Of a stretch of DNA of 64,000 bases, positions 1 through 64,000 are shown one piece after another. Source of the stretch: Prochlorococcus sp. MIT 1307 (GTDB lineage Bacteria; Cyanobacteriota; Cyanobacteriia; PCC-6307; Cyanobiaceae); the NCBI RefSeq assembly GCF_034092395.1, contig NZ_CP139301.1, positions 434,001 through 498,000 on the forward strand, written 5' to 3'. The first letter of the stretch is position 1. Every line of letters begins with the position of its first letter. The notes beneath the pieces are model-generated. The model saw only the letters and a list, made by a program, of their open reading frames with translations, had not been told where the DNA came from and searched no databases. The position numbers were made by a program, and so were the translations under genes.

Positions 1-326
1 CTGTCGCAGCACTTTTTTGCAATGGAGATAGTCAAATATCAGGTGCAAGTGAACTGAGAGTAAAAGAAACAGATCGATTAGCTGTCATGGCACGGCAACT
101 AAAGTTAATGGGTGCAAATATTGAAGAGCATTCTGATGGACTTACGATTCATGGAGACAATTCACTTCGCGGAGCATCATTAGATAGTGAGACAGATCAT
201 CGTGTAGCGATGAGTCTGGCAATAGCTGCGCTCTTGGCTAAAGATGATTCTAAACTTGCTAGAAGTGAAGCAGCCGCAGTCTCTTATCCAGATTTCTGGA
301 ACGACCTTGAACGTTTACAGAATTAA
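1..326 (+). CDS. aroA: 3-phosphoshikimate 1-carboxyvinyltransferase (EPSP synthase), 3' end only
   Basis: This is the C-terminal part of EPSP synthase, which joins shikimate-3-phosphate and phosphoenolpyruvate in the shikimate pathway to chorismate. The frame is open from the window edge (first full codon at 3) to the TAA at 324-326. The translation carries the family motif [15 protein letters not shown] followed by [15 protein letters not shown] and the C-terminal [10 protein letters not shown], typical of the last domain of AroA. The 5' part lies outside the window, so the start and the N-terminal substrate-binding residues cannot be seen. The next gene overlaps its 3' end if the first possible start is used. 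Confidence 0.95.
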
Positions 327-1245
327 ATCAACAACTGATATAAACATTTTTGGAGAATTATCTGTTTATCCAACAGATGATGGAAGCATTTCTATTCACA
401 GCAGCAGATTTCGTGAAGGGTTTCATTGTTCAAGTGGAGCTTTAAAAGAAGCACAGAAAAAGTTTTTAAAGCCCGCCCAACTAGATCGCTTTAGCAACTC
501 AACATGTATTCATGTCCTTGATGTATGTATGGGAATGGGATATAACTCTGCATGCATCTTCGAAGAATTAATTAAAAACTCAATACGATTTCAATGGTGG
601 GGACTTGAAATCGACAATAGACCAATGAGTATTGGAATAAATAATCCAATTTTTAAATCACTTTGGTCACAAGAAGTTCAGGAAATTCTAATGGCCTTAA
701 AAAACACCGGCTATTGGACCAATAATAAAAGTAGGGGCAAAATTCTTTGGGGAGACGCAAGGCACAAGTTGACATCTATTCCTAAAAGATTTTCTTTTGA
801 TCTAATACTGCATGACGCTTTTTCACCTAATAAGAACCCCATGCTTTGGAGTGAGGAATTTCTTTTTCTGCTAGCCCAAAAATTAACTCCTGATGGAAGG
901 TTGATCACCTATTGCAGTGCAGCTGCAATAAGAGCAAGTCTTAGAAGGGCTGGATTAGAATTAGCCTCACAAGTTCCATTAACAAATGAAAAAAGAAAAT
1001 GGAGTAATGGGACAATTGCCGTATCCAATACAAAAGAACTCACCCAAAAAGCTCAAGAGTCAATTTGGCAACCTTTAAGCCAAAGAGAAGAAGAGCACCT
1101 TTTAACAAAAGCGGCGGTTCCATACCGTGATCCAACCGGTACAAATAGTGATAGCGAGATTTTGCTACGTAGAGAAGAGGAACAAAAAAATAGTGATTTG
1201 GAAGTTACTAGCAACTGGAAACAAAGATGGGCAAAGGCACAGTAA
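244..1245 (+). CDS. MnmC-like SAM-dependent methyltransferase (DUF752)
   Basis: Predicted methyltransferase related to the MnmC methyltransferase domain, which acts on aminomethyl-uridine at the tRNA wobble position in bacteria that have the full enzyme. Visible signs are a SAM-binding loop ([12 protein letters not shown]), an acidic strand end (GLEID) and the MnmC-type [18 protein letters not shown] followed by [15 protein letters not shown]. The FAD-dependent oxidoreductase half of E. coli MnmC is absent, as is common in cyanobacteria. The start is uncertain. ATG 244 gives 333 aa but overlaps aroA by 83 bp in another frame; TTG 307 would leave about 312 aa, and family-like sequence begins only near codon 38. 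The family call is from motifs; the true substrate is not shown. Confidence 0.8.
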
Positions 1246-1284
1246 AGCTCAAACCGGTAAATTTAAGGAAGATGCCAATAGCTC

Positions 1285-2643
1285 ATGCTTGCTGTCGCAA
1301 TATTGGCGGCCGGGAAAGGTACCCGCATGAAAAGTCAACTGCCAAAAGTCCTGCAATCACTAGCAGGTAAAAGCTTAATAGAACGTGTTTTAGCAAGTGT
1401 TAATGGACTAAAGCCAGATCGTGTATTGCTAATTGTTGGTCACCAGGCTGAGTTGATCAAAGAAAAGCTATGCCATATTCCAGAACTAGAGTTCATCAAC
1501 CAAGTCCCTCAAAAAGGTACAGGACATGCAATACAGCAATTAATTCCAGTTCTAAAAGATTTCGAAGGAGAATTATTAGTATTAAATGGTGACGTACCTC
1601 TCTTAAGTAAAACAACGATAGCCAGGTTAATCCATCAACATCGGACATCAAAAGTAGAAGCAACATTCTTATCAGCAACTCTTTCAAGCCCTGAAGGATA
1701 TGGGAGGGTATTTGCAGATGAACTAGGCAATGTAAGTGAAATAATCGAGGATCGCGATTGCAATCATGAACAAAAAGATAATAAACTTACAAATGCAGGT
1801 GTCTATGTTTATAACTGGGAAAAACTAAAACATATTCTCCCGAAGTTAACAAATAAAAATGAACAGAATGAATTATATATCACAGATACTATAAAAATGC
1901 TTGATAAATGCATGCACTTGCAGGTAGTCGACCCAGAAGAAGTAAGTGGTATAAATAATCGCCAACAACTTTCTTGTTGCGAAGAAATAATCCAGCAAAA
2001 ACTAAGAGATTTTTGGATGTTAAATGGGGTTACCTTCATTGATGAAAATAGCTGTACATTAAGTGAGGAATGTGAGTTTGGTAATGACGTTATAATTGAG
2101 CCTCAAACACACTTCCGAGGACGCTGTCAGGTAGGTAATAACTGCACAATTGGACCAGGATCTCTTCTCAAAAATTGTGTGCTTGGCAATTTTGTGAAAG
2201 TAATGTTTTCAGTAATAAATGATGCAAAAGTAGGAAATAATGTTGAAATTGGTCCTTACTCTCATCTACGACCGAAGGCTTTAATTAATGATGAATGTAA
2301 AATAGGAAATTTCGTCGAGGTAAAAAAAAGTTTTATTGGCCAAGGTACTAAAATTAATCATCTCAGTTACATAGGTGACGCAGATCTTGGAAAGAATGTA
2401 AATATAGGTGCAGGCACTATCACAGCTAATTATGATGGAAAATATAAACATCTCACAAAAATTGGCAACAACTCCAATACTGGAGCAAATTCTGTTTTAG
2501 TTGCACCAATTGTTTTAGGAGCTGATATAACTGTTGGAGCAGGATCAACTCTCACAAAAGACGTGCCAAACGGTTCATTGGCAATTGGACGTGCAAAACA
2601 ATTCAACAAGGAAGATTGGGAGATCAAAAAAAATACAAATTAA
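1285..2643 (+). CDS. glmU: Bifunctional GlmU: glucosamine-1-phosphate acetyltransferase / GlcNAc-1-P uridyltransferase
   Basis: Makes UDP-GlcNAc for peptidoglycan and lipopolysaccharide in the cytoplasm. The 452-aa length is normal for the family. Residues 1-230 form the uridyltransferase, with the nucleotide loop [10 protein letters not shown] near residues 7-16, LNGDVPLL and TNAGVYVY. From about residue 250 the sequence becomes hexapeptide repeats of the left-handed beta-helix acetyltransferase, including [33 protein letters not shown] and [11 protein letters not shown]. The ATG at 1285 gives the expected N-terminus directly at the nucleotide-binding loop. It converges on murF with stop codons overlapping by 4 bp (2640-2643), so the two cell-wall genes end against each other. 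Confidence 0.97.
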
Positions 2644-4037
2644 TCCTCTAAGAAAAGAGAAATGAGACGTTCCAAGCCAATTGCTCTACTAGCTTTTAGC
2701 AAAACAACATCTCCTGGTCTCAACCAAGTTTGTAACTTGTAAAAGGCTTGCTCAGAAGTAGGAACGACTTCTACAAGTGGGATAGTTCCAGAAGCCTCCC
2801 TCATTACTTTTTCTTCTAAACCTCGTGAAACTATTACCAATCCATCGATAGATTTTTCAGCTGCATATTCGACAATCTGTCGATGAAATGAATCACTTTG
2901 ATCTCCTAATTCAAGCATAGTACCTAATACTGCAAAGTGCCTACCAGGCTTACTAACTAAAAGGTTTAAGGCTGCCTTTACAGATTCTGGGGACGAATTA
3001 TAAGTCTCATCAATAAGAGTAATCTGACCTGCTCTTAAAATCGTATGCCTTCCAGCTGGGATCTTTGTATTCAATTGTTTTAGAGATTCATTAGATACAC
3101 CAAGCTCCCTTGCTACTGCTATTGCCAAAAGAAAATTCAGAGCATTGTGTCTACCTTCAACTGGAAGCTTATAAACTTCTCCTTCTAAAAGCAGCTCACT
3201 ATTATCTCCTGAAATTTCACCAATAAGGTCCGCTTTTGGAAGATTAGGTAATATGTTTTCATTAGAAATAAATTGACTAGAACCATTATCAAAAATTCCA
3301 ACCCTGATTACTCTTCCATTCCAAACTTTTATAAGTTCTTCTTCCAATAATCTATAACCTTCAGGAATAACAACTACGCCCGATGAGCTTAGAAAAGATG
3401 TAACTTCACATTTTGCTTTTGCAATATTCCTAAGACTTCCTAAGAGTTCTAAGTGGGCACTACCAACATTTGTAATGATAGCTATATTAGGTTCAGTACA
3501 CTTAGAAAGACGTTTAATTTCTCCTAACCCCCTCATCCCCATCTCAACAATAATTGCTTGATGAGATGCATCTGCCGCCAATACTGTAAGAGGTACTCCT
3601 ATATCATTATTATTATTTTCTGTAGTTGCTACCACCTTGCCTAGAGATTCAAGCGAACTTTTAACTAACTCTCTGGTTGTGGTTTTTCCAACTGAACCTG
3701 TAACCGCTATCAAGGGAATATTTAGATTTTTCCTGTGTAATAAGCAAAGTTGTTGATAAGCCTGCAATGTATTTGGCACTTTCCAGTAAACAAATCCTTC
3801 TGGAACTTGAATAGATGAGGTTGCTGAAATGACAGCTCCTTGAGCCCCACCTTCAAAGGCTTCTAAAAGGAAATTATGACCATCAAAAGATTTACCTTGT
3901 AAAGCAATAAAGAAATCTCCTTTTCTAATCTGTCTACTGTCAGTACAGATTGTTCCCAAAGTTGTATTGAGATTTTGTGGGGTTAAACATATAGCTTCTC
4001 CCCATATTTGCTTTAGATCTCCAAAGGTCAATAACAT
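2640..4037 (-). CDS. murF: UDP-N-acetylmuramoyl-tripeptide--D-alanyl-D-alanine ligase
   Basis: Adds D-Ala-D-Ala to the UDP-MurNAc-tripeptide, the last cytoplasmic step of peptidoglycan precursor synthesis. The protein has the Mur ligase order: N-terminal MurE/MurF-type substrate domain with [17 protein letters not shown], central ATPase with the P-loop TGSVGKTTT near residue 113, then [10 protein letters not shown], the [15 protein letters not shown] segment and a C-terminal domain with [19 protein letters not shown] lies one codon upstream (4038-4040), but ATG 4037 is the natural start. Length about 465 aa fits the family. The start is only a few bases from the stop of the upstream membrane-protein gene on the same strand, suggesting co-transcription. 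Confidence 0.96.
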
Positions 4038-4042
4038 CAATA

Positions 4043-4741
4043 CTAGACCTGTTCAAACAAAATAATTTCTTTTCCTATCCTAGAGTTTCGTGCCAAAAGG
4101 TGACCCATCTCATCATATAGCTGTAAATTCTCATAGCCTTTTATATAAACAACATCTAATAGATGTTCTGCCAATGAATTCTTCTCCGTGATGGTTAAAT
4201 CTTGCCATTTTGGCCCTAGTTGTATCAAAATAGAATTCTTTAGAGATTCGATCTTAGAACCAACAAATAAGTCATCTGGATAATTAGAGAAAAAAGAATC
4301 TTCTTTCAAAATAGAGGATAAAACCACATCCATTTTCCATGCAGACAAATAACTTCCTTCTTTATTAATAAAAGGATAGTTAGTATTTTGGTGGTAATTA
4401 TTCTGACTATCCTGCTTCAAAGGATGAGATATACTAGATTCTATTAATTGATCATCTATCTTCTCGAGAGTTGTACTATGTAAATGATATTTGAATGAAG
4501 TAAGTAAAGTTATTATAAGTGCCAACGCAAGCAATAAAGGTAATAAAATCATATTAATATATTTAGGCAAAAAGGGAATTGATAGCAAATCTCCTTCTTG
4601 ATTAATTCTTATCAACTGTCTAACTCTTAGATATATATCAAAACCAATTGACTTTATATCGGTCTTCAAGGTTTTCCAAGGACTAATATAGGGAGCAGGC
4701 AAAGCTGATACATCCGAACTCTTATCCTTTTTATTATGCAT
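4043..4741 (-). CDS. Conserved hypothetical protein with one membrane segment
   Basis: No function recognised. The protein (232 aa from ATG 4741; a TTG two codons upstream is also possible) has a cytoplasmic-looking basic N-terminus of about 65 residues. One strong hydrophobic segment follows near residues 70-92 (MILLPLLLALALIITLLTS), and then a polar domain of about 140 residues that would be periplasmic. No lipobox, repeat or catalytic motif is seen. It sits between glgA and murF on the same strand and ends two bases before the murF TTG codon, so it is probably transcribed with murF. A role linked to the cell envelope is only a guess from this position. Confidence 0.75.
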   Translation of the reverse strand: MHNKKDKSSDVSALPAPYISPWKTLKTDIKSIGFDIYLRVRQLIRINQEGDLLSIPFLPKYINMILLPLLLALALIITLLTSFKYHLHSTTLEKIDDQLIESSISHPLKQDSQNNYHQNTNYPFINKEGSYLSAWKMDVVLSSILKEDSFFSNYPDDLFVGSKIESLKNSILIQLGPKWQDLTITEKNSLAEHLLDVVYIKGYENLQLYDEMGHLLARNSRIGKEIILFEQV

Positions 4742-4835
4742 AATCAATTGGAATTAAATTTCATAAAAAATTACTATTATCCTTGATTTTAATATTTTAG
4801 AGCCCCTAATGAATTTCATCTAACTAAATACTAAT

Positions 4836-6308
4836 TCAAGCTTTGTTCTTTGCTTTCGAATCAGTTTTTAATGAGGGATCAGCACCTTGACCAACAGATA
4901 GCTTCTGCACTACATCTAAATCTGGAGAAGGTTCCTTTATTCCGCGCACTTCTTTATACATAAGATCATATTTAATAGCAGAACTATCCCAACTATAGTT
5001 CTGATTCATAGCCCTTAATTGTAATTTACGCCAACTGTCACGATGACGGAAAGCCTCCCAGGATCTTACCAAAGCTGTGTAGAAATCTATAGGTTCAAAC
5101 CTATCAAAACAAAACCCTGTTCCACTTTCATTAGTTGGGTCATGGGGTAAAACAGTATCAACAAGACCTCCTACTTTTCTTACAATAGGTACAGATCCAT
5201 AGCGCATAGCTAATAGCTGGCTAATTCCACAAGGTTCAAATCTGCTTGGCATCAAGAAAGCATCTGTACCCGCATATATCAAATGGGCAAGATCATCATC
5301 ATAAGTTAGAAATACAGAAAATCGACCTGGATTCTCAATAGCAAGCTGCCAAAGAGCAGACTCCAAGTTTCTGTCACCAGATCCAAGAACAACTATCTGA
5401 GAGTCTGTATAAGAAAGTAATCGTTTAGCTACTTGGAGGAGCAAATCAACTCCTTTCTGATCAACTAGTCTACTGACCATTCCTAGTAAATATTTGTCAG
5501 GGTCTTCTTCCAACCCCATACGATTTTGTAGAACTTTCTTATTAAGGTCACGAGCAGAAAGGTCATCTACACTAAAGTTAGAAGGAAGTGTCTTATCTGA
5601 AGCAGGGTCCCAATATTCAAGGTCAATACCATTTAAAATTCCACGCAATTTCCCAGAAATATAATTAAGAAGGCCTTCCAAATTTTCTCCATATTCACTG
5701 GTACATATTTCTCTTGCATAAGTTGGGGAGACTGCATTAACCCTGTCTGAGTACAACATCGCGGCTGCCATTGTATGGTCGCCAGTCATATACCAAGGGC
5801 ACCAAGTCATTCGGTCAAGTTTCCAACGCCAAGGCCCCTGATATTTCAGATTGTGGATTGTAAAAACAGTACTTATCTCAGGATCCTGATGCATCCACAC
5901 AGGAATCATTCCTGTATGCCAATCATGACAATGGAGAACTTCAGGTTTCCATTTATTCCAAGCAAATTCTGCTGCTGCACTTGCAAAAAATGTAAATCTC
6001 CAATCCTCATCATCACCTCCATAAATCTTCTCAGTATCAAAAGCAGGATGTCCCACTAAATACAAAGGCAGTTCATTTGTTGGATGTCTTGTTTCATAAA
6101 CAGAAAAATCGGAACCCATAGTATTAGCAATGAAAATTGGTTCATCAGGTACATCAAGCACGCTCCAAAGCTTGCTATATCCAGGAATAATTAAACGAAC
6201 ATCATGCCCCAGCTTCGACAAAGCTGGAGGCAATGATCCCACTACATCCCCCATTCCACCAACCTTGATCATCGGCGCGCATTCAGCAGCAGCAAATAAA
6301 ACGCGCAT
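4836..6308 (-). CDS. glgA: Glycogen synthase (ADP-glucose type, GT5)
   Basis: Transfers glucose from ADP-glucose to the growing alpha-1,4-glucan, the storage polymer made from daytime fixed carbon. Length 490 aa is typical. The N-terminal GT5 domain shows the ADP-glucose motif [13 protein letters not shown] near residues 15-27 and TIHNLKYQG. The C-terminal Rossmann domain has the conserved [18 protein letters not shown] followed by [11 protein letters not shown]. The ATG at 6306-6308 immediately precedes the conserved [11 protein letters not shown] strand, so the start is firm. The branching enzyme glgB and a glucokinase lie elsewhere in the window, so these glycogen genes are dispersed rather than in one operon. 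Confidence 0.97.
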
Positions 6309-6359
6309 TTCAATTCATTTAATAGCCGAGTGACTCTAAGAGTACGAAGGCCAATATCT

Positions 6360-7262
6360 TCATGGAAGCCATTCTGACCCAGAAAAGTCAGGCCTCCTTT
6401 TCTCTAAGAATGCATTTCTACCTTCCTGAGCTTCTTCCGTTCGATAAAAAAGATGAGTGGTATGTCCTGCCAATTCCTGCAGACCCATCAAACCATCTGT
6501 TTCAGCATTAAAAGCTGCTTTCAAACATCGAATTGCAGTAGGACTGTGCTGAAGAATTTCCTTTGCCCATTGAACTCCCTCTGATTCAAGTTCATCAAGA
6601 GGAACAATTGCATTTACCAACCCAAAATTCAAGGCTTCTTCAGGTCCGTATTGTCTACAAAGAAACCATATTTCTCTTGCCTTGCGTTGTCCTACAACTC
6701 TTGCCAAATATCCTGACCCAAAGCCTGCATCAAAACTGCCAACTTTCGGTCCAGTTTGTCCAAAAACAGCATTTTCAGCTGCCAAGCTAAGGTCACACAA
6801 CAAGTGTAAAACCTGACCACCACCAATTGCGTAGCCAGCTACAAGAGCAATTACAACTTTTGGAAGACTACGAATAATCCTTTGTAGGTCAAGCACATTT
6901 AAACGTGGCAAACCGTCTTCATCTATATAACCTCCCTCTCCTCTAACACTTTGGTCTCCTCCAGAGCAAAAAGCATAACCTCCATCTGCGGAAGGACCGA
7001 CTCCTGTAAAAAGGACAACACCAATATCTTTTTCATCTCGAATTCTTGTAAATGCATCACATAATTCCACAACAGTACGAGGTCTAAATGCATTGCGCTT
7101 TTCTGGGCGATTGATTGCAACCCTTGCAATGCCAAGTGTGGTTTTATCAAGCAAAATATCTTGATAATCCCCCCAAGGTTCCCACTCAGCATTAGCTTCT
7201 CCTGGTAAAACTCTTCTCGAAGAGTTAGATAGGCAGTCAGAGTCTTTAGCCATTGATTTCAT
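6360..7262 (-). CDS. menB: 1,4-dihydroxy-2-naphthoyl-CoA synthase
   Basis: Ring-closing crotonase-family enzyme of the menaquinone/phylloquinone pathway; in cyanobacteria the product is phylloquinone, the A1 acceptor of photosystem I. Family motifs are [13 protein letters not shown], the oxyanion-hole region [34 protein letters not shown] and [20 protein letters not shown]. Length 300 aa allows for a short N-terminal extension. There are two ATG choices, 7262 and 7253; both overlap the 3' end of menD (17 or 8 bp), which indicates translational coupling. The men genes here form a two-gene minus-strand unit, menD-menB. Confidence 0.97.
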
Positions 7263-9015
7263 TCAGCTGTGAATTTTTTTGATAATCAAACTGAAGATGC
7301 TTAGAAAAAAGCATACGAATCTCTCTCCTCATATCAGCATCTAAAACAGGATTCGTACAAACACGAAGCAATACTGGGCCGGACATGGAAAGGCTCCAAT
7401 CAAGTGCTAGTTGTAAATCCTCTAAACATGAAACTTGTCGATAAGGGATACCATGAGATTTGGCTAATGAAAGAATATCTATTGTCTGAGGCATTGCAAA
7501 TAGCCTTTGAAAAGAATCATTTGATTCTGTCTCTAAATTAATTTGTTTGAAGATTCCACCACCGCCATTATCAATAACCAACACAACCAATGGAGGTTTT
7601 TGGGATTGGGAGAATAACCAGCCATTGCTGTCATGAAGCAATGCTAGATCTCCTGTGATCAAAATAGTAGGGCCAAGAGCCATTGATAAACCCATACCTA
7701 AAGATAAGGTCCCATCTATTCCAGACGCCCCTCTGAACCCAAAACAACGTCTCTGAAGAGATTCCTTACCTCCATAAGAAAGCCAGTCTCTAACCGGACT
7801 GCTTGCTGCAAGCATGACTGGAATGCCAGAAGGTAACAAATTTGGCAACCAATGTGCGAGTACAGGCTCACTAATCACTCCATGCAAAACTAATTTTTTA
7901 TCCAACCAATCTTTTGCGATTTGATCTTTTTGGAGACACAAATTCAAAAGTCTTGTTGATTCTGTCTTATCAATATTTAAAGAAAGCAAAAATTGAGCCT
8001 CTAACTTTTCCAACCAACTCACAAATCCTCCGCTCCATTGGGAGGACAGTCCTAAAGGGTCAAGGTTCCGATAATCACCTTCTGTAATTAGAACTTGTAC
8101 TTTACCTATAGAAAGCAACCAATCTTCAAGGTTCCTACTAGAAGGCATAGGGCCTAATCTCAAAACTTGCATATCTTTTTTTGGAATTGATAAACCAGAA
8201 CAAAGAAGTAAATCCCAATTACTAATTAGACCAGGTTGATCAAAAGAAACTCCAGAAAGGGGGTCTGCAAAAACTGGCCAGCCGCAAATTGATTGCCACT
8301 TGCGAAGTGCTACCTGAAAAGCGGCCAAATTTTCACTTTTACCTCTCCAAGGACCTACCACAACAACACCTGGACTAGAAGGATCTAATGAAGGCAAGGA
8401 AAATAATGAGTCTTTGCAGGGTAAATCATGAAAATTAGGAATATTTCCCTTTTTAAACTTAAAAGATCCTTTTAAAGAGAGCTTGAAAACTTCTTTTTGC
8501 TCAATTAAAGAGGCATGTAATGGTTCTTCTATTGGAAGGTTAAGGTGAACTGGACCAGGGAAACAATGTGCTTTCTGCCAACATTTACTCACTAAGGCAT
8601 ATATCTCATCGGCAGGAAGGTGATGTATACCAGCATTAGGTCCTTGTTCAAAAGATCTACAAGCAGGGCGAAGAAACTCTTCCTGGTTGACAGTCTGATT
8701 AGATCCACAATTCTTCAACCTTATAGGTCTGTCTGCAGTAAGAAATAAAATAGGTTGAGTGGATCTATCAGCCTCAATCGCTGCTGGCAAAAGATTAGCA
8801 ACCGCGCTTCCTGAAGTAGTTATCACCACAACAGCCTTACCATTAGCAGTACTTATTCCTAAGGCCAAGAAGGCAGCCGAACGTTCATCAATGCAACTAA
8901 CGAGTTTCAAGAGGCCTCTATTAGCCAGTTCGCCCGCAGCGAGGGCTAACGGACCCGAGCGGCTTCCTGGGCATAGCACGATATGTTCCAGCCCCATTGC
9001 ATGAAAAGCCACCAA
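7246..9015 (-). CDS. menD: SEPHCHC synthase (2-succinyl-5-enolpyruvyl-6-hydroxy-3-cyclohexene-1-carboxylate synthase)
   Basis: Thiamine-diphosphate enzyme that condenses isochorismate with 2-oxoglutarate in the phylloquinone pathway. N-terminal motifs [17 protein letters not shown] and [11 protein letters not shown] match the Pyr domain. C-terminal [12 protein letters not shown] and [13 protein letters not shown] match the ThDP/metal-binding domain. The first standard start codon is TTG at 9013-9015, giving 589 aa, but this cuts off the first helix expected in the family. The frame stays open upstream to a TAG near 9112 and reads a plausible MenD helix (for example [12 protein letters not shown]) without any ATG, GTG or TTG. 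A non-standard start such as ATT at 9081 or 9033 is therefore possible. The stop overlaps menB. Confidence 0.94.
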
Positions 9016-9128
9016 GAGCTCTTGACAAGCAATTAAATTTTTGCGTGCTATTGACAGTGCTTGAAGATGAACTTGTCTAATCCTCGGACAAAATGGGCCG
9101 ATATAACAGATCTAAATAAAAGGTTTCT

Positions 9129-9719
9129 ATGAATTCCTCCCAAAAGAAACAAAAGTCGGAGAATAAAAACGGATGGTTCTCCTTTCTCATCTGGCTAACA
9201 CTTGCCTTATTACTGAGGTGGCAAGTAATTGAGCCCAGATGGATTCCATCAGGGTCCATGCTTCCAACTTTGGAAGTTAAAGACAGAATTTTGGTAGAGA
9301 AAGTGAGTCCAAAGATAAATTTTCTTCGAAAAAGACAACTTTCGATTGAAAGCGTTGTCGTTTTTCACCCACCAAAACAGTTAATAAATGCAGGATATGA
9401 CAAAAATTCAGCATTAATAAAACGTATCGTGGGACTCCCAGGAGACAAAATCGAAGTTCATAAAGGCCAATTAATTCGCAACGATAAAGAAATTAATGAA
9501 TCATGGCGAGTACTTCCAATCAATTATGAAATGGATGCTGTGATAATCCCAAATCACTCTCTATGGGTATTAGGGGACAATAGAAATAACAGCCTTGACT
9601 CTCATCTCTGGGGATTACTGCCTGAAGGAAATGTAATTGGAACTGCTATCTGGAGATACTGGCCAATAAATAAATTTGGACCTATTCGGTTCCCCACCCC
9701 TCAAAAAATTAGAACTTGA
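9129..9719 (+). CDS. lepB: Signal peptidase I
   Basis: Membrane-bound serine protease that removes signal peptides from exported proteins at the outer face of the plasma or thylakoid membrane. The 196-aa protein has one N-terminal membrane segment (about residues 16-33), then the catalytic-serine motif PSGSMLPTL (Ser43) and the general-base region LIKRIVGLPGDKIEV (Lys98). A C-terminal GDNRNNSLDSHLWG box follows, giving the box order of the family. ATG 9129 opens a short polar, lysine-rich cytoplasmic tail. The gene is divergent from menD, so both promoters lie in the roughly 50-110 bp between them. Confidence 0.96.
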   Translation: MNSSQKKQKSENKNGWFSFLIWLTLALLLRWQVIEPRWIPSGSMLPTLEVKDRILVEKVSPKINFLRKRQLSIESVVVFHPPKQLINAGYDKNSALIKRIVGLPGDKIEVHKGQLIRNDKEINESWRVLPINYEMDAVIIPNHSLWVLGDNRNNSLDSHLWGLLPEGNVIGTAIWRYWPINKFGPIRFPTPQKIRT

Positions 9720-9740
9720 GACCTTACTGCGATAAGGTCT
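9719..9740 (+). repeat. Inverted repeat after lepB
   Basis: An 8-bp perfect stem (AGACCTTA / TAAGGTCT) encloses a 6-base loop directly after the lepB stop codon. No T-run follows, so it is a poor candidate for an intrinsic terminator; it could be an RNA-processing or attenuation hairpin ahead of the DUF760 gene. Confidence 0.5.
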
Positions 9741-9765
9741 TACACATGATGGAAAGCACACTGGG

Positions 9766-10116
9766 ATGTTTAACCAGGAGTTTCTAGCCACAGATAACAA
9801 TGATGGTCAGGACGGCAATGCACTGATCCAATATCTGCAGGAGCAATCACCAGATGTTCTGCAGCGTGTTGCCAAATCAGCTAGTCCAGACATCCAAGAT
9901 ATTATTCGCCACAATGTTCAAGGCCTTTTAGGAATGCTTCCTGGCGAGCAATTCGAAGTTAAGGTCACTTCAACAAGAGATAACTTTGCCAGTCTTCTAG
10001 CTTCAGCAATGATGACTGGGTATTTCCTACGTCAAATGGAACAAAGGAAGGAACTTGAAGAATCACTTTTCTCCGATGAAGAGATGGCTATTAACCCAGA
10101 AGATCTCAATCTTTAA
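9766..10116 (+). CDS. DUF760 family protein
   Basis: Small soluble protein (116 aa) of a family found in cyanobacteria and plant chloroplasts. The recognisable core is IQYLQEQSPDVLQRVAKS, then IIRHNVQGLLGMLP, and SLLASAMMTGYFLRQMEQR, a mostly helical arrangement. No catalytic residues or membrane segment are apparent. ATG 9766 follows the hairpin behind lepB. The 3' end overlaps the DUF4336 gene on the other strand by 11 bp. The family's biochemical role is not known to me. Confidence 0.85.
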   Translation: MFNQEFLATDNNDGQDGNALIQYLQEQSPDVLQRVAKSASPDIQDIIRHNVQGLLGMLPGEQFEVKVTSTRDNFASLLASAMMTGYFLRQMEQRKELEESLFSDEEMAINPEDLNL

Positions 10117-11311
10117 AAGGAGCTAACGGATCGGAAGGCACAACACCATTTTCAAGAAGAGTTCTATCTAAAGTATCTAAGAAACGCCAATTACCTTTAT
10201 CAATTGCCCATGGATTTTTAGAGATATTTTCTCTTAATAATTTGATTGACCTAAAGGTAAACGGTATTGGAGCTGAGTAGTGTGCTGGAATTAACCATCT
10301 TATTCTTCTTAAAGTGCTTAGCTGATCTAGCCATTTAAGATATGCATCTTTAGCTCTTGGAAAAACAAGCCTCTCTAAAACTGGAGGTATCTGTATTTTG
10401 GGATCTTGATAACCGATTAAATCTTTTGCTGACTTATCCCAGCCCTCCTTCCACTCAAAAGGGAAAACACCAAAATGAGATTTCGGATTGCGTAATCCAG
10501 GCTTAAAAGCAACTTTTAAAATATTCATTATTGATGGAATAGAAAGTTTTTCAGGTCTTAGAAAAGAAGCAAACAAAACTAATCTTAACCATCCCTTTCT
10601 TCTTGCTTCAAGTGAATCTATTAATGGTTCATCGCCCTTTTCTCGAGAATGAAATAAAAGAGGCGAAGGATCAAAATTAAATATTGCTGGGGGCTCATTG
10701 TTTATAGCAATCAAAGCATCTGTAACCAACAAAGAATTCGATTGCTTATGAAAGCATGAGATTTCCTGAAATCTTCCCAGACCAAGATCTAAAGGCCCTA
10801 AAGAAAACCAACTACATGTATCTTCATGGGGGACTCCATCTTCCAGCAAAACCTTCGTCCGCCTTCTTGGAATACCAACCAAATCTAAAGGAATATTCAA
10901 AGGAAAACTCCATTGACCAGGACAAATCCATAATTCCGCTTCAGGGAAAGCACGCGCCATAGCAGGCAAAAATATTTTGTGTTCCAAACCAGAAGCTGTT
11001 GGCAAGACGATTGTTTGGACAGGGCCATGTTCTTTTTCAAGTTTATTCAAGCTCCTAAGAAGTTCTTCTGTAGGAGGAAGGGGGTTAACCAGCATCAATC
11101 CGCCTGGAACCTTTACAACAGTCAATCTCACTGGAACAGCAACGTAATAAAGGCCTTGTAATTGCTCAAAACCCCAAATTTGATTTGGGATCAATTCATT
11201 AAAAAGAGTATTTCTACGACCATAGGGATAAAGAGGCAAAAGGGGCCACCATGCCCAATTCTTAGGAGAAGAACCATCCCTTCTCTGGAGTAATTCGTAT
11301 TGTTTAATCAC
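10106..11311 (-). CDS. DUF4336 domain protein (metallo-beta-lactamase-like fold)
   Basis: Cyanobacterial and plant protein of 401 aa. DUF4336 proteins resemble degenerate metallo-beta-lactamase hydrolases. Here the strand order AVPVRLTVVKVPGGLMLVNPLPPTEELL, then TIVLPTASGLEHKIFLPAMARAFPEAELWICPG, is clear, but the classical HxHxDH zinc motif is not seen. The N-terminus is rich in Trp and Pro. The start is GTG at 11309-11311, two bases beyond the mntB stop, so it is very likely the last gene of the manganese-uptake operon. That neighbourhood might hint at a metal-related job, which is inference only. Confidence 0.85.
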   Translation of the reverse strand: MIKQYELLQRRDGSSPKNWAWWPLLPLYPYGRRNTLFNELIPNQIWGFEQLQGLYYVAVPVRLTVVKVPGGLMLVNPLPPTEELLRSLNKLEKEHGPVQTIVLPTASGLEHKIFLPAMARAFPEAELWICPGQWSFPLNIPLDLVGIPRRRTKVLLEDGVPHEDTCSWFSLGPLDLGLGRFQEISCFHKQSNSLLVTDALIAINNEPPAIFNFDPSPLLFHSREKGDEPLIDSLEARRKGWLRLVLFASFLRPEKLSIPSIMNILKVAFKPGLRNPKSHFGVFPFEWKEGWDKSAKDLIGYQDPKIQIPPVLERLVFPRAKDAYLKWLDQLSTLRRIRWLIPAHYSAPIPFTFRSIKLLRENISKNPWAIDKGNWRFLDTLDRTLLENGVVPSDPLAPFKD

Positions 11312-11313
11312 AC

Positions 11314-12183
11314 CTACAAATGAGTAGCAGTTTGAGACTTCAGGATGCCATATCGAGGAGCAAATAAGAAAGCTAGAAGAAAGATAAGAGTTTGAACAAG
11401 AACTATTGATCCCCCTGTCTCAATATCTGACCAATAACTTATATATACTCCAATAATACTAGAAATAGCACTACTAATAATTGCCAAGTAAGTCATTCGA
11501 TCAAACCTATCTGTAAGTAGATATGCTGTAGCTCCAGGTGTAATTAACATTGCGACCACTAAAATAATCCCAACAGTTTGAAGCCCAGCGACTGCTGCTA
11601 GCGATAATACAGACAAGAGTAAATAATGAAGAATTCCAGTATTGATTCCTATAGATCTAGCATGTGTCGCGTCAAAGCAATACAGCATCAGGTCCCTACG
11701 AAATAGGAGCAGCACAGCAACAACTACGGCAGATATTATAAGAGTTTGTGTGACATCAGAAGAGGATATTCCTAGTGGGCTTCCAAAAAGTATGTGCATC
11801 AAATCAATATTACTTTTTATCTTAGAAACTAATACCAATCCAAGTGCAAAAAAACCAGTAAAAACAAGACCTATAACTGTATCTTCCTTAATTCTTGATT
11901 TCTGCTTTACGAAGCCAATCAGTGCTACTGAGCCAACACCAAAAACAAAAGCCCCTATAGAAAAAGGCAAGCCAAGAGCATAAGCAACAACAACACCTGG
12001 CATTACTGCATGTGAAACCGCATCTCCCATCAAAGCCCATCCCTTAAGGGTCATATAACAAGACAGAAGGCCACAAACTCCTCCAACCAATGCACTTACC
12101 ATTAATGCTCTACGCATAAACTCGTGACTAAGCGGTTCAACTAACAATGAAAAGGGAGTTATTGCCCCGAAAAGTTCATTCAT
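11314..12183 (-). CDS. mntB: Manganese/zinc-type ABC transporter, membrane permease
   Basis: Integral membrane subunit of a metal ABC importer of the MntB/ZnuB (ABC-3) family. The 289-aa protein has about eight hydrophobic segments. The conserved ABC-3 region MRRALMVSALVGGVCGLLSCYMTLKGWALMGDAVSHAVMPG appears near the N-terminus (given here as the family hallmark, spanning roughly residues 24-65), and ARSIGINTG occurs in the middle. ATG 12183 overlaps the mntA stop by 8 bp, showing translational coupling. The partner binding protein is clearly MntC-like, so manganese for photosystem II is the expected substrate; zinc is the alternative in this family. Confidence 0.93.
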   Translation of the reverse strand: MNELFGAITPFSLLVEPLSHEFMRRALMVSALVGGVCGLLSCYMTLKGWALMGDAVSHAVMPGVVVAYALGLPFSIGAFVFGVGSVALIGFVKQKSRIKEDTVIGLVFTGFFALGLVLVSKIKSNIDLMHILFGSPLGISSSDVTQTLIISAVVVAVLLLFRRDLMLYCFDATHARSIGINTGILHYLLLSVLSLAAVAGLQTVGIILVVAMLITPGATAYLLTDRFDRMTYLAIISSAISSIIGVYISYWSDIETGGSIVLVQTLIFLLAFLFAPRYGILKSQTATHL

Positions 12184-12973
12184 TCAAAAAACCTTCAGAG
12201 GGTGTAGGCCCAGAAAGAACATTAGGAGGCATTCCACCAAATGTTTTAGAAAGGTTCTCATCAGTGAAAATCTCTGATGTTTCTCCATATGCCAAAACAG
12301 TTTTATTAATTAGAACAACAAGATCACAGAAATCTCTTACATGACTTAGATCATGAGTTGAGATAAGGATTGTTCTACCTTCCTTTCGGAACTGGAAGAA
12401 CAACTGCGACATTAGTTTTTCAGTACGAACATCCACACCTGAAAAAGGTTCATCCAAAAGAAGTACAGACGCTCTCTGGGCAATCGCTCTAGCAAGAAAA
12501 GCTCTCTTCCTTTGCCCTCCAGAAAGTGCTCCTATAGGCCTTTTACGCAATTCAAGGAGATCAACCCTTTCAAGCGCATGCCAAACAGCCTTTCTATCGG
12601 ATTCCCTTGGAATACGAAGGAAATTCATAGACCCATATCTGCCCATCATCACGACATCCCAAACACTTACAGGAAAAGAGCAATCTATCCCTTCATTTTG
12701 AGGCACATAAGCAACAGACTGGTCTCTCTGCGCCTTAGGCACGGCAGAACCATTAATCCGAATAGTCCCTCTAGATGGACGGACAAAACCCATCAAGGCC
12801 TTAAAAAACGTTGACTTCCCTGCGCCATTCATACCTACAAGGCCACATATAGAACCAGCTTTTAACTGAAGGCTGGCGTCATACAGGGCCACAGTTCCGT
12901 TGTAATCAACACATACCTCATGAGCTTCGATTCCTAGGACAGGCATATGAAGCTGAGCGTTCAAAGAATTCAT
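12176..12973 (-). CDS. mntA: Manganese ABC transporter, ATP-binding protein
   Basis: Energy-coupling ATPase of the metal importer. The 265-aa protein shows Walker A (GMNGAGKST), the Q-loop (AYVPQNEGID), the ABC signature (LSGGQRKRAFLARAI), Walker B (VLLLDEPFSGVD) and the H-switch (ILISTHDLSHV), all intact and in order. It starts at ATG 12973, overlapping the mntC stop by 4 bp. In the mntC-mntA-mntB order it provides power for uptake through MntB. The name follows the Synechocystis mntCAB operon, judged from the strong MntC resemblance of the neighbour. Confidence 0.95.
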   Translation of the reverse strand: MNSLNAQLHMPVLGIEAHEVCVDYNGTVALYDASLQLKAGSICGLVGMNGAGKSTFFKALMGFVRPSRGTIRINGSAVPKAQRDQSVAYVPQNEGIDCSFPVSVWDVVMMGRYGSMNFLRIPRESDRKAVWHALERVDLLELRKRPIGALSGGQRKRAFLARAIAQRASVLLLDEPFSGVDVRTEKLMSQLFFQFRKEGRTILISTHDLSHVRDFCDLVVLINKTVLAYGETSEIFTDENLSKTFGGMPPNVLSGPTPSEGFLNE

Positions 12974-13929
12974 AATTGCTGAGAAAACTCTTTGGCAAGT
13001 CCTTTTTGAATTAAGTGAACATTATGTCTTTGAAGATCTAACAAGGTTGATGCAGGTCCACCTTCCTTCGAAAGCGAGTCAACATAAAAAATACCTCCAA
13101 AGACTGCTCCAGTCGCTCTAGCTACTTCCTGTTGAGCTTTTGAACTCACAGTGCTCTCGCAAAAGATTGTTGGAATCTGTCTTTCCTTGATTACTTTCAT
13201 TAAATTGAGCATACGTCTTGGCGTGACCTGGCTTTCGGCATTCACTGGCCAAAGATATGCCTCATCCATGCCATAGTCTTTAGCCAAGTATGTAAAAGCA
13301 CCTTCGCAACTAACAAGAACTCTTCTTTCTTTCGGTATCAATGACAACGTTTCTCGTAGTTCCATATCAAGTTTCTTTAGCTTTGCCTTATACCTCTCTC
13401 CATTTTGTATAAAAAACTGCTTACCTAATGGGTCAAGAAGAATAAAAGCAGAAACTAGATTATCAACATAATGCATAGCCCTTAAAGGTGACATCCAAGC
13501 ATGAGGATTCGGCTTACCTGAATAAACATCTCCTTCAATCAACAAAGGATCAATTCCGTCACTCAAAACAATAGTGGGAATATCACCTGCAGCTGCTGTA
13601 AATTTTTTAGCCCAAAGCTCTAAACCTAAACCATTCTCGACTAATAAGTCAGCATTAGATGCTTTAACTAAATCGCTAGGTGTAGGCTGATAACCATGGA
13701 TTTCAGCACCATGTTTAGTTATTGACTTAACTAATAATCTATTTCCTGCAACATTACTTGCCATGTCAGCCAATATAGTAAACGTTGTCAAAACTATTGG
13801 CTTGCCATGATCAACATTTTTGTTCTGATTAATACCTTTAGGAAGACCACAAGAAGACAAAAGAAGTAAAAAACAAAAAGCAACAGGAAGTCTTTTGAAA
13901 CGGAATACTGATTGTATTATTTTCTGCAT
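12970..13929 (-). CDS. mntC: Manganese ABC transporter, substrate-binding lipoprotein
   Basis: Periplasmic metal-binding lipoprotein that delivers Mn2+ to MntB. A lipoprotein signal peptide ends in the lipobox LSSC with Cys27. The mature protein follows the cyanobacterial MntC pattern closely from memory: GAEIHGYQPTPSDLVKA, KPNPHAWMSP, VSCEGAFTYLAKDYGM, PTIFCESTVSSKAQQEVA and GGIFYVDSLS. These contain the His, His, Glu and Asp ligands of the cluster A-I fold. It begins the mntCAB operon, and the roughly 200 bp upstream (13930-14128) would hold the promoter; I could not identify a clear metalloregulator box there. Length 319 aa is normal. Confidence 0.95.
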   Translation of the reverse strand: MQKIIQSVFRFKRLPVAFCFLLLLSSCGLPKGINQNKNVDHGKPIVLTTFTILADMASNVAGNRLLVKSITKHGAEIHGYQPTPSDLVKASNADLLVENGLGLELWAKKFTAAAGDIPTIVLSDGIDPLLIEGDVYSGKPNPHAWMSPLRAMHYVDNLVSAFILLDPLGKQFFIQNGERYKAKLKKLDMELRETLSLIPKERRVLVSCEGAFTYLAKDYGMDEAYLWPVNAESQVTPRRMLNLMKVIKERQIPTIFCESTVSSKAQQEVARATGAVFGGIFYVDSLSKEGGPASTLLDLQRHNVHLIQKGLAKEFSQQL

Positions 13930-14128
13930 AAATAATTAACATTCAAGGTGTCTTAGTAGAACTAATTATAGACATATGAGTGCCTCTATTGATGGAAACA
14001 TTTGAGTTTTTTTTGTAGAGTGCTTTGGAAATTAACCTGAATTATTTTTTTAAAGAGTTTCAAGGGATTCATTACTATTCTAAAAAAAAGAGAAAAGGGC
14101 AGATGAATAGAGATTTAGACATTAATAC

Positions 14129-15499
14129 TTAGGTCGCCTCTAAATAAGTTGTTTCAATAGATGGATTGTTATTTCGATCATTTATCCATGTCCCTGCTTG
14201 CTTTAAAAAAGATGTCCAATCAAGTCGTTCTTGTCTTGCTGCATTTGCTATAAGCTTTGGAGCTTGTTTTTTCAATGCTTCTAAATCTGGTTCAGAGACT
14301 CCATTATTCAAAGCCATCCAATCAGCCATCGAACGTCCTACAACTCTAGTTAGATAAGCCGCACTAAGAGCCTGCATTGTTCCTGCAGCTAACCAGCTAC
14401 TTCCATGTAATTTGGCCACACCAAGTAATGCATGTCCACTCCACTCAACTACACCCTGAGCTACTGCTGCTCCAGCCAATTGCCTAGCTATTAACTGGAG
14501 TGATTCTGCTCCCCAAGAACACGACCATATTTGAGCCATTTCTTGTATCATTAACCCATTTGCAACAGAAATTGCCAACAAATCAGTAGTAGGAACAGGA
14601 GATGCAAATACTGCGCCAGCTACTACCCATTGAGTTCTCTGTTGAATATTTCTGAATTTTGCTCTGCGCAAACTTTCAAGATCGGCTTGCCAAGAACTAT
14701 GTAATTTAGCGAGCACTCTTTGTCGTGTTAAATCAATATTCTTCTGAGGGTATTTTAGAACTCTTCGAACAGGCGTTAAAAGCTTAGTTAGATCTTTTTC
14801 AGTATTGTTCCAACGAAGAATTCGGTCTGTCCATCGATGTGGCAATTGAGATTGAAGTGCCTTTAATTGTTCGGGCCAATCTAATGAAGAATTATCATCT
14901 ACCATCAGCCATGAAGGTTGATCATTTGGCACCTTTTCAAGCCATAAAAGATCTGAGGCCATTAATGGCAAAGGCAAAACATAAACGAGTAAATCTTGCT
15001 CAAAAAGAGTCTTTGGCCAAATCCAGGCATTGTCTTTGAGAGGAAGAGAAGAAGACCACGAAAGATTTAAAGGATTCGGACCACAGATGGCAGATTCAAC
15101 GGAGCATCTATCTGGAAGATGAACTCCCTTAGAACTAACAAAAGCAATATTTTGAGGGCCAGAACGATTAATAATTTCATTAAGAATATTTAATCTCTGA
15201 TTATTCTTTCCAATTGAATTTTCTTCTCCATCCAACGATTTAAATTCTTCCAACACTTTCTGGCAACGTGTCACCCATCCTTGAACAGTAGTCGGGGCCT
15301 CAAAATGGCCTCCTAAAGGTTTAGAAAGCCAGAAAATTCCAGCGCCAAGTACTAAAACACCAAGTCCTCCTCCAGGGACATGTATGAGGTCTGTAAAGAA
15401 CCACTGACCAAGGGCTAAGGAACCTAAGAGGATTGCACCTTTGGTTAATGGTCCTGCAATAAAAGATGACGAGCTTGATTGAAGGTAGGGGATTTTCAC
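14129..15499 (-). CDS. DUF697 (YcjF-type) membrane protein
   Basis: Conserved cyanobacterial membrane protein of 456 aa. Two hydrophobic segments lie near residues 20-60 (TKGAILLGSLALGQWFF and GGLGVLVLGAGIFWL). A middle region resembles the position of a small GTPase but has no P-loop (no GxxxxGKS). From about residue 275 a DUF697 domain follows (QWVVAGAVFASPVPTTDLLAISVANGLMIQEMA, spread over roughly residues 290-325, then GVVEWSGHALLG). DUF697 proteins often associate with dynamin-like or Era-type GTPases; here that activity appears lost. The start is GTG 15499. It is divergent from the RGG-rich gene at 15744. Confidence 0.8.
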   Translation of the reverse strand: MKIPYLQSSSSSFIAGPLTKGAILLGSLALGQWFFTDLIHVPGGGLGVLVLGAGIFWLSKPLGGHFEAPTTVQGWVTRCQKVLEEFKSLDGEENSIGKNNQRLNILNEIINRSGPQNIAFVSSKGVHLPDRCSVESAICGPNPLNLSWSSSLPLKDNAWIWPKTLFEQDLLVYVLPLPLMASDLLWLEKVPNDQPSWLMVDDNSSLDWPEQLKALQSQLPHRWTDRILRWNNTEKDLTKLLTPVRRVLKYPQKNIDLTRQRVLAKLHSSWQADLESLRRAKFRNIQQRTQWVVAGAVFASPVPTTDLLAISVANGLMIQEMAQIWSCSWGAESLQLIARQLAGAAVAQGVVEWSGHALLGVAKLHGSSWLAAGTMQALSAAYLTRVVGRSMADWMALNNGVSEPDLEALKKQAPKLIANAARQERLDWTSFLKQAGTWINDRNNNPSIETTYLEAT

Positions 15500-15743
15500 G
15501 AAACCAACGAAAAGCCATATTTTTATTTTTAGCCAAATTAGAAAGACAGGGCAATAATTGAAGATTGTAAAGAGGCTTATCTAAAGGGTTTTCAAAGAAA
15601 AACACACACAAACAGTTACCGTTTTTTTTGTACAAAAAGATTTAAACAAATTCATGAGATGTGAATCTGCTGAAGGAGTGAAGAAAATCATCGGCAGGAG
15701 GACGAAGATGAGTCACACTTAGCCTGACAACAGGTAGAAGGAC

Positions 15744-16355
15744 ATGGGTGATTCCTACAGCGACCCTCATCAAAAGAACAGAAGCTATGAGGGCAATCGA
15801 GATGATTCTCGCGCTGGTTTCAGAGGAGGAAGGGGTCCAGGTAGCAGATCTCAGGGAGGAAGAGAAGGTGGAGGCTTTCGAATCCGACTTAGTGACAATG
15901 AAATGCGTGCCGCTCGCGCACTCCAAGAAGCCTTTAACCTTCGTTCAACAGTTGCAGTTCTTGGATTTGCCATTCGAACTCTTGCCCAGATGCTTGAGGA
16001 AGGAAAGCTTGATGAGCTAGTAACACAAACACGTTCTCAAATGTCCAATGCGGGAAATAGAAGGGAAGATGGAAGACAAGGTTCACGAAGACGCTTTGAC
16101 GGAGAAGAACAAAACTTCAATAGAGGAGTTCCTAAGCCCAACCCTTTTGCGAGACCAGAAAAGCCTCAACCAGCTGTTCAAGATAACGGTCATGAAGAAG
16201 ACAGCTCTCAACAAATAGCAGACGAGGGAACGGTCTCTGATGAGGTTGAAAAGACATCATCAATAGAACAAGCCTCAGAAAGTGACAAAAAAGAAGCAGG
16301 GTTAAATGATTCCTCAGAGGAAGAGGCTCAAACAAATCAAGAGAGCATTCAATAA
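15744..16355 (+). CDS. Conserved hypothetical protein with RGG-rich N-terminus and acidic C-terminus
   Basis: Unrecognised 203-aa protein with three clear zones. Residues 1-50 are Gly/Arg/Ser-rich with RGG and GGR motifs (GFRGGRGPGSRSQGGREGGG), as in many RNA-binding tails. Residues 50-95 form a predicted helical core (LSDNEMRAARALQEAFNLRS, then VAVLGFAIRTLAQMLEEGKLDEL). The rest is disordered, turning strongly acidic (SSEEEAQTNQES). ATG 15744 follows a weak purine-rich site. The stop codon at 16353-16355 abuts the GTG start of trpS without a gap, so the two are probably co-translated. A role in RNA binding is inferred from composition only. Confidence 0.8.
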   Translation: MGDSYSDPHQKNRSYEGNRDDSRAGFRGGRGPGSRSQGGREGGGFRIRLSDNEMRAARALQEAFNLRSTVAVLGFAIRTLAQMLEEGKLDELVTQTRSQMSNAGNRREDGRQGSRRRFDGEEQNFNRGVPKPNPFARPEKPQPAVQDNGHEEDSSQQIADEGTVSDEVEKTSSIEQASESDKKEAGLNDSSEEEAQTNQESIQ

Positions 16356-17375
16356 GTGGGCCGCAAGCGTGTTCTTTCTGGTGTTCAACCAACAGGAGCC
16401 TTACATCTTGGCAACTGGCTCGGTGCAATTCGAAACTGGGTAAAGCTGCAAGAAGATCATGAAACCTTTGTATGTGTAGTAGACCTACACGCAATAACAG
16501 TGCCCCATGATCCAAGTTTACTGGCAGAAAATACACTTAAAACTGCTGCTTTATATATAGCTTGTGGAATGAATCCACAACAATGTTCAATATTTATTCA
16601 AAGTCAAATAGCTGCACATAGTGAACTTTGTTGGTTACTTAACTGTGTCACGCCACTTAATTGGATGGAGCGGATGATCCAATTTAAAGAGAAATCGGTA
16701 AAACAAGGTGACAATGTTTCTATCGGTCTGCTGGACTATCCAGTCTTGATGGCTGCGGATATTCTTCTTTATGATGCTGATCTAGTACCAGTTGGGGAAG
16801 ATCAAAAACAGCATCTAGAATTAGCTAGAGACATTGCTCAACAAAGAATAAATTCTCGCTTTGGTTCTGAATCAATCCCAATTTTAAAAGTTCCAACCCC
16901 ACTAATAATCAAAGAAGGCGCAAAGGTTATGAGTCTCACAGAAGGTAATAACAAGATGAGTAAAAGTGACCCAAATGAGAACAGTAGAATTACATTACTA
17001 GATCCACCAGACTTAATTAAAAAGAAAATAAAGCGTGCAAAAACAGACCAACATTTTGGCCTGGAATTTGACAATCCTAACAGACCTGAAGCTGACAATC
17101 TACTAAGTCTTTATGCCATCTTGAGTGGAATGGGAAGAGAGAATGTAGCAAGAGAATGCTCACAGATGGGTTGGGGGACCTTTAAACCATTATTAACAGA
17201 AGCAACTATATCTGCTTTAGAACCAATTCAAAACAAATACAAAGAACTCATGAAAGATCGGACTGAGCTCCATTACATTCTCGACAATGGAAAGAATCAA
17301 GCAGAAGAAGTCGCGAATTCAACTCTAAAACGTTTGCAATTAGCACTTGGACTACTTAGGAAGAACCAAAACTAA
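16356..17375 (+). CDS. trpS: Tryptophan--tRNA ligase
   Basis: Charges tRNA-Trp with tryptophan. The 339-aa length and both class I signatures fit: the HIGH-type motif ALHLGNW at residues 15-21 and KMSKSDPN at about 200. QPTGALHLGN and LLDYPVLMAADILLYDADLVPVGEDQKQHLEL also match the TrpRS active site. The start is GTG at 16356, the base after the preceding stop codon; it is required because the conserved RKRVLSGVQPTG begins within four residues. Threonine--tRNA ligase follows 91 bp downstream. Confidence 0.97.
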   Translation: MGRKRVLSGVQPTGALHLGNWLGAIRNWVKLQEDHETFVCVVDLHAITVPHDPSLLAENTLKTAALYIACGMNPQQCSIFIQSQIAAHSELCWLLNCVTPLNWMERMIQFKEKSVKQGDNVSIGLLDYPVLMAADILLYDADLVPVGEDQKQHLELARDIAQQRINSRFGSESIPILKVPTPLIIKEGAKVMSLTEGNNKMSKSDPNENSRITLLDPPDLIKKKIKRAKTDQHFGLEFDNPNRPEADNLLSLYAILSGMGRENVARECSQMGWGTFKPLLTEATISALEPIQNKYKELMKDRTELHYILDNGKNQAEEVANSTLKRLQLALGLLRKNQN

Positions 17376-17412
17376 TCCTTTTATACCTAATAGATACGAT
17401 GATCTCTTTCTG

Positions 17413-17418
17413 TATAAT
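17413..17418 (+). promoter_or_regulatory. Possible -10 element upstream of thrS
   Basis: A perfect TATAAT lies about 50 bp before the thrS start in the 91-bp spacer after trpS, preceded by TG. No convincing -35 sequence lies 16-18 bp upstream. It is a candidate promoter by sequence alone. Confidence 0.35.
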
Positions 17419-17466
17419 TAGCAAGAAGATAAATTTTCTACACAAGGACATAGAGGCAGCTAGACT

Positions 17467-19404
17467 ATGCCAGTAATTACACTTCCAGATGGAAAAAAAA
17501 TAGACTTCGGAAAGCCTGTTACTGTTATACAAGTAGCGGAAAAGATTGGCCCTGGATTAGCTAAAGCAGCCTTAGCTGGGAGAGTAAATGGTGTATTAGT
17601 AGATACATGTATACCAATCAAATCAGATTCAAATGTTAGTATTATAACTTCAAAAGATGTAGAAGGAGTTGAAATTATTAGGCATTCATTTGCCCATTTA
17701 ATAGGCCATGCAGTTAAGCAACTATATCCAAAGGCAAAGATGGCAATCGGCCCAGTAATTGATGATGGATTTTATTATGATATTGCCTACGATAAAACTT
17801 TTACTCCAGAGGATCTTGAAAAGATAGAGCTCAGAATGCAGGAACTTATCAAGCGAGATTATGATGTAATTGTTGAGATCGTAACTACTGAAGAAGCACG
17901 TAAAACCTTTACAGAGCGAAATGAACCATACAAATTGAAAATCGTGGACGAAATACCTAAAGGAGAAGAAATAAAGTTATATAAGCACGAAGAATATACA
18001 GACATGTGCAGAGGTCCACATGTTCCTAATACGAAACACTTAAGATCATTTAAGCTAATGAAGGTTTCTGGTGCCTATTGGAGAGGAGATTCTAATAATG
18101 AAATGTTACAGCGTATATACGGAACAGCATGGTCTAACCCTAAAGATCTTAAATCCTATTTAAAAAGACTTGAAGAGGCAGACAAAAGAGATCACAGGAA
18201 AATTGCAAAGCAGCTATCTCTTTACCACACACAAGAAGAAGCTCCTGGAATGATATTTTGGCATGCAAAAGGATGGGCTATTTATCAAGTATTAGAAGGA
18301 TATATTCGAGAAGTACTAAGAGCAAATGGTTACCTTGAGATAAAAACCCCTCAGGCTGTAGATCGTTCACTTTGGGAAAAATCAGGACATTGGGATAAGT
18401 TTAAAGATGATATGTTTACTACAACTTCAGAAAATAGAGAATATGCTATTAAGCCTATGAATTGTCCTTGTCATGTACAAGTTTTCAATCAAGGCCTAAA
18501 GAGTTATAAAGATCTACCTATTAGATTAGCTGAATTTGGATCCTGTCATAGAAATGAACCTTCAGGAGCCTTACATGGATTAATGAGAGTCCGAAATTTT
18601 GTACAAGATGATGCACATATATTCTGCAAAGAATCACAAATTCAATCTGAAGTTTCAAATTTTATTGATTTAGTCTTTGAAGTTTATAAAGCATTTGGAT
18701 TTGAGTCTATATTAATTAAACTATCAACAAGGCCAGAAAAGCGAGTAGGGTCTGACCAGATCTGGGATAAATCTGAGGCAGCATTAACCGATGCCTTACA
18801 CGCTAAAAATTTAGACTGGGAAATACTTCCAGGAGAAGGTGCTTTCTATGGTCCAAAGATAGAATTTTCCCTTAAAGATTGTCTAGGAAGAATTTGGCAA
18901 TGTGGCACTATCCAAGTAGATTTTTCAATGCCTGAAAGACTTGAAGCTACCTACATAGATGAAAACAGTCAACGAACAACACCTGTTATGCTTCATCGGG
19001 CTATTTTGGGCTCTTTCGAGCGTTTCATTGGAATATTAATAGAGAATTATGAAGGTAAGTTTCCCTCATGGCTTGCTCCAGTTCAAGTAATAGTTATGGG
19101 CATAACAGATAGAAGTACAGATACCTGCAGATATGTAATAGATCAACTCTTAGAAAAGGGCTTCAGAGCTGAGGTTGACCTAAGAAATGAAAAGATTGGC
19201 TTTAAGATAAGAGAACATACTCTTCAAAGAGTTCCTTTTCTTATAATCATTGGAGACAAGGAGATTAAAGAACAAACAATATCAGTGAGGACCCGAGAAG
19301 GTAAAGATCTTGGCAATATGGATCTAGAAAGCTTCATCTCTATATTAAAAGAATCAATTTTACTAAAAGGAACAAAGTCAATCAAAAACAGTCCCAAGGA
19401 ATGA
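17467..19404 (+). CDS. thrS: Threonine--tRNA ligase
   Basis: Class II synthetase that charges tRNA-Thr and edits mischarged serine. The order is N-terminal TGS domain (residues 1-60), editing domain with [16 protein letters not shown] and [13 protein letters not shown] (tRNA-SAD), catalytic core with [11 protein letters not shown] carrying the zinc Cys, [20 protein letters not shown] (motif 2), and motif 3 ([16 protein letters not shown]). An anticodon-binding domain closes the protein. Length 645 aa is complete. ATG 17467 opens the TGS domain directly. The stop overlaps the glucokinase start in an ATGA arrangement at 19401-19404. Confidence 0.97.
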
Positions 19405-20414
19405 ACTTTATTGCTGGTGATATTGGTGGCACGAAGATACTATTGGGAATCTTCACATGGGAGAACAAAATAATTAAGCTTTATCAGAAAAAATACTTAT
19501 CATCAGATTGGAATGCATTTAGACCAATACTTTTAGATTTTATTACGAGCCTCCCAAATGGAATCCAACCGCCTACATATGGCTGTTTTGCTTTGGCAGG
19601 TCCAGTCTCTAATGGTTCATGCGAACTAACTAATCTAGGGTGGAAACTAAATCAGGACGAAATACAAAAATCAATAAATCTATCTTCGCTCGAACTAATA
19701 AATGATGTTGGTGTTCTTATTTATGGAATCCCTTTCCTAAATAGTCGTCAATTTGTACAAGTACAAGTAGGAAAAGAAAAGAGTCAAAGGAAAAGAACAA
19801 TTGCTGTTCTAGCTGCTGGAACTGGCTTAGGTATAGCCAAAGGTATTATCACTAAAAAAAAGATTTTAGCCTTTCCAAGTGAAGGCGGACACAGTGAGTT
19901 TTCTCCTCGTACAAAAACAGAATGGGAACTTTCTGAATGGCTGAAAGCCGACCTAAAATTAGAACGTTTATCTATTGAGAGAGTTGTTAGTGGAAATGGT
20001 TTAGGTCATATTGCACGTTGGCGATTAAAGCAAACAGATGCAATTTCACACCCACTAAAAAACATTTCAGAGGCATGGAGATTAAACAAAGAACTAGATC
20101 TCCCTTCTTTAGCAAGTAAAGCTGCAAAAAATGGAGACAAAATGATGAAAGAAGTTCTAAGCCTTTGGTTGAGTGCGTATGGATCCGTCGCAGGGGACCT
20201 TGCCTTGCAAGAACTTTGTGAAAGTGGCCTTTGGATTGGTGGAGGAGCTACTACCAAGCAACTTGATGGAATACGGTCTACAACCTTTCTAGAATCATTA
20301 AAAAGAAAAGGACGTTTTTACAAATATCTAGAAGAAATTCCAGTAATGGCAATTATTGATCCAGAAGCTGGTCTATTTAGTGCAGCCTGTAGAGCTCGCA
20401 TGCTTGCTGAGTAG
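19401..20414 (+). CDS. glk: Glucokinase
   Basis: Phosphorylates glucose with ATP, for example glucose released by glycogen breakdown. The 337-aa protein has the GlK-family phosphate loop [13 protein letters not shown] at residues 6-18, [20 protein letters not shown] (glucose-binding region), INDVG with the catalytic Asp, and the second phosphate loop [23 protein letters not shown] and [10 protein letters not shown] complete the pattern. Its start codon overlaps the thrS stop by 4 bp, so it is translationally coupled to thrS. Glycogen synthase and branching enzyme are elsewhere in this window. Confidence 0.94.
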
Positions 20415-20445
20415 GTGAGAAACTTAATGCAATAGAAAAATTGGG

Positions 20446-21393
20446 ATGGCGCAGCCGCGCATTGGACAAAAAGTGATAGTGGACGTTCCATCCACTACAG
20501 CCAACCTAGGTCCAGGCTTTGACTGCCTAGGCGCAGCATTGGGATTAAACAATCGATTCACCATAAAAAGAATTGAAGGTGATGGTGAACGTTTTGAACT
20601 CATCATGGAAGGAAATGAGGGTAGCCACCTACGTGGAGGGCCAGAGAATTTGGTTTATCGAGCTGCTCAGAGAGTCTGGAAAGCCGCAGGAATTGAACCA
20701 GTAGGACTGGAGGCGAGAGTGAGGCTTGCTGTCCCACCAGCGAGAGGGCTGGGGAGCAGTGCTACCGCAATTGTCGCTGGCCTAGTAGGTGCAAATGCCC
20801 TTATGGACTCTCCACTTGCAAAAGAAAAGCTTTTAGAACTTGCAATAGATATTGAAGGTCATCCCGACAATGTTGTTCCATCTCTGTTAGGGGGATTATG
20901 CATGACAGCCAAAGCGGCCTCAGAGCGTTGGAGAGTAATTCGCTGTGAATGGATGCACTCAGTTAAAGCGGTTGTAGCTATTCCTTCGATACGTTTAAGT
21001 ACAAGTGAGGCTAGAAGAGTTATGCCTAAGACAATTCCCATAGGGGATGCAATTACAAACCTTGGCGCTCTTACGTTGCTTTTACAAGGACTTAGAACTG
21101 GCAACGGAGAGTTAATAGCCGATGGAATGAACGACCGCCTACATGAACCTTACAGATGGAGATTAATTAAGGGTGGGCTTGAAGTAAGAGGAGCAGCAAT
21201 AGAAGCTGGAGCTTGGGGTTGCGTAATTAGCGGAGCAGGTCCAAGTGTTCTTGCACTTTGCAATGAAGCTGATGGTCCCCAAATAAGTCAAGCCATGATG
21301 AAGGCATGGGAAAATTTAGGGGTAGAAAGTAGAGCTCCCATTCTTAGCCTTCAAACGACTGGAAGCCAATGGCGTCCAGGGCTGTCTGAGTAG
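20446..21393 (+). CDS. thrB: Homoserine kinase
   Basis: GHMP-family kinase that phosphorylates homoserine on the way to threonine. Motifs are VDVPSTTANLGPGFDCLGAA near the N-terminus, the GHMP ATP loop PPARGLGSSATAIVAG, IEGHPDNVVPSLLGG and the C-terminal GCVISGAGPSVLAL. Length 315 aa is typical and ATG 20446 is the only sensible start before the conserved first strand. It lies 31 bp after glk. The stop codon sits inside a 22-bp inverted repeat (separate entry). Confidence 0.97.
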   Translation: MAQPRIGQKVIVDVPSTTANLGPGFDCLGAALGLNNRFTIKRIEGDGERFELIMEGNEGSHLRGGPENLVYRAAQRVWKAAGIEPVGLEARVRLAVPPARGLGSSATAIVAGLVGANALMDSPLAKEKLLELAIDIEGHPDNVVPSLLGGLCMTAKAASERWRVIRCEWMHSVKAVVAIPSIRLSTSEARRVMPKTIPIGDAITNLGALTLLLQGLRTGNGELIADGMNDRLHEPYRWRLIKGGLEVRGAAIEAGAWGCVISGAGPSVLALCNEADGPQISQAMMKAWENLGVESRAPILSLQTTGSQWRPGLSE

Positions 21394-21405
21394 TTCTACT
21401 CAGAC
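21384..21405 (+). repeat. Perfect inverted repeat spanning the thrB stop codon
   Basis: Two 10-base arms (GTCTGAGTAG and its exact complement) are separated by TT, with the thrB TAG inside the left arm. As RNA this can fold as about 9 bp with a 4-base loop. No T-run follows, so termination is doubtful; stabilising the 3' end of the upstream message before ndhD is another possibility. Confidence 0.55.
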
Positions 21406-21450
21406 CATTAACCTGGGGCTGGTAAGTTCGTACAAATCCACTAAAAAATC

Positions 21451-23022
21451 ATGGACGCCAATATGCCGCTAACGGCGGCGTCCCAGGCATCAATCCCCTG
21501 GCTTTCACTAATAGTTCTGCTTCCAGCAGCAGGTTCCTTGGTAATTCCTTTATTACCAGGCGGTGACAAATCTAATTCAAACCTTCCTAGAAACATAGCT
21601 CTAGGTTTCCTGTTTGCAGATTTCTTACTGATCATTGGTGTAATAGGAACCATTTTCAATACTCAAGTACCTGGAATCCAATTAGCCGAAAGAGTTAATT
21701 GGATTCCTTTAATAGGACTTGAATGGTCACTAGGAATTGATGGTATTTCGGCCCCTCTTTTGGTTCTAAGTGGCTTAATAACCCTACTTTCAGCTGCTGC
21801 AAGCTGGAAACTTAAAAGCAAGACCAAGCTATATTTTGCACTATTACTAATACAAGCTTCTGCTCAAGGACTGGTATTTCTATCCCAAGATTTTCTCCTG
21901 TTTTTCCTAGCCTGGGAATTGGAACTAGTCCCCGTATATTTGTTAATTGCAATCTGGGGAGGAACTAATCGTCAATATGCAGCCACAAAGTTCATCCTCT
22001 ATACAGCTCTTGCCTCTTTACTGATACTCATAAGTGGGCTTGCTCTAGCCCTTTCAGCTGGCCAATACACTCTCAACTTAACTGAACTAGCAAGTAGAGC
22101 TCCAAAAGGCAGTTTTGGGCTATTTTGTTACCTCGGTTTTTTAGTTGGTTTTGGTGTAAAGCTTCCTATCTTTCCTCTACATACATGGCTTCCTGACGCT
22201 CATGGAGAAGCAAATGCGCCCGTTTCAATGCTTTTAGCAGGTGTGCTGTTGAAGATGGGCGGATATGCACTACTACGATTCAACGTACAAATGCTCCCTG
22301 AAGCTCATACCCAACTAGCTCCAGCACTTGTAGTAATAGGAATTGTCAATATTATTTATGGCGCTCTTAACGCTTTTGCTCAGGACAATGTGAAACGAAG
22401 GATTGCCTGTAGCTCAGTAAGTCATATGGGTTTTGTTTTGTTAGGAATTGGCGCAATAGATGCTCTTGGAATAAGTGGTGCAATGCTTCAAATGATTAGT
22501 CATGGATTAATTGCAGCCGCGATGTTTTTCTTCACAGGATCTTTTTATGAACGAACAAATACACTTTCAATCCCAAACATGGGAGGGCTGGCAAAGGTAT
22601 TACCAATAACCTTTGCTTTCTTTTTAGCAAGTTCATTAGCATCCTTAGCGCTCCCAGGAATGAGCGGCTTTGTAAGCGAAATTACTGTTTTCTTAGGCAT
22701 TACAAGTCAAGATAATTTTACTTCTATCTTTAGAGCAATCACTATATTTATGGCAGCAATAGGATTAGTTCTAACTCCAATTTACCTCTTATCAATGTGC
22801 AGGCGTGTATTCTTTGGTCCAAGGATACCAGCATTAGCAAAGATAGAAGAGATGAGTCCACGAGAGTTAACTATAGGGCTTAGCCTTTTAGTTCCAACAT
22901 TAGTAATTGGTTTTTGGCCAAGAATAGCTATAGATTTATATGAATCATCAACTAATGCTTTAGCCCAAACACTTCTAACTCATAATCTTATAGCTATAAC
23001 AAAATTTACAATTTTTAGCTAA
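21451..23022 (+). CDS. ndhD: NAD(P)H-quinone oxidoreductase subunit 4 (NDH-1 complex)
   Basis: Proton-pumping antiporter-like subunit of thylakoid NDH-1, active in respiration and cyclic electron flow. The 523-aa protein is almost wholly hydrophobic, with about 14 membrane segments. Diagnostic stretches are [36 protein letters not shown] (with the conserved Glu), [26 protein letters not shown] and [20 protein letters not shown] 21451 is the upstream of two close ATGs. The gene is followed after one base by the M3 peptidase gene. The sequence is the respiratory/cyclic NdhD type, not obviously the CO2-uptake paralogue. Confidence 0.95.
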
Positions 23023-23023
23023 C

Positions 23024-25165
23024 ATGAATAAAAAATCTAAAAACACAAAAGTAGAACCTTTACTTCAGGGCCAAGGAATACCTAACTATAAAGAAATAAC
23101 ACCTTTAAAAATAAATGAAAATCTTTCTTTACTACTAAAACAACTCAATGAAGATTTCACTCTATTAGAACAAGAGATTAACAAAAGCCTCAATTCTAAA
23201 CAATCCCTAAATTGGGATGAAGTGATGACGCCTCTACACAAACTGTCAGAGCGGTTGCGTTGGAGTTGGGGCGTTGTATGCCACCTAAACGGAGTGCGCA
23301 ATACTCCTGAACTACGTGAAGCCTACTCTAAAAAGCAAACAGATGTAATTCGATTTAGCAATAAAATTGGACAAAGTAAAATCATTCACAAAGCCTTATG
23401 TTCACTTGAAAAGAATTCAACAAAACTAAGCCTAAATCAAACTCAAAAAAGAATACTTGAAGCAGAGTTGCTTTCTATGAATCAACGTGGTGTTGGATTA
23501 GATGGACCTAACCAAGAAGATTTCAATGTCGCAAGTGAGCGTCTAGCTGAACTATCCACAACTTTCAGCAACAATGTTCTTGATGCTACGAAAAAATGGA
23601 GTTTACTTTTAACCAAAAAATCTGATGTTGAAGGTCTACCACCTAGAGCACTTGAACTTCTTGCCGCTTCTGCAAAAGAATCAGGTGATTTAAGACAAGA
23701 CAACAAAAATATTCCAACAGCAAAAGAGGGACCATGGAGGCTTGGCCTAGACATGCCTAGATATATTTCTTTTATGACACATGGAAGGAAAAGAGAAATC
23801 AGAGAATGCCTTTATAAAGCTCATGTCAGCAGGGCCAGCGATGGAGATTTAAATAACCAAGTATTGATAGAAGAGATACTTAAACTTCGAACTCAACAAG
23901 CAAAACGATTAGGACACAAAAGCTGGGCAGAACTGAGCTTGTGCAACAAAATGGCTGAAAACATAGAAACTGTAGAAAAGCTACTTGAAGAACTACGTTC
24001 TGCGGCAATGCCTGCAGCACAAAAAGAACTCGCTGATCTGCAATCATGCGCCGAAAGACATGGCGCCAAAGAAGCATCTAAACTGGCACCATGGGACATA
24101 AATTATTGGTCAGAACAACTTAAACAAGAAAAATTTCAACTTAACCAAGAAGAACTCAGACCTTGGTTTCCACTACCTCAAGTACTTCAAGGCCTTTTCG
24201 ATCTCTGCGAAAGGCTTTTCGGGATAAAAATCGAAAAAGCTGATGGAGATATACCTACTTGGCATGAAGATGTTCGTTTTTTCAAAGTGCTCGATTCAAG
24301 TGGATCAGATCTCGCTTATTTCTACCTAGACCCCTACAGCAGACCAAGTAACAAACGTGGTGGAGCATGGATGGATGAATGTCTTGGAAGAAGCAAGTTT
24401 CAAGATGGCAAGACTGTTCTACCAATCGCTTATTTAATTTGTAATCAAACACCACCAACAAAAGACAAGCCTAGCCTTATGAGTTTCGAAGAAGTAGAGA
24501 CGTTGTTCCATGAATTTGGTCATGGACTACAACACATGCTTACGACTGTCGACTATCCACAAGCAGCAGGTATTAATAATGTTGAATGGGATGCAGTAGA
24601 GCTGCCCAGTCAATTTATGGAGAATTGGTGTTTAGACCGCAAAACGCTAATGGGAATGGCAAAGCATTGGCAAACCGGCGAATCATTAGGTCAAGAAGAA
24701 TTCAAGAAGTTGCAACTGAGTCGTACATTTAATTCTGGGCTCGCGACACTTAGACAAGTTCATTTCGCGTTGACAGATCTACGTCTTCATAGTGAATGGG
24801 GGGAACAAAATAAAAACACTCCTGATCATCTAAGAAGACAGATTGCTCAAACAACAACCGTGATACCTCCAATCAAAGAAGATCAGTTTCTATGTGCTTT
24901 CAGCCACATCTTTGCAGGTGGTTATTCAGCAGGTTACTACTCCTACAAATGGTCAGAAGTACTAAGTGCAGATGCCTATGCAGCTTTTGAAGAAGTAGAA
25001 GTTGATAATGAAGAACAAATCAAAGCTATAGGAAAGCGCTTCCGTGACACTGTTCTAAGCCTTGGAGGTAGTAAGTCGCCCCAAGATGTCTTTAAAAAAT
25101 TCCGAGGAAGATCTCCAAATACAAAAGCATTAATTCGTCATTCAGGACTATCTGTTACTGACTGA
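23024..25165 (+). CDS. M3 family metallopeptidase (oligopeptidase A-like)
   Basis: Cytoplasmic zinc endopeptidase that degrades short peptides, including cleaved signal peptides in the E. coli OpdA/PrlC model. The catalytic motif LFHEFGHGLQHML (HExxH) is intact, followed by GINNVEWDAVELPSQFMENW containing the third ligand Glu. The substrate-binding tail FAGGYSAGYYSYKWSEVLSADAY is typical of M3A. Length 713 aa is full size. ATG 23024 is one base after the ndhD stop, so it is probably transcribed with ndhD. The 3' end overlaps the opposing hydrolase gene by 11 bp. Confidence 0.93.
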   Translation: MNKKSKNTKVEPLLQGQGIPNYKEITPLKINENLSLLLKQLNEDFTLLEQEINKSLNSKQSLNWDEVMTPLHKLSERLRWSWGVVCHLNGVRNTPELREAYSKKQTDVIRFSNKIGQSKIIHKALCSLEKNSTKLSLNQTQKRILEAELLSMNQRGVGLDGPNQEDFNVASERLAELSTTFSNNVLDATKKWSLLLTKKSDVEGLPPRALELLAASAKESGDLRQDNKNIPTAKEGPWRLGLDMPRYISFMTHGRKREIRECLYKAHVSRASDGDLNNQVLIEEILKLRTQQAKRLGHKSWAELSLCNKMAENIETVEKLLEELRSAAMPAAQKELADLQSCAERHGAKEASKLAPWDINYWSEQLKQEKFQLNQEELRPWFPLPQVLQGLFDLCERLFGIKIEKADGDIPTWHEDVRFFKVLDSSGSDLAYFYLDPYSRPSNKRGGAWMDECLGRSKFQDGKTVLPIAYLICNQTPPTKDKPSLMSFEEVETLFHEFGHGLQHMLTTVDYPQAAGINNVEWDAVELPSQFMENWCLDRKTLMGMAKHWQTGESLGQEEFKKLQLSRTFNSGLATLRQVHFALTDLRLHSEWGEQNKNTPDHLRRQIAQTTTVIPPIKEDQFLCAFSHIFAGGYSAGYYSYKWSEVLSADAYAAFEEVEVDNEEQIKAIGKRFRDTVLSLGGSKSPQDVFKKFRGRSPNTKALIRHSGLSVTD

Positions 25166-25754
25166 ATATCGCATGAGATATGATTTTCAAAGACTTGGGA
25201 TGAGAAATCAAGTCTTTATGAGTAAGTACCGGAACAGAAAAGTTTGCACCAATGGGTAAAGTTGCTTGCCAACCGGGGAAAGTCATCAAGTCCCAACGAC
25301 AAAAATAACTACTACATTTTACCGCTTGCAATTTATGAACATCTCTACTCAAGTCTCTTAGTAAATCACTACCACGTTTCATATCAGCAACACCTGGAAG
25401 CCACCATGAAGGTATACATTCAGCCATAACCGTTCCACGGTGAGGTGTACCTACACTAATAAAACTATTAGTTCGTAGGGCACCGCCTAATTCTTGCAGC
25501 CATACTCTACTGACAAGGCCTCCCATTGAGAAGCCAAGCAAGTCAACAACCTTGTCAGCACCAAAACGCTTATTTATCAATTCCTCTAAGAGAAAAGCCA
25601 GCTTTTGTAAAGGAATACTTCCACCCTTATGAGGCAGGTGAGGCGTATATACACACAAATTACTTTTTTCTAAATAGCCAAGTAAACGATTAAAAATTCG
25701 GGGGTCATCCCATAGCCCATGAACCAAAATAAGATTCCTTTCAAGAGAAGTCAT
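25155..25754 (-). CDS. Alpha/beta hydrolase, lipase-like
   Basis: Putative esterase/lipase of 199 aa with the alpha/beta-hydrolase layout. The N-terminal strand ILVHGLWDDPRIF provides the oxyanion region. The nucleophile elbow LLGFSMGGLVSRVWLQELG has the GxSxG serine, and SVGTPHRGT resembles lipases of the triacylglycerol/PGAP1 type. A late His appears in VLTHKDLISHP. The natural substrate is unknown. ATG 25754 overlaps the folB end by 14 bp, making the minus-strand run proA-folB-hydrolase a tight operon. Conserved cyanobacterial family from pattern; no specific name assigned. Confidence 0.82.
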   Translation of the reverse strand: MTSLERNLILVHGLWDDPRIFNRLLGYLEKSNLCVYTPHLPHKGGSIPLQKLAFLLEELINKRFGADKVVDLLGFSMGGLVSRVWLQELGGALRTNSFISVGTPHRGTVMAECIPSWWLPGVADMKRGSDLLRDLSRDVHKLQAVKCSSYFCRWDLMTFPGWQATLPIGANFSVPVLTHKDLISHPKSLKIISHAIFSQ

Positions 25755-26142
25755 TACTAATTTGGGGAGGAAAGTAGCGACTTCTCTCTACACCCACACT
25801 TCCACCAAAACCTGAAATAGGAGCCGAGCATTTTCGAAGAAAAACCTTCATAGGGATTGGACCATAAATGCATTCAAGGCGATCTAAAATTAATTCGCTA
25901 AATCGTTCAATGGTTTTGCAATTAAGCTGAAAAGCAATTTGCTGAAGATCTTTTATAGCAAGACTATAATCTGCTGTAGCGGATAGATCATCATTTAAAG
26001 CTGCTTTTTTCAAGTCTAGCCAGAGGCTAAAATCCAATAAGAATGATTGTCCATGAAGACGTTCCTGATCTAGGACACCAACATGGGCCCATAAGTTGAC
26101 ATTATTTACATGAATAGCTCCAATAGATTGATAACCACTCAT
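25741..26142 (-). CDS. folB: Dihydroneopterin aldolase
   Basis: Folate pathway enzyme that cleaves dihydroneopterin to 6-hydroxymethyl-dihydropterin and glycolaldehyde. The 133-aa protein contains [31 protein letters not shown], spread over about residues 10-42, with the conserved Glu and the VGVL/EQ turn. It also has [20 protein letters not shown] and the late [20 protein letters not shown], the expected order for FolB. The N-terminal ten residues exceed the usual length slightly. ATG 26142 overlaps the proA stop by 4 bp and the gene overlaps the hydrolase gene downstream. Confidence 0.92.
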
Positions 26143-27455
26143 AAAAGTAAGTTCTTATGTGTAAAGCACTTGTCACCTGAGGCGTAATCAGAAGCGATGT
26201 GTCCTTCACCCCGCAAAAAATATCTATACGTTACTAACCCTTCCAAACCCACCGGACCTCTTGGAGGAAGAGTCTGAGTACTGATCCCAACTTCAGCTCC
26301 AAAACCATATCGAAAACCATCAGCAAAGCGAGTAGAACAGTTGTGATAAACACCTGAACTATCAATAGCACATAGGAACTTTTCCGCCGTTAACTTGTTA
26401 TTAGTCATAATAGATTCAGTATGACGAGAGCTATAGGTATTTATATGTGATATAGCTTCATCAACGGACTGAACTATCTTAACTGAAAGAATCAAATCAA
26501 GATATTCAGTTTCCCAATCTTTTTCACTGGCTCCAAAATCAATTCCAATTGCTTGGCTTTTCTCATCACCTAATAGTTTTACTCCTAGTTTTTGAAATGC
26601 CGGGATTGCCTTAGATAAGAACGTCTGAGCAATATCCTGATGTACAAGCAGTGTCTCTATAGCATTACAAGCAGCAGGATATTGCGTCTTGCTATCAATA
26701 GCTACGCGTAGTGCCATTAACAAATCCGCATCTGAATCCACATATAAATGGCAGATACCATCTGCATGACCAAGAACTGGAATACGGGTATTATCTTGAA
26801 TAAAACGTACTAGTTCATTGCTACCACGTGGAATAATCAAATCAACTAGTCCATCTAATCGAAGCAGGGCTAAGCTTTCTTTACGAGTAGTCAACAAAGC
26901 TAACGCCTGTGGCTCCACCTCAGAAAGAGAAAGTCCCTCTTGCAACGTCGTCAAAATAACATCATTAGTACGGCTCGCTTCACTACCACCTTTAAGGATT
27001 GCACCATTACCTGAACGTATAGCTAGCGACGCAATCTGTATAACAGCATCAGGCCTTGCTTCAAAAATGACCCCTAACACCCCCAAGGGGACAGTTAACC
27101 TCTCAAGCAAAAGTCCATGGTCTAACTCTCGGTACAATTGACGCAATCCAAGAGGGTCTGGTAAACAAGCAACTTGGCGGACTCCTTCTATAGCGGCTTT
27201 CAACTTGATCTCATCTAGCTTGAGTCTTGCCATTAAGGCTTGATTAAGACCTTCATCAGAAGAACGATTGAGGTCCTCAATATTGGCTTTAACTATTTCT
27301 GTTGACCGCCGAGCCAAAGCATCTGCCATTGCAATTAGAGCAGATTTTCGCTGTACATCTGATGTCTGTCCAAGAGTGCTAGCAGAATTACGTACTAAAA
27401 CAGCTCTTTTGTATAAATCAGTAGAAGGTTCAGGAACTCTAAGAGAACAGGTCAT
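26139..27455 (-). CDS. proA: Gamma-glutamyl phosphate reductase
   Basis: Reduces gamma-glutamyl phosphate to glutamate semialdehyde with NADPH in proline synthesis. Aldehyde-dehydrogenase-like motifs are [61 protein letters not shown] and the catalytic cysteine in [14 protein letters not shown]. The C-terminus [18 protein letters not shown] is also characteristic. Length 438 aa is slightly above the E. coli enzyme. ATG 27455 starts a short extension. It leads the folB-hydrolase run, with a 43-bp gap to the ROK remnant upstream. Confidence 0.96.
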
Positions 27456-27498
27456 CGCTTTAATTTACTTAGAGAGATCATTACTCCTTAAAGGTAGT

Positions 27499-27951
27499 CT
27501 ATAAAACTTTTGAGTCCCTTAAAGCCAAAAGAGCTGCTCCACGAGTCATGAATATATTATGATCACTGTACTTAATCTTCGCCTGACAATTCTTCCCGGC
27601 TTTAGAGCATTTAATAGAGTTATTAAGAAAAACCTTCCTAGACAATCTTGGCTCTAACCAATCACTAAGAGGAACATCGAACCATCCTGGAAGCATGGGG
27701 CATGAGGTTACTGTCCTGCCAGTTATGTCTATCACACCAGGAAGGCCTACTCCAACCAAATCCGCCCGACAATCAGGGTCAATCAACTCTATTTTGTCGC
27801 ATAGTGCAACTGTTACAGCTCCTGGCATCGCTGGTCGTGGAAGTTCCAATTGAGAAATGCTATAAGGATTACCAGAAAGATCAAAGCAACAAAGTCTAAT
27901 AGTTTCAACTCCGATCTCTACTCCTATCAAGTGGCAACTTGAAGAATACAT
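27499..27951 (-). pseudogene. Internally deleted ROK-family sugar kinase remnant
   Basis: The 150-aa frame matches the two ends of a ROK kinase but lacks the middle. Residues 8-110 read like a ROK N-terminal domain (RPAMPGAVTVALCDKIELID, VGVGLPGVIDITGRTV, LPGWFDVPLSDWLEPRL), a pattern I associate with marine cyanobacterial ROK proteins of about 300 aa. The N-terminal phosphate loop is spoiled (EIGVET instead of a DGGT/GGT type). The catalytic Asn-Asp pair is Asn-Asn. After about residue 118 it jumps to a C-terminal RGAALLAL. ATP-, sugar- and zinc-binding parts are missing, so kinase activity is not expected. The frame itself is uninterrupted, so a retained non-catalytic role is possible. It sits between the TamB-like gene and proA. 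Confidence 0.7.
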
Positions 27952-27955
27952 CTAC

Positions 27956-30900
27956 TCAATACCTTAAAAACAATTGAAATTGACTCTGCCAATTACCCTC
28001 CTTGTCAAGAGAGCCAAGTGCATCTAAATTTGAGTTGACTGCATATCGAAGAGTTCCCTGTGGAGGAATATCGCTACGGTTCGGTGTCGCCTGAACAGAA
28101 AAATTGAACTTTTTATTTAAATCAATCCCAATATCTGTAACCCAAGCCTGTTGAGGTGTATCTGTTTCATCACCACTACTAGATTTAGCGTCCTTAGCCC
28201 CTTTGGGACTAGACACAATTGTGGTCGGATATAAAGAAAATTGTAATCGTTCACTAAATGAATCTGTGACATTACCTAGAAGAGGAGAGATAAAAGATCT
28301 CCCAATTACAGTACCCAAAACAGCACTCTCTCCTCCCTGAAACAAACTAGTAAGCGAGTTACCGCCAAGGAGTCCAATTAGTTCATTACGAGGCATAGTT
28401 GGCCTACTTGTTAGTTGGAAGTTGTCAGAAATACGATCAGCAGGACCCGTCGCTATAAGTTCTACCTTGATCATCCGAGAGCCCCCAATGCCAAATGCGC
28501 CTGATCCATTAGTTGAAAAGTCACTAGAAGAAGAAAGATTTTCAGCAGATCTAAGCGTGTCAGGAATGCTAGTAATCATTGTTACGTCAACATAAGGAAT
28601 TAACCCCATTGAAGGCGCAAATACTGCGACATTTTGTTTGCTCCGATCAAAATTGAATGTGGTGGTAAATAGGTTGACACGTCCTTTCGTCAAACGAACA
28701 ACTCCACTTGCAGCAAGTGTTTGATCTAAGGCGCCATTTAAGGTCAGAAGACCATTAGCATCGAAAATCGCAAGTGGTTGGAGTGTAAAAGCATTAGGGG
28801 GAGTGGCTATTTGAAACTTAGGTCCCAAACGTAACCGCAATTTATTAAAGCTTATTTTGGAGAATTTTTTAGGGATAGATAAGCGAAAAATTCTGCTGGC
28901 TGTTGAATTTGAATCTTGTACAAACAAATTAAGGGGTTTTTTCATATCCCACCTTTGCTCTGGTAGTAATGTCATTTTTCTACGCCTAGAAAAACTCGCA
29001 CTTACATTATTTTCTTTGGAAATCTTTTTTTTCGAGCCACTCTTCTTGGGAGGAGAAAATGATCCATCCTTAATAGTTAGGTTTCCACCTATTTGTGGTT
29101 CAAATAATGCGCCTTTTAAACGAAGATTTGATGCCACCTCAACTTCGCCATATGGCAATTTAAGTGGGACTTGCTTCATTTTAATAGCTAATGGTTGGAG
29201 TTCTTCCTGTTCTGAACGAAACAAGCCAATGGAACCAAAGCCTTTGACAGTACCTTTACTACCCATCTTCCCCTCAAGATTAAGTATTTCAAGCCTATTA
29301 AAATCAAAAACCATGGAAGCGTTTAAATCCTTTATCTCTTTCTCCATAACAACAAACTCACCATTTTTTAAGACCAAAAAGCCATTAGCTATGGGAGCAT
29401 CACGAGTTCCCCTTATAAGAAATCTGACATCTGCGGTTCCTTTTTCCCAAGTCAACGCACCATCAGATAAACCAGCAAGAAAATGAAGACCATCACCATG
29501 GCTCTCAACCCTAAAATCTATTGGTGATGAAGGATCCAATGGCACTTCGCCAATCAACCTCAACGGCTCGACTGAAGAAGTACTACGTAGTAACACATCC
29601 ATTTTCAAAATAGAATCAGTTAAAGAAAATTCGCCTCTATCAAGAACAAATTCTTTTTCAGCTAAACGAGCATCTTCTAGAACAAGTTCAGCAGTAATGT
29701 CAGGTATACCCTTACTTCTACGATATTGCCCAGATATTCCAAACATTCCTGATAAGGAGGAGGGGACAGGCCCAAGTAGAGAAAGAAGTGAAAAAGGTAC
29801 ATTTAAAAGAGAGAATTGCCCCAAACCTCCTTGCAACGGGCCTCTAATAGTTGCGACAAGTGGCTGTACTTTAAAGTCAATTTGACTTTTTCTTCCAGTA
29901 GGCCAAAGATGACCAGAAAGCTTTAGATCTAAATTGAGATTTTCCATATCAGCTCCTGCAACTTCTACCACTGCATCAACTTCACCTTGAAGGTCATTTG
30001 GATCAATCCTTTTATAGGTAGAACTGATTTTACTTTTGCTGTTTAATAAAGAAGTTTGAGAATGTACCAGTGCATTTAGACGTCCATCTAAGGAGTCACC
30101 AAAAGCTTTAACAAAAAAGCCACCCAAATCTTTTGCATTACCTCCCATTGAAGTAGCCTTTATATTAATTTTCGGCAACTGAAGTACGGTATCAGTAATC
30201 CATCTTGCGCTAACACCTAAAGCTTCTGCTTTTGCCTTAAGTCTACCTCCCACACTACCTTTAGCATTTAGTAAAACTTGGCCCTGATCAGGTGGAAGGA
30301 TCTCACCATTAACAGAAAAATTATTCTCAAAATAGTTACCATTCAAGCGAGCCTCCTTTAAACGAAGACCCATATAACGTGGGTAACGCATCGTTATTTC
30401 TCCATCAATCGAAAGAGGGCTTATCCCAACGCTTCCATTACCACTCAACTGACCAAAAATACGTTTAAAGCTCTTTTCAGGTGGGATTGCTACTTCAACT
30501 CGATCAAGCCTAAAACTTTTTGCCTTCCAAGAGAAGGAATTGTTGAATCTTTCCAATAAGATTTCCCCTCCTAATCGTTTGACATTTAAATTATCTAGCT
30601 TCCAATTTTTGTTGAAGTTCGCAGATAATTTGCCAGGGACTGAGGCTCCAGAAGAAGACATAGTCAGCTCACCACCACCACCTGAAAGGCCTTGGAAGGC
30701 ACCACTCCAAACTTCCTGCAGGCGAAGACCATTAACCTGAGGGTTGGTAAGCCCTATATCAAAATTAGTCTTAAGCGCAGAGAGCGGTCCGGTAATCCTT
30801 CCTTTAGCAGACAAAGTTCCTGCCAATGAAGTTTCAAGAAGAGAGCCGATAGGAACCAAGGGGAAAGGCTTGAGATCAAAATCAGCCAGAAGTTCTCCAG

Positions 30901-31936
30901 TTCTCAACCCTTCACTAGTAAAACTAAATGGCAACATTGCCTTGACATTCATCTCTGAACTATCTACACCCTTGAGGCGTATAGAGCTGTCTATCCCTAC
31001 ATGTAATGTACCTGTATTTAAGGGAATCTGTCCTGTTATAGAAGTAACCCATGGGCCATATTTCCATTGACTTTCAGGGAAGAGTGCCTGACTGTCATTG
31101 CACCGAATAGTTGCTTTTGAAGCGGAAAGAGGATTTTCAAAAGAACCACCCTGCATTATGAAGTCGACCAGAGTTATGCCGCCCTTACATTTCAGGCCAC
31201 TCTCTTCGGCCTTGACTTGCAAATCTCCATTAAGTTGCCCTTGCGCCTGGAATCCTGACCTCGCAGAAAAAATACTCTGAAAAGGCTTAAGCTTAACCTT
31301 GCTTAAACGTGCTCTTACTTGAAGTGCAAATTTTTCCCAGGAGCCACTACCTTTAAGAAAGAATTTTCCATTATCGGGTAATCCTAATTGCAAGGAGCCA
31401 GTTACCATTTTCTCTTTTAATTTGAAAAAAGTATTGCTCGTAGCAGTTAACTCAAGATTGGATGGTTGAATAAAAACCCTGGCAGGGTCCTGCAACAAGA
31501 GCCATAGAGCAATATTTGGAGTCGGCTCATCAGTTGGACCTGCTACCCATAAAGCACCACTTTTATTTGGCCTTAAATTTAGATATGTTCCTTTCGGACT
31601 GATCACTGCCACAGGACGCCAATTAAACAAACTGGCAAGAGGAGCATATTTAATGACTAATCCTGAAAATTTTGCTGTTGACTCATCTTCCAGACCTGCT
31701 TTCAACTCAGTAGGGCCAATAGCTATGCCCCAGGGTCTTAAGCCTTTGTATGGACCAATAACCAAAGGATGTCCCAATGGTTTTGAAAGTTCCTTTTCAA
31801 GTTCAGGGCGTAACCCCTCAAATATCCCTTCAACAAAACGGTCAGTAGAATTCCAAATAAGAGTTCCACCAACAACAATCAGAGTCCCCAGGGCACCCCA
31901 ACGAATAACTTTTAAGGATTTGTCCCTCACTCCCAT
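27956..31936 (-). CDS. TamB-like translocation/assembly protein (DUF490)
   Basis: Very long envelope protein (1326 aa) of the TamB/AsmA-like family, which in other bacteria bridges inner and outer membranes and assists outer-membrane assembly or lipid transfer; in plants the TIC236 relative serves plastid import. An N-terminal membrane anchor lies near residues 12-30 (GALGTLIVVGGTLIWN). Next comes a long run of beta-strand-rich sequence without cysteines in a recognisable pattern, and then the C-terminal DUF490 domain with LTLNGALDQTLAASGVVRL and RPTMPRNELIGLLGG, ending in FLRY. ATG 31936 directly precedes the anchor. It is divergent from ycf51, sharing a 112-bp spacer, and ends 4 bp before the ROK remnant. 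Confidence 0.92.
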   Translation of the reverse strand: MGVRDKSLKVIRWGALGTLIVVGGTLIWNSTDRFVEGIFEGLRPELEKELSKPLGHPLVIGPYKGLRPWGIAIGPTELKAGLEDESTAKFSGLVIKYAPLASLFNWRPVAVISPKGTYLNLRPNKSGALWVAGPTDEPTPNIALWLLLQDPARVFIQPSNLELTATSNTFFKLKEKMVTGSLQLGLPDNGKFFLKGSGSWEKFALQVRARLSKVKLKPFQSIFSARSGFQAQGQLNGDLQVKAEESGLKCKGGITLVDFIMQGGSFENPLSASKATIRCNDSQALFPESQWKYGPWVTSITGQIPLNTGTLHVGIDSSIRLKGVDSSEMNVKAMLPFSFTSEGLRTGELLADFDLKPFPLVPIGSLLETSLAGTLSAKGRITGPLSALKTNFDIGLTNPQVNGLRLQEVWSGAFQGLSGGGGELTMSSSGASVPGKLSANFNKNWKLDNLNVKRLGGEILLERFNNSFSWKAKSFRLDRVEVAIPPEKSFKRIFGQLSGNGSVGISPLSIDGEITMRYPRYMGLRLKEARLNGNYFENNFSVNGEILPPDQGQVLLNAKGSVGGRLKAKAEALGVSARWITDTVLQLPKINIKATSMGGNAKDLGGFFVKAFGDSLDGRLNALVHSQTSLLNSKSKISSTYKRIDPNDLQGEVDAVVEVAGADMENLNLDLKLSGHLWPTGRKSQIDFKVQPLVATIRGPLQGGLGQFSLLNVPFSLLSLLGPVPSSLSGMFGISGQYRRSKGIPDITAELVLEDARLAEKEFVLDRGEFSLTDSILKMDVLLRSTSSVEPLRLIGEVPLDPSSPIDFRVESHGDGLHFLAGLSDGALTWEKGTADVRFLIRGTRDAPIANGFLVLKNGEFVVMEKEIKDLNASMVFDFNRLEILNLEGKMGSKGTVKGFGSIGLFRSEQEELQPLAIKMKQVPLKLPYGEVEVASNLRLKGALFEPQIGGNLTIKDGSFSPPKKSGSKKKISKENNVSASFSRRRKMTLLPEQRWDMKKPLNLFVQDSNSTASRIFRLSIPKKFSKISFNKLRLRLGPKFQIATPPNAFTLQPLAIFDANGLLTLNGALDQTLAASGVVRLTKGRVNLFTTTFNFDRSKQNVAVFAPSMGLIPYVDVTMITSIPDTLRSAENLSSSSDFSTNGSGAFGIGGSRMIKVELIATGPADRISDNFQLTSRPTMPRNELIGLLGGNSLTSLFQGGESAVLGTVIGRSFISPLLGNVTDSFSERLQFSLYPTTIVSSPKGAKDAKSSSGDETDTPQQAWVTDIGIDLNKKFNFSVQATPNRSDIPPQGTLRYAVNSNLDALGSLDKEGNWQSQFQLFLRY

Positions 31937-31980
31937 TGCATTTAACTAACCTTCGAGGGAGTAAATGAACTATAAGAAGT

Positions 31981-32074
31981 GAATCTGATCTTTACCAGCC
32001 TATAAACCTCGACCAATTATTAAAAATGAATCCACTTTTGACCAGCCCATGAACCTCGTTGAATTAGTAAAGGA
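31981..32074 (+). repeat. Diverged 47-bp direct repeat over the ycf51 start
   Basis: Two adjacent 47-base copies (31981-32027 and 32028-32074) match at 33 of 47 positions by eye without gaps. The best-conserved parts are GAATC, ACCAGCC, AACCTCG and AATTA. The second copy contains the ycf51 ATG (32049); the matching position in the first copy reads ATA. The period is not a multiple of three, so the upstream copy cannot be read as a simple protein extension. Confidence 0.6.
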
Positions 32075-33164
32075 GTCCACTCAATGGTTCTTCTGGCTAA
32101 GCCTAGGTCTAGGTTTGGCTACCATGCTCTCTTTCTTAATAGGGTGGGGGATAAAGTTTCGCCTTGTTGGTGCAACGGTTTTCAGCCTTTTGCTCGCCAC
32201 CAGCTGTTGGGCATTTACAGCCAGCTATAACCCTCCTTTTTTGAAAGAAGGAGCCCAATATGCTCCAATAGTTTTTGATAATGGTTATGACCTCGTCGTC
32301 GCCCAAGCTCCAGAGGATTTCACTGAAGAAGCCGTTCTACCAACGTTGGAGCAAATAGCAGCCAACCTTAAAGGAGGGGGTAGAAGTGACGCAATGGTTC
32401 ATGTCCGCATTAGGAAGTTAGAAACAACAAGAATGGGAGTAACTACTCCAATAGTTTTAGGAGAAGTTGTTAGAGACATAAAAAATAATCGCACCATCTT
32501 TTTGAATGATCTCAACGATGAAATTCCTTCTCATGCCCTCTCCCCTCAAGACCAGGTAGCTGATCTCAACGATGAAATTCCTTCTCCTACCCTCTCCCCT
32601 CAAGACCAGGTAGCTGATCTCAACGATGAAATTCCTTCTCCTACCCTCTCCCCTCAAGACCAGGTAGCTGATCTCAACGATGAAATTCCTTCTCCTACCC
32701 TCTCCCCTCAAGACCAGGTAGCTGATCTCAACGATGAAATTCCTTCTCATGCCCTCTCCCCTCAAGACCAGGTAGCTGATCTCAACGATGAAATTCCTTC
32801 TCCTACCCTCTCCCCTCAAGACCAGGTAGCTGATCTCAACGATGAAATTCCTTCTCCTACCCTCTCCCCTCAAGACCAGGTAGCTGATCTCAACGATGAA
32901 ATTCCTTCTCCTACCCTCTCCCCTCAAGACCAGGTAGCTGATCTCAACGATGAAATTCCTTCTCCTACCCTCTCCCCTCAAGACCAGGTAGCTGATCTCA
33001 ACGATGAAATTCCTTCTCCTACCCTCTCCCCTCAAGACCAGGTAGCTGATCTCAACGATGAAATTCCTTCTCCTACCCTCTCCCCTCAAGACCAGGTAGC
33101 TGATCTCAACGATGAAATTCCTTCTCCTCCTTCAAAGAACAGATGGAGTTTTAAAAACTATTGA
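32049..33164 (+). CDS. Ycf51-like protein with an expanded 18-residue tandem repeat tail
   Basis: The first about 155 residues match Ycf51 (DUF2518), a cyanobacterial and algal plastid protein of unknown function. Two hydrophobic segments near residues 13-55 (WFFWLSLGLGLATMLSFLIG and LVGATVFSLLLATSCWAF) precede a domain with VVRDIKNNRTIFLND. Then follow 11 exact-length 18-residue units (LNDEIPSPTLSPQDQVAD and a variant with HA for PT) plus a partial twelfth, ending in PSKNRWSFKNY. Ycf51 normally ends about where the array begins, so the 200-residue tail is an addition. It is acidic and Pro/Ser/Gln-rich and probably disordered. ATG 32049 fits the family. Next gene begins 10 bp downstream. Confidence 0.88.
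   Translation: MNLVELVKESTQWFFWLSLGLGLATMLSFLIGWGIKFRLVGATVFSLLLATSCWAFTASYNPPFLKEGAQYAPIVFDNGYDLVVAQAPEDFTEEAVLPTLEQIAANLKGGGRSDAMVHVRIRKLETTRMGVTTPIVLGEVVRDIKNNRTIFLNDLNDEIPSHALSPQDQVADLNDEIPSPTLSPQDQVADLNDEIPSPTLSPQDQVADLNDEIPSPTLSPQDQVADLNDEIPSHALSPQDQVADLNDEIPSPTLSPQDQVADLNDEIPSPTLSPQDQVADLNDEIPSPTLSPQDQVADLNDEIPSPTLSPQDQVADLNDEIPSPTLSPQDQVADLNDEIPSPTLSPQDQVADLNDEIPSPPSKNRWSFKNY
32508..33128 (+). repeat. 54-bp tandem repeat array inside ycf51
   Basis: Eleven consecutive 54-bp units run from 32508 to 33101, followed by half a unit to 33128. Only one kind of variation is seen: units 1 and 5 read CATGCC (His-Ala) where all others read CCTACC (Pro-Thr). All remaining positions, including synonymous ones, are identical, pointing to recent expansion or homogenisation. 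The period is a multiple of three, so the frame is kept whatever the copy number. Confidence 0.98.
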
Positions 33165-33174
33165 AATTTAGAGA

Positions 33175-33576
33175 ATGGAGAAACCACTCAATGATTTGCC
33201 ACAACATTTCCATGAAGAGGAAAAACAACTTCGAGCCCTAGGAATTCACAACTGGCTTTCACTCAATTCTCTTAAAGAAGAAGAACTATTAATTCTTGCT
33301 CAAAAAAGCCGCGCAACCACCAGAAACCTCAAACGACTTAGAGGCATGGCAAGACTCATTTGTGAGATCAACCTTTCTCAATCAGAGGCTGCTTTGCTAT
33401 TACATGCAGGAATCGCATCAACAAAAGCATTGGCATCATTGACACCTCAAGAATTGATTCGCAAAACAGGTCGACTGGAACGACAATTGAATACGGGGAA
33501 AGAGCCTTTTGTGGATCTCCCAAAAGCCCAAAAATGGATAAAAATTGCAAAAAGGGCAAATTCAGAACTGACCTAA
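33175..33576 (+). CDS. DUF4332 family protein (helix-hairpin-helix-like)
   Basis: Small soluble protein of 133 aa of the DUF4332 type, which consists of paired helix-hairpin-helix-like units. Visible units are ALGIHNWLSLNSLKEEELLILAQKS and LLLHAGIASTKALASLTPQELIRKTGRL, the second with the typical A-G-I-x-S-x-x-x-L-A pattern of nucleic-acid-binding HhH folds. ATG 33175 lies 10 bp after ycf51, so it shares that transcript. No enzymatic residues are visible. DNA binding is suggested by fold resemblance only. Confidence 0.8.
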   Translation: MEKPLNDLPQHFHEEEKQLRALGIHNWLSLNSLKEEELLILAQKSRATTRNLKRLRGMARLICEINLSQSEAALLLHAGIASTKALASLTPQELIRKTGRLERQLNTGKEPFVDLPKAQKWIKIAKRANSELT

Positions 33577-33635
33577 TAAACCCTCTAAAACCACAAATCA
33601 GATCAAATATTAGAGATAACCTCAATCGGAGGAAA

Positions 33636-33902
33636 ATGCATTATTTATATTCAATTGCAATGGTGATCCTTGCCTTTACTCCTGGAGCACTAGCGCAATC
33701 AAACCTGCTTGAGAGCGTCAAGCGAAACCCTAAAGAAGCCAAAGCATTATGCAGTCAATTTCGCCAACTTAATAAAAAAGGGATTTCGGCTAGTTCAAAA
33801 GAAGCTTTAGACCAAGTCTCACGACAAAAGAATTTGAGTATTAAAGATGCAGAGATTCTTTCTATATATGTCATCGGACTGAACTGCCCAGAGGTCAACT
33901 AG
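33636..33902 (+). CDS. Small secreted hypothetical protein
   Basis: The 88-aa product starts at ATG 33636 with a GGAGG sequence just ahead (33628-33632). A longer frame exists upstream to 33534 but overlaps the DUF4332 gene and lacks signal-like sequence. The N-terminus is a clean signal peptide (YLYSIAMVILAFTPGALAQS, cleavage expected after ALA). The mature part of about 65 residues is helical and has two cysteines, in ALCSQF and GLNCPE, that could form a disulphide in the periplasm. Function unknown. It is followed after 13 bp by the CocE/NonD hydrolase. Confidence 0.72.
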   Translation: MHYLYSIAMVILAFTPGALAQSNLLESVKRNPKEAKALCSQFRQLNKKGISASSKEALDQVSRQKNLSIKDAEILSIYVIGLNCPEVN

Positions 33903-33915
33903 GGCACATATCTAT

Positions 33916-35493
33916 ATGGAGTCAATTGCATGGCGTGATGAAAAGCTACTTCTCAAAGATGGAGTAAATCTCATATCAAGAATATGGACACCAGCTAATG
34001 GGGGAGGACCTTGGCCAGCTCTTCTGATGCGACAACCTTATGGAAGAGAAATTGCATCAACAGTTACTTTTAACCATCCTGTTTGGTGGGCAAGTCATGG
34101 TTATTTAGTTGTTGTTCAAGATGTGCGAGGTCAAGGGGGGTCTGAAGGGACTTTCACTGGATTCAAACAGGAAGCATCAGACACAAGTCAAACCCATGAA
34201 TGGGTTCGATCTCTCCAAGACTGCAATGGCCTTTTAGGTACATATGGTTTCTCTTATCAAGGACTAACTCAATTAACAGCAAACCCCAATACTCGACCCC
34301 CAGAATGTCTTGCCCCAGCAATGACAGGCCTAAATGAAAATGATCATTGGAGTTGTGATGGTGGTGCATTTTGGTGGCATCTAGGGCTGGCATGGGGATT
34401 GCAATTAGCCGCCTTAAAAGCCAATCGAAATGGTGACCAGGAGAGATGGGAAAGGATACGAAATAGCCTTGAAAACAAAACCTACCTTAAAGAAGGCGCC
34501 TTATTACTTAAAGAAATTGACCCTCAAGGAATGGCATACGATTGGTTTACACGTTCAAGCAAAAACAACCAAGAATGGATAGTTCACCAACCGCCTGCTA
34601 ACTGGCTGCGTCAACCGATGCTTCTAATTGGAGGCTGGTGGGATCCCCACCTACGTGGAGTAATAGACCTTTATCAAAAATCAATTGAAGCTGGGGGGGC
34701 ACCAGAACTTCACATTGGCCCAGCCACGCATCTGCAATGGTGGGCAGAAGCACAGGAACTTTTGCTGTCATTCTTTAATCAGCACCTAAAATCTCCAACA
34801 ACCAAAAGGATAAAAGCACCCAAACAAAGGCTTTGGAATATCACGAAGAAAGTATGGCAATTATCAAACCAATCAACTAATCCATCACACTATTGGGGGC
34901 TGTCAAGCCAAGGAGCAGCATGCCTAGATCCCAATGAAGGTGTACTGCAACCAAATTTAAAAAGTTTTGGAACATTAAATATAGTTCACGATCCTTGGAG
35001 GCCAGTTCCAGCAATTGGAGGACATCTCAGTCCTCAAGCTGGTCTTGCTGATCGAAAAGATTTAGACATGAGAGGAGATATCGCGACTTTCACAAGTAAG
35101 GAGCTTAAAGATAATCTTCGACTCGAGGGCATTCCTGTCTTGAAATTAATTGTTAAGGCCGACAAAGATGGCTTTGACCTCTGCGTTGCTCTATCTGTAA
35201 TCAATCATAAGGAAACGAAAGTTCTTCAAATATCAACTGGAATATTGAGAGTAATTGGCGAGGCAGCAAAAGAAGAACTAGCAAGGGAAGTCAGATTCCA
35301 AGCAGTTCTGGCAGATATAAAAAGAGGAGAAAAACTACGTTTATCAATAGCTGGTTCTGCTTGGCCCGCTATAGGAATTAATCCAGGTCAAAGCAATACA
35401 CCATGTGGCGCAACTGGGGTTCATTGCAATGTAATAACAATAAATCTGACACTTTCTGGTTCAAATTTTCACGTCTTACCACTTCTTGCTTAA
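33916..35493 (+). CDS. CocE/NonD family hydrolase (X-Pro dipeptidyl-peptidase-like)
   Basis: Alpha/beta hydrolase of 525 aa related to cocaine esterase and X-prolyl dipeptidyl peptidases. The N-terminal catalytic domain has [24 protein letters not shown] and the nucleophile motif GFSYQG at residues 111-116 (Ser113). The acid is expected in [10 protein letters not shown] and the His in GPATHLQWW. The C-terminal jelly-roll domain characteristic of the family covers roughly residues 320-525. ATG 33916 opens the first strand. Substrate unknown; acyl-amino-acid or peptide ester hydrolysis is usual for the family. The glgB start follows 60 bp later. Confidence 0.9.
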
Positions 35494-35552
35494 AAGCCTT
35501 ACATGATAGCTCTCGTCGTTTTAGGCTCCGAGAGAAAATTCGTCCTTCTGCC

Positions 35553-37829
35553 ATGACCACCAGTGTTTCATTTGACTGGATGGAAAAAGATGGCGAAAGA
35601 CTTGCAAAATGTAGGCACGATCATCCTTTTGCAGTCCTAGGCCCTCAGCCTCATCAAGGAGAGTGGATTGTTCGTATTTGGATGCCAGAAGCAGAAAAAG
35701 TAGAGCTTCTAATAGATGGGAAAACATTTGACACAACTACCGTTAACCACCCCTGGGTCTTTGAAAGAGTTTTGACAAAAGATCCTGGAATCGATTATCA
35801 AATCAAAGTTCATCGTGCTGGAGTCGAACATATACAAAACGATCCTTGGGCATTCAGAGATGAATGGATGGGGGAAATGGATCGACATCTTTTCGCAGAG
35901 GGAAATCACCATCACATATGGAAACGAATGGGGGCACATCTTGTAGAAAGAGAAGACATCCAGGGTGTGATGTTCTGTCTATGGGCTCCAAATGCTTTAA
36001 GTGTTTCTGTTCTAGGTGATTTGAATTCTTGGGATGGTCGACATCACCCAATGCAAAAAAGATTGGGAGGTATCTGGGAATTATTTATACCAGGATTAAA
36101 AGAAGGCGAGCTTTACAAATATGAAATACGAAGTCAAGAAGGACATTGCTATCAAAAATCTGACCCATATGGTTTCCAACATGAAATTCGCCCATATACA
36201 AGCTCAGTCATTACAGGAGTCGATAAATATAAATGGAATGATAAACACTGGATATCTCAACGTGATAAACAAAATAATCTAGATCAACCTATTTCTGTTT
36301 ATGAGATGCATTTAGGTAGTTGGATGCATGCTTCAGTTGATAGTCCTTTTATCGAAGAGAATGGCAATCCAAGAGATCCTATATTAGCGGCAGAAATGAA
36401 ACCTGGGGCAAGACTTCTTACATATAAAGAACTCACTAAAAAACTTATACCTTATGTAAAAGAAAGAGGTTTCACACATATCGAATTAATGCCAATTTCA
36501 GAGCATCCATTCGATGGTTCATGGGGATATCAAGTTACAGGTTGGTATGCACCAACAAGTAGATATGGGACTCCCGATGAATTCCGTCAATTTGTAGATA
36601 GTTGCCACGAAAATGAGATTGGAGTAATTCTAGATTGGGTACCAGGACACTTTCCCAAAGATAGTCACGGGCTTGCCTTTTTTGATGGTTGTCATTTATA
36701 CGAGCATTCAGATCCTCGCATAGGAGAGCATAAGGAGTGGGGAACACTAATTTTTAACTACAGTCGAAATGAAGTTCGTAATTTCTTGGTAGCAAACTTA
36801 ATATTTTGGTTTGATCAATATCATATAGATGGTATTAGGGTTGATGCAGTTGCTTCAATGCTCTACAAGGATTATCTAAGGCCAGATGGAGAATGGATTC
36901 CGAATGAAGATGGCGGAAGAGAAAACACTGAAGCAGTTCATTTTCTTCAACAAGCTAATCACGTACTTTTCGAACATTTCCCAGGGGCCCTTTCAATTGC
37001 AGAAGAGTCAACAACTTGGCCAATGGTAACCAAGCCAACAAATATGGGCGGATTAGGGTTCAACCTTAAATGGAATATGGGCTGGATGCATGACATGCTT
37101 GATTACTTTGAACTAGATCCTTGGTTTAGGAAATTTAATCAAAATAGCGTAACCTTTTCTATTTTTTATAATTACACAGAAAATTTCATGTTAGCTCTAA
37201 GCCATGACGAAGTTGTTCATGGAAAAAGTCACTTATTACATAAAATGCCAGGAGATGATTGGCAAAAATATGCTAATACTCGTGCACTTCTTGCCTATAT
37301 GTGGACCCATCCTGGCAAAAAGACAATCTTCATGGGCATGGAGTTTGGGCAACGACAAGAATGGAATGTATGGGGTGATCTACAATGGGAACTTTTAAAT
37401 TTCAACCCTCATAAAGGAATCCAAAGACTTGTAGATGATCTAAATACTTTATATAAGTCAGAGCCAGCGCTATGGAAGGATGATTTCGATCAATATGGCT
37501 TTCAATGGATTGATTGCAATGATAATGACCATTCGGTAATTAGTTTTATGCGACGTGAAAAAGACAATGGAGAATGGCTTGTAATAGTAGCTAACTTTAC
37601 CCCACAGAATCATTCAAACTATAGAATTGGAGTCCCCAGGGACGGCTATTACAAAGAAGTCCTTAATACCGATGGAGAACGATATGGAGGTTCTAATATA
37701 GGCAATATGGGTGGCAAGTTTTCAGATAAAATCAATATACATGGATATAATGATTCACTAGACCTATGCTTACCACCATTGAGTGTCTTAGTGTTTAGAC
37801 ATGATCCAAATATCAATCCCCAAACATAA
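35553..37829 (+). CDS. glgB: 1,4-alpha-glucan branching enzyme
   Basis: Creates alpha-1,6 branches in glycogen. From ATG 35553 the protein is 758 aa, normal for the family. It has an N-terminal GlgB N1 domain ([11 protein letters not shown]), CBM48 ([21 protein letters not shown] region) and a GH13 catalytic domain with the box [13 protein letters not shown]. The nucleophile aspartate lies in [11 protein letters not shown], the acid in SIAEEST and the final box in [16 protein letters not shown] frame extending upstream to 35403 overlaps the previous gene and is not conserved-looking. Works with glgA (4.8-6.3 kb) in carbon storage. Confidence 0.97.
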
Positions 37830-38051
37830 GCTATAACAACATTAATTGAATTTGATTATAGCCAAAGATCAAAAAATTGACTTCACTTTTAAACAAAAAC
37901 AATCGCCAAAAAACAATTGAATCTTAAATCGTAAGAATGGGTTAAGAATTCAATGCTTCAATTATACTTAAATATGATTGATTATTAAATGAACCTAGCC
38001 CAATAGATAAATTCACCTTCAAAGTTTCAAATACATTCAAAAGGAATCAAG

Positions 38052-38927
38052 ATGGAAGAATCCTATTTCAATAACAAATCAGACCTTCAAGATCCTTGGT
38101 CAGTAAAAGCAAAGAATCCAGAGCCTTCCGACAAAGATGAAACTAAAAATACTCTCGCTGAAGGTAATGTCTCAAAGGAGAGTCAAGCTGAAGCCCCCTC
38201 CTCTCTAGTTGATTCCAATCAGGGACCACAACTTGAAGACCCCTCCTCTCTAGTTGATTCCAATCAGGAACCACAACTTGAAGACCCCTCCTCTCTAGTT
38301 GATTCCAATCAGGAACCACAACTTGAAGACCCCTCCTCTCTAGTTGATTCCAATCAGGAACCACAACTTGAAGACCCCTCCTCTCTAGTTGATTCCAATC
38401 AGGGACCACAACTTGAAGACCCCTCCTCTCTAGTTGATTCCAATCAGGAACCACAACTTGAAGACCCCTCCTCTCTAGTTGATTCCAATCAGGAACCACA
38501 ACTTGAAGACCCCTCCTCTCTAGTTGATTCCAATCAGGAACCACAACTTGAAGACCCCTCCTCTCTAGTTGATTCCAATCAGGAACCACAACTTGAAGAC
38601 CCCTCCTCTCTAGTTGATTCCAATCAGGAACCACAACGTGAAGAGCCCTCTTCAGTGGTGAGCTTTACTACCAAGACCAAGAGGAATGGCAAAGTCCTGC
38701 AAAAAAACAATCCCAATCAATTCAACAAAAAGAATAAATTCATTTCAAACGAGACAAACAATACCGAAGTTCTATTTGACTACAAAAGGAAACCAGGTGT
38801 TAAACAGTCCTCATTTAACATAAGAAGAATACTACCAAAAAGCCTTACAAATACAAAGTTTGTCCTTCAACTATTTGGTATTATCATCCTTCTCTACTTC
38901 TTAAGAGTATTCTTCTTGGTGTTTTAA
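38052..38927 (+). CDS. Unknown C-tail-anchored protein with ten 15-residue repeats
   Basis: Unrecognised 291-aa protein. Residues 1-46 are polar; residues 47-196 are ten 15-residue units (PSSLVDSNQEPQLED and close variants) rich in Asp, Glu, Gln and Ser. A basic stretch follows (TKTKRNGKVLQKNNPNQFNK), and the C-terminus is one membrane helix (FVLQLFGIIILLYFLRVFFLVF) ending at the stop codon. This predicts a cytoplasmic, disordered spacer tethered by its C-terminus. ATG 38052 has an AAAGGAA site upstream. It stands alone between glgB and hemE with 222 and 306 bp on either side. Function unknown; I know no family for it. Confidence 0.8.
   Translation: MEESYFNNKSDLQDPWSVKAKNPEPSDKDETKNTLAEGNVSKESQAEAPSSLVDSNQGPQLEDPSSLVDSNQEPQLEDPSSLVDSNQEPQLEDPSSLVDSNQEPQLEDPSSLVDSNQGPQLEDPSSLVDSNQEPQLEDPSSLVDSNQEPQLEDPSSLVDSNQEPQLEDPSSLVDSNQEPQLEDPSSLVDSNQEPQREEPSSVVSFTTKTKRNGKVLQKNNPNQFNKKNKFISNETNNTEVLFDYKRKPGVKQSSFNIRRILPKSLTNTKFVLQLFGIIILLYFLRVFFLVF
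38190..38639 (+). repeat. 45-bp tandem repeat array
   Basis: Ten exact-length 45-bp units run from 38190 to 38639, followed by a decayed partial unit (EEPSSVVS in protein). Units 1 and 5 carry GGA (Gly) where the others have GAA (Glu). Unit 1 also begins with GCC (Ala) and unit 10 ends with CGT (Arg). No synonymous difference is seen among units. The pattern indicates very recent copy-number change. Confidence 0.98.
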
Positions 38928-39233
38928 ATACTAAATCAATAATTCTTCATTGGATCATTCAAACAAGTTAAAAACATTATCTAAATGGTTTTCCATGGCA
39001 ATACTGTTCCTACATACTGATGGTGTAATAATGAGAAATTCAGTCTCAACAGTGTATTTGCTGGAAATAGCACCATTTTTTCGGTCGTTAAGAAAGCAAC
39101 CAATAACCGAGATTCTGAAAGCATAAAGCCAAGAAAAAATCACAAAGGTGTGACGAAGATAACTTCTATAGAAAATAATTGTCGATATGAGAAGCGCCTT
39201 CTAGTAAGTTTCTGGGTTGATAACGACAGAATA
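38928..39233. other. Intergenic stretch before hemE
   Basis: Between the repeat protein and hemE I see no supported gene. A 62-codon minus-strand frame (GTG start, 38955-39143) has no recognisable sequence or binding site. An upstream extension of hemE from GTG 39150 is also unsupported. The hemE promoter presumably lies here, but no clear -35/-10 pair was found. Confidence 0.5.
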
Positions 39234-40292
39234 ATGAACGACTCCCTGCCCTTATTGCTACGTGCTGCGCGTGGTGAATCAGTGGAGCGACCACCAGTTT
39301 GGATGATGCGTCAAGCTGGCAGATATATGAAGGTCTATAGAGATCTTAGAGATCGCCATCCTGGCTTTAGAGAGCGTTCTGAGAATCCTGACCTCTCCTA
39401 TGAAATCTCTATGCAGCCTTTCAATGCATTTAAACCTGATGGTGTAATACTTTTTTCAGACATTCTCACTCCCCTACCTGGAATGGGAATTAATTTTGAC
39501 ATTGTTGAAAGCAAAGGACCAATAATTCAAAATCCGATCAAAAGTACCCAGCAACTCAAGGAGTTAAGAACCTTGACCCCCCAGGAAAGCATGCCTTTTG
39601 TGGGGGAAGTACTTGGTCGACTAAAAGAAAGTGTTGGAAATCAAGCAGCTGTTCTAGGGTTTGTTGGCGCACCATGGACATTAGCGGCATATGTAGTTGA
39701 GGGAAAAAGCAGCAAGAATTACGCAGTAATAAAAGCCATGGCATTCCAAGAACCAGAGCTTCTTCACCAACTCTTAAATCATTTCGCGGAATCTATTGCC
39801 ATTTATTTGAGGTACCAAATTGATTCAGGGGCGCAAGTTGTTCAAATGTTTGACTCTTGGGCTGGCCAACTAAGTCCAATTGATTACGACACATTTGCTG
39901 CTCCCTATCAGCAAAAGGTAATTGAACTTGTTAAAGAGACTCATCCCAACACACCTATAATTCTTTATATATCTGGCAGTGCTGGAGTATTAGAAAGAAT
40001 GGCAAATACTGGTGTTGACATTATCTCTCTAGACTGGACAGTTGACATGAAAGAAGGATGTGCACGTTTACCACAAAATGTTGGTATTCAAGGAAATGTA
40101 GACCCTGGACTTCTCTTTGGTACTCCAAAAGCAATTCGCGCGCGAATTGTAGATACTGTTATGAAAGCCAAAGGTCGTCGCCACATACTTAATCTTGGAC
40201 ATGGAATCCTTCCTGGGACCCCTGAAGAGAATGCAAAAGTATTCTTTGAAGCAGGCAAAAATGTGAACGAACTAATAAAATCTATATCTTGA
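39234..40292 (+). CDS. hemE: Uroporphyrinogen decarboxylase
   Basis: Removes four acetate carboxyls from uroporphyrinogen III to give coproporphyrinogen III, a shared step to heme and chlorophyll. From ATG 39234 the protein is 352 aa. Signatures are [27 protein letters not shown] (with the catalytic Asp), [30 protein letters not shown] and [15 protein letters not shown]. The frame is open 28 codons further upstream from a GTG but that part has no family resemblance. The stop overlaps the TTG start of the SDR gene. Confidence 0.97.
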
Positions 40293-41302
40293 GAAAATCA
40301 AAAATATTAATTACAGGTGCAAGTGGCTGCGTTGGTCAATACACAGCTTCATGGCTGCTGGAAAATTCTGATGCGGATCTACTACTTTGGCTACGAGATC
40401 CTAATAAATTAGGTGCCATTGACCCTAGCAATCCAAGAGTAAAGTTACTTATTGGTGACCTACGTGAATCAAATCTTTTTGCTAAAGAGCTAGCAACAGT
40501 TAATCGAGTAATTCATACAGCAACAGCTTGGGGTGACCCCAAAAGGGCTTATCAAGTAAATATAAAAGCCGTGAAGTCATTAATAAAACTGCTCAATCAA
40601 AATGAGCTCGAACAGTTCATCTATTTTTCCACGGCAAGTATTCTGAACAAAAAACTAAACCCATTACCTGAAGCTTTTTTATATGGGACAGAATACATAC
40701 AAACAAAAGCTAAATGTCTTCAAGAACTTGAGGCTCACCCAATCGCACCAAAAACGATAGCAATATTCCCAACCCTAGTTTTTGGGGGGAAAGTAGATGG
40801 AACTAGTAATTTCCCTTCTAGTTACCTCACAGATGGTCTTACTAAAGCAATTGATTGGTTATGGCTAGCACGCTGGATAAAGGTTTATTCAAGATTTCAC
40901 TTCATTCATGCAGCAGACATAGCATTTGTATGTGGGCATTTATCAACTACACCACATTTACCTAATAGAGAATCAGGGCAAGGGGCTCTCAAACGTTTGG
41001 TTTTAGCACAGCCATATATCACTATTGATCAAGCTATAGATACTTTGGCGAAATGGAGAGGATGGAGAAAGACACCCAAACTTCCTCTATGGGGTTGGTT
41101 AGTAAATATCCTTATCAAAATCCTGCCTATTCAACTTTCAAAATGGGACAGATTCAGCATTAAACAAAGACATTTCAACCACGCGCCAATAACAAACCCA
41201 GAAAATTATGGCGGTGTTAGCCATGCAAAGACATTAGAAGAGGTACTTCTAGATTCCGGGCTATCCAAATCTGATAAGACTAGAAAACGAGCTAAGGTAT
41301 AG
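40289..41302 (+). CDS. NAD-dependent epimerase/dehydratase (extended SDR)
   Basis: Rossmann-fold protein of 337 aa. The nucleotide-binding motif is [16 protein letters not shown] (TGxxGxxG) at residues 8-23, with GDLRES for the adenine pocket and [10 protein letters not shown] tyrosine in the [13 protein letters not shown] segment stands where the YxxxK of SDRs is expected. Substrate unknown; the family includes sugar epimerases and isoprenoid or pigment reductases. The start is TTG at 40289-40291, overlapping the hemE stop by 4 bp, so it is coupled to hemE; a role in tetrapyrrole-related metabolism is only an inference from this. Confidence 0.85.
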
Positions 41303-41325
41303 TTATTAAATATTTGAAGGGTCCC

Positions 41326-41685
41326 ATGACTGCAATGCTTCGATCAATTACAGCCACTTTCTGCGCATTTTTTCTTGTCCTTGCATTAGGAGTGTCATCA
41401 GCACAAGCAAAGACTGTTGAAGTCAAGCTAGGAACAGATGCTGGAATGCTTGCATTTGAACCAAGCACAGTAAATATCAGTGCAGGTGACACTGTGAAAT
41501 TTGTAAATAATAAACTTGCCCCACATAATGCAGTGTTTGAAGGACATGATGAACTAAGCCACCCAGACCTTGCATTTGCACCTGGCGAATCCTGGGAACA
41601 AACATTTTCTGCCGCCGGCACCTATGACTTTTACTGTGAGCCTCATAGAGGAGCTGGAATGGTAGGAAAAGTTGTTGTTAACTAA
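41326..41685 (+). CDS. petE: Plastocyanin
   Basis: Copper protein that carries electrons from cytochrome b6f to photosystem I in the thylakoid lumen. From ATG 41326 the precursor is 119 aa with a signal peptide ([14 protein letters not shown]) cleaved after residue 28. Copper ligands are visible: His in LAPHNAVF, then Cys, His and Met in [14 protein letters not shown] four codons upstream is possible but less likely. A strong terminator lies 30 bp behind the stop. The product ties this region to photosynthesis; a c-type cytochrome that might replace it is encoded at 50.4 kb. Confidence 0.97.
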
Positions 41686-41712
41686 AAACAGAAGATAAAA
41701 ATCATCTAGTAT

Positions 41713-41749
41713 AAAAATGGCCAAGAAGCTTAACTTCTTGGCCATTTTT
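41713..41749 (+). terminator. Intrinsic terminator after petE
   Basis: A 16-bp perfect stem (arms 41713-41728 and 41734-41749, core GGCCAAGAAG/CTTCTTGGCC) closes a 5-base loop CTTAA. The right arm ends in TTTTT, and the A-rich left flank makes it potentially bidirectional. It is the strongest hairpin noticed in the window and fits efficient ending of an abundant petE message. Confidence 0.93.
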
Positions 41750-41829
41750 ATTAGATTAAACTACCTTAAATATTTAATTAATTCAACAAGCATTAAAATC
41801 ATTTACAATGATCTTATATAAAAAAAGCA

Positions 41830-42048
41830 ATGAGTAGAGAGGAAGCTAGAAATTTCCTTCATGCTGTTGAGCACAGTCTGTCCTTAAGAAGTAAACTTAA
41901 ACAATGTAAGAAGATAAAAGAAATATTAGAAGTGGCAAGTGATTATGGTTTTTCTATAACAGAAGAAGATCTTATAGAAGATACTCAAGCTCAAGAAATT
42001 ATAAAATGCTTTCAGGACAATAAAATCAATCCAATAAACAAGCTCTAG
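41830..42048 (+). CDS. Nif11-domain small protein
   Basis: A 72-aa protein whose first about 50 residues match the Nif11 pattern: MSREEARNFLHAVEHSL, then a Leu-rich helix and VASDYGFSITEEDLIE. Nif11 domains occur as leader peptides of lanthipeptides (prochlorosins) and other RiPPs, and as stand-alone proteins in picocyanobacteria. Here there is no Gly-Gly cleavage site and only one Cys near the C-terminus (IIKCFQD). No LanM, protease or transporter gene lies nearby, so a RiPP precursor is unlikely. Function unknown. It lies between petE and clpB, after the petE terminator, and must have its own promoter. Confidence 0.78.
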   Translation: MSREEARNFLHAVEHSLSLRSKLKQCKKIKEILEVASDYGFSITEEDLIEDTQAQEIIKCFQDNKINPINKL

Positions 42049-42252
42049 AATTACAAAGCAATTAGTAAATAATAGTAACAAGGAAGAATTAAAACAAAAA
42101 AGAAGTAAAGTACTTCATCATTAACCTTATTAAATATAGATTAATCACGCAATACCTGACTATTTTTCTAGTATTCCGTACTTAATATATCGGTTTTCCT
42201 CCAGATCAAAACAAGTAAATAAATTAAGATATCTCACCAAAGCCTTAGATTA

Positions 42253-44844
42253 ATGCAACCAAAGGCTGGAAATTTCACAGAAAATGGATGGGCTGCAATT
42301 CTTTCAGCACAAAGCCTTGCGTCACAAAAAAAACATCAACAAATTGAGACTGAGCATCTTTTAATTTCTTTAATTGAGCAAGATGGACTAGCTCTAAAAA
42401 TACTTCAAAAATGTGATTGCTCAATTTCTAGCCTAAAGGTTCTATTGGGGGATTTCATAGAAAAACAGCCAAAGCTACATTCAAAGCCAGACTCTATATA
42501 TATTGGGCGGAGCATAGTCCAAATACTCGAAGAGGCAGATATTGAAAAGAAATCATTTGAAGATAGCTTTATATCCGTAGACCATCTTTTACTTGCAATA
42601 AGCAAAGACAGCAGATGTGGCAAAAGATTCTTTGGTCATGAAAAGATAGATACTGACAATATACGTTCGGCTATAATTAATATTAGAGGCAAGAATAAAG
42701 TTACGAATCAAAATCCAGAGTCCACTTTTGATTCCCTAAAAAAATATGGCAGGGACCTAACCTCAGAAGCACGCGAAGGAAAACTCGATCCTGTAATAGG
42801 AAGAGATGATGAAATCAGACGAACGGTTCAAATATTAAGTCGTAGAACAAAAAACAACCCTGTATTAATTGGTGAGCCTGGAGTAGGGAAGACAGCAATA
42901 GTTGAAGGTCTTGCCCAACGAATTGTCAATGGGGACGTCCCAACATCACTTCACGACCGCCAATTAATCACTCTGGACATGGGTGCACTTATCGCAGGTG
43001 CAAAGTTCAGAGGAGAATTCGAAGAAAGGCTAAAGACAGTTCTAAAAGAAGTAACTGATTCTGAAGGTCAAATCGTTCTGTTCATAGACGAAATTCATAC
43101 CGTAGTAGGTGCGGGAGCTACAGGCGGAGCAATGGACGCAAGTAACTTACTTAAGCCTATGCTCGCCAGAGGGGAGTTGCGATGTATTGGGGCTACAACA
43201 CTTAGCGAACATCGACAACACATTGAAAAAGATCCAGCTCTAGAAAGAAGATTTCAACAAGTTCTAGTTAGTCAACCTTCTGTCGAAGACACAATTTCTA
43301 TTCTTCGTGGTCTTAAAGAACGTTATGAAGTCCATCATGGAGTTCGAATATCAGATAATGCCCTTGTAGCAGCTGCAGTCCTTAGTAATAGATATATCAC
43401 AGACAGGTATTTACCAGATAAAGCAATTGACTTAATGGACGAATCAGCTTCTAGGCTGAAAATGGAAATAACATCAAAGCCAGAAGAAATCGATGAAATC
43501 GATAGAAAGATCCTACAACTTCAAATGGAGAAACTTTCACTAAAGCGTGAATCAGATGATGCAAGTAAAGAAAGGCTAAAGAAAATTGAATGTGAGTTAA
43601 CAATTTTAATTGACCAGCAAAACTCACTAAACGGGCAATGGGAAAAAGAAAAAGAGTCAATTAATCGTATCCAAACAATCAAAGAAGAAATAGAAAGGGT
43701 ACAGCTCCAAATAGAACAAGCCAAGAGAAATTACGACCTTAACAAAGCAGCAGAACTTGAGTATGGTGCATTAGCTAATCTACAGATACAGCTTAAAGAG
43801 AAGGGTGTCTTGCAATTAGGTGGTGAAGGTATAGAAAAAAATTGTCTTTTAAGAGAAGAGGTAATGGAAGAAGATATTGCAGAAGTAATTGCAAAGTGGA
43901 CATCAATTCCTATTTCAAAGCTTGTACAATCTGAAAAGGATAAACTTTTAAATTTAGAGGCAAATCTGCACAAAAGAGTTATTGGGCAGAAACATGCTGT
44001 CTCCTCTGTTGCAGATGCAATTCAAAGATCAAGAGCAGGGATGAGTGATCCAGATCGACCAATTGCAAGCTTCATTTTTTTAGGGCCAACAGGTGTAGGT
44101 AAAACCGAACTTTCAAAGGCCTTAGCTACAAATCTTTTTGATTCAGCGAATGCAATTATCAGAATCGATATGTCGGAGTATATGGAGAAGCACTCTATTA
44201 GCAGATTAATTGGGGCGCCTCCAGGTTATGTAGGATACGAGGCTGGCGGTCAACTCACAGAAGCAGTTAGAAGACAACCATACTCAGTATTACTTTTTGA
44301 TGAGATAGAAAAAGCCCACTCAGATGTTATAAATATAATGTTACAAATACTCGACGAAGGTAGAGTTACAGATAGTCAAGGTAGAACTATAAATTTTACC
44401 AATACAATAATAATACTCACAAGCAATATAGGCAGTCAATCTATTATCGAATTATCTGGTGAAAAATCTAATCATGAAAGATTGGAAACTATTATAAGCA
44501 ATTTACTTAAAAAACAATTCAAGCCAGAGTTCATAAATAGGATTGACGAATCAATAATATTTCATAGTTTAGAAAAGGAGCAACTAAAGCAAATAGTAAC
44601 GTTACAAATCAACCGGCTTAAAGAACGACTTGCAACAAAAAAGATCATCTTAGATATTAGTGATTCTGCAACTGAGTCAATAGCCTCCAGTGGCTATGAT
44701 CCTGCTTACGGAGCTAGGCCAATAAAAAGAGCAATTCAACGAGAGCTAGAAACTCCTATAGCAAAAGAAATCCTAAAAGGAGAGTATTCAGCAGGTCAAA
44801 CTATAAAGGTAGAGACAAGATTAGGCAAATTAATATTTAAATAA
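42253..44844 (+). CDS. clpB: ClpB disaggregase (AAA+ chaperone)
   Basis: Hexameric ATP-driven disaggregase working with DnaK on aggregated proteins. The 863-aa protein has an N-domain (residues 1-150), the first AAA+ module with Walker [16 protein letters not shown] and [16 protein letters not shown], a coiled-coil middle domain (about 410-520), and the second AAA+ module with [15 protein letters not shown] and [12 protein letters not shown]. The middle domain separates it from ClpC. The C-terminus lacks the ClpP-binding loop seen in ClpA/ClpX as far as I can judge. Picocyanobacteria often carry two clpB genes; the N-domain here is rather diverged, so this could be the non-heat-shock paralogue. 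Confidence 0.94.
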
Positions 44845-44851
44845 ATCCAAG

Positions 44852-45484
44852 TCAAACTAAAGAAACAACTGTCCCATAAGTAAATATAATTCCAGCTCCT
44901 GCAATAATTGCAAGGAAAATAGGTTTATATTTGGCCAGCTTTTTAAATAAGATCACTCCACCAATTATTATTATCAGCTGACTTATTAACAGACCAGCCA
45001 AATATGCGGCCATAGGGGTTGGTTCAGCGCCTATGATTGATTGGCCCAAAACATATCCATGAGATGCAATAAAAGGAATCATTACTTCAGGGTTGATTAA
45101 TCCTAATGAAACCAGAACAGAAACCAATAAACTTAATCCCATAAGAACTTCTACTGCAGGAAACACAACGGGGAGAACAAGAGACAATAAAGTTCCGAGG
45201 AAACCACTTAATAAAAGTAGTGGAATCCATTTTTTTATAAATAAGTTTCCGACAAGCCCAATGGAAAACAGAAACAAAAGATGGTCCAACCCTAGAACGG
45301 GGTGAGCCAATCCACTTATTAGGCCCTGAATTGCATTAAAAGCCTCTGGTTCCATTCCCTCTAATGGGTGATGTGCGTAGACCGGAGTAGAAGTTAAAAA
45401 TGCACCAATGGTTCCCACTAATGCCACCAAGGAAAACCTGATGAAGGGGGTTGATGTTTGAGTCACAAACAAAGCTCTTTTCAT
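44852..45484 (-). CDS. HupE/UreJ family membrane protein
   Basis: Putative nickel or cobalt permease of 210 aa. A signal-like first segment ends in TPVYAHHPLEG, followed by the HupE/UreJ hallmark ISGLAHPVLGLDHLLFLFSIGL (H-P-x3-G-x-D-H) at about residues 55-75 and five further hydrophobic segments. Members transport Ni2+ or related ions for hydrogenase and urease, and some cyanobacterial members are linked to cobalt. Neither urease nor hydrogenase genes occur here, and no cobalamin riboswitch was recognised upstream (45485-45632), so the metal is open. It converges on clpB with a 7-bp gap. Confidence 0.87.
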   Translation of the reverse strand: MKRALFVTQTSTPFIRFSLVALVGTIGAFLTSTPVYAHHPLEGMEPEAFNAIQGLISGLAHPVLGLDHLLFLFSIGLVGNLFIKKWIPLLLLSGFLGTLLSLVLPVVFPAVEVLMGLSLLVSVLVSLGLINPEVMIPFIASHGYVLGQSIIGAEPTPMAAYLAGLLISQLIIIIGGVILFKKLAKYKPIFLAIIAGAGIIFTYGTVVSLV

Positions 45485-45632
45485 AAAAATATCCTATTAG
45501 GCCATATACAGGATTGAAATTTTATACTCATGAAATTTCGAAATAAATACACCCTACAAAGAATTGCATGATTGCCGACTTGAAGAAGATATTTTCCTTT
45601 TTGTATCTTCCCCAATTGCTTGTTCAATACTT

Positions 45633-46121
45633 CTAATCTTGAAATGCAGAATCACGCTTATACCAATCAGGTATCAAATCAAAGCATGCTGAGTTGGCAT
45701 CATTTTCACGAGCTTCTGAACGCCAACAACAGGTTCGCCCTTTATCTCTTTCAAGCAAAAACGAGTTAGCCCATTGCCATACGAGTTCTGCGCTAGCTTC
45801 CATACCTACATTGTCCATCACTCTAAGGTCTAGGGCACCTTCGAAGTGAAGTTTTTGCCAATGAGGAAGTAGAGGATCATCGGCATTAATTAAAAAAGTA
45901 TGGTCAAATTGGTATCTAAGCTTGGCTTCTATGGGCTTCAAGCAAGAGAAGTCAACAACAAATCCATATTGATCAAGTTCTTTAGCTGCAAACCAAAAAG
46001 TAAAGCTCCGACTATAGCCATGAACAAACCTACAATGCCCTGGATGCTTCCATTGTCTATGGCAGCATGGATAGCTTTGAAAATGCTTGCTGCAACTAAA
46101 AGCAAAACTTGGGGTAGACAT
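45633..46121 (-). CDS. 6-pyruvoyl-tetrahydropterin synthase / QueD family protein
   Basis: Member of the PTPS/QueD family, which converts dihydroneopterin triphosphate to pterins or to 6-carboxytetrahydropterin in queuosine synthesis. The 162-aa protein has the zinc-site histidines in FSCSKHFQS, CRFVHGYSRSF and FDHTFLIN, and the late Glu region in GMEASAELVWQWA. A double Cys (YPCCHRQ) precedes the second motif. The end, WYKRDSAFQD, looks complete. Divergent from hisIE. Pterin or queuosine branch cannot be settled from sequence alone. Confidence 0.85.
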   Translation of the reverse strand: MSTPSFAFSCSKHFQSYPCCHRQWKHPGHCRFVHGYSRSFTFWFAAKELDQYGFVVDFSCLKPIEAKLRYQFDHTFLINADDPLLPHWQKLHFEGALDLRVMDNVGMEASAELVWQWANSFLLERDKGRTCCWRSEARENDANSACFDLIPDWYKRDSAFQD

Positions 46122-46186
46122 CTAAAACACGTTTAAGGAAACTAGTAGAGAACCACAATCAAATCTTGGTTCTTTTGAGAACAAAC

Positions 46187-46870
46187 ATGCAATCAATCAG
46201 CCCAAACTTCATAGAAAATCTTCATTTCAATGAAAGAGGACTTATTCCTGCTATTGCCCAAGATTGGCTTGACGCAACAGTTCTGATGATGGCTTGGATG
46301 AACCGAGAATCGATCACCAAAACAATTCAAACTGAAGAAGTACATTATTGGAGCCGCTCCAGAAATCAAATCTGGCACAAAGGTGAAACTAGTGGCCATA
46401 CACAAATCCTGAAAGAAATGAGGTACGACTGTGATCAAGATGTAATTCTCTTATCAGTGGACCAAACAGGATCAACTGCGTGTCATACCGGAGCAAGAAG
46501 TTGTTTCTTTGAACAAGCAACTAATCACATGGAAGAAAGCTTCACTCAACAACAACCACCTTCAGATGTTTGCAGTGATCTCTTTAAAGTAATTGAGACA
46601 AGGCGTTCTAGGCCTGAATTAGGTAGTTACACCAACAAACTTCTTGACGGCGGTGACAATCAAATACTTAAAAAAATTGGAGAAGAGACAGCAGAGTTTG
46701 TAATGGCATGCAAAGACGAGGACAAAGATGAAATTGCAAACGAAGCAGCAGACTTAATTTTCCACATACAAGTAGCTCTTGCCAAGCATAGTGTTAGATG
46801 GAGAGATGTGTTAAAAGTCCTCTCAGAAAGGAAAGGAGCGCCAAGAAGAGTGACAAAAAATAATGCCTAA
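46187..46870 (+). CDS. hisI: Bifunctional phosphoribosyl-AMP cyclohydrolase / phosphoribosyl-ATP pyrophosphatase
   Basis: Catalyses steps 2 and 3 of histidine synthesis (HisIE fusion). From ATG 46187 it has 227 aa: HisI domain first (VLMMAWMNRESI, VHYWSRSRNQIWHKGETSGH, DCDQDVILLSVDQTGSTACHTG with metal ligands), then HisE (LDGGDNQILKKIGEETAEFVMACKDED, spread over about 160-190, and NEAADLIFHIQVAL). A TTG start seven codons upstream (46166) is possible. The domain order is that of the usual fused enzyme. Divergent from the QueD-like gene. Confidence 0.96.
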   Translation: MQSISPNFIENLHFNERGLIPAIAQDWLDATVLMMAWMNRESITKTIQTEEVHYWSRSRNQIWHKGETSGHTQILKEMRYDCDQDVILLSVDQTGSTACHTGARSCFFEQATNHMEESFTQQQPPSDVCSDLFKVIETRRSRPELGSYTNKLLDGGDNQILKKIGEETAEFVMACKDEDKDEIANEAADLIFHIQVALAKHSVRWRDVLKVLSERKGAPRRVTKNNA

Positions 46871-46996
46871 TAAGGTTTAATTATCAATACAACATTCTCA
46901 ATGTAAAGAACCTTCCTTTAGAAAATAAGGGTGTTAAAATTGAATAAAAGCGAGATAAAGCAATTTAGAAAGACAGCAAAGAAACTATCAATATGT

Positions 46997-47509
46997 TCAA
47001 GAAAGGCCTATTCCACGAGCCATAAATGTTGCAAGAATTGGTATTAATAAAAAGCCACAAAGTTCAATATTAAGAACTAGTCTCAGGCGTTTTACCAGAT
47101 TCAAGCCTACCTTTGGTAGTTCACCCTTACTTAAAGGTAAGGCCCATAGAATATATGTAATTGTCGGATAAAGAGAAAGAGTTCCAACAAAAATAAAAAC
47201 TCCTACCTTCCACCAAAAGACTGGATTATGAGTATAGAATTCACTTCCTTGGCCAAAATAAAGAACCCTTAAAATGCCACTTATTAAAAGAGCTAAACCT
47301 GCTATTCCATAAAAAACATCAATGATAACCATTGTTATTGCCTCCTGCCGATTGGGATCGGTCTTCAATAAATTCCTTTCCAGCGCTAAAGCTGCGAAGC
47401 AAACCATAAAGCTAGCGTAATGAATGTAAGCGACCCCAGCACTTTTGCTACTCAGTTGATCAAGAATTATTCCCAAAGGCATTGGATCCAAATGCAAAGT
47501 CCATAACAC
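46997..47509 (-). CDS. DUF2214 family membrane protein
   Basis: Four-helix membrane protein of about 170 aa in the DUF2214 family. Typical stretches are AYIHYASFMVCFAALALER, DVFYGIAGLALLISGILRVLYFGQG, YTHNPVFWWKVGVFIF, YPTITYILW and a C-terminal LIPILATFMARGIG. Start is uncertain: GTG 47509 gives 170 aa, while ATG 47482 gives 161 aa and is closer to the family length. Function unknown; the conserved His and the YxHNPxFWxK motif suggest a cofactor or ligand site but none is proven. Confidence 0.85.
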   Translation of the reverse strand: MLWTLHLDPMPLGIILDQLSSKSAGVAYIHYASFMVCFAALALERNLLKTDPNRQEAITMVIIDVFYGIAGLALLISGILRVLYFGQGSEFYTHNPVFWWKVGVFIFVGTLSLYPTITYILWALPLSKGELPKVGLNLVKRLRLVLNIELCGFLLIPILATFMARGIGLS

Positions 47510-47678
47510 TAGCGAAAAAAGGACAAGCTAGTAAAGGAATTTACTTTATTTGCCTGGCATTAGAACGCCCAGACTCTCCCCAGATGAAGAGAACATTCAA
47601 TAAGGGATAAAACATGAATTCCGAACTCTTCATTACACATTAAGAATACAAAAAGTTTAGCCCTAGGTTTAATAAATC

Positions 47679-47688
47679 AAGGAGGTGA
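47679..47688 (+). promoter_or_regulatory. Near-perfect Shine-Dalgarno sequence of the sigma factor gene
   Basis: AAGGAGGTGA lies 3 bases before the ATG at 47692 and is complementary to essentially the whole anti-SD of 16S rRNA. Other genes in this window rarely have more than 4-5 matching bases, so it stands out and fixes the start. Confidence 0.85.
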
Positions 47689-47691
47689 AAA

Positions 47692-48621
47692 ATGGTTAGT
47701 TCTTTAAGTGCCTTTCTTGGAGAGATCGGGCGGCACCAACTTCTTACCCCAGAGCAGGAACTCACTATGGGAAGGAAGGTTCAAGCAATGGTAGCTATAA
47801 CTCAACGCTGTCAACTAGCAGGAGGCAAAGGAGCTGAATGTGAATTCACAGAAAGTGAGCTCAAAACAATAAAGATTGGAGAAAGGGCGAAAAACCAAAT
47901 GATCACAGCAAACCTTAGGCTTGTAGTAAATCTTGCAAAACGTTATCAGGGTAAGGGTTTAGAGCTTCTTGACTTAATTCAAGAAGGAACACTAGGTCTA
48001 ACCAGAGCAGTTGAGAAGTATGACCCAACACGCGGTCATCGATTTTCTACTTATGCCTATTGGTGGATTAGGCAAGGTTTGAATAGAGCCTTATCAACTC
48101 AGAGCAGAACGATTCGAATCCCTGTCAATGTAAATGAAAAGTTAACAAAGTTAAGAGCTGCCAAATCTTATTTGATGCAAGAAAATGGTGCCCCTCCGTC
48201 TTCGGAGCAACTTGCTAAAAAGATGCGAATTAATCTCGAAGAAGTCGAAGAACTCCTTGCCTGTGAGATGAGAAGCATCACAGTAAGTCTTCAAGGAGTA
48301 GTTAAATCTAAATCCGATCCATCAGAATTGGTCGATATCCTCGCAAGTGATCAGGTCCCCCCAATGGAACTGGCAGAATTAGCAGAACGTAGCGCTTCTG
48401 TTTGGACCTTATTAGACAAATCAAATCTCACACCAAAAGAAAGAACAATAATCAGTCTGAGATTTGGACTAGATGGAACAAATGAATGGAGAACACTTGC
48501 AGAGGTTGCCAGGCATATGAACTGCAGTAGAGAGTACTGCCGTCAAGTAGTCCAAAGAGCATTGCGAAAATTACGAAAAACCAGTGTTCAAAGTGGACTT
48601 ATTGAAGCAATATCTGAATAG
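47692..48621 (+). CDS. RNA polymerase sigma factor, sigma-70 family group 2
   Basis: Alternative primary-like sigma factor of 309 aa. Region 1.2 (SLSAFLGEIGRHQLLTPEQE), region 2 (MITANLRLVVNLAKRYQGKG, then DLIQEGTLGLTRAVEKYDPTRGHRFSTYAYWWIRQ), region 3 and region 4 (LTPKERTIISLRFGLDG with the helix-turn-helix MNCSREYCRQVVQRALRKLR) are all present. Region 1.1 is absent, as in group 2 factors, which serve light, stress or diel responses in cyanobacteria. The -10 and -35 recognition residues appear conserved. ATG 47692 is fixed by a very strong ribosome site. Which SigB/SigC-type subgroup it belongs to was not determined. Confidence 0.95.
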   Translation: MVSSLSAFLGEIGRHQLLTPEQELTMGRKVQAMVAITQRCQLAGGKGAECEFTESELKTIKIGERAKNQMITANLRLVVNLAKRYQGKGLELLDLIQEGTLGLTRAVEKYDPTRGHRFSTYAYWWIRQGLNRALSTQSRTIRIPVNVNEKLTKLRAAKSYLMQENGAPPSSEQLAKKMRINLEEVEELLACEMRSITVSLQGVVKSKSDPSELVDILASDQVPPMELAELAERSASVWTLLDKSNLTPKERTIISLRFGLDGTNEWRTLAEVARHMNCSREYCRQVVQRALRKLRKTSVQSGLIEAISE

Positions 48622-48736
48622 TGAATTCAAAAATTTAATAAAGTTAAAGCTATATAAATAGTCTTGTGATTAGGCAGAAAAACGTCTAAACCAAGTAAGA
48701 ATATGAACAAATGGAATAGGGATTTTATTCCAAGCC

Positions 48737-49105
48737 ATGGCAGAGAAAAACAGATCAGCAAACGAATTTACCTACGAAGCAGAGGTTATTGATAGCTCTG
48801 TGATTGATGAGGGATTATTGCGAAAAGTTGTTGTGCGAGCTGGTCGCACAATCGCGCAACCAGCATTGGAAGCTTTTGAGATGGTAATTGATGCATCAAC
48901 CCCCGCCCAAATAAGGCTAACCATGCTGGGGGCACTTACCTACTTAATCATGCCTATGGATTTAGTTCCTGATCTAATTCCTGTGGCAGGGTTTAGCGAC
49001 GATCTTGTTGCTTTAACTGCAGTAATAAGTATATGGAGCAGCTACATCACTCCTCAGATCCGCAATAGAGCTCGCCAAAAGCTAGATAGATGGTTCCCTC
49101 TCTGA
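48737..49105 (+). CDS. YkvA family protein (DUF1232)
   Basis: Small protein of 122 aa with the DUF1232/YkvA signature: a hydrophobic helix TMLGALTYLIMPMDLVPDLIP followed by VAGFSDDLVALTAVI, where the PxDxxPD...GxxDD pattern is the family hallmark. The N-terminal 50 residues are polar and the C-terminus is basic (RNRARQKLDRWF). Possibly a membrane-associated helper; function unknown. ATG 48737 follows the sigma factor gene by 115 bp. The 3' end nearly abuts the next gene. Confidence 0.87.
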   Translation: MAEKNRSANEFTYEAEVIDSSVIDEGLLRKVVVRAGRTIAQPALEAFEMVIDASTPAQIRLTMLGALTYLIMPMDLVPDLIPVAGFSDDLVALTAVISIWSSYITPQIRNRARQKLDRWFPL

Positions 49106-49113
49106 CTACTCCA

Positions 49114-49443
49114 ATGACTAAATGGTCCGAGCAAGTTGAGGAGGAATTAGCTCTTTTGCTCAAGGATTGGCTCAAGGCGCAAGGTCGCACTCAGGCTGAC
49201 CTTAAACAGAGCCTTAGTGCCGTTTCTACACGAATGCCAGCAATACTTGAAGCACTAAAAATAGAATATTCAAAAGGTGGTTTACCTAATGTTGCGGAAC
49301 GTCTATGCATAATCGAGGCAGATTGGGCCAATGAGAAACAAACAAATAATGAAGAAAAAGCAACTACTTCTAATAGCTCTCATGACCCATTCGACCAATT
49401 AGACCTACTCTTAGAAGAAATTCGTGAAGACTGCGAGAGCTAA
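49114..49443 (+). CDS. Conserved hypothetical protein, helix-turn-helix-like
   Basis: From ATG 49114 the product is 109 aa; an ATG at 49090 would overlap the YkvA gene by 16 bp. The helical N-terminal half (ELALLLKDWLKAQGRTQADL, then AVSTRMPAILEALKIEYSKGG) resembles a small helix-turn-helix domain in spacing, followed by RLCIIEADW. The C-terminal third is acidic and polar and ends in LDLLLEEIREDCES. No family name recognised. It probably shares a transcript with the YkvA gene upstream. A regulatory role is speculative. Confidence 0.7.
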   Translation: MTKWSEQVEEELALLLKDWLKAQGRTQADLKQSLSAVSTRMPAILEALKIEYSKGGLPNVAERLCIIEADWANEKQTNNEEKATTSNSSHDPFDQLDLLLEEIREDCES

Positions 49444-50411
49444 AAGAAATCTCGCCATCTAGATAATGAGATTCAAGAAGTTATAGGTACTATTTCCTTA
49501 AATGCAGACTAAAGATACTGATTCATATGAATCCACCAAAAGTTCTCTGATCATTAGCCCTTGCATATCATCAATACCAACTTTCCTTTAACAATAACCC
49601 CATAATTTTAAAAAAAAAGCACAATTAAAAACAAAGCCACTATCAATGATCAATCAAACTTGGATCATGAGTTTTTGGAATATGAGGAGACAAGACTAGC
49701 GCTAGCAATCATTATGACACCCCATTAGTACTTACTCAGGCGACCACAGAAAGATCGAATGAATCGAAGGAACATTAGCAAAATACGGAAAAATATTTAT
49801 AGTTCTGCTCCATCGATTCCTAGCTTTTTTAATGCCAGGTTTTTTTTCAGTGATGGAATGAGCTCGCTCTCCAAAAGTACGGAGGAGTATTGAAGCCATC
49901 AAAGCAAAGCCATTCAATCTTCCCCTCTCACGTTTCTAGGAGAAAACCCGTAATTGTGATCCGATCAGGCTGCTAACAACTCTCAAGGAGCATTAATTTG
50001 CACCAATATTTTGACCTTTTCCTAGAGCTAGGGCTGGGCACGAGGCAAATTCTTAGAAGCAAATTCGAGCTTCCAACCTATAAAAGTTTTCTTCAAGCAG
50101 CTTTGAGATACCTACAGCAAATAAGGTGTTGGACTCTACAAAAGCAAGATGTACTCGACCGTATGTTGAATAAGGGAGTCAAATAAAAATTAACATCTAA
50201 AGCTCATTGTATTGGCCTGCTCCCTATTCAATGGGGAAGTGGTCTGATTTTTATGGATGACTAAACTTTTCCAGAGAAAAGCATTAATCTTCATGTATTT
50301 CTGATTATAGGTTGTGCAAGTAGAACATAAAATAATAACAGGTCTCTATATCCAGAATATCCACAGAAACCTAATACAAAAAAAAACCACTAAATACTCT
50401 AAAGTTCTTTC
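49444..50411. other. Long gene-poor stretch
   Basis: About 970 bp between the HTH-like gene and the cytochrome gene hold no firmly supported gene, unusual for this compact chromosome. Two weak frames exist: a minus-strand frame at 49732-49917 (TTG start; an internal ATG at 49899) and a plus-strand frame at 49998-50186 (separate entry). The region contains A/T tracts near 49600 and 50380. I did not recognise rnpB, ssrA, ffs or 6S RNA here, but an unknown non-coding RNA could be present. Confidence 0.5.
49998..50186 (+). CDS. Possible small protein, TTG start
   Basis: A 62-codon frame begins at TTG 49998 with AAGGAG nine bases upstream. The translation is helical and mixed-charge (DLFLELGLGTRQILRSKFEL, then YLQQIRCWTLQKQDVLDRML) and not obviously low-complexity. 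It has no recognised family and could be chance. The binding-site spacing is the main argument in favour. Confidence 0.35.
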   Translation: MHQYFDLFLELGLGTRQILRSKFELPTYKSFLQAALRYLQQIRCWTLQKQDVLDRMLNKGVK

Positions 50412-50798
50412 ATGTTTATTCAAAGCCTTACAGAAAAAAATCAGCTAAAGCTTCTATTTTTATCTTTGGGAAAATCAGTGATTGCAAGCATTTTAGTCAT
50501 ATTATTAAGTTTCGGAATATGCCCCATTGCTCTAGCCAAAGATTCTGGTGAAGGGCTATTCCTTATGCATTGTTCAGGCTGCCATGTAAAGGGTGGGAAT
50601 ATAGTCCGACGATCAAAAACCCTTAAATTAAAGGCCCTAAAATCTAATGGATTAGACAACCCAGATGCAATTGCAAGAGTTGCACGAGAAGGTATTGGGA
50701 GTATGAGTGGCTACCAAGAAGTTCTTGGGAAAGGAGGCGATCAGCTAGTGGCAATTTGGGTATGGGAACAAGCTCAAAAAGCTTGGGTCCAAGGATAA
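50412..50798 (+). CDS. c-type cytochrome, cytochrome c6-like
   Basis: Small exported heme protein of 128 aa. An N-terminal signal segment (SVIASILVILLSFGICPIALA) ends before a mature domain of about 85 residues. The heme-attachment motif is HCSGCH, and the axial Met is expected in IGSMSGYQEVL. KTLKLKALKSNG after the heme site resembles the cytochrome c6 family, luminal carriers that can replace or supplement plastocyanin. It is more diverged than classical PetJ, so a c6-like subgroup is the safer call. The 3' end overlaps the opposing YCII gene by 25 bp. Confidence 0.88.
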   Translation: MFIQSLTEKNQLKLLFLSLGKSVIASILVILLSFGICPIALAKDSGEGLFLMHCSGCHVKGGNIVRRSKTLKLKALKSNGLDNPDAIARVAREGIGSMSGYQEVLGKGGDQLVAIWVWEQAQKAWVQG

Positions 50799-51043
50799 AC
50801 CTCTAAGGAAGTCCATATTCCCTCTTTCCAATAAACGTCCTCTTCAAGAACCTTTTTAACTACCTCAAGACTTGCAGCTTCAAAAATACCAAAAACATAT
50901 CTAGTGCATTTAGTTGGTCCCAAGGTGATCAGTATCCCCTTCTCCTTGAGAATAGAAAGCCTATTAAGGTGCTCTTCACGAAAAGGTGAACGCTTTTCAA
51001 GAGCATTTTGACAGTATGTACCCCAAAGAACAAATCGGTCCAT
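50774..51043 (-). CDS. YCII-related domain protein
   Basis: From ATG 51043 an 89-aa protein with the YciI/YCII ferredoxin-like alpha-beta fold: FVLWGTYCQNALEKRSPFREEHL, then LSILKEKGILITLGP, FEAASLEVVKKVLEEDVYWKEGIW and a terminal LEVYPWTQ. The last two segments match the D-P-[FY]-x-x-x-G-[IV]-[WF] and ...P-W/F pattern of the family, with Asp-Val in place of Asp-Pro. The longer frame to 51094 is less convincing. The role is unknown; YCII proteins often act as small enzymes or binding modules. Divergent from cyAbrB. Confidence 0.82.
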   Translation of the reverse strand: MDRFVLWGTYCQNALEKRSPFREEHLNRLSILKEKGILITLGPTKCTRYVFGIFEAASLEVVKKVLEEDVYWKEGIWTSLEVYPWTQAF

Positions 51044-51144
51044 AACTTCAAGAACAACTAATTCTGAAAAATTGTTTCTCAAAATATGGCACAAATGGTT
51101 AATAAATTGCTATCTTATTTAAGTAGATTCATTTTTTAAAGATC

Positions 51145-51513
51145 ATGCTCACTGGTAGCGACCTGCTCACCAAGGTCAAAGAACTAGGTGATGTAAGCAA
51201 ATCCGATCTTGTTCGTGCTTGTGGATATGTATCCACAAAGAAGGATGGTGGAGAACGTCTAAACTTCACTGCTTTTTACGAAGCTCTACTAGAAGCTAAA
51301 GGTGTAAGCCTCGGCGATACTGGTCGTGCAGGTATTGGGAAAGGAGGAAGAAAGCTTAGTTATGTAGCTACTGTTCAAGGCAATGGCAATCTATTGATTG
51401 GCAAGGCATACACAGCCCTACTAGATCTAAAAGCTGGAGATGAATTTGAAATCAAGCTAGGACGCAAGCAAATAAGGCTTGTACCTGCAGGAGCTGAAGA
51501 AGACGAAGACTAA
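51145..51513 (+). CDS. Cyanobacterial AbrB-type transcription regulator (cyAbrB)
   Basis: DNA-binding regulator of 122 aa in the cyAbrB family, which influences carbon/nitrogen balance and other global responses in cyanobacteria. Diagnostic sequences are LTGSDLLTKVKELGDVSKSDLVRACGYVS (about residues 2-30), LNFTAFYEALLEAKGV and the C-terminal AbrB-like fold GNGNLLIGKAYTALL followed by LKAGDEFEIKLGRKQIRL. The tail is acidic. ATG 51145 starts the conserved N-terminus directly. A clean terminator follows 68 bp downstream. The upstream spacer of 101 bp serves both this gene and the YCII gene. Confidence 0.93.
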   Translation: MLTGSDLLTKVKELGDVSKSDLVRACGYVSTKKDGGERLNFTAFYEALLEAKGVSLGDTGRAGIGKGGRKLSYVATVQGNGNLLIGKAYTALLDLKAGDEFEIKLGRKQIRLVPAGAEEDED

Positions 51514-51581
51514 ATTAATCCCTGCATCTTGGTGAAATAACCAAGACTGACAAAATTTAGTCAAATTAAATTTAAAAAGCA

Positions 51582-51612
51582 AAAGCCCTGGAAAACAGCC
51601 AGGGCTTTTTAG
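51582..51612 (+). terminator. Intrinsic terminator after cyAbrB
   Basis: A 10-bp perfect stem (AAAGCCCTGG / CCAGGGCTTT) with a 7-base loop is followed by TT and then AGTTT. Its A-rich left side would give a T-run on the opposite strand, so it can also serve trpA, which ends at 51642 on the minus strand. Confidence 0.9.
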
Positions 51613-51641
51613 TTTAAAAAGAATCTATTAGAGATTAAGAA

Positions 51642-52478
51642 TTAACCAGCGGCTTCTCGAAGTTCCTTGCAAAATAATCCAGCTTCATTTACAGCACATC
51701 CTGGCGAGGCTTCAAATATTCTTTTAACAAGTGCACTTCCAACAATTGCTCCATCTGCTCCCCAACTACGTACTTTTCTAACTTGATCTGGTCCGGATAT
51801 GCCAAATCCAACTGCCACAGGGAGTGAAGAAGATTCCTTAAGTTGTTTCACTAAACTTTCAACTCGATCTGCTAACTCTGATCTTTCACCAGTAACACCA
51901 GTTACGCTAACTAAATAAGTAAATCCTCTACTGGTTGATGCAATTTTTGCCATCCTTTCTTTAGGAGTGGTTGGCGCGACAAGTAAAACCAAGTCAAGTC
52001 CGTTTGAAAACGCAATAGGAGAGAGTAATTCTGCTTCCTCAAGTGGAAGATCAGGAACAACCAGACCAGAGACTCCTGCTTGAGCTGCTTCAGCACAAAA
52101 GAGCTCCATTCCTCGATTCAGTAAAGGATTGCTGTATGTAAAGAGAATTACAGGAATAGATAATCTGTCTCGCAAGCCAGAGAGCATCTCAAGGACTCTT
52201 AAAGGGGTAGTGGAAGCTTTAAGTGATCGTGATGCTGCAGCCTGTATTACAGGGCCATCAGCAAGAGGATCGCTATAGGGAATTCCCAATTCAATAATGT
52301 CAGCACCCTCATCTTGCAACCTAAGCAAAATTTCTGAAGTAGTTACTAGATCCGGGTCACCAGCCATTAAAAAAGGCATCAAAGCAATTCTGCCTTCTCT
52401 ATATATTTGATTAAAGCAGCTGGAAATAGTAGTTACTGCTTTACGATTGGTTTCAGATGTATTACCCTTTAAAGTCAT
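51642..52478 (-). CDS. trpA: Tryptophan synthase alpha chain
   Basis: Releases indole from indole-3-glycerol phosphate and passes it to the TrpB subunit. The 278-aa protein has [16 protein letters not shown], the catalytic Glu in [22 protein letters not shown], the catalytic Asp in [44 protein letters not shown] and [10 protein letters not shown]. All are in TIM-barrel order. ATG 52478 gives a short polar leader of about 20 residues. No trpB lies beside it; trp genes are dispersed in these genomes. Confidence 0.97.
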
Positions 52479-52545
52479 TAAATAAGTATCAGAGATTTTT
52501 TAAAAAGAAAACTCAAAGATTAGTAAAAGGAACAGTAGTAGATTT

Positions 52546-52863
52546 CTATTCATTTTCTAATTCTTTTATTAGGCTAATCTGTTCTTCCTCCGACATTGCT
52601 TCAAATCTACTCTGTAGTTCAGCATTAGTAACCTTTTCATAAGCATCACGATAACGTTTGCGCTGCTCCACAAAAGTCATTTGGCCTGAAACAACCCTGA
52701 ACAAATAGGTGCCTGTCCACCCAAAGACAAGCAAAACAAGTATTGCTTCGGCAGCAATCCCAGCAGAAACCCCTTCAAAACCAATGAGGCGAAAAAAACA
52801 ATAGCCAAATGCACCTAAAAATAAAGTGGCTAGCCCGATTTGTAAAACATTAGCTCTTGTCAA
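52546..52863 (-). CDS. DUF3007 family membrane protein
   Basis: Cyanobacterial and plastid-lineage protein of 105 aa with two membrane helices (LQIGLATLFLGAFGYCFF and AEAILVLLVFGWTGTYLF). The conserved RVVSGQMTFVEQRKRYRDAYE follows and the C-terminus is acidic. The start is TTG 52863, since no ATG or GTG precedes the conserved helix, and it lies 3 bp behind the ndhL stop. Position next to ndhL is common in cyanobacteria from memory, which suggests a role near NDH-1, but no function is established. Confidence 0.85.
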   Translation of the reverse strand: MTRANVLQIGLATLFLGAFGYCFFRLIGFEGVSAGIAAEAILVLLVFGWTGTYLFRVVSGQMTFVEQRKRYRDAYEKVTNAELQSRFEAMSEEEQISLIKELENE

Positions 52864-52866
52864 AAT

Positions 52867-53133
52867 TCAGACCTCACCCTGACCATTTAAACGAAGGTTT
52901 AGAAAAGGAGCAAATAAAATCAGTCCAGGGAAAAACAAAAAAACAAATCCATATACAGCCAATCTCTCAACCTTTCCCATTATGTGCCAGCGATTGCTCA
53001 TCCAGAAAAAAAGGAACAATGGAACAACAAGCAAATAAAGGAAGCCAATAGTTAAATACGTAACAAGCACTGGGAAAAAGATGATTGTGATTTGATTTTC
53101 TAAAGTCAATAGAGGCACTATGGATAAAACCAC
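52867..53133 (-). CDS. ndhL: NAD(P)H-quinone oxidoreductase subunit L
   Basis: Small cyanobacteria-specific membrane subunit of NDH-1, first described as InhA/ictA for inorganic carbon transport in Synechocystis. The 88-aa protein has two membrane segments and the family core [38 protein letters not shown] (residues about 33-70). Start GTG 53133 gives a leader rich in hydrophobic residues; GTG 53118 is an alternative. Co-oriented with DUF3007 and trpA. Confidence 0.93.
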
Positions 53134-53182
53134 TCGTGGAAATTAGGATGTAGTTTGGGTGATGGTGGTCTTACCTCTAAAT

Positions 53183-53268
53183 GGGAGCATGGCGGAATTG
53201 GTAGACGCAGCGGACTTAAAATCCGTAGGCCGTAAAAGGCTGTGGGGGTTCAAGTCCCCCTGCTCCCA
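53183..53268 (+). tRNA. trnL: tRNA-Leu (anticodon UAA)
   Basis: The 86-base gene folds as a type II tRNA. The acceptor stem is GGGAGCA with TGCTCCC plus discriminator A. The D-arm is rich in G (GGCGGAATTGGTAGACGC), the anticodon loop CTTAAAA gives anticodon TAA, the variable arm is long, and the T-arm is GGGGGTTCAAGTCCCCC. CCA is not encoded. The anticodon loop is uninterrupted, so the group I intron found at this site in many cyanobacteria is missing. Confidence 0.97.
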
Positions 53269-53401
53269 TAAATCTAAGAGCCAACCTTTTCTTTATTTTA
53301 GGCTTAATAAGCATCTATGTGTTCAAATTACGAACTAAGCTTGGCTTCAAAGGAAATTGATGAGTCTTGATGGTCAGCTCCAGCCTCTATGAAATCATCT
53401 A

Positions 53402-54466
53402 CTAATTAGATGCAATTGACCAATTAAGAGTTTCTCCTGCATGAAATTGCAATATTTTTTCAACAGAATTATCTGCTTTTCTAACTTCAAGAAAATCTGG
53501 CACAACCCTTGGGCGCTTTTCTAAGGTGATAGAGTTTTTATTTATTGGTAATCCATAGAAGTCAGGCCCAAAAATACTTGAAAAAGCTTCTAAGCGATCT
53601 AATACACCTTCTTCATCAAAAACTTCTGCATAACTTTCAAGAGCAACTGAAGCATTAAAAATCCCAGCACAGCCACAGGAGCTTTCCTTATAAGAACGTA
53701 GGTGAGGAGCAGAGTCAGTCCCAAGGAAAAAGCAAGATTTACCACTTGTTGCTGCCTTTCGAAGTGCAATCCGATGCCTTTCTCTCTTAGCTACAGGCAA
53801 ACAATAAAAGTCACTACGTAGTCCCCCATCAAACATGGCATTTCGATTGAAATGTAAATGATGTGGTGTAATTGTGGCTGCAAGATTAGAGCTGCAAGTT
53901 TCTACAAATTGAACTGCTTGCTCAGTAGTGATGTGCTCTAGAACAACCTTAAGAGAAGAATGGCGGGATAGAAGCGGGATAAGTTTTTGTTCAATAAAAA
54001 TTGCTTCCCTATCAAAAATATCTACATCAGGATCTGTAACTTCACCATGTATTAATAATGGTAATCCAATTCGCTCCATGGTTTCCAATAGAGGAGTAAT
54101 TGCCTGCAAGTCAGTGACACCATCTGCTGAATTAGTTGTAGAGTTAGCAGGGTATAGTTTTGCCCCAAAGAATACTCCCTCTTTATGTCCAAGTTCAATG
54201 ACATCTGGAGATAAATCGTCAGTAAGATAGATTGTCATTAGAGGTGTAAATGATATTCCTTCTGGAATTGCAGCTAAAATTCTTCTTCTATATTTAATCG
54301 CAGCTTCAACCGTAGTAACAGGTGGTAGTAGATTTGGCATGATAATTGCACGACGAAACACCCTTGCAGTAGAAGCCAAGACTGCATTAAGAATATGACC
54401 ATCTCTTAAATGCAAATGCCAATCATCAGGTTGAACTAATGTGATCTTTTCATTTGAAAAGTCCAA
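53402..54466 (-). CDS. pyrC: Dihydroorotase
   Basis: Zinc enzyme that closes carbamoyl-aspartate to dihydroorotate in pyrimidine synthesis (class II, PyrC type). The 354-aa protein has the metal motif DDWHLHLRDG near the N-terminus, FGAKLYPANSTTNSADGV with the carboxylated-lysine site, LLIHGEVTDPDVDIFDREAIFIE, LEHITTEQAV, TITPHHLHFNRN and FLGTDSAPHL. Start is TTG 54466 with GGAG six bases upstream (54473-54476 complement); no ATG lies near the conserved beginning. Confidence 0.96.
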   Translation of the reverse strand: MDFSNEKITLVQPDDWHLHLRDGHILNAVLASTARVFRRAIIMPNLLPPVTTVEAAIKYRRRILAAIPEGISFTPLMTIYLTDDLSPDVIELGHKEGVFFGAKLYPANSTTNSADGVTDLQAITPLLETMERIGLPLLIHGEVTDPDVDIFDREAIFIEQKLIPLLSRHSSLKVVLEHITTEQAVQFVETCSSNLAATITPHHLHFNRNAMFDGGLRSDFYCLPVAKRERHRIALRKAATSGKSCFFLGTDSAPHLRSYKESSCGCAGIFNASVALESYAEVFDEEGVLDRLEAFSSIFGPDFYGLPINKNSITLEKRPRVVPDFLEVRKADNSVEKILQFHAGETLNWSIASN

Positions 54467-54885
54467 GGCAGGCTCCGTTTAAGGAATAACTACATTCCAT
54501 TGCCTAAAATAGGCAACACATACAATTTAGCTTCATTAGAAGCAGAGGTGTCATTTCTTAAAAGCAAAAGTATAGGAAAGGCAGTTTTTGAATTCCGCCC
54601 AAACAAAGCCACTGTATAAAGCTTAAGCCGTACCTTAAGACTCCAGGCACATCAAATACATTGATATTAATCACAAAGGTTTGAAATTAATTGGGCTTGA
54701 ATGATGTAACATATATTAAATCTCTTGATTAATATTAAAGAAGCTACTCAAGGCTATCCAAACCAAATTAATGTCTTACTGAACTAAACACACTAAGAGC
54801 AAATGAAAATTATCTATTTGCCCAATTACATGAATTTTAATCAAAATAATTCAAAGACAACTCCTACTAAATCAATTTAGAACCT
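54467..54885. other. Intergenic stretch between pyrC and the exchanger gene
   Basis: About 420 AT-rich bases with divergent genes on both sides, so both promoters should be here. The longest plus-strand frame just ahead of the exchanger has 22 codons and is not convincing. No repeat, hairpin with T-run or RNA gene was recognised. Confidence 0.5.
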
Positions 54886-55983
54886 ATGCCATCATTCCTA
54901 CTATCAGCGCTAGAAGTACTTATTGGCATAGGGCTATTATTTGGTGGTGGAGAATTGTTTGTTAAAGGTTCTGTAGCTTTATCACTCATCCTAGGTATTC
55001 CTCAATTGGTAATTGGTCTAACTGTTGTTTCTCTTGGGACTAGTGCGCCAGAATTATTTGTCAGCGTAAGCTCTGTATTAAAAGGCTCTGATGCACTTGC
55101 AGTTAGCAATGTTATTGGAAGCAACATCTTTAACGTTTTAGTTGTTCTAGGCGGAAGTGCTCTTATTTTACCTCTAAAAGTAGAGAGTCGATTAGTTCGA
55201 AGGGATGTGCCACTGCTAATTGCTGTATCTACTTCAGTTTGGGGAATGGCATCTGCAGGCAAAGTTACTTGGCAAGCAGGATTAGCATTATTAATTGCTC
55301 TAATAATCAATACTATTTGGGAAATTCGTACAGTTAGAGAAGAACCGGATGGCGTGGAAAATGCAGAGCCTGAAATCCAAATACCCTCTTCTTCTAATAG
55401 ATTTATTAAAGCTTTTATTTCTCTATTAGCTGGAATATTTTTACTTACAATTGGTTCAAATGTTTTAGTCAAAGGTGCAAGTGCGGCCGCACTTTATCTA
55501 GGAGTAAGTGAGGCTGTGATTGGTCTAACAATAGTTTCTGCAGGAACATCTATGCCAGAGCTAATTACCTCACTTGTCGCAGCCTTTAAAGGCCAAACAG
55601 ACCTGGCAATTGGGAATGTAGTAGGAAGTAGTTTATTAAATCAATTACTTGTTTTAGGTAGTGCCGCCATTGTTTCCTCAGGAAGTGGTCTAGTTGTCGA
55701 AAGGCTTCTAATTCAAAGAGATCTTCCTTTGATGATACTAACAACATTGGCATGCATGCCAATATTCTGGACAAATGGGCGAATAAGTAGGCAGGAAGGA
55801 GGGATTCTTATTGGTATCTATGTCTTCTATTTAATAGATCAAGTATTGCCTAAAACACTACCATTCTGGCAAGACGAATTTAGATTAATAATTTTATGTT
55901 TAGTATTACCGATCTTAATGATATTAATAACATATCAAACAATGAGATATTGGATCAAAGTTAAAAGAAGCCATACAGAATAA
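54886..55983 (+). CDS. Calcium/sodium antiporter (CaCA family, YrbG type)
   Basis: Membrane exchanger of 365 aa with about ten helices and the internal two-fold repeat of the family. The first alpha-repeat is GTSAPELFVSVSSVLKGSDA followed by NVIGSNIFNVLVVLG. The second is GTSMPELITSLVAAFKGQTD followed by NVVGSSLLNQLLVLG, where the usual GSNIFN is changed to GSSLLN. Such proteins export Ca2+ in exchange for Na+ or H+. A hydrophilic loop of about 35 residues separates the halves. ATG 54886 starts at the first helix. Confidence 0.92.
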   Translation: MPSFLLSALEVLIGIGLLFGGGELFVKGSVALSLILGIPQLVIGLTVVSLGTSAPELFVSVSSVLKGSDALAVSNVIGSNIFNVLVVLGGSALILPLKVESRLVRRDVPLLIAVSTSVWGMASAGKVTWQAGLALLIALIINTIWEIRTVREEPDGVENAEPEIQIPSSSNRFIKAFISLLAGIFLLTIGSNVLVKGASAAALYLGVSEAVIGLTIVSAGTSMPELITSLVAAFKGQTDLAIGNVVGSSLLNQLLVLGSAAIVSSGSGLVVERLLIQRDLPLMILTTLACMPIFWTNGRISRQEGGILIGIYVFYLIDQVLPKTLPFWQDEFRLIILCLVLPILMILITYQTMRYWIKVKRSHTE

Positions 55984-56019
55984 AACAAAAGATATTTACC
56001 ATCTAAAAATACAGAAAAA

Positions 56020-57384
56020 TCAAATCATAGTAACAAATTCTTCTGCAATAGTTGGATGTAATGCCATTGTTCTATCAAAATCTAATTTTGTAGCGCCCAT
56101 CTGTAATGCTATTGCAGCCATTTGAATAATTTCTGCTGAGTGATCACCAACCATATGGCAGCCTAGTATTTTTTGAGATTTTCTTTCAGTGATTAGTTTA
56201 AGAAGGCAAGGTGCTCCTCTTTTAGGGAGAGCATTGGCCATAGATCTAAACTTTGCTCTATATGACCTAAGGTTCACCTCCCCATAAAGTGCGATTGCTT
56301 TTTCTTCAGTAAGCCCTACTGCTGCAATCTCTGGATGGCTAAAAACAGCACTAGGCACAAAATTATAGTTAACCTGACGTGTCTTTTTTCCAAAAACTGT
56401 ATCCGCAAATGCTCTACCTTCATCAACAGCAACTGGTGTGAGATTGATTCGATTAGTTACATCACCAACAGCATATATATTTGGGATATTAGTTACTTGG
56501 TTCTCATCTACAATTACCTTATCTAGATCAATATCAATGCCAGCTGAAGATAGTCCAAGATCATTTATTAGTGGCTTTCTACCAGTAGCAAAAAGAACTC
56601 CACCGCAATTTTTTATTTCTACAGAGTTTGTATGAACTTTTAAATCTCCTGGATTACCACTAATCGAAACTGGATATTGACCAAAATTCAATTCGATGCC
56701 ATTTTCTTGCATGTATTCAACGAGTAAATTGGATAATTCCTTATCAAATCCCTTTAATATAGTTTTCCCCCTAATGAATTGCTTTACTTTGACACCCAGG
56801 CCATTGAGAATGCATGAGAACTCACAAGCAATAAAGCCTGCACCAAAAATAACTACATTCTCTGGTAATTCATTAAGTAAAAAAATATCATCACTTAGCC
56901 ATCCCAATTCCGAACCTGGAATTAATGGGCGATTAGGATAACCCCCAGTGGCTATTAATATTCTTTCGCCATACAACTCCGTAATTTTATCAACATTTCC
57001 CTTTTCCCTCACTAAGACAACATGTGAATCAGCAAGCTTCCCCCAACCATTAAAAAGAGTAACTCCAGATTTCTCAAGCAAGTCAATATGAAGAGAGTTT
57101 AACCGATCTACTTCGCTTCTGACATTTTTCAAAAGTTGACTTGAGTCTATACAGGCATCTTTAAATTCAACTCCAAAACTAGAAGCATTTTTAATATGCT
57201 CGTTATAAAGGGATCCATAAAGCAACAATTTCTTAGGAACACATCCTCTAATTACACATGTTCCACCAACTCGGTCTCCCTCAATTATGGCAACTTTTGC
57301 CCCATAGCTTGAAGCTCTTTTGGCTGCTGCCAAGCCTCCTGAACCGGCTCCTAGGACGATCAAATCGAAAGGGGGGTTTTTCAA
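56020..57384 (-). CDS. gor: Glutathione reductase
   Basis: NADPH-dependent flavoprotein that reduces glutathione disulphide. The 454-aa protein has an FAD motif LIVLGAGSGGLAAAKRA, the redox disulphide GGTCVIRGCVPKKLLLYG (CxxxxC), the NADPH motif VVIFGAGFIACEFSCIL, IYAVGDVTNRINLTPVA for FAD, and the C-terminal His-Glu pair in LHPTIAEEFV. GCVPKK rather than a lipoamide-dehydrogenase pattern supports glutathione reductase. Start is TTG 57384, required by the N-terminal FAD strand. Other pyridine-disulphide reductases cannot be fully excluded. Confidence 0.92.
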   Translation of the reverse strand: MKNPPFDLIVLGAGSGGLAAAKRASSYGAKVAIIEGDRVGGTCVIRGCVPKKLLLYGSLYNEHIKNASSFGVEFKDACIDSSQLLKNVRSEVDRLNSLHIDLLEKSGVTLFNGWGKLADSHVVLVREKGNVDKITELYGERILIATGGYPNRPLIPGSELGWLSDDIFLLNELPENVVIFGAGFIACEFSCILNGLGVKVKQFIRGKTILKGFDKELSNLLVEYMQENGIELNFGQYPVSISGNPGDLKVHTNSVEIKNCGGVLFATGRKPLINDLGLSSAGIDIDLDKVIVDENQVTNIPNIYAVGDVTNRINLTPVAVDEGRAFADTVFGKKTRQVNYNFVPSAVFSHPEIAAVGLTEEKAIALYGEVNLRSYRAKFRSMANALPKRGAPCLLKLITERKSQKILGCHMVGDHSAEIIQMAAIALQMGATKLDFDRTMALHPTIAEEFVTMI

Positions 57385-57507
57385 GAAAATGCGGGTGAGG
57401 TTTTTTACAATTATGAATGTTATTTTTTTATTAGTACGTGGTAAGAAATAAAGAAACCCAGAAATTAGGTAATTTCTACTATCAAAGAAAGTTCAAGGTG
57501 CCTAAGA

Positions 57508-57759
57508 TTACTTAGTTTTAAAGGTATCACCCTTAATGCTAGCTGGAGAGATCTCTCCTCCATGACAATAGCGAACTCTTGCATCAAGGGGAATATCCTG
57601 CCAGTTCCAAAAAACAGCGTAATCAGCCCAAGTTGTTGCTATACATACAAGTTTTAAGCTTTGATTAATAGAAAATGGCAATTGAGTAAGAGCCAAAATT
57701 AACAAGCCAATACCAGCTGATGGGGCATGAAACTTAAAGTTTAACTTTTGGAGATCCAT
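57508..57759 (-). CDS. Small hypothetical protein
   Basis: An 83-aa frame starting at ATG 57759. A moderately hydrophobic stretch (APSAGIGLLILALTQLPFSI) may be a membrane segment; the rest is polar with Cys residues in KLVCIATTW and VRYCHGGEI. No family is recognised. It lies 123 bp upstream of the gor start on the same strand and opens the small-gene region of the right end. Confidence 0.6.
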   Translation of the reverse strand: MDLQKLNFKFHAPSAGIGLLILALTQLPFSINQSLKLVCIATTWADYAVFWNWQDIPLDARVRYCHGGEISPASIKGDTFKTK

Positions 57760-57933
57760 TTAATTTTTTTGAAAATTGATGATTTTTAGCGAATTTCTTT
57801 TAGTAGAATCTTTTTCTACATTTCATATTGCACAAGCCAACAAAAAATAAACCAATCAGATATGAGATTTTAATATTCTCAAACATCTATTGGGACGTAT
57901 CAACTAAATTTAACCCCCCTAGAGGCCATTTTG

Positions 57934-58089
57934 CTAATCGTCCTCATCCTTGAGCATTGACTGAACCAACTTCAATGAGCTTAGACCAACTGCTAAAAAG
58001 GTAAAGACAGACAATCCTACTAGAATCCCGATTGTCGCTCGTGAAATATCGAGCTCACCAAAAGAAACGGCAAAAAGCAAAATTCTCAA
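57934..58089 (-). CDS. Small membrane protein (51 aa)
   Basis: A frame of 51 codons from TTG 58089 (or 48 from TTG 58080) to TAG 57934. The sequence has one convincing membrane helix (ATIGILVGLSVFTFLAVGLS), a short amphipathic stretch (LKLVQSML) and an acidic end KDEDD. That layout is typical of small thylakoid or membrane-complex subunits. The frame is open to a TGA near 58165 but contains no ATG or GTG before the helix. It fills an otherwise empty gap and is less AT-rich than its flanks, both in favour of a gene. Not matched to any known small photosystem subunit from memory. Confidence 0.5.
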   Translation of the reverse strand: MRILLFAVSFGELDISRATIGILVGLSVFTFLAVGLSSLKLVQSMLKDEDD

Positions 58090-58349
58090 TTTATAAATAA
58101 AGAAAGCTATACAAAAGGTTAAGTCAAAAATGACTAATGGACTACAAAAAAAGCAAATGAAAGAAAATCAGCTAAATCAAGAAAAAACAATTCTGCACCA
58201 TATCCAACGAATATCGAACTTTGAAGCTTCTTGCTAGCTACTTTAAATTTTTTTTAAATCTTTATCAGAATACAAATAGAGAAGTATTCATTTTTTTGTT
58301 AAAAAGACAATAATACAAGGTAACCTCATTTTTTTAGAGATTAAAACCC

Positions 58350-58631
58350 ATGGGAAAAATATTAATTGCCCAATTAATGCTTCTTATAGCAAGTGCAACT
58401 TATCTCCCCTTAATTGCCGGTGGATATTGGCTTGTTATTGGTAGCTTTAGGCAAGGCCCAGGAGGCAGACCTGAAGTAAGTGGTATTACAAGTCCATCTG
58501 TCTATGCAATCCCTATGGAATCAATGGCACAATGCAAAGCCGCTGGGCAGAAAATCTCAAACGAAATCTACAAACCTGTTTGGCAATTCGATAATCGTTG
58601 GACATGCGTTTTAGGAGACAGAAACAAGTAA
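58350..58631 (+). CDS. Small exported or membrane-anchored hypothetical protein
   Basis: The 93-aa product begins at ATG 58350 with a hydrophobic segment (ILIAQLMLLIASATYLPLIAGGYWLVIG) that could be an anchor or uncleaved signal. A polar domain follows with a Gly/Pro-rich turn (QGPGGRPEVSG), and the C-terminal half has two cysteines (MAQCKAAGQ and RWTCVLGD) that could form a disulphide. No family named. Upstream sequence is very AT-rich with T-runs. Reading frame quality suggests a real gene of the kind frequent in Prochlorococcus. Confidence 0.6.
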   Translation: MGKILIAQLMLLIASATYLPLIAGGYWLVIGSFRQGPGGRPEVSGITSPSVYAIPMESMAQCKAAGQKISNEIYKPVWQFDNRWTCVLGDRNK

Positions 58632-58848
58632 TAGCAAAAACCTTTCTTCAAAAAGATAAGTCCTTCCCAACTAGCAGGTATCCCCCTTGTCTCTATAAAA
58701 TTTGCTCTTATTCCTATACAGGAAATTTTTTTATCAAATTTAGAGCACTGCAAGAAGCAAGACCCAAGTACCAAAACAAAATCTGCACCTACTAGAAATA
58801 AGCCTTTACGACTGCCTGCTATAAAGATCGAACTAGGTATTTACCACC

Positions 58849-59019
58849 ATGCCAGTTAACAGGATGCGGCTTGCAGAGGTTGTCAACGGTCGCGCGGCGA
58901 TGTTTGGTTGTTCAGCTATAGGGATTTCATCCTTAGCAATAAAAACAAATTTGCTACAAATCGCCTTTACCCAAGACATACACTCCTTTTGGCAAGTAAT
59001 TGGAATATATGCCACTTGA
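58849..59019 (+). CDS. High-light-inducible protein (Hli, chlorophyll a/b-binding-like)
   Basis: A 56-codon gene starting at ATG 58849 and ending at TGA 59017-59019. Residues 10-20 read EVVNGRAAMFG, the ExxNGRxAMxG signature of Hli/LHC-type chlorophyll-binding helices, in which Glu/Asn and Arg bind pigment and form the ion pair. The hydrophobic helix continues as CSAIGISSLAIKTNLLQIAF. Hli proteins protect photosystems under excess light by binding chlorophyll and carotenoid. The second half after the helix is shorter and less typical. An alternative start is ATG 58864. Multicopy hli genes are characteristic of Prochlorococcus. Confidence 0.82.
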   Translation: MPVNRMRLAEVVNGRAAMFGCSAIGISSLAIKTNLLQIAFTQDIHSFWQVIGIYAT

Positions 59020-59105
59020 AATTAATCGCTGTATTACAAGCGGACAACCGAAATACCTAACTACGTATCGCATGCGAGAATCACTAGATCTTAAAAGGTA
59101 TTGAC

Positions 59106-59339
59106 ATGCACCAGTCAAACCTAAAAAGGTACTTTTTCCTTTTTATTGCTATCTGGTCGTCATGGTCGATTTGGAACTCAATTCAACCACCCCTAACTAG
59201 CTACCAACTCATAGCTTTATTTGCCATCTTTCCAATATCTGCACTTTTACTCGCTTTTTCATTCCTGGAGAAAGATAAAGATGATGATGATTCCAATGGT
59301 GGGCTGATGGAGCCAATTTTAATTAGAGGCAGGTCTTAA
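59106..59339 (+). CDS. Small two-helix membrane protein
   Basis: A 77-aa product from ATG 59106. Two hydrophobic stretches (YFFLFIAIWSSWSIWNSI and LIALFAIFPISALLLAFSFL) form a helical hairpin. An acidic run (EKDKDDDDSNGG) and a short basic end (LIRGRS) follow. No known family. It lies 86 bp after hli on the same strand and might share its transcript; an association with light stress would be inference from position only. Confidence 0.6.
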   Translation: MHQSNLKRYFFLFIAIWSSWSIWNSIQPPLTSYQLIALFAIFPISALLLAFSFLEKDKDDDDSNGGLMEPILIRGRS

Positions 59340-59506
59340 TACGAATAAGAGATAACTTCAAGCCATTTCCCAAGTAAAAACTATATCTTTTAAAGTTAGG
59401 CAGTCATTTCAATAAGCCTAAAATATTTAAACTTCAAATGGGATGTCAGCATTCTGCCTAAAACTATATAAAATTATCCTATTATCTGTTTACTCAAAAA
59501 AACTAA

Positions 59507-59704
59507 ATGGCTACCGCTAAAGAAAAAAAAGCTGAAGTTAAAGCTCACCTCAAAAAACTACGGTCAGATCTAAGGGAAATGCATCTTGGCGTAACAGAAG
59601 AGCTTACTCTTCCAGATCCTGCAGAAGTTAAAAAAGCAATGACTCAAATGGAACAACTTTTACAAGTTGTAGAGCCTAAGTCTGCAAGAAAAAGCAAAAA
59701 ATAA
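59507..59704 (+). CDS. Small basic helical hypothetical protein
   Basis: A 65-aa protein, from ATG 59507, that is strongly charged and helical: AKEKKAEVKAHLKKLRSDLR, then a short LTLPDPAEVKKAMTQMEQLL and a basic end SARKSKK. It has no membrane segment or cysteine. The Lys-rich ends could bind nucleic acid, but no domain is recognised. The clean start and low-complexity-free middle support a real gene. Confidence 0.62.
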   Translation: MATAKEKKAEVKAHLKKLRSDLREMHLGVTEELTLPDPAEVKKAMTQMEQLLQVVEPKSARKSKK

Positions 59705-60017
59705 AATCTTGAATATTTACTATTATTTTAACCATAAGTATAATCAGATGTATTGACTAAGCGTCCTATATATTCAACTTAGAAAGAAATCTACTTGACA
59801 GTAAAACCTAAAAGTTAATTAGCACCACAGAGGCTCTCATCTCAAGCCAGAAGCAAATAAGCAAAAAAACCTATCAAAAAAACAACAAGACTCCCCAAAG
59901 AAAGGGCTATTAGGTTAAACAGGTAGGCCTTATTACTTAGGTACTTAATCTGCAGTAATTAAATTTGATATTGGTTATAATTCTATGTTATAAGGTTTGA
60001 ATTCGATTATCAGTAAA
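59705..60017. other. Gap with a possible start-less membrane frame
   Basis: 313 bp without a supported gene. On the minus strand a 38-codon frame (59955 to 59842) reads a hydrophobic helix (LIALSLGSLVVFLIGFFAYL) ending at TGA, but has no ATG, GTG or suitable TTG. It is either a pseudogene tail, a peptide with an unusual start, or chance. Nothing else was seen. Confidence 0.35.
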
Positions 60018-60167
60018 ATGGGGGAATCAATGAAGGATTTATCCTTAGTTGAAGAGGTAGATAATGTTGATTCTTATTTTGAATGCATCTCATCATGCTC
60101 TTTAGATGCAGAAGGTGTTGAATGTGTAACGCGATGCGTTGAAGTTCACCTAAAAGAAGAGAGTTAA
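60018..60167 (+). CDS. Small twin-CX3C cysteine protein (49 aa)
   Basis: A 49-codon gene from ATG 60018 (second ATG at 60030). The C-terminal half has two CX3C motifs, ECISSC and ECVTRC, separated by ten residues, within a predicted helical hairpin; the rest is acidic. Twin CX3C hairpins elsewhere form two disulphides or bind metal. I recall similar short Cys proteins in Prochlorococcus but no assigned function. It has no signal peptide, so it is probably cytoplasmic, where the cysteines would be reduced or metal-bound. Confidence 0.65.
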   Translation: MGESMKDLSLVEEVDNVDSYFECISSCSLDAEGVECVTRCVEVHLKEES

Positions 60168-60205
60168 ATTTCCATATTTTTGATAATTGGTATAGTTGCA
60201 AGATT

Positions 60206-60820
60206 TTATCTGAGGTTCAAAAAGTCAGAAGGGATAATAAATGAAGATAGTTTCCATTTAAAAAGTCCATTACGTTGCCAAAAAGCTTTAATAGGGGTTT
60301 CAGTACTTGATTTCTGACTACTTAGTACAAATAAATTTAGGTTGGAATAATAAAGTTTTATTTGATTTTTTTCTTTTTTAGAAGCCTTACTTTGGGAAGT
60401 GTCACTTTGGTTTGATGACTTTTGTTTTGAATTAGATTTTTCTGAAGATTTATTATCTTGGAGGATAGTACCATTTTCGAGCAAAAGTTTCAGACCTCTT
60501 GGAGTTACTGTTGCATCTACAATTCCATTGACTAAAGGGTCAATAAAAATTAAGCTTAAAGTTCTATATGGCTTAAGGTTGAAATCTCCAGTAACAGCTT
60601 TAGTTAGAGCCAACTTTATCTGAGGTTTTAGACTTTTTCTAACTGATGGAAAATTTATGTAATTAGCATAAGTAGTTTGATCTTGATTCTTAAGAGCCTT
60701 TTGAAATTCAAATAATGCAATATATGGAGAAATATAATAACAGGTACCTAATAAAGTTGAAGATAAAATTATTATTCTAAGAAAATACTTTTTTGGACTA
60801 AATTCAATAGTGAATTTCAT
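60206..60820 (-). CDS. DUF2939 family membrane-anchored protein
   Basis: A 204-aa protein with an N-terminal membrane anchor (YFLRIIILSSTLLGTCYYI) and a DUF2939 domain: YISPYIALFEFQKALKNQDQ, YINFPSVRKSLKPQI and VTPRGLKLLLENG. In the family the domain faces the periplasm; function unknown. A low-complexity Ser/Lys/Gln linker (SEKSNSKQKSSNQSDTSQSK) interrupts the second half, followed by a strand-rich end (KLYYSNLNLFVLSS and FWQRNGLFKWKL). ATG 60820. It follows the 119-aa secreted protein after 3 bp, so the two form a minus-strand pair. Confidence 0.8.
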   Translation of the reverse strand: MKFTIEFSPKKYFLRIIILSSTLLGTCYYISPYIALFEFQKALKNQDQTTYANYINFPSVRKSLKPQIKLALTKAVTGDFNLKPYRTLSLIFIDPLVNGIVDATVTPRGLKLLLENGTILQDNKSSEKSNSKQKSSNQSDTSQSKASKKEKNQIKLYYSNLNLFVLSSQKSSTETPIKAFWQRNGLFKWKLSSFIIPSDFLNLR

Positions 60821-60823
60821 TTT

Positions 60824-61183
60824 TTAATTAAAAAGCGAATTTGCGGTGGAGCAATTACCAAGTTTTTTCCAACGTTCTAAGTTCTGTTCTATGTTTAAAA
60901 ACTCCTTATCAGTATCAGTGTACTCTTGAGCTTTTATTAAGGCTTCAAATGCTTCTACTCCAAATTTACTGGCATATCTTTGATTTATACAGGCCTTATA
61001 CTTAACCCCATTTTTTAACTCTTCCTCTCCTTGGCGTAAATACCCCTGAGCTAAGTCACTTTTCTCTCTCCACTCAAGCATGTACTTTTTAAAATTAGTT
61101 TGTTGATCTTGTGCGTATGTATAATCACTTAGACTAACAATAGTAAGTATAAAAACTATAATTGCTAAGATTTGATGTAACAT
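60824..61183 (-). CDS. Secreted hypothetical protein
   Basis: A 119-aa product from ATG 61183 with a signal peptide (ILAIIVFILTIVSLSDYTYAQ, cleavage after YAQ or TYA). The mature part is mainly helical and resembles a tetratricopeptide-like helical pair (ALIKAQEYTDTDKEF and IEQNLERWKKLG). Two cysteines, YKACINQRY and LGNCSTANS, may pair in the periplasm. No family recognised. It precedes the DUF2939 gene by 3 bp, suggesting a shared function in the envelope. Confidence 0.65.
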   Translation of the reverse strand: MLHQILAIIVFILTIVSLSDYTYAQDQQTNFKKYMLEWREKSDLAQGYLRQGEEELKNGVKYKACINQRYASKFGVEAFEALIKAQEYTDTDKEFLNIEQNLERWKKLGNCSTANSLFN

Positions 61184-61555
61184 GAATGAAAAAGAAAAGT
61201 TGAAAATAAAGTCTTTTACTTCCTAGTGAAATTATCTATTGTATTCAGTATGACTGAAATAAAATTTGCTTTATAAGTATAGCCATAATAGAGGACAAAG
61301 TGAAATGTATTTTAAATTGCCCAATAACTTGCTATCAGACTCGTCATAATTGATTCATAGGTACTAATAGGAGTTGTGGATCAAGTTATTGAATTCCAAG
61401 CTTAAAAAAAAAACTGAGTATAATTTCAATGTTATATAAAATTATTGTCTTAGTAGCTAAAAGTTAAAAATTTCATATTAGATGCGATATATTTCTAGTA
61501 GTATGGAAAGAAGGCGTGTTCGATAAATTAGAATATCAAAACCAGCAAACAGAAA
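61184..61555. other. AT-rich intergenic stretch
   Basis: About 370 bp between divergent genes with no frame of useful length. A poly-A tract lies near 61405. Promoters for both flanking genes are expected but none is clear. Confidence 0.5.
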
Positions 61556-61918
61556 ATGAATAAAACAAACCTTTTCCTCATGTCTTGCATAGCCTCTTTA
61601 GTAGGGGGTTGTGCCTTGATAAATAAAGTTGAAGAAGTATTCATACCAGATGAAAATACGGTTGAGATGAAAGAAACCAAAAAGAAAACTATTAGTATTA
61701 CTTGTAGTCAAGGAAAAATAAAAGATCATACAGAAAAAGGTTGGAAAGTTATTGGTACTGAGGAAAAAGAAGTTCCTTGTAAATGGAAAACAAAAAAAGC
61801 AAAGCGTAATTGTAACCCCAAAAAAGACAAAGGTTGCTTAATAACAGTACCTGATGAATACGGAAAGGAAATAATATATTTTCTAGAAAAAGAAAGCCTT
61901 ATAGACAAGAGAAAATAG
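61556..61918 (+). CDS. Putative lipoprotein
   Basis: A 120-aa protein from ATG 61556 with a lipoprotein signal: the hydrophobic stretch LFLMSCIASLVGGC and the lipobox VGGC give Cys19 as the lipid-bearing residue. The mature part is rich in Lys and Glu, with four cysteines in ITCSQGK, VPCKWKT, RNCNPKK and KGCLITV, suggesting two disulphides and a compact beta-type domain. Function unknown. It lies alone in the flexible right-end region. Confidence 0.68.
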   Translation: MNKTNLFLMSCIASLVGGCALINKVEEVFIPDENTVEMKETKKKTISITCSQGKIKDHTEKGWKVIGTEEKEVPCKWKTKKAKRNCNPKKDKGCLITVPDEYGKEIIYFLEKESLIDKRK

Positions 61919-61996
61919 TTATTAAGTGCCCAAAGATGTTGTATCAGATTTACTGAAGTTAATTATAATACTTATAAAATTCGTTTTAAAAGGTTT

Positions 61997-62317
61997 CTAA
62001 CTATAAGTTTTACTAGAGTTCTTTTTTTGAACTCGTTTATAATGTCCGATATAAAACCATCTCCAAGTTGGTATCATTGTAAATAACCAAACCCAAACTA
62101 TGTATTCGTAATTTGCATCAAGATTTGAAGTGTTACACAACTCTGATACACCCAATTTTTGACTCTGTTCTAAACGATCCTCTAAATTTCTGCATAGCAG
62201 ATAGCCATGTACTCCAAGGAAGCCTATGGTCATCGAGGTAGGAACTATTGCAAACAAAGCGGCTAAAACTAAATTTCCTAGTTTTAGTCTAAGATTAAGA
62301 TCCTTAGAAATACTCAT
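61997..62317 (-). CDS. Hypothetical membrane protein, two helices
   Basis: A 106-aa product from ATG 62317. One hydrophobic helix lies at LGNLVLAALFAIVPTSMTIGFLGVHGYLL and a second at YEYIVWVWLFTMIPTWRWFYI. They are separated by a polar loop with Cys residues (LLCRNLED and SELCNTSN) and followed by a basic tail. GGAGG lies 6 bases upstream on the coding strand complement region (62319-62325). No family recognised. Confidence 0.58.
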   Translation of the reverse strand: MSISKDLNLRLKLGNLVLAALFAIVPTSMTIGFLGVHGYLLCRNLEDRLEQSQKLGVSELCNTSNLDANYEYIVWVWLFTMIPTWRWFYIGHYKRVQKKNSSKTYS

Positions 62318-62723
62318 ACACGGAGGAATTTACTTGTCTTCCTTGATTCTAAACACTTTATAACATAAGAAGCCATGTTAGGCAATAAATTATACCTAAA
62401 TACAAGTATATGGTTGTATTAGCTATCCAGACTATCTTTCAGAAAAAGTAAAATCTTTAGGCATCCAATGTTTTTTTTAACTAAGCCTTTTCACTATAAT
62501 ATTCCTAGAAAATAGATTTGAAGATAAAATAATAGGGCAAAACCATAAATAAAATTGATGTGGTTTCTATTGGTAAGATACAATTGATTATAAGGTTATA
62601 GATATAGGTTTAAAGCAATTATCATAAATTAGTTAACCAAGCGCTAGAAAGTATCCAACTCTCTAAGAAGTGCTATAATTAACAAGTAAATAGGCTAGCT
62701 TCTTGACAAGTAAATGTGTTTAA
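62318..62723. other. AT-rich intergenic stretch before the glycosyltransferase
   Basis: About 400 bp with no supported gene. A TTGACA sequence at 62703-62708 lies too close to the next start to be a normal -35 box. No hairpin or repeat is apparent. Confidence 0.45.
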
Positions 62724-63491
62724 ATGAATAAGAACATCTCACAAATCTTCCTAACTGATTTATCAATAGATCTTCCTATTTTTTTGTCAGATGCAAGTAA
62801 CTCAATAAAGAATAAATTTAAAGATTATGAACATAAAGTATATAACAATGAAGAGCTTAGGTTTTTTATTAAATCAAATTTTGATTCTGAGGTTTTGTGG
62901 GCATACGACGTCTTAAAACCATATTCTTATAAATCAGATTTAGGGAGATTTTGTCTTCTATATCAGCAAGGAGGATGGTATTTTGATATTGCAATCAAAT
63001 GCTTATCAAACTTTCAAGTGTGTTCAAATGTCGATATGATTTGCTTTCGTGATGAGCAGAGACATTCCTCAACTTCATGGGCTGTAGCGGGAGGGATAAT
63101 ATGGTCAAAATCTGGCAATAATATTCTATCAACTGCAATCAAAATGATTATTCAAAACTGCAGGGAGCGCTGGTATGGAAGAACTCCTTTATGCCCAACA
63201 GGTCCTTCACTATTTGGAGAAGCAATCGCCAAGGAAAATAGAGATAAGAATATAATATTTGGTTATTTAGATCGCCCAAATATACCATTTACCAAAAAAA
63301 ATATCCCATTTCTTAGAAAATTATTCAAATCAAAATTCAGATTGGCTAACCACAAAACCTTTGCCTTAGTAAAGCCTGCATCTGGAGGTGATCTTAAAGC
63401 CTTAGGAGTCCATGGATCAAATAATTATAATCAATTTTGGAAATCTAAAACTGTTTATAATGATATACCTTTTACACTAAATTATAAATAA
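62724..63491 (+). CDS. GT32-type (OCH1-like) glycosyltransferase
   Basis: A 255-aa protein resembling bacterial members of glycosyltransferase family 32 (DXD sugar-binding region), used for capsule, LPS or exopolysaccharide. The hallmark segment is YKSDLGRFCLLYQQGGWYFDIAIK, where YKSDLxRFxxLYxxGG precedes the DXD-type site; here it reads DIA, so the second Asp is missing. AVAGGIIWSKSG and CPTGPSLFGEAI follow the family order. ATG 62724 gives a short leader without a membrane segment. It stands alone, AT-rich, in the flexible end region, consistent with cell-surface variation genes. Confidence 0.8.
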   Translation: MNKNISQIFLTDLSIDLPIFLSDASNSIKNKFKDYEHKVYNNEELRFFIKSNFDSEVLWAYDVLKPYSYKSDLGRFCLLYQQGGWYFDIAIKCLSNFQVCSNVDMICFRDEQRHSSTSWAVAGGIIWSKSGNNILSTAIKMIIQNCRERWYGRTPLCPTGPSLFGEAIAKENRDKNIIFGYLDRPNIPFTKKNIPFLRKLFKSKFRLANHKTFALVKPASGGDLKALGVHGSNNYNQFWKSKTVYNDIPFTLNYK

Positions 63492-63721
63492 GCAGAAGCG
63501 ACGTATTATCTTATATGCCCAATATAAATTTTTAAGCAAATATTTGATTGTTTATTAAACAAGATCGTAGACTAGATTAAATATTCAATTTTCTTAATCT
63601 ATCTTGCTAAAGATTATTTAAATTATTCTGCCAGGTCATACATTTCGTTTATATGGCAATGTAATGGTACAACCTATAAAGTAGGGAGGCTAAGTCCTTC
63701 AATATTAAAAAGTAATTCATC

Positions 63722-64000
63722 ATGAGTGAATTTCCGTATTTAGTCGCCCTAGCTTTATTTGAACAAGAGGGTAAGCGTTTTATGCCCATAGGAGGTAAGT
63801 CACTACAGGATCCAATTAAAAATGATGCTATACCAGACAATAAGATTGAGAGAATTGCATTAGAACTACTGTTGCGATTAATAGAAAAGAGTGATAATGG
63901 TTCAATTCAAAGAGTAAATGGAAAAAAAAGCTTACTGATAATGCAAATCCCAATGGAAGTTATGCAAGAAAAGCTGCCAAGGATTAAGGCCGATTGGATC
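63722..64000 (+). CDS. Hypothetical protein, 3' end beyond the window
   Basis: From ATG 63722 the frame is open for 93 codons to the window edge. The translation begins SEFPYLVALALFEQEGKRF, includes a predicted helix (KIERIALELLLRLIEKSD) and the segment SLLIMQIPMEVMQEK, and has no recognised domain. Codon use resembles its neighbours. The true length and family cannot be judged without the missing part. Confidence 0.55.
   Translation, partial: MSEFPYLVALALFEQEGKRFMPIGGKSLQDPIKNDAIPDNKIERIALELLLRLIEKSDNGSIQRVNGKKSLLIMQIPMEVMQEKLPRIKADWI

Follow-up and report, generated by a model that had tools for sequence, protein, structure and literature searches.

The ycf51 gene of Prochlorococcus sp. 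MIT 1307 (hereafter MIT1307) ends in a long run of nearly identical 54-bp units, which raises the question of how this protein came to carry such a tail and whether the tail serves any purpose. In Synechocystis, Ycf51 is a photosystem I (PSI) assembly factor that has its C-terminus on the cytoplasmic/stromal side and binds PsaC and Ycf3, and ycf51 knockouts contain little PSI (PMC11062422, PMC11449065). The locus was analysed within a window of 64,000 nucleotides (contig NZ_CP139301.1, positions 434,001 to 498,000), the features of which are collected in Table 1, and compared with picocyanobacterial relatives.

Table 1. Features of the MIT1307 window around ycf51 (positions count from the first nucleotide of the window).
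Feature	Position	Strand	Description	Basis
ycf51	32049..33164	+	371 aa, ATG start	ORF list; PF10726 profile match
Ycf51 core domain	32049..32498	+	Two TM helices (aa 3-31, 36-59) and soluble domain	AlphaFold2; conserved across relatives
54-bp tandem array	32508..33128	+	11 full units and a half unit (27 nt), encodes (DLNDEIPSPTLSPQDQVA)n	Tandem Repeats Finder; unit listing
Ycf51 tail C-terminal end	33129..33161	+	PSKNRWSFKNY, with genus-conserved N[R/K/N]WSF	Comparison with G005 and G002
Antisense ORF through the ycf51 array	32457..33089	-	210 aa; not proposed as a gene	ORF list
DUF4332 gene	33175..33576	+	Downstream of ycf51; 3' synteny marker for the tail	PF14229, E=2.6e-28
Host ORF of the 45-bp array	38052..38927	+	291 aa, between glgB and hemE; C-terminal hydrophobic helix	
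Second in-frame array	38189..38650	+	45 bp x 10.3, acidic EDPSSLVDSNQEPQL	Tandem Repeats Finder; unit listing

Residues 1-142 of the protein match the PF10726 (DUF2518) profile with E=1.5e-39 (135 bits against a cut-off of 25), and the profile is covered in full (positions 1-145 of 145). An AlphaFold2 model built from 33 sequences gives pLDDT values of 88-96 for residues 1-150, where the two helices are followed by a mixed alpha/beta region, and of about 35-55 from residue 160 on, where secondary structure is almost nil. MIT1307 Ycf51 is therewith predicted to combine a domain modelled with confidence (1-150) with a disordered tail, and the model shows the layout of the Ycf51 family, two N-terminal TM helices and then a soluble domain. 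The preliminary description had already suspected the disorder, which agrees with tail pLDDT values that stay below about 55, but its picture of Ycf51 as a short two-helix protein holds only for the helices, as there is also a soluble domain, about 90 residues in length (AlphaFold2; PMC11449065). A sequence search found no solved homologue of the domain, and a fold search with the full model gave no significant match.

Tandem Repeats Finder calls the array at 32507-33128 with a period of 54, 11.5 copies, 98% matches and a score of 1216. Read in frame, the unit is DLNDEIPS[PT/HA]LSPQDQVA; it is present in 11 full copies, and the first 27 nt of a twelfth also match, after which it diverges. Two nucleotides set units 1 and 5 apart from the remaining nine (CCTACC to CATGCC); both changes are non-synonymous (PT to HA), and the number of synonymous differences among the units is zero. 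Head-to-tail in-frame units of this kind are beyond chance, since none of 200 codon shuffles equalled the repeat of this tail. Both the array of 11 nearly identical units and the lack of synonymous change had been reported in the preliminary description, and the array lies exactly where it was placed there. By kind it is an intragenic coding minisatellite of the VNTR type, with near-identical in-frame units and a structure that differs between relatives. The simplest reading of the HA variant, present in units 1 and 5, is that a block of four units was duplicated once, and the events would then have been larger than one unit. The antisense ORF would be a mechanical outcome of the 54-bp period. 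Searching viral contigs with a 24-bp piece of the unit gave no exact match, the sole match of the unit as protein in the MIT1307 genome was an unrelated KKAAAE array, and the collection of papers that was searched contained none on repeats in ycf51.

The array might in principle have been produced by assembly or sequencing, and tandem repeats are a known source of assembly error (PMC6868369). MIT1307xe, which belongs to LLVII, was isolated at station ALOHA from a depth of 150 m (PMC11559063), and its genome is one closed contig of 2,032,419 bp, obtained by PacBio RS II at 317x with 21-28 kb libraries and polished (PMC11559063 Table 3). Such libraries easily span an array of just 622 bp, so an artefact is unlikely. 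Moreover, the isolate MIT1341, which shares its seawater enrichment of origin with MIT1307, also has an array at the same spot of its closed genome, built from a different unit: (DEETSLNS)x6, 24 bp x 6.2. Taken together, we regard an artefact as hardly credible. No array was found in ycf51 of MIT1300. The identical units of MIT1307, the unrelated array of its sister isolate MIT1341 and the lack of any in MIT1300 fit the proposal of recent expansion or homogenisation.

Arrays at this position are not confined to these two isolates. In-frame arrays at the 3' end of ycf51 are found in 11 low-light Prochlorococcus species, and their units are nearly all unrelated. Nine of the 45 tails of at least 25 aa have a tandem repeat that was beaten by 0 of 200 codon shuffles, with periods of 54 bp (MIT1307), 57 bp (L086), 42 bp (L090), 45 bp (L196), 39 bp (L075), 48 bp (L067), 54 bp (G005/L034), 51 bp (L021) and 36 bp (L064); MIT1341 and G102 complete the 11 species. 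G102 belongs to the GTDB genus of MIT1341 and carries (IIEPNE)x4 (18 bp x about 4). Two further members of that genus are G149/L086, with a unit of 19 residues, and G128/L076, with no repeat, so the unit has been replaced within one genus. On a tree of the Ycf51 domain, which is poorly resolved, the ten repeat-bearing rows need 9 changes, of which well supported branches alone force 6. The process is thus recurrent, with MIT1307 as its most extreme case. The preliminary description had noted neither this recurrence across lineages nor the role of Ycf51 in PSI assembly.

The one exception to the unrelatedness is found in the genus of MIT1307, where G005 carries 54 bp x 1.9. At the best register its unit and that of MIT1307 agree at 30 of 54 positions, which none of 5000 shuffles equalled, and they have the core AATGATCTCA in common. 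Apart from this pair the units are unrelated, with periods of 18, 24 and 36-57 bp. The tail had been described as acquired by MIT1307, which we revise: most low-light relatives already carry a tail, and in G005 a 54-bp unit that can be aligned with that of MIT1307 is present twice, so that a pre-existing tail was amplified and not newly acquired.

One could imagine that the array is a multivalent scaffold, in which a short linear motif in each 18-residue unit recruits a partner such as PsaC, Ycf3 or a chaperone and the copy number sets the avidity. The near-identical units without synonymous change would fit this, as would their Pro/Ser-rich composition and predicted disorder (AlphaFold2), and cyanobacteria do have repetitive disordered scaffolds in CsoS2, according to parts of PMC11365436. 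However, recent duplication alone explains the identity of the units, and no motif is common to the units of related species. The latter makes a scaffold less likely than a tail tolerated without function (see below), and we consider it quite improbable.

The recurrence was set against the background of neighbouring genes in 80 loci (L033-L112, 1,169 kb) that were picked for the Ycf51 domain and not for repeats. Six of the seven arrays in this set (Tandem Repeats Finder, period at least 24, score at least 80) lie inside ycf51 as against 0.24 expected (p=1.2e-8), where ycf51 makes up 3.5% of the sequence and the neighbouring genes, rather than the whole genome, serve as the reference. The 3' end of ycf51 is a repeat hotspot in low-light Prochlorococcus, which is a new finding.

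We also considered whether MIT1307 is simply repeat-rich throughout its genome, of which about 864 kb were sampled (the window and 40 stretches), 800 kb of them outside the window. Outside the window, dense arrays occur at 3.8 per Mb. In six other Prochlorococcus genomes that were sampled the density is 5-15 per Mb, and in two GC-rich relatives it is 0. The MIT1307 value is no higher than that of the other Prochlorococcus and lends no support to a genome-wide explanation. The earlier view that tandem repeats of this size are rare in picocyanobacteria needs to be divided: in-frame arrays of at least three copies are found at about 4-15 per Mb in the sampled Prochlorococcus, but arrays of at least 10 units of at least 45 bp were seen in this window alone.

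While the Ycf51 domain is conserved among the picocyanobacterial relatives (about 45-71% identity), the tail is not. The longest is that of MIT1307, with 228 aa after residue 143, and in the other relatives examined the protein ends 2-86 residues past the domain. In the most divergent clade (23 rows), Ycf51 stops at about 147 aa and is essentially tail-less, and the tail is therefore dispensable for the core function. This clade includes MIT9201 and MIT9401, which we take to be high-light strains. In another clade, all 18 rows have a tail that is 36 aa long, and the lineages outside these two clades, MIT1307 apart, have tails of 10-86 aa. In the 36-aa-tail clade dN/dS is 0.40 for the tail vs 0.07 for the domain, which points to a loosely constrained tail; the value of 0.40 is also compatible with weak constraint.

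Such data bring up the main rival explanation, namely that the tail has no function and is tolerated as neutral, a disordered end prone to slippage in which arrays come and go unhindered. A tail-less clade and many short-tailed lineages are what one would expect from it, as are the extreme sequence turnover and a dN/dS about 6 times that of the domain in the 36-aa-tail clade, and similar arrays are found in other low-complexity segments, e.g., the N-terminus of FtsY and Gly-rich RNA-binding proteins. The fixed length of 36 aa in all 18 rows of that clade speaks against it. So does the frame, as all array periods are divisible by 3, which has a probability of about (1/3)^11 by chance.

A further argument against a purely neutral end comes from the tip of the tail in the genus of MIT1307. 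Only one of the seven other members compared (G005) reads through ycf51; the contigs of G003 and G004 end, from the 5' side, inside the tail or just at its start, and that of G002 ends from the 3' side, just upstream of the DUF4332 gene and inside the last ycf51 codons. Contig breaks on both sides are what is expected for repeats in short-read assemblies, which is circumstantial evidence, and single-cell assemblies that break at ycf51 hide variation. The tip reads PSKNRWSFKNY in MIT1307, EQNNWSFNKY in G005 and IKNKWSFKRNN in G002, i.e., NxWSF is kept in all three same-genus species with a readable 3' end.

The composition of the tails is far more uniform than their sequence. Net negative charge is found in 44 of the 48 tails of at least 20 aa (mean -0.15 per residue) and in 10 of the 10 arrays tallied. 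A charge of -0.1 per residue is reached by 85% of the tails vs 1% of the C-terminal 40-residue segments taken from other long ORFs of the same loci, counted mechanically. In MIT1307 the tail contains 47 acidic residues and 5 basic ones, and its net charge of -42 confirms the acidity that had been noticed. Such a strong charge bias across unrelated tails also speaks against the neutral explanation, and from the sequences compared the charge and frame of the tail appear constrained and its sequence nearly free. The acidic composition might nevertheless partly reflect the tolerance of any disordered cytoplasmic tail. Overall we see the neutral explanation as possible, but clearly not the more probable one.

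We think instead that the array is probably a length-labile, composition-constrained acidic tether on Ycf51, which arose from slippage or unequal recombination. Short stretches in the disordered tail would be duplicated in frame by replication slippage or RecA-type unequal recombination, and such duplication would repeatedly create, replace and homogenise tail units across low-light Prochlorococcus. Selection would keep the frame and an acidic, Ser/Thr/Pro/Leu/Ile-rich composition, and hardly the sequence. The tail begins right after the soluble domain on the cytoplasmic face, where Ycf51 meets PsaC and Ycf3. Its most likely role would therefore be that of a flexible negative tether or bristle of evolvable length, which may tune the local encounter with PSI assembly partners, and in the genus of MIT1307 its tip also displays the conserved NxWSF end motif. 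The suggestion of a length-variable spacer in the preliminary description is supported in this respect. A bolder version, which we consider unlikely, is that the ycf51 tail acts as a contingency-like length dial for PSI assembly, with a copy number that varies within populations and is selected along light or iron gradients, and that lineages without the need dropped the tail.

Several other proteins of these genomes carry arrays. The 291-aa ORF with the 45-bp array in the window has no Pfam match, and at the glgB-hemE site most relatives have a short intergenic gap only. The homologue in G002, of the same genus, is about 119 aa long and free of repeats, and the contig of G004 starts inside the gene. 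It is a separate gene with the same mode of evolution as ycf51. In both window arrays the variant unit stands at positions 1 and 5, as if they had grown to four units, doubled and grown again; this may be coincidence or reflect a common step size of about 200 bp.

Elsewhere in MIT1307, an 18 bp x 51 array, (KKAAAE/D)n, is followed by a C-terminal hydrophobic helix (L002 1205-2117; G000:C1 about 1,545,500) and adjoins an ORF resembling alanine racemase. A giant RTX-like (GGxGxD-type) protein has 294- and 432-bp repeats (L124 1-7389). A second family, with one N-terminal TM helix and an acidic or Pro-rich C-terminal tail, has different arrays in MIT1307, MIT1300 (TPVAEP x16), MIT1223 (13 aa x7) and G017 (about 4 copies), at L250 1-271, L282 18390-18671, L141 10263-10531 and L306; the MIT1307 member is only weakly similar. 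Its mode of evolution is that of Ycf51. The FtsY-like protein of two sampled genomes has N-terminal arrays with the units KAEQL/KAEEL and KQEEQ, respectively (L283 1878-2051, L293 1861-1982). Pfam matches to DUF963 and Lysostaphin_N, which are repeat regions of other proteins, were discounted as due to low complexity.

The ycf51 tails form a natural series that differs in length and unit and is alike in charge, on a recently recognised PSI assembly factor of abundant phototrophs. With this series one can ask whether PSI biogenesis is tuned by a disordered tail and whether streamlined genomes gain heritable variation from coding minisatellites.

Synechocystis Ycf51 (Sll1702) belongs to the same family (PF10726/DUF2518) and, as in MIT1307, has a pair of TM helices and a C-terminal domain on the cytoplasmic side, whereas the repeat tail of roughly 215 residues is a feature of MIT1307. 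The nearest worked example of an in-frame repeat tract in a membrane protein is tolA of E. coli, for which passages of PMC3477136 report that the intragenic repeat number alters stress phenotypes and that contraction is RecA dependent, with a frequency of 6.9e-5. What differs between strains in tolA is how many copies a single tract has. In ycf51, by contrast, the unit itself has been replaced from one species to another, while position and charge persist. TolA resides in the periplasm, another compartment than that of the Ycf51 tail. For the variable-number tandem repeats of M. tuberculosis, parts of PMC12817950 describe a phase-variable copy number, whereas ycf51 was compared between species, with one genome each. 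CsoS2 of alpha-carboxysomes is, like the Ycf51 tail, disordered and highly repetitive, but conserved motifs drive assembly in CsoS2 (PMC11365436), whereas the units of Ycf51 are not conserved between species.
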